From contig JANXWY010000255.1 of assembly GCA_025350905.1 (NCBI GenBank), positions 1-35,083 of the forward strand: DNA of 35,083 bases, given 5' to 3'. The translations under genes and the position numbers were made by a program. The notes under the pieces were generated by a model. It did no database searches. It was not told where the DNA came from and saw only the letters and a list, made by a program, of their open reading frames with translations. This document shows, one piece after another, positions 1 to 35,083 of this stretch (its first letter is position 1; each line of letters opens with the position of its first letter). This DNA is from Verrucomicrobiota bacterium. GTDB taxonomy: Bacteria > Verrucomicrobiota > Verrucomicrobiia > Limisphaerales > JADLHS01.

Positions 1-120
1 CGCCGCCAGGAGATTGCCCGAAACGATCGCCGGGGCGGCGAGGGCCGCCCCCAGGGCGGCCGAGGTCTTGAGAAAATCGCGGCGGGTTTGCTCCGGGAAC
101 GCGGGGGTGTTCGTCGTCAT
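1..120 (-). CDS. Tat-exported protein, 5' end only (probable oxidoreductase)
   Basis: Only the first 40 codons are present; the gene runs off the left edge. The minus strand reads from an ATG at 118-120 into a twin-arginine signal: residues 13-18 are TRRDFL, followed by a small hydrophobic stretch of Ala, Gly, Leu and Val ending near Ser35-Gly36. The nearby ATG at 128-130 is out of frame. This leader is the kind carried by exported Gfo/Idh/MocA oxidoreductases and DUF1501-type proteins of Verrucomicrobiota and Planctomycetota, and the intact Gfo/Idh/MocA gene at 19539 has a very similar SRRDFLRT motif. The family cannot be fixed from a leader alone. No strong Shine-Dalgarno sequence is visible. 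Confidence 0.8.
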   Translation of the reverse strand, partial: MTTNTPAFPEQTRRDFLKTSAALGAALAAPAIVSGNLLAA

Positions 121-259
121 GGACCGCATGGTAATTTGCCCACTCCCCCCGTCAAGCTCCGCGGCGCGGTGGCTAGCGCAGGCAGCCGAAGCCGAACCTT
201 CGAAAGGATCGACCGCGAATGGAAATGCAGATCCAGAAATGCATGAGCAGACGTGACCA

Positions 260-297
260 GAACCGCACCCTAATCCGGATCTAAAATTGTGCGGTTC
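260..297. repeat. Nested inverted repeat in the spacer between two minus-strand genes
   Basis: Positions 260-268 (GAACCGCAC) and 289-297 (GTGCGGTTC) are perfect 9-base complementary arms separated by 20 bases. The spacer holds its own 8-base palindrome, ATCCGGAT, at 273-280. No U-tract follows on either strand, so an intrinsic terminator is unlikely. It could be an operator or a leader structure for the Tat gene that starts at 120. The symmetry is seen directly; the function is not known. Confidence 0.45.
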
Positions 298-301
298 CGC
301 C

Positions 302-318
302 AAGCGCACTGTGCGCTT
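302..318. promoter_or_regulatory. 17-bp perfect dyad, operator-like
   Basis: AAGCGCACTGTGCGCTT has 8-base arms around a single central T. Such a compact, perfectly symmetric site fits binding of a dimeric regulator better than a hairpin, because one base is too short for a loop. It lies 182 bases upstream of the Tat gene start and 139 bases downstream of the multihaem gene stop. No regulator gene is nearby to pair with it. Confidence 0.4.
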
Positions 319-371
319 AATCCTCCACACTTCGTCAGCCGGAAAGTCAATCAAAGATTTTTACCCAACGC

Positions 372-404
372 AAAAACGCACGCGACGAATGCCGTCGCGT
401 GCGT
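372..404 (-). terminator. Rho-independent terminator of the multihaem gene
   Basis: Positions 376-387 and 393-404 form a perfect 12-bp GC-rich stem with a 5-base loop (388-392). Read on the minus strand the stem is followed by a run of five T (376-372). It sits 53 bases past the stop of the minus-strand gene at 457, so it should end that transcript. Confidence 0.85.
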
Positions 405-456
405 CAATGGTTTTTAAATTCCACCCGATATATGATTGGGACTTGAATCAGCCGGA

Positions 457-3400
457 TTACCGACTCGTGATATTGCTTCGGTTGCCCACCGTAATCCGGA
501 CCGGGTCGGAGGTGGCGGTCAAACCCGATAAAGTTGTGACCTGAGCCGTAAGGATATGCGCCCCGGACCCCAGGTTTCGAGCTGTAATCGAGAACGGCGC
601 GGAACGGTCGGTGCCCAACAGGCTGGTGCCGTCAAAGAACTGCACCCGGGCGACGTTTGCAGATGTCGTGACACTGGCGGCGAGCCGCACCTCGGCTGAT
701 TGACTATATCTCGCTCCCTCGCTAGGGCTGGTGAGGCGGATCGTGAGGGTCGCTACGGTGACGGTGAGGGTAGCGGTTGCGCTGGTCACCGAGCCGGCGC
801 CGTTTCTGATCCGGACCTGATAATTTCCGGCACTGGCCGAGGTGACATTGTTCAAGGTCAAGACGGCGCTGGTGGCGCCCGCAATGTTGTTGCCATTCCG
901 CAGCCATTGATAACTCAACGGGGCGCTTCCAGTCGCGTTCACCGTGAAGGTCGCTGTCCCTCCGGCGGCTACCGTTTGGCTGGCCGGTTGCAAGGTGATG
1001 CTCGGTGCTGCCGACACGGGATTAACTACCAGGACCGCATTGGCGCTAGTGACAAACCCGACAAGGTTTCGGACCACAACCGCGTACGTTCCTGCATCGG
1101 CAGTGGTAACGTTGTTCAGGGTTAGGGAGGCACTGCTGGCGCCGGCAATGCTGGCGCCGTTTTTCTGCCACTGGTAACTCAAAGGCGCGGTCCCTGTGGC
1201 AACCACAGTGAAGACAACAGGCGTCCCTGCGAGAACGACCTGCCCCACAGGTTGCAGGGTGATCGACGGGGAAATGGACCCGGAACCGACGGTGAGGCTG
1301 GCGACGGCGCTAGTCGCGGTGCTGACGACATTGCTCACCACGGCCCGATAGCCGCCCGCACTGCTGGCGGTGACGCTGACCAACGTCAACGTGGCGCTCG
1401 TCGCGCCGGGAAGGTTGACGCCGTCCTTCTGCCATTGATAACTCAAAGGCGCGGTCCCCGTGGCGGTGACCGTAAAGTTGACGGTGGTCCCGGCCGACAC
1501 CGTTTGGGTGACCGGTTGAGTGGTAATGACCGGGCCAACCGCTCCGCCTCCCCCGCCAACGGTGATGGTGCCGGTGGCAAGGGTTGAATTTTTCGCGCCG
1601 TTGTAGGCCGCAAAAGTGAATGTATCGGTGCCGACGAATCCCGGCGCCGGGAAATAGGTGGCCACTCCGCCAATCAAGCCGACGGAACCGTTCACCGACT
1701 GGGAAATGATGCGCAAGCTCAAGTTGGCGCCCGTGGCCGGCAGCGTGATCGCCACTGGCTGGCCCACGGTCGTGCTGGCTGACACGTTGGCCACTGTGGG
1801 CGCGGCCCCCGGACTTCCGCCGTCGCCGCCCGGGCCGTTGTGGCAGAGGTAACAGCCGACGATCGCACCGCGGAAGAGGGCTTGTCCGTCCAAAGTACGG
1901 GGCGCCTGCATTAGCGAGAGGACGGTGCCGCGGTAATCGGTGCCGTGGCAGGCCTGACACAGAGCGCCGCCGCCATTCCCGACATAATCGTGGTGCTGGC
2001 TTACCCAACTCGAGCCGATCGGATGCATACCGTGTGGTCCCCCGTTGACTGTGTTGGGCATGGAGACGTGGCAGGCAGTGCACTCGGCGATGACGCCGAC
2101 GTGACCTTGAAGTTGCTGGCTCTCAATATTGTCATTGCGAAATGCGCTTGGGAACTCGGCATGCGTCGAGCCGTGGCAAGCGGAACATTGCAAGCCGCCA
2201 TGGCCGACCGAAAATCGGTAGAGCGAAAGACCGGCCGCCGGGGTGTTAGGGGTGGTTGCGAAGGTCTGGTCCACGGGCACGCGCACCGTGCCGATGGCGT
2301 CCGTGAACACGCTGGCGTAACGGATCTGCCCGTTATTGCGGGTGGCGGTGCCGGTATGGCAGCTCTGGCACGCCGGTTCCATGAACCAGCCGACCCGATC
2401 CGGCGATCCGACCTGGCTCATGCTGCCATGACAGCTCTGGCACTGCATTTCCATGGAGCCATCCGCCGCCACCGCGCTGCCCATGGCGCCGCGCAGGCAT
2501 TTGGTGGTCGAGCCAGGGTGGCAAAGATAGCAGGCCGCTCGATTAGCCGAGTCGTTCAGGGTGACATTCAGGATTGGATCTCGAACGCTGGCGTGCAAAG
2601 AATGAATGGAGGTTGTGAGGGGGGGAACTCCCGCGATGCCACTGCCCTGCAAGGCTTCGGAGGTGTGGCAGGCAGCGCAAAGGACCGGCCGACCGTTGAT
2701 TACGACGTTGGTGTAGAGGCCGGCGGCGCTGAAACCGCGCGCGGCGAGCGCTGCCGAATAGTTCGCCGGGTGCAACAAGAACTCATGGTCGTCGTGCAAG
2801 CGCAAGATGTTGAGCCGATAATTGCGCTCGGGATTGGGCTCCGTAACCCAACCGTTGAATGGCTGAGCGGCCGCTTGCCCGCCGGATGCATGGCAAATGC
2901 GACAATCCATCTCGTCGGAAACTGGGAGAACGATGTCGCTGGAGGCCACGACGGCTCGGGCGGAATTTCGAGCCACGAGCCGCATCAATGGATACTGGTT
3001 TACTTGCATGGCATCGTCGTAAGGCGAGAGCGGAATGCCTTCGGCCCGGAACCAGTTGACCGGTGCGGATACACCTGCCGCTGGGCTGTTGTTCAGCTCG
3101 AAGAGCATGCTTTGCGGCGTATTGTTGATCCCTGGCAAGGCCCAGCCCGCCAATCCCATGTCCGGTGCGAGCGGGCCATAAAGGGCCGCCGTGTAGGTGT
3201 AAAAATTGCCTTTCCCGATGGCCGTGGAATTAACCGAGCCGTCCGGATCGGCGACGGCCTCATAGGTGACGGTGTAACCAGTACCACTTTTCACCAGCTG
3301 GCCGTTTACGATCAGTTGAGCCTCGATGGTGTTGTAGGGCGGCAGGATGGAAAACACTGAATAGTCGCTATCCATGCAGTGCATGCCGAGGTTGTTCCAG

Positions 3401-3498
3401 CCGAGTACGGCGGAACTGGCTGCAAATGAGTTGGCACAACATCCAAGTAATGCCAGTGTCGTCCAACCCAGGTGACGTATGATTTTTCTATTCTTCAT
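457..3498 (-). CDS. Exported nine-haem cytochrome c-like protein fused to Ig-like domains
   Basis: The 1013-residue protein starts at ATG 3498. Residues 1-27 form a signal peptide. LLGC at 17-20 could be a lipobox, but cleavage after SFA (24-26) is also plausible. Residues 28-195 are a haem-free domain beginning GWNNLGMHCMD. Nine CXXCH haem motifs follow, with first Cys at about 199, 274, 323, 353, 377, 438, 473, 514 and 549. Residues 566-648 resemble a cadherin-like Big domain (APGFVGTDTFTF). Three closely similar I-set Ig-like repeats cover about 655-737, 743-826 and 831-914, and a final bacterial Ig-like domain covers 918-1004. The protein should be periplasmic or surface-exposed and move electrons; Ig repeats usually act as spacers or adhesive stalks. 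It is a single-gene unit closed by the terminator at 372-404. Physiological partners cannot be read from the sequence. Confidence 0.9.
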   Translation of the reverse strand: MKNRKIIRHLGWTTLALLGCCANSFAASSAVLGWNNLGMHCMDSDYSVFSILPPYNTIEAQLIVNGQLVKSGTGYTVTYEAVADPDGSVNSTAIGKGNFYTYTAALYGPLAPDMGLAGWALPGINNTPQSMLFELNNSPAAGVSAPVNWFRAEGIPLSPYDDAMQVNQYPLMRLVARNSARAVVASSDIVLPVSDEMDCRICHASGGQAAAQPFNGWVTEPNPERNYRLNILRLHDDHEFLLHPANYSAALAARGFSAAGLYTNVVINGRPVLCAACHTSEALQGSGIAGVPPLTTSIHSLHASVRDPILNVTLNDSANRAACYLCHPGSTTKCLRGAMGSAVAADGSMEMQCQSCHGSMSQVGSPDRVGWFMEPACQSCHTGTATRNNGQIRYASVFTDAIGTVRVPVDQTFATTPNTPAAGLSLYRFSVGHGGLQCSACHGSTHAEFPSAFRNDNIESQQLQGHVGVIAECTACHVSMPNTVNGGPHGMHPIGSSWVSQHHDYVGNGGGALCQACHGTDYRGTVLSLMQAPRTLDGQALFRGAIVGCYLCHNGPGGDGGSPGAAPTVANVSASTTVGQPVAITLPATGANLSLRIISQSVNGSVGLIGGVATYFPAPGFVGTDTFTFAAYNGAKNSTLATGTITVGGGGGAVGPVITTQPVTQTVSAGTTVNFTVTATGTAPLSYQWQKDGVNLPGATSATLTLVSVTASSAGGYRAVVSNVVSTATSAVASLTVGSGSISPSITLQPVGQVVLAGTPVVFTVVATGTAPLSYQWQKNGASIAGASSASLTLNNVTTADAGTYAVVVRNLVGFVTSANAVLVVNPVSAAPSITLQPASQTVAAGGTATFTVNATGSAPLSYQWLRNGNNIAGATSAVLTLNNVTSASAGNYQVRIRNGAGSVTSATATLTVTVATLTIRLTSPSEGARYSQSAEVRLAASVTTSANVARVQFFDGTSLLGTDRSAPFSITARNLGSGAHILTAQVTTLSGLTATSDPVRITVGNRSNITSR
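757..1536 (-). repeat. Three tandem Ig-domain coding repeats
   Basis: Inside the multihaem gene, three units of about 250 bases (1288-1536, 1021-1272, 757-1008) encode homologous Ig-like domains that share the core APLSYQW. The similarity holds at DNA level around the plus-strand text aactcaa(a/c)(g)ggcgc, most clearly between the first two units. This implies fairly recent duplication or conversion. The array could expand or contract by recombination. Confidence 0.7.
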
Positions 3499-3880
3499 AA
3501 TGATTTTTGAACTTGAACCTGGTTTTTGTCGTCGATCCGATTTGGTTTTGGTGCGTCAGATCATGGGTATATGCCTTCCGTCGGTTCCGCGCTATGGGGT
3601 GTTTCCCCCATCCAAACAATAAGGTCACGGGATCGCCTGATCGGTCAGGGGTTAGCGCGCGGCTGCGGAATCAGCGGTATGCGCAAAAATACTGATTTTG
3701 TTTTAGCCCGATTCGACAGGCTGGGTTGAATGCGGGATTCGTTCAGGCACTGATCGAATGACTTCGGGCCGCCGGTCGGGTGGATGGCGGCGACCGCCAA
3801 TGGGTCGGAGGCAGCCACTGTCGCGGTTGCCTGGCCAACTCGCCGCTGGACAAACGTGGCGGAACTTGGAAAATGGCGTC
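3499..3880. other. Divergent spacer, no gene recognised
   Basis: This 382-base spacer lies between the divergent multihaem gene and the epimerase operon and should hold both promoters. No convincing -35/-10 pair was found. Two short hairpins are visible: ATGGGG/CCCCAT at 3594-3611 and CCTGA/TCAGG at 3636-3649. Neither is followed by a T run. An open frame continues upstream of the epimerase start to 3758, but its residues look non-coding (rich in Arg, Gly and Pro). Confidence 0.5.
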
Positions 3881-4741
3881 ATGCACTTTGGCATTAATAC
3901 TTTTCTTTTCACCTCGCCGTTCACCAACGAGAGCACAAAATTATTTGGCCAGTTCAAAAAGTGGGGCTTCGATTCCATCGAGATTCCGATTGAGGACCCG
4001 GGCCACATTGATCCAGTGCACGTGAAGCGGGAGCTGGACCGGCAGGGCCTCGTATGCGGTTCGATCTGCGCCTGCATGGGCCCGGATCGCGATCTGCGGG
4101 GCACGCCCGAACAACAGCAGACCGGGCTGGCGTATATGATGAAGTTGATCGACCAGATGGTGGTACTCGGATGTCCTTCGTTGATCGGGCCCGTCTATTC
4201 TGCGGTGGGCCGCGCGGACGCCGTGCCTCAGGACGAATACCAGCGGCAATGGGCAACGGTGGTGAAGCATCTCAAGACGCTCTGCCAATACGCGCAGAAA
4301 CATGGTAAACAGGTTTGTCTCGAACCGCTCAATCGGTTCGAGACCGATTTCATCAACACCTGCGATCAAGGATTGAAAATGCTCAAAGCGGTCGGCAGTC
4401 CGGCGCTCCGGTTGCACCTGGACACGTTCCACATGAACATCGAGGAGAAAAATCAGGCGGCCGCAATCCGCAAAGCTGGCAAGAATCTTGGCCACTTCCA
4501 CGCCTGTGGTAGTGATCGCGGCACGCCCGGCAACGATCACATTGACTGGAAACCCATCGCCAAAGCCTTGAAAGACATCCGCTACCAGGGCGACGTGGTC
4601 ATCGAATCGTTCACGACCGACGTGAAAGTCATCGCCCGGGCGGCGGCCATCTGGCGCAAGATCGAACCCAACCGCAACGACATCGCGGTCAAAGGGCTGA
4701 AGCACCTGAAGAAAACTTTCGGGCCATCCCGAAAAGGCTGA
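3881..4741 (+). CDS. Sugar phosphate isomerase/epimerase (tagatose/psicose 3-epimerase-like TIM barrel)
   Basis: The 286-residue protein belongs to the xylose isomerase-like TIM-barrel superfamily (AP_endonuc_2) and most resembles ketose 3-epimerases, which interconvert ketohexoses using a divalent metal. The expected metal ligands are visible: Glu148 (CLEPLNRFE), Asp181 (LHLDTFH), His207 (GHFHACGSD) and Glu242 (VVIESF). Their spacing matches that known for D-tagatose 3-epimerase. I chose ATG 3881, not the upstream in-frame start at 3758, because MHFGINTFLF is the family's usual beginning and the 41 codons before it look non-coding. There is no signal peptide, so it is cytosolic. It opens an operon with DUF1080 (43-base gap) and ThuA genes, which suggests a role in processing a keto-sugar. 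The substrate is unknown. Confidence 0.9.
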   Translation: MHFGINTFLFTSPFTNESTKLFGQFKKWGFDSIEIPIEDPGHIDPVHVKRELDRQGLVCGSICACMGPDRDLRGTPEQQQTGLAYMMKLIDQMVVLGCPSLIGPVYSAVGRADAVPQDEYQRQWATVVKHLKTLCQYAQKHGKQVCLEPLNRFETDFINTCDQGLKMLKAVGSPALRLHLDTFHMNIEEKNQAAAIRKAGKNLGHFHACGSDRGTPGNDHIDWKPIAKALKDIRYQGDVVIESFTTDVKVIARAAAIWRKIEPNRNDIAVKGLKHLKKTFGPSRKG

Positions 4742-4784
4742 ATAAGCCAAAACCCGGCCCAGTCCATCCAACACATCAATTAAA

Positions 4785-5870
4785 ATGAAACGAAAATTTC
4801 TTGTCGCCACAGCGCTGGGCGCGTTGTGGTTTGCGCCAACAAACCTGAAGGCGGCGGAAGTAGAAGCCGGCTTCACCGCCATTTTCAACGGCAAAGACCT
4901 GACCGGCTGGGACGGCAATCCCAAGCTCTGGTCCGTGAAGGACAGCGCCATCGTCGGGCAGACGACCGCGCAGAATCCGGCCAAGGGGAACACGTTTTTG
5001 ATTTGGACCAACGGCACCGTGGCCGATTTTGAGTTGCGGTTCCGCTACCAGATAACGCCCAACAACAATAAAGGTTTTGCAAATTCGGGCGTCCAGTATC
5101 GGAGCCAGATCCTCGAGCCGGCGTCCTGGGTTGTGGGCGGCTACCAGGCCGACATGGAAGCCGGCCCCACCTATTCGGGTATTCTTTACGAGGAACGTAT
5201 GACGCGCGGCATCATGGCAGCGCGCGGTGAAAAGGTGATCTGGGACAAGGATTGCAAGAAGCAAGTCACTGGCGCAGTCGGGAAGTCCGAGGAGATTCAA
5301 GCCGCCATCAAGCCGGAGGGCTGGAACGACTACGTGGTGATCGCGCAGGGAAATCATCTCCAACATTTCATCAATGGCCTCGCCACTGTGGACGTGACGG
5401 ACGAGTGCGAGACCAAGGCGGCGAAATCCGGGGTGCTGGCGCTGCAACTCCATGCGGGCGACCCAATGACGGTTCGGTTCCGGGAACTGCGCTTGAAGCA
5501 AGCAACTGCCGTGGCGGGCGATCTCGGGCGACTGCAAGGTAATTGGGGCGTGGGCGAACTGGTGATGAACGGTCAAAAGTTCCCCGCCGATGCGCTGGCC
5601 AGCGCCAATCTCAAAATCAAAGCCAGTGCGTATTCTCTTGAGGGCGACAGCGGCTCGAGTCATGGGACTTTGAAGCTGGGCGAAAGCGCCAATCCGAAAT
5701 GGATGGACGTCAGTTCCGACGACGGCACGGAGTTGCCGGGCATCTACGAAATTTCCGGCGACACTTTCAAAGTGTGCTATGCGGTCAATGGGGCCGCACG
5801 GCCAAAGGAATTTAAATCGGCCGAAGGCTCCGACCATGTTCTGGCCACGTACAAACGGAAAGCAAACTAA
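4785..5870 (+). CDS. Secreted DUF1080 (3-keto-glycoside hydrolase/lyase-like) protein with C-terminal TIGR03067 domain
   Basis: The 361-residue protein has a signal peptide at 1-23 (cleavage near LKA-AEVEAG). Residues 26-239 are a DUF1080 concanavalin-like fold, recognisable from FTAIFNGKDLTGW, the NSGVQYRSQI stretch and the terminal VRFRELRLK. Characterised DUF1080 members cleave 3-keto-glycosides made by glycoside 3-dehydrogenases. Residues 247-360 match the TIGR03067 domain common in Planctomycetota and Verrucomicrobiota (LQGNWGVGELVMNG, GDTFKVCYAVNGAARPKEF); its function is unknown. It is the middle gene of the operon, 18 bases before the ThuA gene. The leader implies action in the periplasm, on products made there or in the medium. 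The fold call is firm; the reaction is inferred from the family. Confidence 0.9.
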   Translation: MKRKFLVATALGALWFAPTNLKAAEVEAGFTAIFNGKDLTGWDGNPKLWSVKDSAIVGQTTAQNPAKGNTFLIWTNGTVADFELRFRYQITPNNNKGFANSGVQYRSQILEPASWVVGGYQADMEAGPTYSGILYEERMTRGIMAARGEKVIWDKDCKKQVTGAVGKSEEIQAAIKPEGWNDYVVIAQGNHLQHFINGLATVDVTDECETKAAKSGVLALQLHAGDPMTVRFRELRLKQATAVAGDLGRLQGNWGVGELVMNGQKFPADALASANLKIKASAYSLEGDSGSSHGTLKLGESANPKWMDVSSDDGTELPGIYEISGDTFKVCYAVNGAARPKEFKSAEGSDHVLATYKRKAN

Positions 5871-5888
5871 GTCCCGGGCAATGCTCCT

Positions 5889-6773
5889 ATGCGAATACTC
5901 ACCTTATCATTACTGGTCGCGGCGGTGGTATTGAACCTCGACGCGCTGGCGGCGGACAAGAAAATCGTGCTGATCGCTGGCGTTCCCAGTCACGGCCCGG
6001 GCGAGCACGAACACCGCGCGGGTTGCTTGCTGCTGAAGGCGGGCCTCGATCAGGTGCCGGGCGTCACCTCGCTGGTCTATAGCAACGGTTGGCCGGATTC
6101 GCCGGAGGCGTTCGCCGGGGTAGCGGCGATTGTGGTGTACAGCGACGGCGGTGACGGCCATCCGCTGCTGCAAGGCGACCACTTGAAAACCATCGGTGCG
6201 TTGATGGACCAGGGCGTGGGATTGGCTTGCATCCACTACGCGGTCGAGCCGACCAAAGAAAAAGGCGAGACAGAATTTCTCGATTGGATCGGCGGTGCGT
6301 TTGAGATCAACTGGTCGGTCAATCCGCACTGGCTGGCCGACTTCAAAGTCTTGCCCCACCACCCGATTACCCGGGGCGTGAAGCCGTTCAAGATTGAGGA
6401 CGAATGGTATTTCAACATGCGCTTCCGCGACGGTATGAAAGGGGTAACCCCGATCCTTACCGCCATTCCCACCAGCAGTACGACCAACCGCGCCGACAGC
6501 ACCCACAATGGCAATCCCGTCGTTCGGCAACTGGTCGCGCGCGGGGAGCCGCAGCACATGGCCTGGGCCAGCGAACGCGCCGGGGGCGGCCGCGGCTTCG
6601 GGTTCACCGGCGCGCATTTTCACCGCAACTGGAGCGATGATAATTTCCGGAAGCTCGCCTTGAACGCGATTCTCTGGGTGGCGAAAGTCGAAGTGCCGGC
6701 CGACGGGGTCCAAAGCCAGGTTACTCCCGAGCAGATGAAACTGAACCTCGACAACAAAGGGACGCGGAAGTAA
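5889..6773 (+). CDS. Exported ThuA-like protein
   Basis: The 294-residue protein has a signal peptide at 1-22. The rest is a ThuA-like class I glutamine-amidotransferase fold (trehalose utilisation family): KKIVLIAG near 24-31, GPGEHEHRAG near 37-46, IVVYSDGGDGHPL near 81-93, a GVGLACIHYAVEP turn near 109-121, a DEWYFNMRF segment and the terminal FTGAHFHRNWSDDNFRKLALNAILWVA. ThuA proteins occur in disaccharide 3-keto pathways and in many verrucomicrobial secreted sugar clusters; their exact reaction is poorly defined. It closes the epimerase-DUF1080-ThuA operon. ATG 5889 gives a sound leader, and the nearby ATG at 5881 is out of frame. Confidence 0.88.
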   Translation: MRILTLSLLVAAVVLNLDALAADKKIVLIAGVPSHGPGEHEHRAGCLLLKAGLDQVPGVTSLVYSNGWPDSPEAFAGVAAIVVYSDGGDGHPLLQGDHLKTIGALMDQGVGLACIHYAVEPTKEKGETEFLDWIGGAFEINWSVNPHWLADFKVLPHHPITRGVKPFKIEDEWYFNMRFRDGMKGVTPILTAIPTSSTTNRADSTHNGNPVVRQLVARGEPQHMAWASERAGGGRGFGFTGAHFHRNWSDDNFRKLALNAILWVAKVEVPADGVQSQVTPEQMKLNLDNKGTRK

Positions 6774-6915
6774 ACCAAGCCAGCCAAAGTCTGGCGTCGC
6801 AAAAAACCAAAATCCCGTTTGATCCGCTCCTCGCCACCACCCTTGGGAGCAGCTTCAGTGGTATAAAATCCTGGTTGGGTTTGCGCCTCGTTACCGCGGG
6901 CTCAGCAAACTGCCG

Positions 6916-8178
6916 TCATTCCAATCGGAAAAACTTGCGGGCATTATCCTGTAGCATTCGTCGCGCGAGCCGCTCAGCCGTGGCGTCACTGAAATATCCG
7001 CCGGCGAGTTTTTCCTCCAGCACTTCCGCAATCAGGCGCCGCGCCGTTTGCATCGCGCCGTAGGTTTCTTCAACGTGCCAGTTGTCGCCGCCCAACATCA
7101 GGCGGGTTTCGTCCGGCAACACTTCAATCGCTTCGTGCAGCGCCAGTTTGAAGTGGGATGGACTCAGCAGAAACGACCACGTCAAATCCAGCCAGATGTT
7201 GCGATAGACAAACGCCATCCCGAGCAGGTCGCGGCTCCACGGATAGGCCAGGTGCATCAGCAGGAAGCGGGTGCGCGGGTGTCGTTCAATCAATCCGGCG
7301 ACGCCGAGCGGGTGCGATCCGCGCAGGAGCCCGGTCCCAAGATGCATTTGCACGGGCAGATCGTGCGCGGCGGCGATTCGGCAGAGATGATCCACGATGA
7401 AATCACCGAACGCCTTCCGTTCCGCCGGCGGCGGGGCGACTTGACCCCAGGCCGCGCGGGCTCGCCGTTCATCGGGGTCGTCGAAATTCACGTCACGGTC
7501 ATAGGCGAGCGCGTTCTTGAGGGCGACCTGACCGCGCGCGGGCATGCCAGCCACCAGTTTTTCGAGCGCGGCAAGATATTCATCGAACGAACTCGCACCG
7601 AGTCCGACTCGCGCTAACAACTCGTGTGCCCGGTTGCCATTGTGATCGCGCGCTTGGGGATGCCAGCCGAGCGCAAGCGAGTTGATGCGCATGACCGAAC
7701 GGTAGTTCGCTCCGAGCGCGGGCCGGGGATCGAGCAGCGGATCGTTGTAGGCGTCGGTGATGACCGTCGTGAGGCGCGCGCGGTTCAAGATTTCGTGCCG
7801 CCACTCCGGCCGGCGATGGGCCGCCCGCACCGCAGCATCGAGCGTCTGCCAGTTGTCGCGCGTAATTTCTGGCGCGCCGCTGCCATGCAGTTCGACGACG
7901 GCACGAACGAGATTCCGGACGAAAGCATTGGCGCCACTCTGATCCAGAAACGGCGCGAGCGCCTCCCAGCTCGTCGGCCCGGCGGCTGTGAGCATCGGGT
8001 CGACCGCGCGGGACTCGGAGGGCAGGCAATACGGCCGGGCGCGGGCCCAGCCGGCGTAACTTTGCTGGAAAAGTTGCACCAGGTTGACCTCGCGCTGAAG
8101 GATGATCTCGGGGAGATGATGCTCATGCACATCCACGATAGGGAGCTGCCCAACGAATTCGCGAATGGAGGCTGTCAT
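6916..8178 (-). CDS. Metal-dependent amidohydrolase family protein
   Basis: The 420-residue cytosolic protein belongs to the amidohydrolase superfamily (Amidohydro_2/uronate isomerase-like TIM barrel). Likely metal ligands are the N-terminal HxH (VDVHEHH, His18 and His20), His279 (QMHLGTG), His309 (LMHLAYPW) and Asp365 (LGGDNW). Lys221 (ALKNAL) may bridge the metals. ATG 8178 was chosen because the open frame upstream offers only a TTG at 8208, which would fall inside the promoter, and because MTASIREFVGQLPIVDVHEHH starts like the family. A good promoter (TTGACA-N17-TCAAAT) lies directly upstream and leaves a very short leader. The gene is convergent with the ThuA operon and adjacent to the GH43 gene, so a hydrolase or isomerase acting on a sugar-derived acid or lactone is possible but unproven. 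Confidence 0.85.
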   Translation of the reverse strand: MTASIREFVGQLPIVDVHEHHLPEIILQREVNLVQLFQQSYAGWARARPYCLPSESRAVDPMLTAAGPTSWEALAPFLDQSGANAFVRNLVRAVVELHGSGAPEITRDNWQTLDAAVRAAHRRPEWRHEILNRARLTTVITDAYNDPLLDPRPALGANYRSVMRINSLALGWHPQARDHNGNRAHELLARVGLGASSFDEYLAALEKLVAGMPARGQVALKNALAYDRDVNFDDPDERRARAAWGQVAPPPAERKAFGDFIVDHLCRIAAAHDLPVQMHLGTGLLRGSHPLGVAGLIERHPRTRFLLMHLAYPWSRDLLGMAFVYRNIWLDLTWSFLLSPSHFKLALHEAIEVLPDETRLMLGGDNWHVEETYGAMQTARRLIAEVLEEKLAGGYFSDATAERLARRMLQDNARKFFRLE

Positions 8179-8192
8179 AATAGAGCGCCCAG

Positions 8193-8221
8193 ATTTGACG
8201 GGAGCCAACGCAGTGTGTCAA
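8193..8221 (-). promoter_or_regulatory. Sigma70-type promoter of the amidohydrolase gene
   Basis: On the minus strand TTGACA (8216-8221, perfect -35) and TCAAAT (8193-8198, four of six matches to the -10) are separated by 17 bases. Only 14 bases lie between the -10 and the ATG, so the transcript would be nearly leaderless. The same arrangement recurs at 10344-10372, which strengthens the call. Confidence 0.6.
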
Positions 8222-8241
8222 CGCTGTCTACGGCCACGGGA

Positions 8242-10047
8242 CTACCGCTCCACTTTGAGGTTCACCGGTTGACCTGCTGGCGACACACCGTTCTCATTGA
8301 ACGCCTCGATGGCAAAGCTGTAGTCCTCGTCGACGGTCAACGCACGGAGTTCGAGGGCGGTTCGCTGGTCGGCAAATACCTGGTAGGTCTGGTAAAGCTT
8401 GGTGGCTTGGATGCCCCATAGAATGTTGTAGCCGACGGCGCCCGGGACTTCGTCCCAAGTGATGAAGGCGTTGCGTGGATCATTGCCATCGCGGCGGACG
8501 TGGAAGTTCTCCGGCGCTCGCGGCGACTCACCGCCCCCATGCCCGAAGACACGAATATCGCTGATCGCGAGATTGGGTGCGGCTACGTAGGCATGCTCAT
8601 ACTTGATGTGTCGCGTTCGGACCGGCGCCGGCAGCTCGAGGTAGGCATTGGGCCGATCCCGCTTCTCCTTCGTCAAGTCGACCAGCACGCTCCAATTGGT
8701 GCCGTCGAGCGAATGGTACAACTTGAACTGCGTGTAGACCGAGGCATCACTCGCGTACAGGCCGGACTTGTAATCGGTGAAGTTCACTTGCACGGCGCGC
8801 ACTTCGCAGGGGCCGCCCAAATCGAGCGAGAGCCATTCGCCAGGTTGGTTCGAGTTCGCAACCCAGAAGGTGCGCGGGTTTTCGTCCGTCACGTTCGCGG
8901 CGGCATAAACGTCGCGATACGAGGAAGCCGTGACCGGTTTGCGGTAGGACAACAACATCCAGCCGGTGAAAAGCTCATCCTTGTTCTGCCACTTCCGGGT
9001 CGGCAAAAAGTGAGGAAAATCGCCGAAGCGCGTGTCGGCGAACAGCAGCCCATCTGGGTCGAAGGCCGCAGGAAACATCGCGATGCGCCGCTCGAAATCG
9101 AAATTCACGGCCCACCACGGCGTGCCGGTGTTCCAATAGTTCCCATAGTTGTCCTGAAAGGTGTTGCCATGTCCGGCACCAGTGACGAACCCACCGGGTT
9201 TGTACGAGATGGGATTGTTCGCTGCGTAGGTGAATGGTCCGAGCGGACCGTCGCCGACATAGGTGCCGTTGGCATAGACGTTGTATTCGGTGCCGGGCGC
9301 GGCGTATTGGAGGTAGTATTTTCCGTGGTGCTTTGTCATCCAGGCACCTTCCATGAACGGCGTAATCGTGCTGGTGTGGTTGGGGCCAAAGCGTTCCCAC
9401 CCGTGGAGCTCGGGATGCAGCTTGAAAAGTTCGCCGGCGGTGCCGCGGTACGTGAGGCGATTCGTATAGTCGAGTTCGATTCCGTAAATCGGGTAGAGAT
9501 TCGAGGACCCGAAATACATGAACCAGCGGTCGGTATCATCATCATGGAACAACGCCGGGTCCCAGGGCCCCGCCGCTCCCGGCAGCAGCGGGAGCAGGGG
9601 ATTGAAATACTCGAGCCGGCCGGTTTCGGGCGTCGTTGTCATCCAGATCGGGCGTTGGTCAAAGGTGGATTGAAAAAGATAGAGTTTGCCGCCGACGGAG
9701 ATCGCGGCCGGGGCGCACATGTCCTCCTTGGGCCATTGATGCGGGGCCACATCGGGTTTGATGAACCGCCAGTTGACGAGATCCTTCGAGTGCCACCAAC
9801 CGCCAGAGATCGTGACGAATAAAAAATATTCGCTCTTGTGATTCACGATCACGGGATCAGCGCCGGCACGGTAGGAGATGCCGCGGGCTTTCTGTTCGAA
9901 GTTGTATTGATAGTTGATGTCGACCGGATTGCAGTAAGTCTTTTGCCCGGCAAACTGGGCGAAGCACGGCCAGCTGCCACTGCAAATCAGTGCGATCAGC
10001 AGCAGGGATCTGAAAGACGCGAGATGCGCTACGCGCCACAGCGTCAA
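8242..10047 (-). CDS. Secreted GH43 family glycosidase with F5/8 type C and FN3 domains
   Basis: From the TTG at 10047 the protein has 601 residues. Residues 1-30 form a signal peptide (core SLLLIALICSG, cleavage near CFA-QF). Residues 37-345 are a five-bladed GH43 propeller with the expected acids: Asp64 (GADPV, base), Asp163 (WDPAL) and Glu233 (MEGAW, acid). GAGHGNTF (290-297) is also typical. Residues 375-503 form an F5/8 type C carbohydrate-binding domain, and 510-600 an FN3 domain. GH43 enzymes cut arabinan, xylan and related side chains; the substrate here is open. The frame stays open upstream to a GTG at 10341, but those 98 codons precede the signal peptide and partly match the start of the amidohydrolase gene, so I treat them as untranslated or decayed DNA. 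No in-frame ATG lies close to the leader, which makes the start uncertain. Confidence 0.85.
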   Translation of the reverse strand: MTLWRVAHLASFRSLLLIALICSGSWPCFAQFAGQKTYCNPVDINYQYNFEQKARGISYRAGADPVIVNHKSEYFLFVTISGGWWHSKDLVNWRFIKPDVAPHQWPKEDMCAPAAISVGGKLYLFQSTFDQRPIWMTTTPETGRLEYFNPLLPLLPGAAGPWDPALFHDDDTDRWFMYFGSSNLYPIYGIELDYTNRLTYRGTAGELFKLHPELHGWERFGPNHTSTITPFMEGAWMTKHHGKYYLQYAAPGTEYNVYANGTYVGDGPLGPFTYAANNPISYKPGGFVTGAGHGNTFQDNYGNYWNTGTPWWAVNFDFERRIAMFPAAFDPDGLLFADTRFGDFPHFLPTRKWQNKDELFTGWMLLSYRKPVTASSYRDVYAAANVTDENPRTFWVANSNQPGEWLSLDLGGPCEVRAVQVNFTDYKSGLYASDASVYTQFKLYHSLDGTNWSVLVDLTKEKRDRPNAYLELPAPVRTRHIKYEHAYVAAPNLAISDIRVFGHGGGESPRAPENFHVRRDGNDPRNAFITWDEVPGAVGYNILWGIQATKLYQTYQVFADQRTALELRALTVDEDYSFAIEAFNENGVSPAGQPVNLKVER

Positions 10048-10265
10048 CCCGGGGTGGGCATGCCCAGGTGATTTTATTCGAAGGGCGTGCTGTCGCAACG
10101 ACGGAAACCTGTGGTTCTGGCTACCGTCCCGTCCAATGACACCACCGAAGGCGAAGGCTGGCCGGATTCGACGGCCCGCCTTTCGAATTTTGGCCACCTC
10201 AGTGGCCAACAACTGTTGGCGATACCATGGCCGGCACAGGATTTCGTGGTGCCGTGTGGGTCGGC

Positions 10266-10329
10266 GATGATGCTGAGGCACATCCCTCAAGGGAAAGTGC
10301 GCGACAATTTCGTGAATTGAGTCGTTCAT
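10266..10329 (-). pseudogene. Remnant: first ~21 codons of an amidohydrolase paralogue
   Basis: From ATG 10329 the minus strand encodes MNDSIHEIVAHFPLRDVPQHH. This aligns without gaps to the start of the intact amidohydrolase (MTASIREFVGQLPIVDVHEHH), sharing SI, E, V, P, DV and HH. The key first His of the HxH metal site is replaced by Pro. After this stretch similarity stops and the frame runs on into the GH43 leader. With its matching promoter it looks like the 5' end of a duplicated gene whose body was lost. Translation as a GH43 extension cannot be excluded. Confidence 0.5.
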
Positions 10330-10343
10330 GCCGGGGCGCACAA

Positions 10344-10372
10344 AGTTGACGTGAGGTGGCGGCTCGTGTCAA
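10344..10372 (-). promoter_or_regulatory. Duplicated promoter upstream of the remnant and GH43 gene
   Basis: On the minus strand TTGACA (10367-10372) and TCAACT (10344-10349) are 17 bases apart, again with 14 bases to the following ATG. The flanks CAGCGTTGACAC and CGTCAA-(9)-GCGC are shared with the amidohydrolase promoter. The geometry is identical, so the two are probably duplicates. It is the best visible promoter for the GH43 gene, about 300 bases upstream of its likely start. Confidence 0.5.
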
Positions 10373-10546
10373 CGCTGCCTTGAGTGGTTGCTACATTGAG
10401 CGATTCCGCCGGTGAGGGAGGCGACCCGCGGACGGCAAATCGAGCGCAGCATGAACCAGGTTAGGCAGCTCAAGAGTTGGCGCGACAGAATTGCGAGCTG
10501 ATGGTGCGTCCTGCTCCGCCTCAAGCTGGCCCGCCGCCGGAATAAT

Positions 10547-10715
10547 TCACGTCAGTTGGAAAAAGGCCGGCCCGGGGAAGAGTTCTCCGGCCGGAAGTTT
10601 GTAGACGGGGAAGGTGCCGGGATAGGCGTGGGATGTTTACATTGACAACGCGGACTTGCGGGTAATAGTGCTTCGAACTTCCTTTCGTGTAAAAGGCACC
10701 GGGGAAGTCAAAAAA
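10547..10715 (-). pseudogene. Possible C-terminal scrap of a lost gene, frameshifted
   Basis: On the minus strand, 10547-10636 reads SHAYPGTFPVYKLPAGEL, continues FPGPAFFQLT, and ends at TGA 10547-10549. The composition looks coding. Just upstream, in a different frame (about 10645-10715), comes a stretch including GSSKHYYPQVRVVNVN. A TAA at 10637-10639 separates the two in the first frame. The pair could be the end of one gene broken by a frameshift. I do not recognise the family, and chance cannot be excluded. Confidence 0.25.
10642..10669 (+). promoter_or_regulatory. Candidate promoter of the secreted carbohydrate-binding protein gene
   Basis: TTGACA at 10642-10647 is followed after 16 bases by AATAGT (10664-10669), four of six matches to a -10. 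It lies 56 bases before the ATG at 10726. The spacing is slightly short and the -10 is weak. Confidence 0.3.
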
Positions 10716-10725
10716 ACAAACGTTG

Positions 10726-13404
10726 ATGAACTCCGCACCAAGCCACTCGCCGCATTCTCGGATCCAAAATACGAACCTGAGATTCCGGTCCCTAACCATT
10801 ACCTATTTCGTCATGGCCGCAGCTTGGATACTGGCTGCCAGCTCGACTGGGGCCGCCAATCTGCTGGTTAACCCCGGATTCGAGAGCAGCAGCGGTCACG
10901 TCGTCCCCGTAGGTTGGACTCGTTTTGCACCCACCAACGCCCAACTCGGGGGCAATTATTGGGTTGAAGCGCCAGCGCATTCGGGATCGGTTGGATGGAA
11001 ACAATGGGGCGCGGCTTATGCCGCGGGCCAAACCAATGTGGCCGGTTTATCCCAGAGTTTCAGCAGCGCGCCCGGTTCGGTTTACCAGGCCACCGGTTGG
11101 ATGTACACCAAGAGCAACGATACGTTGGGGACAGATTGCACGACGTGGCTGGAAGTTTCTTTCTTAGGATCCAGCAGCAACCTGCTCGCGCTGTACAAGT
11201 CGGACAATTTTAACGCAGCTGCGGGAACGGACACCTGGCTGCAATACCCGGTAACACAGGCATGTGATATTTCCGCTCCCCTGCCGCCGGGCGACCTGAG
11301 TTATCCAACGTACGCCGCGACCGGTACCGTCAGTCAAATCGTTGCCCCCATTGGAACGACTACCGTTCGTTACCGCTATGCGTATAGCCAGGCCGGCACC
11401 CAAGGCGGCTCCGCAAATTTTGACGATGCCAGCTTGGATCAAATCAGCGGGCCGATTCCACCGGTCATCAGCAGCCTTTTTCCGCTCAACATGATCTTCG
11501 TCATCCCCGGTGATGGCATCACCTTCAACGTCAGTTCGCCGAGCGGATTTACGATCAACAACAGCGGCATTCAACTGGTGGTGAACGGAGTGGATGTTTC
11601 AAGCAGCCTGGCGATCAGCGGGACCGCGTCGAACAAAAGCGTGGCCTATTATGGACTCCACTCCAACTTGACCTACACGGCATCCATTAAAGTGACGGAC
11701 AGCTTTAACTTCACCGCCGCGGCGAGCACTTATTTCGAAACCACCTGGGTCGGAATTGAGCCGATCACGTACCTGTGGGAGGCCGAAGACTTTGATTTTG
11801 ACAGCGGAATTTACCTCAACACTCCGGAGCTTTGCAGCGCCAGTGGCAATCCGAATTGCTACTTCGGAAAAGTGGGCGTGGAAGGGGTCGATGAGCACAA
11901 CCTGAATGGCGGTGGCAGCCACCAATATCGCCCGGCGGATCCGATGGCGACCTCGGTCTCGGGCGACTATTTGCGCAAGAACCTGTTTGTGGCGGGCAGG
12001 CTCGATTACCGAATCGATCCGTTCAACTCCAGCGAGTGGGTGAACTACACCCGCGACTGGCCGAACAGCACCAATTGGGTGATCGCGCGCCTCGCCACCG
12101 ATGTCGGGCTTGCTGGGACGCTGACGTTGAGCAAGGTGAACCCCGACACGAGCACCACGGATTTAGGCGCCTTCACGATTGCCAGCGGACGCGGGTGGAG
12201 CACTTTTGAAAACGTCTATCTCAAGGACACCAATGGCTTCCTGGCGAACGTGATCCTCAACGGCAAGGACACCTTGCGCGTGACTAGTGGCGGCAACCTC
12301 TTACCGGGCTTTTTCATGCTCGTCGCCGCCCAGGTGGATTTGCCCCAGTTGAGCAACCTGTATCCGAGTGGCGCGCGCCCGTTCGAGCCCACCAACGCCC
12401 TAAGCTTTACCGTGGCCACGACGGGGGCCACCTTTCCTCCGAGCGGGATCAAAGTGAACCTGGACGGCCGAGACGTTTCCGCGGGTCTGGCTATTACCGG
12501 CTCGGCTTCGACCAAGAACGTGGTTTATCCCGGATTGATGCCCAATGCGATGCACACGGCAATTATTACCGTGACCAATTCCCTCGGCCACGGCATCGGC
12601 GTAACGAACCACTTCGATACATTCACCCAGGGCAACTACATGGTTGAGGCGGAGGATTTCGACTATGATGGTGGACAGTACGTTGGAATTTGGGAACCCG
12701 CCGCGTATTCAGGATTGGGGGCCACCACCAACATTGACTTCCAACATAGCCCTTTCACCCCGGAAGAGTTCAAGTATCGGGCCCCCGGCGGCGGCGTTCC
12801 CGAGGACCTGACCAAAGACACACTGCGCGATGTTTTCCTAAATGTGGGAGCGATTGATTATGACCTGACTTGGTTTGGCAACGGCGATTGGGCCAATTAC
12901 ACGAGGGTCTATCCGACGGGCAACTTCTATGTGTATGGGCGTTTTTCCGGCCTCAACGGCTACTCGATGTATTTGGACCAGGTCATCAGCGGAGCGGGGA
13001 CGACCGGGCAATCGACCAAGCGTCTCGGTCGCTGGGGGGCCGTCGGGCTCGGATACAGCATCTATGATTGGGTGCCATTGACGGATGAAGGACTAGTAGC
13101 GCCGGTCGTAATAAAGTTGAATGGTCTCGGTACGCTGCGCATCGCCACCACGGGCAACAGCAACCCAAATTATTTCATGCTGGTGCCAGCAACTGGCATC
13201 CCTTTGACGGCTGCCCGCTCGGGCAACAATCTCGTCATCTCCTTTCCGACCCAATCGGGCGTGATCTACCGGGTATATTACGGGGATAATTTAACGACTG
13301 GCAATTGGGCCCTGCTAACCAGTGTGATCGGTGACGGAACGGTTAAATCGGTGAACGACCTCGCGACCGCAGCGGGAAGATTTTACAAGGTCGGCGCGCC
13401 CTAG
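10726..13404 (+). CDS. Large secreted protein with carbohydrate-binding and Ig-like modules
   Basis: The 892-residue protein has an N-terminal signal (hydrophobic core about 23-40, cleavage near TGA-ANLLVN). Residues 46-240 look like a CBM4/9-type jelly roll (NLLVNPGFES opening, NFDDASLDQ ending). Two copies of an Ig-like plus CBM6/35-like module follow: Ig at 245-340 and CBM at 347-535 (YLWEAEDFDFDSG), then Ig at 540-632 and CBM at 637-820 (YMVEAEDFDYDGG). Residues 828-892 form a tail (VIYRVYYGDNLTTGNW, RFYKVGAP) also found in the next gene. No catalytic domain is evident, so it probably binds glycan at the cell surface. ATG 10726 directly follows an in-frame TTG; a shorter start at Met30 would still leave a leader. 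It probably belongs with the GH144-like gene 109 bases downstream. Confidence 0.82.
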   Translation: MNSAPSHSPHSRIQNTNLRFRSLTITYFVMAAAWILAASSTGAANLLVNPGFESSSGHVVPVGWTRFAPTNAQLGGNYWVEAPAHSGSVGWKQWGAAYAAGQTNVAGLSQSFSSAPGSVYQATGWMYTKSNDTLGTDCTTWLEVSFLGSSSNLLALYKSDNFNAAAGTDTWLQYPVTQACDISAPLPPGDLSYPTYAATGTVSQIVAPIGTTTVRYRYAYSQAGTQGGSANFDDASLDQISGPIPPVISSLFPLNMIFVIPGDGITFNVSSPSGFTINNSGIQLVVNGVDVSSSLAISGTASNKSVAYYGLHSNLTYTASIKVTDSFNFTAAASTYFETTWVGIEPITYLWEAEDFDFDSGIYLNTPELCSASGNPNCYFGKVGVEGVDEHNLNGGGSHQYRPADPMATSVSGDYLRKNLFVAGRLDYRIDPFNSSEWVNYTRDWPNSTNWVIARLATDVGLAGTLTLSKVNPDTSTTDLGAFTIASGRGWSTFENVYLKDTNGFLANVILNGKDTLRVTSGGNLLPGFFMLVAAQVDLPQLSNLYPSGARPFEPTNALSFTVATTGATFPPSGIKVNLDGRDVSAGLAITGSASTKNVVYPGLMPNAMHTAIITVTNSLGHGIGVTNHFDTFTQGNYMVEAEDFDYDGGQYVGIWEPAAYSGLGATTNIDFQHSPFTPEEFKYRAPGGGVPEDLTKDTLRDVFLNVGAIDYDLTWFGNGDWANYTRVYPTGNFYVYGRFSGLNGYSMYLDQVISGAGTTGQSTKRLGRWGAVGLGYSIYDWVPLTDEGLVAPVVIKLNGLGTLRIATTGNSNPNYFMLVPATGIPLTAARSGNNLVISFPTQSGVIYRVYYGDNLTTGNWALLTSVIGDGTVKSVNDLATAAGRFYKVGAP

Positions 13405-13513
13405 CAGCGGATGCGGGGAGTGAATTGGTTACCAGCGGATGGGGACTGCCCACGGCCAATAAACTCGCGAGTCGGGTAATGAAAGCTTAAAATCAGTTCA
13501 ATTCTGATCGGAC

Positions 13514-15331
13514 ATGAAACGCACGCTTGCCTTCCAGTTTCTCCTACTGGCGTTCACTTTTCGTACCGCAGTCGCCATCGAAGCCCCAACCGGGTTGGTG
13601 AGTCGAACCGGTGATCGCAGCATCGTGTTGCATTGGGATCGGAATAGTGAATCCAACCTTTCGGGCTATCGTGTTTACCGTTCGGCAAGCAGCGGCGGCC
13701 CATTCGTCGCGCAGAGTCCGACCCTGAGTACCTCGCAGGGCTTCTGTGATCTCAGTGTGGGCGTCGTCAATGGGCAAACAAACTTCTACCAGGTTACCGC
13801 GGTGACTACGACCGCCCAGGAAAGTGTCGCTTCGGCAACGCTCGCCGCCGTGCCGCAGGCCTTTGCGAGCGATGACGAATTCCTGGAATACGTCCAACAG
13901 TGCAGCTTCGATTATTTTTGGTACCTGGCCAATCCGAGCAACGGCCTGGTTCCGGATCGAAGCGCGACCGGGTCACCGTGCAGCACGGCGGCGGTGGGGT
14001 TTGGGCTGACCACCATCGGGATTGGGATTGACCATGGTTGGATCTCACGAACCCAGGGCGCCGCGCGGGTGCTGACCACCTTGAACACCTATCTGCAAGG
14101 GCCGCAAGGCACCAATATTTCAGGAACCATCGGGTACAAGGGTTGGTTCTATCATTTTCTGGATATGAACCCCGCCGTGCGCTCGCCTGGCTCCGAACTG
14201 TCGTCCATTGATACGACGTTGCTGCTGGCGGGGATTCTCTACGCCAAACAATATTTCGATGGTGCAAACGCCGAGGAAGCAACCATTCGAGCGATGGCGG
14301 ACGGGATATTTAACCGCGTGGACTGGAACTGGATGGCCCAAGGGACAGATATGGTATCCATGGGCTGGAACCCGCCCGGGAGTTTTATCCCAAATAATTG
14401 GATCGGCTATAACGAGGGAATGCTGATCTACTGCCTCGGCTTGGGCGCCGCGACGAATCCCTTGCCCGCGTCGGCCTGGAGCCGTTGGACCAGCGGGTAT
14501 TCTTGGACCACAAATTACGGGCAAGCTTTTGTCCCGTTCCCTCCCTTGTTCGGGCACCAATACTCTCATTGCTGGATCGACTTTCGTCATTCGGCGGATG
14601 CCTACATGAACAGCCACAACAGCACCTATTTCCAGAATTCGCGGCGGGCGACGTTGGCCCAGCGGGCTTATTGTATGGCCAACCCGATGGGTCGCGTGGG
14701 CTATGGCAGCAATGTCTGGGGTTTGACCGCCTGTGACGGGCCCACCGGCTACGCCGCGCGCGGGGCCCCGCCGGCTGAAAATGATGATGGGACAATTGCT
14801 CCCACCGCGGCTGGTGGATCGATGGCCTTTGCACCCGAATACGCTTTGCCGGCCTTGCGCCAATTCTACGGTTTCCGGAAGAATATTTGGACCGCCTATG
14901 GCTTTCGCGACGCGGTTAATTTGGGCCAGCAATGGTATGCCTCTGATGAGCTGGGAATCGATCAAGGCCCGATCGTCATCATGATCGAGAATTATCGCAC
15001 GCAACGCGTCTGGCGGCGTTTCATGCGGAATGAGGAGGTTCAACGTGGCTTGCAACGGGCGGGCTTTGTCCCGCTGACCTTCATGACACCCGGATTACAA
15101 ATTCAGACCAACCAGGTCGCCTTCAACCTGGGTTGGGACTCCCAAGCGGGCCGCACTTATCAGGTGGAATATTCGCCAAACCTTGACACTTGGAGCGCCT
15201 CGCCAACGGGCGAATTGATCGCACCCGGTCCGGCCACCAGCTGGACCGATGGGGGACCGCCCGACTCAGCCGCCCTGCCGTTTGCCGTCCCCCAAAGGTT
15301 CTACCGCGTATTCCAGTTCGGTTTTCCGTAG
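13514..15331 (+). CDS. Secreted GH144-like glucanase (Glycoamylase domain) with FN3 and C-terminal tail domain
   Basis: The 605-residue protein has a signal peptide at 1-21 and an FN3 domain at 24-112 (LSGYRVYRSASSGGPF). Residues 120-515 are a Pfam 'Glycoamylase' (alpha/alpha)6 domain as in GH144. Conserved blocks are FDYFWYLANPSNGLVPDRS (132-150), AAVGFGLT (159-166), GYKGWFYHFLD (207-217), ELSSIDTTLLLAG (228-240), WIGYNEGML (296-304) and GSMAFAPEYALPAL (435-448). GH144 enzymes known so far are endo-beta-1,2-glucanases, so cyclic or linear beta-1,2-glucan is the first substrate to consider; other substrates in this broad family remain possible. Residues 525-600 form a tail (TYQVEYSPNL, QRFYRV) like that of the preceding gene, perhaps for surface retention. 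ATG 13514 directly precedes a clean leader. Confidence 0.85.
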   Translation: MKRTLAFQFLLLAFTFRTAVAIEAPTGLVSRTGDRSIVLHWDRNSESNLSGYRVYRSASSGGPFVAQSPTLSTSQGFCDLSVGVVNGQTNFYQVTAVTTTAQESVASATLAAVPQAFASDDEFLEYVQQCSFDYFWYLANPSNGLVPDRSATGSPCSTAAVGFGLTTIGIGIDHGWISRTQGAARVLTTLNTYLQGPQGTNISGTIGYKGWFYHFLDMNPAVRSPGSELSSIDTTLLLAGILYAKQYFDGANAEEATIRAMADGIFNRVDWNWMAQGTDMVSMGWNPPGSFIPNNWIGYNEGMLIYCLGLGAATNPLPASAWSRWTSGYSWTTNYGQAFVPFPPLFGHQYSHCWIDFRHSADAYMNSHNSTYFQNSRRATLAQRAYCMANPMGRVGYGSNVWGLTACDGPTGYAARGAPPAENDDGTIAPTAAGGSMAFAPEYALPALRQFYGFRKNIWTAYGFRDAVNLGQQWYASDELGIDQGPIVIMIENYRTQRVWRRFMRNEEVQRGLQRAGFVPLTFMTPGLQIQTNQVAFNLGWDSQAGRTYQVEYSPNLDTWSASPTGELIAPGPATSWTDGGPPDSAALPFAVPQRFYRVFQFGFP

Positions 15332-15584
15332 CAAGAGTCTGAAGTCGGTTCCCGTTCCGTACTTCAGCAATCGCTGCCGAGTGAGGTGGGGACGTGGGCA
15401 ACCCGCGCCTGTGTCGCTCCTGCGGTACGTCCGCAAGCGCTTACCGAATGTTGTAGCCGGCCCACGAAAAATTGGGCGGCTCCTCGGGTGTGCATCCCAT
15501 CCACCAGCGTAGAAACACAACGACACTCGCCTCACCGGGAAGCAAGGAGAGAAAAGCGTGGATCAACCAAACGGGTCGCAGAAA
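15332..15584. other. Convergent spacer, possible minus-strand coding scrap
   Basis: This spacer lies between the end of the GH144-like gene and the terminator of the PEP-CTERM gene. No intact gene is seen. On the minus strand at 15441-15513, LRWWMGCTPEEPPNFSW followed by AGYNIR and a stop has a coding-like look, but it is too short to place in a family and lies beyond the PEP-CTERM terminator. No plus-strand terminator with a T run was found. Confidence 0.3.
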
Positions 15585-15610
15585 TAAAAAAGCGCCCCGA
15601 GGAGGGGCGC
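15585..15610 (-). terminator. Rho-independent terminator of the PEP-CTERM gene
   Basis: GCGCCCC (15592-15598) and GGGGCGC (15604-15610) form a perfect 7-bp stem with a 5-base loop. On the minus strand it is followed by six T (15591-15586). It lies about 58 bases after the stop of the gene at 15669. Confidence 0.85.
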
Positions 15611-15668
15611 GAATTGGTTCGACCTTTGCCACTGATGGAATGACCCACAGCGCAACGGTAATGCCACC

Positions 15669-16451
15669 TCAGCGGGAGGTGGCGCGGCGGCGGCGTAACG
15701 CAAATCCCAGCGGCAGGATGCCCAGGCTCAGGAGAGCGAACACTGAGGGCTCGGGAACAATGCTGATGCTTCCGAAGGCCGCCGACCCGGAGTTGAGGGG
15801 GTTGTTGGGGTCGTTTACGATCTGGAAATAGCCCCCAAGCGAACTACCGTCAATGATTCCCTGTTCGAGATTGCTCAGCGCTAGGGTCGGGCTATTCACG
15901 CCATTGGCGGAATAGACGATCGAGCGCAATCCGGTGGCGGTATCCATGAAATAGTTCATGCCCAACGTGATCGTATCGCCGGAATTGAAGGTCGACGGGA
16001 AGGCGTAAAAGGGCAAAGGTCCGCCGAAAGCGACGATCTCATGGCCATCCGTGTTCACAATAAACTGGCCGTCGCCCCCGATGGTGCTGAGCAGAAAGCC
16101 GGCTTCCTTGCGCGGAGAAATTGGGCTGCCGGTCAACGTCAAGCTCATGGAAACTTGGAAGTAGTCATTATTCGCGAAGGCATAGGCGCTGGTGCCCCCA
16201 TTGTTGGAGAAGCTCCATCTATCCCGGTTGGCGAAGCCGCCGGCCTGACTTACGTTTTGCTCGTTAAAGGAAATGACCGAAGGATAGGTGGCGACGGTGG
16301 TGAGCGTGGCGCCGGGGATGTCATTGAATGCCCGCGGATTTACGACCGCTGAATTGATCGTGCTTACTTGGGCATGCGCACCGTTGGCGACGACGAGGCC
16401 AATTATTATCCCGCAGGATGCGCGGTGCAGCAAAGAGGTCATGGTTTTCAT
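15669..16451 (-). CDS. PEP-CTERM sorted exported protein, function unknown
   Basis: From ATG 16451 the protein has 260 residues. A signal peptide covers 1-27 (core CGIIIGLVVANG, cleavage AHA-Q). The C-terminus carries a full PEP-CTERM signal: VPEPS, a hydrophobic segment (VFALLSLGILPLGFAL) and a basic end (RRRRATSR). Exosortase removes such tails during transfer to the envelope. The middle is a beta-rich, Gly/Asn/Ser-rich domain of unknown function; GFLLSTIGGDGQF and DTITLGMNYF hint at a lectin-like sandwich. The open frame reaches 16517, but the first 22 codons precede a normal leader and start at TTG, so 16451 is preferred. It is a single-gene unit with its own terminator. No exosortase gene is in the window. 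Confidence 0.88.
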   Translation of the reverse strand: MKTMTSLLHRASCGIIIGLVVANGAHAQVSTINSAVVNPRAFNDIPGATLTTVATYPSVISFNEQNVSQAGGFANRDRWSFSNNGGTSAYAFANNDYFQVSMSLTLTGSPISPRKEAGFLLSTIGGDGQFIVNTDGHEIVAFGGPLPFYAFPSTFNSGDTITLGMNYFMDTATGLRSIVYSANGVNSPTLALSNLEQGIIDGSSLGGYFQIVNDPNNPLNSGSAAFGSISIVPEPSVFALLSLGILPLGFALRRRRATSR

Positions 16452-16907
16452 AAATTTGTTGTTGAACGGGTTTAGGCTTATTAAGGGGGAACATGGAGGC
16501 GGGGCAACCAGTGTCAAGACTTATCATTTATTTCCCACGGAAATAATTCGTAGGCCGCAGCCGCGTACAGGATTGAACTTCCCGTACCTGGAATGTTCCG
16601 TTTCTTCCCTGTTCCGTCCCCCCAGGCTGCTTAACACAGTTATCGGCTGACGACTGGACGGGCGGACAGCCACCAGCGACGGAGGATCAGGACCACAATG
16701 GGATGCCGGGTGACCGGAGCCGAAATCTTGGACGGGGCTTGAATAGTTCCGGCGAGGTGACGCTGGCTGCCAACGGCTTTCGATGGCCAGGGATAATCTC
16801 ATTTCAAATCCGCCGGTCGCGGGCGGAGTGGCGGGGCTGTGAAATGGGACAACAATCAAAGCTTGCGGCGGCGGCGCGGTGCCGTCACGGTGGTTTGAAC
16901 TTCTCCT
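16452..16907. other. Divergent spacer, no gene recognised
   Basis: These 456 bases separate the divergent PEP-CTERM and GYF_2 genes. A TTGACA box occurs on the minus strand (16512-16517), but no -10 lies at a usable distance. ATTTCA (16801-16806) and TGAAAT (16840-16845) enclose a small CCGCC/GGCGG hairpin (16810-16826). Open frames on both strands look non-coding. Confidence 0.4.
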
Positions 16908-19355
16908 ATGAATTATCATCTGCGCTCTGCGCACGGGCAGGAACTCGGTGTATTCCCGTTGGAAGAATTACGGCGCCGCCGCCAAGCGGGCGAACTAACC
17001 GGGCTGGAGTACGTCTGGAGTCCCGGTTTGGCCAACTGGCAACTACTGGATGCCGTTTTGCAGCCGCGGGCTTCGGACCCGCTGACGCCGAGTCCGCCCC
17101 CGATTCCGCCCACCAAGCGCAAAAAGAACACGGGAGTGATCGTCGCGATCGCGGCCGCCGGTCTGGTGCTGCTTACTGGGGCGGCGTTGGTGGGGGTAAC
17201 GGTCCTGAAAATCGCGAAACGGGCGCGACCGGGCATCAAAGAGCTGACGCGGAACTTGGGGAAGCCCGACGCTGAGCCCGAGCAGGCGAGCGAATCCGCC
17301 GTGGTCGCCCTGGCCAGCCAGCCGGTCGTATGGAATACAAATACTTTGAGCGCCGCCGACGTGTCGAAGAAACGAAGGGAATTCCGCGTTCGTCAGTATT
17401 TGGACGGATACAAAAATTTCGGGCGGCGCGATCCAGCGGTGGACGCCGAATCGCTGCAACTCATTGAATCCTGGATCAGCGCGAACTACGGCCCGGTCAA
17501 CGAAAATACCAATGCCCCGTCACTGGCCGAGTTAAGCGACAAGCTGGCGGCCAATCCTGCCGTCACCGACCCGCTGGTGCTGATGGTGACGGCCATTCAT
17601 GCAGTGGAACTCCACGAAGCCATCCGGAGATGGGAACGGGCGGTGAGCGGTTTTGAGCAATCGAAGTATCGAGCTTATCCAAAATTTTATGCCACCGTTT
17701 CGCTCGCCGATAAACTGATCGCGGATAAATCAGATCGCCTGCCGGTGTTGGATGCGGCGGCGACGCAACGCTTCAAGGAAGCGCTGGCGGACGGCAGTGT
17801 GTTGCCGGCCGACCAGGAGGAAATCGCCGACATCCTGATCCTGGGTTGGGGGCGTGCTTATTTTGATCGGAACGCGGCGGCGCTCGGTCCGATTGCTGGC
17901 GCCGCGGGAGATTCATTTAAGTGGCTCGCGCTGGTGTTGGATGGGGAACGGGAAACCAAGGCCGCCTGGAAAGCGCGCGGGAATGGTTTTGTGGATAGCG
18001 TGACCGAAAAAGGCTGGGCAGGGTATGCCCAGCATCTCGCGCAAGCGCGCCAACATTTCACGGCGGCTTGGCAATTGCATCCCGAACTGCCGCTGGCCGC
18101 CGACCGGATGATCTACGTTTCGTTGGGCGACTCGGGCATTGAGGAGATGCGCACGTGGTTTGATCGCGCCGTGGCGGTGCAAATTGATTACCGCCAAGCC
18201 TGGTCGGATTTTCGATGGGGCTTGCGTCCGCGTTGGTATGGCAACCCTGAAGCGATGCTGGCCTTCGGCGTCACCGCCGCCAATACCCGGCGGTTTGACA
18301 CGGACGTACCGCGCATTTTGTTCGATGTGATTTCCGACTTGGAGTCCGAACTGGCCTTGCCGCGCGGTCGGCACATCTATGGGCGCCCGGACGTCTGGCC
18401 GCACTTGCAAGGAATGTACGAGGGATATATTGCCGAAGCTTCACCGGCCGAGGCGCAAACGGGCTGGCGCAGCACTTACGCCGCGATCGCCTGTCTGGCG
18501 CAAAAATACGACGTGGCACAAGCCCAGTTGACTGCACTCGATTGGAGTCCCCGGCGATGGAATCTTTCAGGTTGGGGCACGGATTTATCCATCATGAGTT
18601 TGGAAGTCGCCGCCCGTACCGGAGCGCTCGGTCCGGAAATCACCAAAGCCGAGGCCACCCGTAATCGCGGAGACATCACCGCTGCCCTGCGACTTTACGC
18701 GGCCATGAAAACAGCCACGGGTGTAGATGAGCGAACCCGGGCGTTCATCCAAGATCGCTTGACGACGCTGGAAATCGAGCGGGGCTTGCAGACCGGCGAG
18801 TGGGTGGATTTTCTGCCGCAGGAAAATCAATTGCTCGGTTGGTGCGTCGAACAAGGCCAGTGGCAGCGCCGCGCGGATGGCGCCCTGGAAGTGCAATCCG
18901 GCAACGCCGGGCACATGATTTTTTCCCGGGTACGGATGGGTAAAGACTTTGAAGTAAAGGGCGAACTGGAAATCGTGCGCAGTTCGACCCAGGCTTTTCA
19001 GGGCGGTCTCGTTATTGGCCTGCCCGACCCCAACTCCTCAGGCTGGGATGCTTTTCGAGTCAAGCGAAACGAGGACGAAGGCGATCTGGCGGCCTTCGCC
19101 GTCGGTTGGAGTAAGCGGCAGGTTTACAACCCGGCCAAACTCAACGCGGACACCAATGCCTTTTATTTGCATTTCCAGCCGGGCCGGATTAGCGCGTCAG
19201 TGAACGGTCAACCGATGTTGCAGGGCGCCAAGCCGCCGGAGAACCGGTTCTTCTCTACGAATGAAATATATCTCGGTCTCGGCGCGTTCAATGATATGAA
19301 CGAAACCGTCCTCCGCTACCACAACATCCAAGTGCGCCAGCTTTCCAAGAATTGA
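16908..19355 (+). CDS. Membrane protein: GYF_2 domain, TM helix, DUF4034-like region, C-terminal lectin-like domain
   Basis: The 815-residue protein opens with a GYF_2 (DUF4339) domain at 1-50 (GVFPLEELRRRRQAGELTGLEYVWSPG, shown here in its recognisable part, ends in ANWQLL). A Pro-rich linker (55-68) and one transmembrane helix (about 75-101) follow, so the GYF_2 part is cytosolic and the rest external. Residues about 150-640 are helical. YGNPEAMLAFGV and FDTDVPRILFDVISDLESE in this part recall DUF4034, which has TPR-like packing. Residues 640-812 resemble a concanavalin/LamG-like fold, seen in FEVKGELEIV and YLGLGAFND. GYF domains bind Pro-rich peptides in eukaryotes; bacterial GYF_2 is only assumed to mediate protein contacts. 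No enzyme motif is seen. It might be a scaffold at the inner membrane. Confidence 0.78.
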   Translation: MNYHLRSAHGQELGVFPLEELRRRRQAGELTGLEYVWSPGLANWQLLDAVLQPRASDPLTPSPPPIPPTKRKKNTGVIVAIAAAGLVLLTGAALVGVTVLKIAKRARPGIKELTRNLGKPDAEPEQASESAVVALASQPVVWNTNTLSAADVSKKRREFRVRQYLDGYKNFGRRDPAVDAESLQLIESWISANYGPVNENTNAPSLAELSDKLAANPAVTDPLVLMVTAIHAVELHEAIRRWERAVSGFEQSKYRAYPKFYATVSLADKLIADKSDRLPVLDAAATQRFKEALADGSVLPADQEEIADILILGWGRAYFDRNAAALGPIAGAAGDSFKWLALVLDGERETKAAWKARGNGFVDSVTEKGWAGYAQHLAQARQHFTAAWQLHPELPLAADRMIYVSLGDSGIEEMRTWFDRAVAVQIDYRQAWSDFRWGLRPRWYGNPEAMLAFGVTAANTRRFDTDVPRILFDVISDLESELALPRGRHIYGRPDVWPHLQGMYEGYIAEASPAEAQTGWRSTYAAIACLAQKYDVAQAQLTALDWSPRRWNLSGWGTDLSIMSLEVAARTGALGPEITKAEATRNRGDITAALRLYAAMKTATGVDERTRAFIQDRLTTLEIERGLQTGEWVDFLPQENQLLGWCVEQGQWQRRADGALEVQSGNAGHMIFSRVRMGKDFEVKGELEIVRSSTQAFQGGLVIGLPDPNSSGWDAFRVKRNEDEGDLAAFAVGWSKRQVYNPAKLNADTNAFYLHFQPGRISASVNGQPMLQGAKPPENRFFSTNEIYLGLGAFNDMNETVLRYHNIQVRQLSKN

Positions 19356-19387
19356 ACGGCGACTGTAATTATCCCTGCTCGGAAAAA

Positions 19388-19519
19388 ATGATTATGCAAT
19401 CTAGCCGCCGTAAATTTTTCAAAAAACCCGCCGTGGCCAAACGCTTCACTGACCCAGAGGCGAATAAGTATCTCCAGCGCGAGTATCGCCCGGGCTTTGT
19501 AGTCCCGCAGTTAGCTTGA
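19388..19519 (+). CDS. Small ORF with twin-arginine-like start (43 aa), uncertain
   Basis: ATG 19388 opens a 43-residue frame ending at TGA 19517-19519, 19 bases before the Gfo/Idh/MocA start. It reads MIMQSSRRKFFKKP at the start and YLQREYRPGFVVPQLA at the end. SRRKFFK imitates a Tat motif but no hydrophobic segment follows. It may be a genuine small protein co-transcribed with the oxidoreductase, an upstream ORF, or the trace of a decayed leader. The composition (basic, aromatic, few rare codons) looks more coding than chance. Confidence 0.35.
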   Translation: MIMQSSRRKFFKKPAVAKRFTDPEANKYLQREYRPGFVVPQLA

Positions 19520-19538
19520 AGATTGGAACCCAAAAATT

Positions 19539-20879
19539 ATGAAAACGAATCAAACTCATCCCCGGACAAAACCCACGGCAGTTTCGCGGCGCGATTTTCT
19601 TCGCACCGCCCGCAATGTCACCGTCCTCGCCGGGCTCGGCGTGGCGGGTCCAAATATTTTTCTGAATCGCACCAAGGCCGCCACGGGCCAGAATCCCAGC
19701 GAGTTCATCCGGGTCGGTTTTATCGGCGTCGGCGGGCAGGGCACCAGCAATCTGCAGGCGTTGATGAAGAACGCCGTCGCCGTTTGCGACGTGGACCAGG
19801 CGCGCGCGCAAACCGCCCAAGCGCTGGTCACGAAAACCAATGGCCAGCCCTGCGCGGTCTTCGGTGACTACCGCAAGCTGCTCGAAGACAAGTCCATTGA
19901 CGCGGTGCTCATCAGTACGCCCGATCACTGGCATACCTTGCCCGCCCTGCACGCCTGCGAGGCGGGGAAGGATGTCTATTGTGAAAAGCCACTGACGCTG
20001 TTCATTGACGAAGGTCGCGTGCTCGTGGAGACGGTGCGCCGCACCCAGCGGGTCTTCCAGACCGGCAGCCAACAGCGCTCCGATGCCAAGTTTCTCAAAG
20101 GTTGCGAATATGTTCGTTCGGGTCGCATTGGCAAAATAAAGACCGTGAAGGTGGGGCTGCCGGCCGTGAATTATTTGGAGCGGGCGAAGCCGCCGGTGAT
20201 TCCCGACAGCGCTCCGCCGGCGGGACTGGATTACGAGCGGTGGCTCGGCCCGGCGCCGCAGCGGCCCTATAACCAGAATCATGTTTTCTATCTGTTCCGC
20301 TTTTTCTGGGATTACTCCGGCGGCCAGATGACCAACTTTGGCGCGCATCACCTGGACATCGCCCAATGGGGATTGGGCATGGACGCGAGCGGTCCGGTGG
20401 AAATCGAAGGCACCGCCGTTTACAACGCCGAAAAATACTACGAAACCCCGCAGACCTTTGACGTCACTTACAAATATGCCAACGGCACCGTCTTACTGTG
20501 CAGTGGCGGCACCGACAAATATCCAGGGGGCACGACCTTCGAAGGCGAACGCGGCACCATCTTTGTCAGTCGCGGCAACGTCGAATCCACGCCCGAGGAA
20601 ATCCTCACCCATCCGCTGGACGACCGGTCGGTCCGCCTCTACGCCAGCACGGATCACCACCAAAACTGGCTCGATTGCATCAAGACTCGCCGGGACCCGA
20701 TTTGCAACGTCGAGATCGGGCATCGCTCGGCCACCGTTTGTCATCTCGGCAACATCGCCATTCGGACCGGCAAAAAGGTCCACTGGGATCCGAAAAAGCA
20801 GGAAGTGGTGGGTGATGCCGAAGTGGCCCAATGGGTCCGCCGACCCTACCGCGCCCCGTGGCAGCTGCCGCTCGTTTGA
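19539..20879 (+). CDS. Tat-exported Gfo/Idh/MocA family oxidoreductase
   Basis: The 446-residue protein has a Tat signal (SRRDFLRTARN at 16-26, then TVLAGLGVAG). The Rossmann nucleotide-binding motif is GFIGVGGQGTSN (60-71). CEKPLT (148-153) is the family's conserved Glu-Lys-Pro, with Lys150 the expected catalytic Lys. GAHHLDIAQWGLG (268-280) supplies the active-site His pair. Exported members keep NAD(P) or a related cofactor bound, which explains Tat use: the protein is folded before export. Relatives include glycoside 3-dehydrogenases, so it could make the 3-keto-glycosides expected as substrate for the DUF1080 protein at 4785. That link is inference, since the genes are 14 kb apart. The substrate is not identifiable from sequence. 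Confidence 0.9.
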   Translation: MKTNQTHPRTKPTAVSRRDFLRTARNVTVLAGLGVAGPNIFLNRTKAATGQNPSEFIRVGFIGVGGQGTSNLQALMKNAVAVCDVDQARAQTAQALVTKTNGQPCAVFGDYRKLLEDKSIDAVLISTPDHWHTLPALHACEAGKDVYCEKPLTLFIDEGRVLVETVRRTQRVFQTGSQQRSDAKFLKGCEYVRSGRIGKIKTVKVGLPAVNYLERAKPPVIPDSAPPAGLDYERWLGPAPQRPYNQNHVFYLFRFFWDYSGGQMTNFGAHHLDIAQWGLGMDASGPVEIEGTAVYNAEKYYETPQTFDVTYKYANGTVLLCSGGTDKYPGGTTFEGERGTIFVSRGNVESTPEEILTHPLDDRSVRLYASTDHHQNWLDCIKTRRDPICNVEIGHRSATVCHLGNIAIRTGKKVHWDPKKQEVVGDAEVAQWVRRPYRAPWQLPLV

Positions 20880-20965
20880 GTTGATAATCCGTATCTAGGA
20901 GCAGTTACTGCTGATTCCTTGGAGTGGGCGTCATACTTGGGAACAAGCCTGCGGCGACGCAGAGC

Positions 20966-21095
20966 GATTCTCCCGCTCCCCCGCGGAGGGGGGAGAGGGA
21001 TGGGGTGGGAAACGCCTCACGGCCATTGGCCAACGCCACTTTCCGCACCCCCACACCACCCCTCACCCTGACCCTTCCGAAGGGGAGAGGGAAGT
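20966..21095. repeat. Intergenic palindromic repeat of the 'CTCTCCCC/GGGGAGAG' kind
   Basis: Two palindromes bracket a 70-base core. The left one (20969-20998) pairs CTCCCGCTCCCC with GGGGGGAGAG around CCGCGG. The right one (21061-21091) holds CCCTCACCCTGACCCTTCC then GAAGGGGAGAGGG. Such purine/pyrimidine-skewed blocks recur between genes in many high-GC genomes, so it is probably a dispersed repeat. It lies between convergent genes. Copy number cannot be judged from one window. Confidence 0.55.
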
Positions 21096-21204
21096 GGATG
21101 CCGAAACGTAGTCTATCCCACGCACTTGGCAGTAGGCCAATGCCACCAGCGGTTGGACCCTCAACCTTTTGAAATTTCAAGCGCGCAGTGGCCGCTTGGC
21201 ACTG

Positions 21205-21705
21205 TTAGTGATGATGACGGAAAAGACGGTCCCGGTTCGCGAACAGATACCAGACCATGAAGACGTTCAGGCCGAGAATGCTCGCGACCATCCACGACGG
21301 GCGATGCACCAGTTCGAACACTTCGATGGGAATGAAGAACGCGGATTCGCCAATCGCCAGCCAGCCCGCCCAACTCACGCGGAAAATGAGTCCGACGCCT
21401 TCGACCAACGAGAACAAACTATAAACCAGTGTCCCGATGGCCACCCAAACCACGCGGGCTTCGGTCAATTGTCCCACTTGCACCGCCAATTGGGTCCAGA
21501 AACGTTTCTCCGGGTTGAGCCGGAGAAATTGCAGCAGGTGCTGGTACTCCGTCGGCAGGTTGTTGTCGGAAAGCGCGTAGACCACGAACGCGAGCGTGAC
21601 GAACAAGCTGCCTTTGAGCAATTTGATCGCGATAATAACGTAAAGCGTCGGCGCGCGTTTGGGGGGCATTATCGGTTGGCTGGTCATCAAATTTGTTCCG
21701 GGCAT
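21205..21705 (-). CDS. DUF2127 family membrane protein
   Basis: From ATG 21705 the protein has 166 residues with four predicted membrane segments: about 24-44 (YVIIAIKLLKGSLFVTLAFV), 87-108 (VVWVAIGTLVYSLFSLVEGVG), 112-133 (WAGWLAIGESAFFIPIEVFEL) and 139-157. The order and the VEGVGL and ESAFFIPIEVFEL features match DUF2127, whose function is unknown. The open frame extends to 21759, but that would overlap the preceding gene by 41 bases. ATG 21705 avoids this and has a GGAAG just upstream; ATG 21687 is a second option. It is the last gene of the glyS operon, 13 bases after the AI-2E transporter stop. Confidence 0.82.
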   Translation of the reverse strand: MPGTNLMTSQPIMPPKRAPTLYVIIAIKLLKGSLFVTLAFVVYALSDNNLPTEYQHLLQFLRLNPEKRFWTQLAVQVGQLTEARVVWVAIGTLVYSLFSLVEGVGLIFRVSWAGWLAIGESAFFIPIEVFELVHRPSWMVASILGLNVFMVWYLFANRDRLFRHHH

Positions 21706-21718
21706 CGCTTCCGCCGAG

Positions 21719-22810
21719 TCATCGGATTGCGCGCGCCTTGACCGTTTCCAACCCTTCATCCCCGGCCGTGTTGCGCGAGGCCTCCACCTTGATGTAATGC
21801 AGCACGACCGGGGCGAGGATCATGCCCGGGATACCCATGAGCTTTTCGCCCAGGACCAGCCCGATCAGGGTCAGCCACATTGGATTCTTGATACGGTCGC
21901 CGATGATTTTGCTGTTGAGAAAATATTCCAGCTTGTGGATTGCCACGAGAAAGACCAGCGCGATCAAGGCCAGCCGGGGGGAGTCCGGGGAAACCGTAAA
22001 GGCCACGCCGAGGATGAGCGTATTGCTCAACAAGTTACCGACGATGGGCAGCAGCCCACAGAGAAAGGTCAGCACGATGATCACATTCGTATGCTGGAAC
22101 CCATGCCAGACCAGGAAAACCGCCGTCATCGCGGTATTGAGGGTGGAGATAATGATTTGCGCGCCGATCACGCGCGCGAAGCTTTGAAAAAACATCGTGA
22201 ACCGAAGGATGAGCTCACGGACCACCGTCGCGTAGAGGCTGTTCTTCACGGCGTCCGGATCCTCCTCGACCTCCCACTTCGCGTTGATGAACAGGCTCAC
22301 CGCCACGACCACGCCGATGACCAGCATGGCAAGCTGCAAGGTCGCCGCCCGCACCGAGGCGCCGACGTTGGTGAGCCGCTCTCCGACCTCCTGGCGCGCC
22401 AGCGTTTTGAAACTTTCATAGTCAGCGAAGGGCAGTTCAATGCCCTGGCGCTCGGCGAAATTCACCACGGCGGGAATGGTGGTATCGGCGATTTCGGGCA
22501 ACGCTTTATACGCCCGCTTGGAAAAGAAAAACAAGCCGGCGGCGATCGCCACCACCGCGACCAGGTAGAGGACCACGCCGAGCGCCTTGCTCCGGCCGAA
22601 GCTCAGCAAGTGCATCGCGAAGTAGCCAAACATCGCCGTCAACACCAGGGTGCCCAGATGCAACCACGCTATCAGCACGAGGAGCCCCGCCATGATGCCG
22701 AAGGAGATGCGCGCCGAAATCGTCAAGGTCCGGGAGGCTAGCATCCCGGAGGCCGCCGGCAGCGCCCCTGCAGACTCCGAAGGCCGGGCATTGGGATCGT
22801 CACGGTTCAT
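21719..22810 (-). CDS. AI-2E family transporter (PerM/YdiK-like)
   Basis: The 363-residue inner-membrane protein has the pattern of the AI-2E_transport family: paired N-terminal helices (about 35-70), a helix at about 80-98, a soluble helical part with amphipathic character (100-150), then clustered helices from 158 to the end. The region TVVRELILRFTMFFQSFARVIGAQ and the later GLLPIVGNLLSNTLI and GIPGMILAPV are typical family blocks. Members export small molecules or ions; a role in AI-2 export is shown only for a few, so the name should not be read as function. ATG 22810 lies 7 bases after the glyS stop, which indicates co-transcription. Confidence 0.9.
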   Translation of the reverse strand: MNRDDPNARPSESAGALPAASGMLASRTLTISARISFGIMAGLLVLIAWLHLGTLVLTAMFGYFAMHLLSFGRSKALGVVLYLVAVVAIAAGLFFFSKRAYKALPEIADTTIPAVVNFAERQGIELPFADYESFKTLARQEVGERLTNVGASVRAATLQLAMLVIGVVVAVSLFINAKWEVEEDPDAVKNSLYATVVRELILRFTMFFQSFARVIGAQIIISTLNTAMTAVFLVWHGFQHTNVIIVLTFLCGLLPIVGNLLSNTLILGVAFTVSPDSPRLALIALVFLVAIHKLEYFLNSKIIGDRIKNPMWLTLIGLVLGEKLMGIPGMILAPVVLHYIKVEASRNTAGDEGLETVKARAIR

Positions 22811-22817
22811 TCGCGAA

Positions 22818-24797
22818 TTAACGGAGCTGCGAGCGCAACCACTCCAGCAATTCGCCGATCGCCAGCCGTTCCTGTCGGCCGTCGTCGCGATGGCGCAGCG
22901 TCACCGTATCGAGCAGTTCCGGTTTTTCCCCCAGGGTGTCGAAGTCAATCGTTACACAGAACGGCGTCCCGGCTTCGTCCTGCCGCGCGTACCGTTTGCC
23001 GATGGAGCCGGCTTCGTCATAATAAACATTCATCCACGGGCGCAGCAAATCACGGACTGCTTGCGCCTTCTTCACGAGTTCCGGCTTGTTCTTGAGCAGT
23101 GGAAAAATGCCCGCCTTGACCGGAGCGACGCGCGGATGAAACCGCATCACGTAAATTGTCTCGTGCTTGCCTTTGTCGTCCGTCTTGGTCGTTTCGGAAT
23201 ACGCATTGGCAATGAGCGCGAGAATCAAACGATCCACCCCCGCGCTCGGCTCGATGACGTGCGGCACGTACTGGCCCTTCGCCAGGCCATTGGCATCGTC
23301 CGTCGCCTGTTGGGTGGCGGGCTCGGCTTCAACGCCGGATTTCAGGAGATAATTTTTGCGGTTTTCGTAGTAGCGCCGCCAGAGATCGTCCTGCTTATCC
23401 TTCGGCAACTTCGCCCACGCGGCGCGCAACTCGTCGTCAAACACGCCCATCGGCTTGCCGGAAAAACGCTGGTGCTGGCTCAAGTCAAAATCGCTCCGGG
23501 CGGCGATTCCCTCCAACTCATCCCCGGCCACGTTGCCCTGCTCGTCCCGCTTGCTGAAAGGAAATTTGAACAGAATATCGGTGCAGGCGCGGGCATAATG
23601 CGCCAGTTCCACAGGGGTTTGGATGTGGAAGCCAAGAGTGCTTCGGGCCAAACCGATGCCTTCGTAAAAGCGCACGCGCTCCTCGACCCAATATTGGTGC
23701 CAGGCGTGCCAGCCCCAATTCGGTTGCGGCTCGCCGGGAATCCCTGGTGGGGCGGCCACCGAACCCGCGATGGCTTCGACCACTTCGTCCGGTTTGATGA
23801 AAAACTCAAGTTCCATCTGCTCGAATTCGCGCGAGCGGAAGGTGAAGTTGCGTGGGGTCACCTCATTGCGAAACGCCTTGCCGACTTGCGCAATGCCGAA
23901 GGGGACTTTCTGCCGCGACGTTTCCAGCACGTTCTTGAACTGTGCGAAGATCGCCTGAGCGGTTTCGGGGCGGAGATAGACGACGTTTTCTTCGCTTTCA
24001 ATCGGTCCCGCGTGCGACTTGAACATCAGGTTGAACGGGCGTGGGGCGCTTAACCGGACATGGCTTTCCGGATGAAAGTCGGTGGACTTCTCAATTATTT
24101 CAGCATCCTCGCCCAACAAGATGGGTTCCGGGATTCCCGCTTGGGCGTAGAATTCGCGCGCGGCGTTGCGGGCGCTTTCCGGCGGCTTACCCGGCAGCAG
24201 GAGATAAGAAAATGATTCCTGGGATCGTTTCCTCGCCGCAAGCTGCTTCAACACTTCCTGAGCCCAAGGCCGGCCGGTTGAATCTTTGTTGCCTTCGAGC
24301 AACGTGGCCGCCGTGGTCAACGCCTGCTCGCGTTCGTTGACGCGCGCCAACACCTCGCCGACCACCAGCTTCACCGGATTTTGGTCGTCTTCCGCCATCA
24401 AGCGGTTGAAGAGTTCATTTACGATCCGCCCGTCTTTGGCGCCGGAAAACTGGTAGGCTATTCCGCTTTGGGCTTCGACCTGATCGGCGCGCACCCGCTT
24501 CTTGGTCAGCGGGCATTCCCGCATCAGGTCCGCAAACGTGTCCACATGACCACTGGCCTTCCAGATTTCCGGGGCCATGATGATGGTGGCTTCGAGGCCG
24601 ACGACGTCGTCGCGGTGGCGGGTCATACTATGCCACCAGAGCTCCTTGACATTGCGTTTGAGTTCCGCGCCGAGCGGGCCGTAATCCCAGAAACCGTTAA
24701 TGCCGCCGTAGATTTCGGAGGATTGGTAAATGAAGCCGCGCCGCTTGCACAGCGACACGATTTTCTCCATCAAGAGGTTTTCTTTCGGCTCGGCCAT
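22818..24797 (-). CDS. glyS: Glycyl-tRNA synthetase, dimeric alpha2 type, with long insertion
   Basis: The 659-residue class II synthetase charges tRNA-Gly. The start is typical (IVSLCKRRGFIYQSSEIYGG, then GFWDYGPLGAELKRN, motif 1 region). Motif 2 is FRNEVTPRNFTFRSREFEQ (309-327), motif 3 GVDRLILALI (520-529), and residues 547-655 form the anticodon-binding domain. This is the eukaryote/archaea-like homodimer, not the alpha2beta2 GlyQ/GlyS enzyme. Bacterial alpha2 enzymes are usually about 450-520 residues; the excess lies mainly between motif 1 and RPFNLMFK (about 105-250), an insertion rich in Ala, Glu and Arg. ATG 24797 begins MAEPKENLLMEKI. It is the first gene of an operon with a transporter and a DUF2127 protein. 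Confidence 0.95.
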   Translation of the reverse strand: MAEPKENLLMEKIVSLCKRRGFIYQSSEIYGGINGFWDYGPLGAELKRNVKELWWHSMTRHRDDVVGLEATIIMAPEIWKASGHVDTFADLMRECPLTKKRVRADQVEAQSGIAYQFSGAKDGRIVNELFNRLMAEDDQNPVKLVVGEVLARVNEREQALTTAATLLEGNKDSTGRPWAQEVLKQLAARKRSQESFSYLLLPGKPPESARNAAREFYAQAGIPEPILLGEDAEIIEKSTDFHPESHVRLSAPRPFNLMFKSHAGPIESEENVVYLRPETAQAIFAQFKNVLETSRQKVPFGIAQVGKAFRNEVTPRNFTFRSREFEQMELEFFIKPDEVVEAIAGSVAAPPGIPGEPQPNWGWHAWHQYWVEERVRFYEGIGLARSTLGFHIQTPVELAHYARACTDILFKFPFSKRDEQGNVAGDELEGIAARSDFDLSQHQRFSGKPMGVFDDELRAAWAKLPKDKQDDLWRRYYENRKNYLLKSGVEAEPATQQATDDANGLAKGQYVPHVIEPSAGVDRLILALIANAYSETTKTDDKGKHETIYVMRFHPRVAPVKAGIFPLLKNKPELVKKAQAVRDLLRPWMNVYYDEAGSIGKRYARQDEAGTPFCVTIDFDTLGEKPELLDTVTLRHRDDGRQERLAIGELLEWLRSQLR

Positions 24798-25137
24798 AGG
24801 CGGGCAGTGTTCCGAACGCGCCGGGTGAAGTCAAGGTGACGGCTAACCGCACAACAGAACAGGCCGGTCCATTCTCAATTCTGTGTCCGCCTCCTGATCA
24901 CGCATCCGCAGCGGACGCCGAGCACGAGAAGCCCATTGAGGGCACGCGGCAAATCCGGCGGCAAGAGCCGGGCAAATGACGCCGGGCTGGCAACGGGACG
25001 ACGGAACGTGGAGTGGCATGGTGAATTTCGTCCGAAGAACCTTCCGTCGTGTGGCTCAATCGCCTGGAGCGGCGGGCCGGTGCCGTTCGACCATTCTGAT
25101 TCCCAGCTCCACCGTCGTCCAAAACTCGGGTCAGGGC
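24798..25137 (-). other. Spacer between histidine kinase and glyS, no gene recognised
   Basis: These 340 bases must hold the glyS promoter. No clear -35/-10 pair, terminator or tRNA was seen, and no glycine riboswitch or T-box structure could be recognised by eye. A minus-strand frame ends in a hydrophobic run followed by RRRTQN (about 24881-24950), vaguely like a PEP-CTERM tail, but it lacks the PEP motif. Confidence 0.35.
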
Positions 25138-27402
25138 TCAGCCAAGCGTCAAGGCTTGGTTGATGGCGGTGCGAAATTCACCGAGTGAAAAGGGCTTCGT
25201 CAGGCAAACTTTGTTCTGCTCCTGGAGAAATTTTTGGGTCCGTTCGTTGATGACGTCGCCGGTGATGAAAATCATCCGATCAGACAGTTTCGGGTGGCTG
25301 GCGCGTACCCGCTCATAAACCTGCTGACCGTTCAGGCCCGGCATTTTCCAGTCGCACAACGCCAGGTCGTAGGAGCGATGCTGCAGCTGGTGGAGGGCGG
25401 CTTCACCATTGGTCGCGAGGTCCACCTGGTAGCCCTGACCGGTGAGGGCGTCGCGCATCATGTGCAAAATGGGTTCCTCGTCGTCAATGACGAGGACCTT
25501 CTTGCCAACGCCGGCGCGCGGGTTGATCGCCTCGGGGGCCGACTTGGGCGGGGTCTCCACTGGCGCTGCACCCTGGGCGATGGGAAGATCAATGACGAAG
25601 AGGGCGCCTTCGCCCGGTTTGCTGTACGGCGTAATGGTGCCACCGTGTTCTTTGATGATCCCATAACAGAGACTCAAGCCGAGACCGGTGCCCTTGCCCA
25701 CTTCCTTGGTGGTGAAGAACGGGTCGAACAATTTTGAAAGATTTTCCGGCGCAATGCCGGGACCGCTGTCCTGGAAGGACACGCGCACCTGCGCGCCGCT
25801 GGAGCCCGTGGTGATTTTGATCCAGCCTTTGGGCTGGTGCGCCTCGATGGCCTGCCGCGCGTTGTTGACGAGGTTGAGAAATACTTGCTGCAACTGGTGG
25901 GGATCCACCAGGGCCATCGGAAGTTGCGAGTCGAGCTGGGTGATGACCTCAATGTTGTTGGTCCGCAGTTGGTAGTGGAGAATTTCCACGACGGCTTCGA
26001 CGAGCCGGTTGATGCAAACCACCTTGCGCTCTGGTTGGTGGCGGCGCGCAAAGCTCAAGAGACTCTGCACGATTTTCTGACACCGTTGCGCGCTTTTGAA
26101 AATCATGTCGAGGTGCCGCTTCTGTTGCGGATTACCGTCAGCCTGGGCCAGCAGTTCGGAAAAACCCATGACCGAGGTGAGCGGATTGTTCAATTCGTGC
26201 GCCACGCCGGCGACGAATTCGCCGATGCCGGAGAGCTTTTCACTTTGAATCAATTGGGCCTGGGTGGCCTTGAGCGTTTCGACCGTCGTTTCCAATTGCT
26301 CGCGCGAACTCTTGATGTTCTCGGTCATCTGGTTGAAAACGAGCGCCAGTTCCCCACACTCATCCTGCGACCGCACCGCCACGCGCCGTGTATAATCACC
26401 CTGGCCGACCGCTTCCGCGCTGTCGCGCAGCTCGCGCAAGGGCTCGGTCACTTTGCGCACGAGAAACCAAACCACCGCCGAGCCGAGCAGGATTGCCACC
26501 AGGCTGACCGCGAGCAGGAGGTGCTGCGTGGTGCGCAACGCCTGCAGCGGCTGTTCGTAGGAACTCAACAACAGATAGCCCAGCGTGGCATCACCGCTCA
26601 CGGAAGGAAAATGGCCACTGGAACAAAAAAACCGCTCCCCGCCAAAAACTACCTTCCGGGCGCCATTCGTGGCGTCGTTCGGGTGCGCTCCGGCGGATAG
26701 TTCTTGGAGTAAACGGTCGAAGGCCACCCCCGGCTCCGTCGCATCCATCGTGGAGGCCACCACTTGACCGCCTCCCAGCAGCATGATCTGTCCGCGCGTC
26801 ATCCGGCTAAACTCCTGCGCCACCGCCAGCCCCACCTCTTCGCCCACCGTCAGGGCCCCGATCAAGGCATGACCGACGCCAAAGACCGGAATGGAAACGA
26901 TCTCGTAAATTTTTTCGCCGACCCGGATGGTGTCGGTTTTCTCCTCCCCCTGTAACGCAAACGTCACCACCGGGGCGCAGGCGGCGGCAAACGCGGACGG
27001 TGGATTTAGCGGATCGCGTTTTTGCAGCAGCGGCTCCCGCGGCGCCAACGGCTCCCGGTCCGGCGTGAAGAGCACGAAATCCAGGTCCTGCTCGGCCAGC
27101 GCCGTGGCCAGTTGGTCGCGCACGGTTTCGGGATGCAGCGTTTGCAACGCGGCCTTGTAACGCGGTTCGTTGGGGAGACTGCGAAAGCGCAGGAGACGGG
27201 TCTTGCTGCGCATGGTCTGGAGCTCCCAAAAAACCGAATCGGCGGTGGCGAGCGTATTTTGGGCCTGCGTTTCCACCTGCCGGGTGATGCGCGCATTGAC
27301 CACCCAAACCGTTACGGCCATCAGCAGCACCATGACGGCCAGCACAGGGAGGAGCACCTTGGCCCGGAAGCTTACGATGATTTTAGAGCGAAGTTTTTCC
27401 AC
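25138..27402 (-). CDS. Hybrid sensor histidine kinase with C-terminal receiver domain
   Basis: The 754-residue inner-membrane kinase has TM1 at 16-36, a periplasmic Cache-like sensor at about 40-290, TM2 at 294-315, HAMP at 316-366, a short coiled coil, HisKA with phospho-acceptor His402 ([11 protein letters not shown]), and HATPase_c with N-box Asn514 ([10 protein letters not shown]), DSGPGI (545-550) and [10 protein letters not shown] (569-578). After a Pro/Ala linker, a receiver domain covers 635-750 with Asp684 (ALCDWKMPG), the acidic pocket DDE (640-642) and Lys736 (CLTKPF). No output domain follows, so phosphate is probably relayed to a partner encoded elsewhere. The start is GTG 27402, 12 bases after the cupredoxin gene stop. 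It is the last gene of the porin-cupredoxin-kinase operon, which suggests that it senses a redox, metal or solute signal handled by those proteins. Confidence 0.93.
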
Positions 27403-27414
27403 GGCAATCAGCGG

Positions 27415-28110
27415 CTAAAGCTTTGGCAGACCTTTAATGCCCAGCGTGAAGTCAGCTTTCACTTCGCCGTTTTCCGGCACGATGATTTCCTGCACCTGGG
27501 CGGGCAACCGCTCATGCCACGCCTTGAGTTGATACTTGCCCGCAGGCACGTTGGCGATCAGGTAGCGACCCTTTTCGTCAGCGGCGGCGTAATACGGATT
27601 CTCCAGCACCAACACCACGCAACTCATCGCCGTGTGGATCGAGCAAAACACATCCACGCGCCCAGGCTTGTCAAAAGTCCAGCGCCTCACTTCCGGGGCT
27701 TTATATAAATCCAGATCGAAGGGGTTCGAATCCGACATGGAGAAAACATTGTGGAGAATTTCGTCGTAGTTCGGCCACTCCACCGTCGTGCCGACGACGA
27801 TGGGCAACACATGGGGCGAGAACATCGCGCCGCGCTGGGCCACTTTCTTGGTCGAGATGACTTGCACCCGCGCTGCCGTCGGCGTGGTATTTGTGCCCAC
27901 CGGACCGACGAGATGCACCACGAAGTCACGGAGCTCGGCGTAGTTTACGCGCTCCGCGAACTTGAATTTCCGACTGTCGTAGGCCCCGCCACCCGCCTCG
28001 CCCGTCACCGCGGCCTTGCCTTCGGCGCGCACTGTGCCGGTGATCGTGCCGGCGCGCACCGACACCACTAGGAAAACCATCAGCCAGGCGAAATAACAAA
28101 GCATTTTCAT
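27415..28110 (-). CDS. Exported cupredoxin-like protein
   Basis: The 231-residue protein has a signal peptide at 1-20 (cleavage near VRA-GTITG). Residues 60-170 form a plastocyanin-like fold with a complete type 1 copper set: His120 (ILHNVFS), then Cys156, His159 and Met162 within VDVFCSIHTAM. Residues 170-225 look like a carboxypeptidase-regulatory-like beta domain (GRYLIANVPAGKYQLKAWHE). Such proteins are often annotated as 'methylamine utilisation' relatives, but no amine dehydrogenase gene is present here. It should carry electrons or bind copper in the periplasm. It lies 2 bases after the porin stop and 12 before the kinase start, so the three are almost certainly co-transcribed. Confidence 0.88.
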   Translation of the reverse strand: MKMLCYFAWLMVFLVVSVRAGTITGTVRAEGKAAVTGEAGGGAYDSRKFKFAERVNYAELRDFVVHLVGPVGTNTTPTAARVQVISTKKVAQRGAMFSPHVLPIVVGTTVEWPNYDEILHNVFSMSDSNPFDLDLYKAPEVRRWTFDKPGRVDVFCSIHTAMSCVVLVLENPYYAAADEKGRYLIANVPAGKYQLKAWHERLPAQVQEIIVPENGEVKADFTLGIKGLPKL

Positions 28111-28112
28111 CG

Positions 28113-29438
28113 TTAGAATTTGAAGGCCGCGGCGGCGCCGAAGAAATCTTCCTGGTCGCGCTGGCTGCCGTCGAGTTCCTGGCCCCGCGTGAAAGTGTAT
28201 TCTGCTTTGAGCACCAACTGGGGGCTGAAGCGGTAACCGAGGCCGAGGCTGAGTTGCCAGATGGCGTCCGTCATCGGGGCGAACGCGGTGCCATTGCCGA
28301 GGATCCGGAAGCCCTCCGGGGCGAAGACCTGGCTGAACCGAGCCGCCGCATAAAGTTTTCTGGTCAAGTCATACACCGGCTCTACGGTATAGTAGTAAAC
28401 ATCGCGCTGGTTGTTGACGACCGGATCGTTGTCGTCGTAATGCAGGTAACCGCCGAACGCCCGCAAATAGCCGTGGGGTAACCGGATCACGACGTCGCCC
28501 TCCACCACATTGGCTTTGAACTTTGTAGCGTTCCCGGAACCGATGGCCCCGATCCAGTTGTTGCCGAACCACAACTCAGACCACAAGTCGTCCACCGCGT
28601 CGAGGTTGCCCGTCCGCATGCCGCTGGCGCTCAGGTGCAGCCAGCGCGTCGGATCATAGGATAGCCGGCCCGCCACCGATTTATCGGAGTCGTAGTCGTG
28701 CGTGCCGGAAAAGCCGCCATTTTGCACGGCCACAGCATAATTGAACTTGCCCATCCCGCCGTAAAGCTCGATGCCCTCGTCAATGCCCCACAAATCCGAG
28801 AGCGAATGCGAGATCAATGGGTTGTCAATCGAATCGCGCCGAAAATATTCCTCCCCAAACGGAATGTCCATGCGGCCGACCCGCACGTTCAACATCCGTT
28901 CCCGGCCCCAGAGCTGCGAGACATTTTCGAAATCGAGATACAATTCGCCCAAGGTGAGACCGAGCCCGGCATTGTCGCGGGCCGCCAGCACCAACTCACT
29001 GAAGAAGTACACCTCGCCCCAGACCGGCGCCTCGACGAACAGTCTGGCCTCATCCACGCGAAACTCGGAATTCGGATACGCACCGGCAGTGTCGGAATGA
29101 AAAAAAGCCAGACTGCCTTCGCCCGAAAGATTCACTTTGCCCGGGCTGAAATTGCCGCTGGGATTGGTGGCCAGGCCACCCGCGGGTTCACCGGGCACCG
29201 CCCCCGGAAGCCCGGCGGGCACGGCCTGGGCCTCGATATTACCGACCCGTTGGTTCAAACTTTCGATCACCGCCTGCTGTTGCCGCACGAGCGCATCGAG
29301 CTTGGCGTTCTGCGCCTGCAATAACTCCAGTTGGTACTGAGTGTTTGTCGCATCGTCTGCGCGCAAGTTCCCAGCGGTCGTCAGCAACATTGCTACGACA
29401 GCCCACACTGCAAGCGTGGTCCGGTTCCGGCGCGTCAT
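28113..29438 (-). CDS. Outer-membrane porin-like beta-barrel protein with N-terminal coiled coil
   Basis: The 441-residue protein has a signal peptide at 1-27 (cleavage near LRA-DD). Residues 32-71 form a heptad-like coiled coil (YQLELLQAQNAKLDALVRQQ, then QAVIESLNQRVGNIEAQ), suggesting a trimer. From about 100 to the end, alternating polar and aromatic strands fit a beta barrel, as in phosphate-selective or DcaP-like porins (VGRMDIPFGEEYFRRD, KAEYTFTRG). The last residue is Phe, the outer-membrane assembly signal. It is the first gene of the operon with the cupredoxin and the histidine kinase. The solute is unknown. ATG 29438 precedes a normal leader. Confidence 0.87.
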   Translation of the reverse strand: MTRRNRTTLAVWAVVAMLLTTAGNLRADDATNTQYQLELLQAQNAKLDALVRQQQAVIESLNQRVGNIEAQAVPAGLPGAVPGEPAGGLATNPSGNFSPGKVNLSGEGSLAFFHSDTAGAYPNSEFRVDEARLFVEAPVWGEVYFFSELVLAARDNAGLGLTLGELYLDFENVSQLWGRERMLNVRVGRMDIPFGEEYFRRDSIDNPLISHSLSDLWGIDEGIELYGGMGKFNYAVAVQNGGFSGTHDYDSDKSVAGRLSYDPTRWLHLSASGMRTGNLDAVDDLWSELWFGNNWIGAIGSGNATKFKANVVEGDVVIRLPHGYLRAFGGYLHYDDNDPVVNNQRDVYYYTVEPVYDLTRKLYAAARFSQVFAPEGFRILGNGTAFAPMTDAIWQLSLGLGYRFSPQLVLKAEYTFTRGQELDGSQRDQEDFFGAAAAFKF

Positions 29439-29639
29439 GCGCTCCCGGGGAGCAGTCGACGTGCCCCGGCGCCGCCGGCCGGCGAAAACCCCTGACTGGC
29501 GTGGCCCACCCAGAAGGGACGCGAAGGATTGACTTCAACGGAAATCCGTCGCGCCGGCGGGGTTTGCCTCAAGTTTAGGCAACCATGACCATACTGTGAC
29601 GCGGGGGGCGTCCTCCCGGAGTTGCCAATCGGCCAGCGA

Positions 29640-32435
29640 TCAGGGTGTTTTCAGCCAACGTAGCAGATCGGCCAGGTCTTGCGGCTTTAAGGCGGATTCA
29701 AACCCGGTGGGCATGAGCGACAGCTTCGACGGTGACATGGACGCGATGGCACTCCGCAGCACCGCGAGCTCAACGCCCCCCGCGAGCCGGAGGACTATGT
29801 TGTTCCCCGTCTCCGCGGAAACAATTCCTTCCAGCACGTCGCCGGACTTCAGGGTGATCGTCCACGCGCGGTAGCGGGGCTCCACGGCCTGGCTCGGATC
29901 GAGAATGGCGGTAAGCAGCCACGCGACTGGTTTGGTCCCAACCATGCCCAAGTCCGGACCCACCTCATTCCCTTCCCCGCGCAACCGATGACAGGGGGTG
30001 CACAACAGCAGGAATTGGTGCTGCCCGCGGGTCGCGTCGCCCGGCAACGCCTCGACGCCGGCATAACCGGCGATGACTTGGGCGCGGTCAGAAGAGGAGG
30101 GCGTCAACACCACGCTGGCGGCTGCGGGTTTGGGGATGGGCGCGTCGGATTTCAATTGGGCGAACAGCGGGCTTTCCGGCGGCAGCGACGACATGATGGC
30201 GATGCGCAGCAATTCATCCGCGTCATCCCGTGCCGCTAGTTGGCGGAGCAGCGGTTCGGCTTTTTCCGGCGGCCACGCCCCAAGCGAAAAGGCGACCTGT
30301 AGCCGGACGGCAGCATCGCTGTCCAGGGCCAAGGCCGCGACTGCGGTGAACACCGCCTCACTTTTTCCGGCCAGGGTTTCGCTTTGTCGGAGCGCTTCGC
30401 AGCGGACGGCGGGATGCGGGTCGGCGAGGGCGGCCGCCACTCTGATTGGAGTGAGGGAACGGCGCAGGCCGAGGCTTTCAATCATGCTTTCCGGAAAACG
30501 CGCATCGAGCGCACGGAGCGTGGCGAGGGCTTGCAAACGAACCTGCGGTGCATGTGTCAAGGTCAGCAATTGGGCGAGCGCATCGAGCGCCGAAGCATCC
30601 GCTTGCTCGACCAGCAAACGTTGCACGGTGTCACGCTGCCAGCCGTTCACGCTGTCCATGGCCGCGACCAGTTCAGAGGTATTTTTTGCAGCCAGATTCG
30701 GGATCGGTCGCCGCGCTTTGCCCTCGGGCACCACGCGATAAATCCGCCCCCGGTCGGCGCCGGCGCGCAAATCGAGCCGCGCCTGCATCTCCGGCGAAAT
30801 CCATTCCGGATGCTCGATGACGAAGCGATACATGTCGGCGACGTAAAGCGCGCCGTCCGGCCCGGTCTTGGTCGTCACCGGCCGGAACCAATTGTCCGTG
30901 CTCGCGAGAAATTCACTCTGCTCCTCACCTGCCGCGCGATGGCTGGTGAAGCCGGCGCCGGCTGGCACCAGCACTTCCCGGTGAACGACGTTGTGCACCG
31001 GCTCGCTGGCGAAGACCGTCGTCGCAAATTCCGGCCCGAACCAATCGTCACGATAAGGACACGGACTGCAACCGCTCGTGACGTGATTGAGCGACCACGG
31101 CTGGTTCGGTCGCACCATCGCTGCGCTGGCGGGAAAGACGCGGGTCGAATCGTCGTAGTTGGCCAGCACGTGCAGCACTCGTTTTACGGCCAGCTGGGGA
31201 TTCCGGCGCAGATAATGTTCGGGCAGCGTGACGTGCCAGAGCCAGGTGGGGTTGTTGTTCCCGAACCAGTTGCCCCAGTCGTCGCGCCGCCGCCCAAATT
31301 GCGTCGCCGCCGACACCGTCTCGATCTCGCCGGTGTCCGGCCGGAAGCGGATGTCGCGGCCGCTGATGGAAATAATCTTGCCAGTTTTGAGGGATTTCAC
31401 GGTGCCGCCGCTGTCCCCGTTCGCCGCGTAAATCCAACCGTCGAGGCCCCATTCAAAGCCGTTGAACCGGTGTTGCTGGTTGCCGGGGTTGAAACCGGTG
31501 AACAACACCTGCCGCACATCGGCCCGACCATCGCCGTCCGTGTCCTCCGCATAAATTAAGTCCGGGGCGGCGGCGATGAGCGCGCCTTTGCGCCACGGCA
31601 TCACGCTGGAAGGGAAGGCCAATCCTTCCAGGAACGTCGTGGCTTTGTCGTAGCGACCATCGCCGTCCGTGTCCTCGAGCACTTTCACCACGCCACCGGG
31701 TTTGCCTTTGCCATCCATGCCCAATGGATAATCCCGCATCTCCACGACCCAGAGCCGTCCATCTGCGCCCCAATCAAACGAGATCGGATCAATCACCAGC
31801 GGCTCGGCGGCCACCAACTCGACGCGAAATCCCGGCCGCACGCGGAAGCACGTCAGCGCCTCCGCCGGCGACTTCGGCGGCGGCATGTCGAACGCGATCA
31901 GTTCCTTCAAGGACCGCCGCTCGACGGTGGCGAGCTTCCCGTCGTTCGCCGGTCGCGTGATGAGCAGTTCGCCATTCTCCACCCGCACCTCGGCGCCAAC
32001 GATCGAAGGCGGCTCATTGGTGGCCCCGGTGCGCGGCCCGGCGCGGATGAATTGCGACCACCCACGCGTCCAACCGAGATCGGGTCGCACCGTCTTCGTC
32101 CACAGATGGATTGCGTAGCGTTCTGGGTTCGAGAAAAGGACGTCGTCGAAACCGTCCCCGTTCAGGTCCACGAAACGAAGCCCGGCGTCGTGGTCGTTGT
32201 CATCCACGAGCCACACGTCGGCAGGCAGGGCGTAATCCGCTTTCACCCACGTATTGCTTGCCGGCAGCCAGCGATCGATTTCGTTCGTGCCCCGCGAGCT
32301 GGTCAACCTCTCGTTCATGCCATCGCGGTCAAAGTCGTGGAGCAGCGTGCCCGGTGTGGCGAGTTGTGCGGCTGCCTGCCCGCCGAGCCCCAGCACCACT
32401 GCGCCGAGCAAAAGACAACGACTCAGTGTTTGCAT
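29640..32435 (-). CDS. Piru_Ver-type exported haem-binding protein with beta-propeller and HEAT repeats
   Basis: From ATG 32435 the protein has 931 residues. A signal peptide covers 1-24. Residues 30-110 contain Ca-binding-like repeats (DFDRDGMNE, DLNGDGFDD). A six-bladed propeller of the 'membrane-bound dehydrogenase' type (TIGR02604) follows, about 190-560, with FDWGADGRLWVVEMRDYPLG, EDTDGDGRYD and TKTGPDGALYVADMYR. HEAT-like repeats cover about 590-760. The end is a TIGR02603-type haem domain with one CXXCH, CTPCH at 812-816, followed by GEGNEVGPDLG. The architecture is characteristic of Planctomycetota and Verrucomicrobiota and probably oxidises a sugar or alcohol in the periplasm; the substrate is unknown. 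The open frame extends to 32591, but that would precede the leader and run past the neighbouring stop at 32485. Confidence 0.9.
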   Translation of the reverse strand: MQTLSRCLLLGAVVLGLGGQAAAQLATPGTLLHDFDRDGMNERLTSSRGTNEIDRWLPASNTWVKADYALPADVWLVDDNDHDAGLRFVDLNGDGFDDVLFSNPERYAIHLWTKTVRPDLGWTRGWSQFIRAGPRTGATNEPPSIVGAEVRVENGELLITRPANDGKLATVERRSLKELIAFDMPPPKSPAEALTCFRVRPGFRVELVAAEPLVIDPISFDWGADGRLWVVEMRDYPLGMDGKGKPGGVVKVLEDTDGDGRYDKATTFLEGLAFPSSVMPWRKGALIAAAPDLIYAEDTDGDGRADVRQVLFTGFNPGNQQHRFNGFEWGLDGWIYAANGDSGGTVKSLKTGKIISISGRDIRFRPDTGEIETVSAATQFGRRRDDWGNWFGNNNPTWLWHVTLPEHYLRRNPQLAVKRVLHVLANYDDSTRVFPASAAMVRPNQPWSLNHVTSGCSPCPYRDDWFGPEFATTVFASEPVHNVVHREVLVPAGAGFTSHRAAGEEQSEFLASTDNWFRPVTTKTGPDGALYVADMYRFVIEHPEWISPEMQARLDLRAGADRGRIYRVVPEGKARRPIPNLAAKNTSELVAAMDSVNGWQRDTVQRLLVEQADASALDALAQLLTLTHAPQVRLQALATLRALDARFPESMIESLGLRRSLTPIRVAAALADPHPAVRCEALRQSETLAGKSEAVFTAVAALALDSDAAVRLQVAFSLGAWPPEKAEPLLRQLAARDDADELLRIAIMSSLPPESPLFAQLKSDAPIPKPAAASVVLTPSSSDRAQVIAGYAGVEALPGDATRGQHQFLLLCTPCHRLRGEGNEVGPDLGMVGTKPVAWLLTAILDPSQAVEPRYRAWTITLKSGDVLEGIVSAETGNNIVLRLAGGVELAVLRSAIASMSPSKLSLMPTGFESALKPQDLADLLRWLKTP

Positions 32436-32484
32436 GCGGGCGAAGGCATGAGCAGGATTCTGGGTAGCAGGCTTGCGAAACAAC

Positions 32485-34215
32485 TCAAGTTTCCTTGGGC
32501 TGGGCCTTTTGTGCCACCGCGACGATGCCATCCAACTTGGCGATAATTTCTGGTTCAATGTTTTCTCTTGGCAAGAGCCGGGCAAGGACATGGTAATCAG
32601 TTTTACGAAGCAGGTTCGGCAATTTCAGCTTGTCAAAATACAATTGAAAGAGCGGATCAAGAAAATCATCGGTGGCTTTGATGTCAGCCGACCAAGGCTC
32701 AATTCGGCGCAGGGTACGAAGTGCGCTACCAATTTCCTGAATACATGCGCGCATAACTTGCTCGCGGTTTTCGGACTCTGCGCGGCCGAACAAGTCATCC
32801 GGCTGGTCGTGCCGGGCATAGGCGAGAAGAACGGATTCCTGACAGAGATAATTTTCGATTTCGCGCTTTTGCCACATGGTTTCCGTAAGCGGTGTGCCGC
32901 TGACCAGCGGCTTGTCGATGCGGTCGAACAAAGCGAAGCCAACCAAATCCGGTTTTGCTTCTTGAATTCCAAAGAAATGTTCGCGCGCCCGGCCCGGAAG
33001 ATTGGTAGTGAGGTAATGGACGAACGGGCGCTCCAACACGCCAGCGGCTGGATGGTCGAGGGTTTCGGCAAACGCCTGGAGTATGGCGAGATCGGTTGAG
33101 CCTTCGAGGTAAAGCGCCCAGCCCTTGAGTTCCGCCTGATAATACTGGTCAAAACCAATGTCGGTAAGCGCCTTGAGAACCTGCTGTCCGCGGTCGTCCA
33201 TCCGATGTGGCTGACCGACAAAGGCGATTACCACATCCCGGTTGGCGGCTTCATTCAGGACAACTTCCGAATGGCTGGCGGCGATGATTTGGGAACCTTG
33301 TTTGGCCGCCACGCCGGTTAAAAGCTGATAAATTTGGCGCTGCCGGAGGACTTCGAGATGCGCGTCCGGCTCATCGAGCAAAAGCACGCTCTTGGGGTTT
33401 GCATAAAGCCTTGCGAGGAGGAGCAGGGTTTGCTGCAAACCCCGACCAGCAGAAGAAAGATCCAGCAGGCAATCTTCCGAATCCTGATAGGCCATCGTGA
33501 TTTCAGAACGCTCAAGCAGTTTCGGCGGCTGCAGTTGCACGCCAAAAAGAGACTTAATGTGGGCGCAAACCTCCAACCAAGCGTTTTGGCCTCCCGACTG
33601 ACTGAAAAGCTGATAACAAAGGTTGCGGAGCACTTGCGCTGTTTCCCCCTGGCCAATGAGAAACCCAATTTCACCGGATTGTTTAAGAAATTCCCGGTCC
33701 GTCAGGCCGGACATGGGCGGTAGAAAAGCGATCAAGGTCTCGGCCGCTTCCGGTGGAACTTCCATACGCAGCAAATCCTTCTCGTTGTTCAAACGCAGCG
33801 GACGGCAATAGAACGATTCATCATTGGCGTAATCAAACTCCAAACCGCAAGTCCAAGCCTTGCCGTCTTTGATGCCGTCCACAATAATGTCAATACGGAT
33901 GTTTTGCGTTTGTTGTTTGCCGTTTTGCTTTTTTACATCGCGGACATGAAGATTCCGCCAGAGCAAATTGGCGCCGGGTACGGGAATGGCGACCAGATCC
34001 CGCCGGTTGATGGTGACGCCGGGACGTTGTGGGGGGACCGTCTTTCCTTTGTATTCTTCGTTCCATTTGCGTAGCCCAACATCCCACAGCGCCAGTGCTT
34101 GCAATGCTGTGGTCTTGCCGGAGTTGTTCTGGCCGATAAAAACCACCGATTGCCCCAACTCGATATCAGCATCAGGGAAGCGTTTGAAATTCTTGATTCG
34201 TAAACGTGTCAGCAT
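32485..34215 (-). CDS. OLD-like AAA ATPase with TOPRIM domain (candidate defence nuclease)
   Basis: The 576-residue protein has an SMC/ABC-type ATPase: Walker A GQNNSGKT (28-35), signature LSSAGRG (253-259), Walker B VLLLDEP (277-283) and switch His315 (AASHSE). From about 360 a TOPRIM-like domain follows: Glu371 (LYLEGSTD), Asp431 and Asp434 (FDRIDKP) and REIENYL (451-457). This is the layout of OLD-family nucleases, several of which act in phage defence. The usual DxD is here D-R-I-D, so metal binding may differ. No helicase (GajB-like), reverse transcriptase or toxin gene adjoins, so it appears to act alone. GC content looks lower (about 50%) than that of its neighbours, which fits acquisition by transfer. 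ATG 34215 begins MLTRLRIKNFKRF, the normal start. Confidence 0.85.
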   Translation of the reverse strand: MLTRLRIKNFKRFPDADIELGQSVVFIGQNNSGKTTALQALALWDVGLRKWNEEYKGKTVPPQRPGVTINRRDLVAIPVPGANLLWRNLHVRDVKKQNGKQQTQNIRIDIIVDGIKDGKAWTCGLEFDYANDESFYCRPLRLNNEKDLLRMEVPPEAAETLIAFLPPMSGLTDREFLKQSGEIGFLIGQGETAQVLRNLCYQLFSQSGGQNAWLEVCAHIKSLFGVQLQPPKLLERSEITMAYQDSEDCLLDLSSAGRGLQQTLLLLARLYANPKSVLLLDEPDAHLEVLRQRQIYQLLTGVAAKQGSQIIAASHSEVVLNEAANRDVVIAFVGQPHRMDDRGQQVLKALTDIGFDQYYQAELKGWALYLEGSTDLAILQAFAETLDHPAAGVLERPFVHYLTTNLPGRAREHFFGIQEAKPDLVGFALFDRIDKPLVSGTPLTETMWQKREIENYLCQESVLLAYARHDQPDDLFGRAESENREQVMRACIQEIGSALRTLRRIEPWSADIKATDDFLDPLFQLYFDKLKLPNLLRKTDYHVLARLLPRENIEPEIIAKLDGIVAVAQKAQPKET

Positions 34216-34303
34216 AGCGGGTAGAGGTTAGACTTTTTTGTTGGGAAGAGCAGCGAGAATTTCATTCTTCAAATAAGCGAAGACCACTGGCGTTTACTGG
34301 TTC

Positions 34304-35083
34304 TCATTTTCCCAATTTCTCCAGCACGTTGCGGGTCATGCGATCCACGATGACATCGCCGCCGCGGAGGCCGTGCGCCCAGTCGGTACTGCCGCACGTA
34401 AACACTGTGCCGCCGCGGGTGTAAACCCCGAGCACCGCGTGGCCTTTGCGGCCGTTCTCCCATTGGTCATACCACTGGCAGTCGTCGGGATGCCATTGCG
34501 CCGGCGCCGTGCCGAGCACTTCAAAAGTATCCGGCGTGCCGTCGCGGTGGGTGGGTGTGGGCAGGCCGTCGTTCCACGTCAACTCGCAGCCGTCGCATTC
34601 GTACCCGACAATGGTGTCCTTGCCGCCGAACTCCTCGTCGCGCTTGAGTCCGGTGCCGGCGAACAACCAGTGCTCTGGTCGATGCACTGTGAACGCACCG
34701 CTCCCGAACATAAGTTGACCATGACTCTTGTGATAGCCGCCCCAGAGAAAGCCAACGCCGGTGAGTTGATTCTCCGGTCGCTTCACCAGGTAATGGCTCC
34801 AGAGCGAAGACAAGGTCGCGTTGTTTTCGCGGGCGGCATAGATGGGGTCGGAGTGATAATTCTGTTTCCAACAAGTCAGCGCCTGACCGCCGTCCTCGCT
34901 GCGCACCTGCCAGCAACAAGTGTTGCCACTGAAAAACGCCACATTGCCGCCGGCGGCGATGAACTGCTCCAGATGGTCACGCATGGGCGCGGACCAGTAT
35001 TCGTCGTGCCCGACGCTCACAACGAGGCGATACGCTTTGAGCATTTCCGCATTAAACTCCAGATCGCCGTTGGCCGCGTAATC
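34304..35083 (-). CDS. N,N-dimethylformamidase beta subunit-like protein, C-terminal part
   Basis: The gene is cut by the right edge; 259 residues are visible and the frame remains open at 35083. The block VVSVGHDEYWSAPMRDHLEQ, continuing FIAAGGNVAFFSGNTCCWQ, matches the C-terminal glutamine-amidotransferase-like domain of the N,N-dimethylformamidase large subunit family, as do the WLFAGTGL and GCELTW segments. In true DMFase this chain carries the active iron site, but many family members are uncharacterised secreted or cytosolic proteins, so the reaction should not be assumed. The Met at 35044 is internal. It lies 88 bases upstream of the OLD-like gene on the same strand; no terminator is visible between them. 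Confidence 0.75.
   Translation of the reverse strand, partial: DYAANGDLEFNAEMLKAYRLVVSVGHDEYWSAPMRDHLEQFIAAGGNVAFFSGNTCCWQVRSEDGGQALTCWKQNYHSDPIYAARENNATLSSLWSHYLVKRPENQLTGVGFLWGGYHKSHGQLMFGSGAFTVHRPEHWLFAGTGLKRDEEFGGKDTIVGYECDGCELTWNDGLPTPTHRDGTPDTFEVLGTAPAQWHPDDCQWYDQWENGRKGHAVLGVYTRGGTVFTCGSTDWAHGLRGGDVIVDRMTRNVLEKLGK

Follow-up and report, generated by a model that had tools for sequence, protein, structure and literature searches.

We conclude that the minus strand at 10382-10231 of the analyzed window, a stretch of 35,083 nucleotides of verrucomicrobial DNA taken as a whole, is in all likelihood (we estimate about 80%) a pseudogene relic of a second amidohydrolase gene, of which the promoter and two coding pieces (codons 1-20 and 121-133) are left, with the rest lost or replaced. 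This assignment is based on the even distribution of base changes over codon positions, the loss of catalytic residues, and the lack of coding signal in the frame leading toward the downstream GH43 gene. The GH43 gene itself (8242-10047, minus strand) encodes a signal peptide together with F5/8 type C and fn3 domains (Pfam). Only 12 bp separate the GH43 stop codon from the promoter region of the intact amidohydrolase gene (8179-8229, minus strand), where the similarity to the relic promoter sets in; this region precedes a 420-residue Amidohydro_2 coding sequence at 6916-8178 on the same strand (Pfam PF04909, E 3e-18).

Alignment of the two amidohydrolase gene starts

The best ungapped alignment pairs the minus strand at 10382-10265 with the minus strand at 8229-8112, which covers the promoter of the amidohydrolase and its codons 1-22, with 80/118 identical bases (68%). 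Its score of 84 compares with a shuffle mean of 19-25 and was matched by 0/2000 dinucleotide shuffles; a search of the whole genome returned this pair as the sole match (E 3.4e-4), with no third copy. The relic resembles the ortholog in the congener G001 (73%, E about 1e-12) even more closely than the gene in its own genome. The relic promoter region, AAGGCAGCGTTGACAC-N-CTCACGTCAACT (10330-10382, minus strand), ends just before the relic start codon and matches the intact promoter without gaps, and the start codon and first ~20 codons, MNDSIHEIVAHFPLRDVPQH, occupy 10265-10329 (minus strand). Both copies contain a TTGACA box, followed after 17 nt by TCAAAT in the intact gene (8221-8193) or TCAACT in the relic (10372-10344) and, after a further 14 nt, by ATG at 8178 or 10329. 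The aligned first codons of the two copies translate as MTASIREFVGQLPIVDVHEHH and MNDSIHEIVAHFPLRDVPQHH, and the metal-binding HxH site changes from HEH in the intact amidohydrolase to PQH in the relic.

The preliminary description had thus recognized correctly that the minus strand at 10266-10372 duplicates the promoter and gene start, that both copies share this arrangement of boxes, and that HxH is lost in the copy; the extent of its interval needs revision, as the alignment reaches about 10 bases further on the promoter side. The similarity likewise continues past the promoter boxes through all 118 columns.

A second, collinear piece strengthens the homology. Directly after codon 20, the relic resumes in frame with amidohydrolase codons 121-133 (CDS 361-399), present as HRRPTRHHEILCR for HRRPEWQHEVLNR at 10269-10231 (minus strand) and identical to the G001 ortholog at 30/39 bases. 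The intact gene and 5/5 homologues tested all matched at the same CDS position and frame, exactly where the first piece ends, and for the best three 0-1/500 shuffles were as good. Codons 21 and 121 both start with CATC, leaving a 4-base repeat at the junction, for which the simplest account would be a 300-bp in-frame deletion between the CATC repeats. Comparison with the rest of the amidohydrolase revealed nothing recognizable in the relic region past codon 133. Most of the amidohydrolase body is therefore lost, as first described, although not all of it, given the retention of codons 121-133; the original reading of a duplication followed by deletion gains from this internal piece at the deletion junction. 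That two unrelated promoters are similar by chance, for which only the general commonness of TTGACA could be adduced, has a practically negligible probability and is refuted by the shuffles, the still better match to the G001 ortholog and the collinear second piece.

Loss of coding function and the start of GH43

When both copies are compared with a consensus built from intact orthologs, 8/6/9 changes at codon positions 1/2/3 are counted in the relic and 1/4/6 in the intact gene, indicating that purifying selection no longer acts on the relic protein. The frame extending into GH43 has a coding score of -0.20 bits per codon, whereas the value for real genes in the window is +0.35 +/- 0.12 bits per codon and none falls as low. 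Homology beyond chance (118 bp plus the 39-bp second piece) is thus combined with the disappearance of most of the gene, catalytic residues included. The open frame to GH43, the in-frame deletion and the intact -35 box were counted against the relic reading.

As previously stated, the frame of the copy does run into the GH43 leader: it is open from ATG 10329 into GH43, the deletion being in frame, although 17% of shuffles contain an open frame of this length. This continuity is what would favor a GH43 protein of 695 aa with a translated, amidohydrolase-derived N-terminal extension. We consider such a protein very unlikely, because the coding signal is absent, substitutions are spread evenly over codon positions, and the signal peptide would sit about 95 residues within the protein. 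Moreover, a conserved, translated extension in relatives, which would have spoken against the original reading, was sought and is absent from the GH43 orthologs in 14 other genomes. Most likely, GH43 starts at its own signal peptide, with TTG 10047 as the likely start codon, giving MTLWRVAHLASFRSLLLIALICSGSWPCFA.

In two GH43 orthologs (L072 in G056 and L077 in G147), a single stop codon interrupts the reading frame (TAA and TAG, respectively), so that this GH43 is either decaying or misassembled in some genomes.

The promoter copy and its relation to GH43

The pattern TTGACA-17-TCNNAT precedes the start codon of the intact gene and of its orthologs in G001, G032, G004 and G284, and is missing from G011, two further close homologues and the planctomycete copies. 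The 14-nt distance from the -10 side to the ATG is likewise conserved in orthologs. Because the motif is kept at orthologs with different surroundings, it looks like a genuine conserved promoter of this gene group. The exact motif was found nowhere else in the genome beyond the two copies, and a genome-wide regulon sharing it was rejected on this basis. We also considered an ECF41-type promoter, TGTCACA-16-CGTC (PMC3426412). The amidohydrolase promoter resembles this type in having CGTC at the -10 side, but its -35 box (TTGACA) and spacing do not fit, and its exact motif occurs at these two places in the genome only; this candidate was rejected.

We then evaluated whether the relic promoter has been kept because it drives GH43, which would give GH43 a control shared with the amidohydrolase. 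The copy lies upstream of GH43 and is co-directional with it, its TTGACA is perfect, it keeps 14/15 of the upstream bases that are invariant among orthologs, and no terminator-like site was found on that strand between the relic and GH43. Yet the invariant coding bases are preserved in the relic nearly as well (33/42; Fisher p = 0.19, or p = 0.42 with a looser threshold), and as this difference is not significant, selection on the promoter copy was not detected and is unsupported. Moreover, the sole lost invariant upstream base falls in the -10 box, where TCAAAT has become TCAACT, and with the relic promoter about 280 bp upstream of TTG 10047, the GH43 transcript would have a leader of about that length in nt. 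Closer to GH43, at 10098-10071, lies TTGCGA-16-TAAAAT, which weakly resembles a promoter, although 0.9 such sites are expected by chance in the scanned region. GH43 may have a promoter of its own. Since the arrangement also occurs in no other genome searched, we regard retention of the relic promoter for GH43 expression as unlikely. The initial proposal that the duplication placed GH43 under amidohydrolase control is possible but unsupported, in view of the lack of detectable selection, the distance of about 280 bp and the possible GH43 promoter. Any transcription from the relic promoter into GH43 would be incidental read-through. It is similarly doubtful, and no more probable, that the relic promoter, after an old duplication, transcribes GH43 at all, such that the exported glycosidase and the amidohydrolase would share one regulatory input created by decay.

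The 183-bp spacer that separates the relic from the likely GH43 start (10048-10230, minus strand) has no detectable relatives; in 320 genomes, its matches did not exceed about 30 bp. Searches for it as native GH43 upstream DNA yielded no significant match to GH43 ortholog upstreams, and nothing significant identified it as further amidohydrolase, a dispersed repeat or a known RNA.

Age, origin and comparison with known systems

In an alignment of 152 columns, the relic agrees with the G001 ortholog in 112/152 and with the neighboring intact gene in 101/152, and it carries only 1/17 of the changes private to the neighbor. From these two comparisons, the relic is an old copy and not a recent duplicate of its neighbor. 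The copies would have parted early on the neighbor's own branch, or before it; a tree built from the 152 columns placed the relic on no supported branch. An intact second amidohydrolase was sought in relatives and not found: a close relative of the gene occurs in 26 other genomes of the order, each time as one copy.

The intact amidohydrolase is 84-86% identical to its orthologs across several verrucomicrobial families, compared with about 65-81% for threonyl-tRNA synthetase over the best aligned stretch, and 79-80% identical to copies in Planctomycetes (Lacipirellula limnantheis and Pirellula sp.). These values suggest horizontal transfer, the gene appearing to move between lineages.

Of the 320 genomes searched in the order, this was the only one with GH43 next to the amidohydrolase; in G001 the two genes lie on different contigs, and no GH43 was found beside any amidohydrolase locus examined in either collection. 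The relic could have arisen by an old tandem duplication, or from an incoming xenolog beside the resident amidohydrolase; one copy would then have decayed, and the GH43 gene, located elsewhere in other genomes, would have arrived between the two. Tandem duplication and transfer beside a resident copy both fit, and the 152 columns favor no particular order of duplication, transfer and GH43 arrival. Because no synteny exists around the amidohydrolase in relatives, an ancestral empty site was not found. The similar stretches flanking GH43 in the same orientation might instead represent a long target-site duplication from GH43 insertion into the amidohydrolase 5' region. We judge this highly improbable and already disfavored: before the internal deletion, the duplication must have extended to CDS position 399 or beyond, and known target-site duplications are far shorter. 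In addition, the neighbor's private changes are missing from the relic, and there is no transposase among the window's Pfam hits and no long repeat around GH43.

Two further features of the window were observed. At 19440-19520 (plus strand), a second gene relic consists of the C-terminal 27 codons of a Gfo/Idh/MocA oxidoreductase, AKRFTDPEANKYLQREYRPGFVVPQLA-stop. At the DNA level it shares 80% identity with the 3' end of L042, an intact gene in G004, and it lies directly upstream of a different Gfo/Idh/MocA gene that the window itself carries at 19539. At 10723-13404 (plus strand), an 893-residue frame with a TTG start, beside a putative glucoamylase gene, has no Pfam or NCBIfam match.

Together, the amidohydrolase remnant is a pseudogene relic of the ordinary kind, a product of ordinary genome decay, and illustrates that what looks like a duplicated promoter in raw sequence can turn out to be the stump of a gene copy lost long ago. 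Like the products of gene fragmentation in Rickettsia (PMC2374718), the relic is what remains of a member of a known gene family after truncation, internal deletion and neutral change; in contrast to them, it stands alone next to an intact homologue, and its Verrucomicrobia genome shows no sign here of wholesale reduction. If GH43 were indeed expressed from the relic promoter, the locus would show how regulation can be rewired in nature when a gene decays into a pseudogene. A parallel for this is E. coli citT, which came under the rnk promoter through tandem duplication, and for which both the junction and the new expression were shown (PMC5918244). In both cases, a gene is preceded on its own strand by a foreign promoter with a truncated gene start, but the copy described here is old and decayed.
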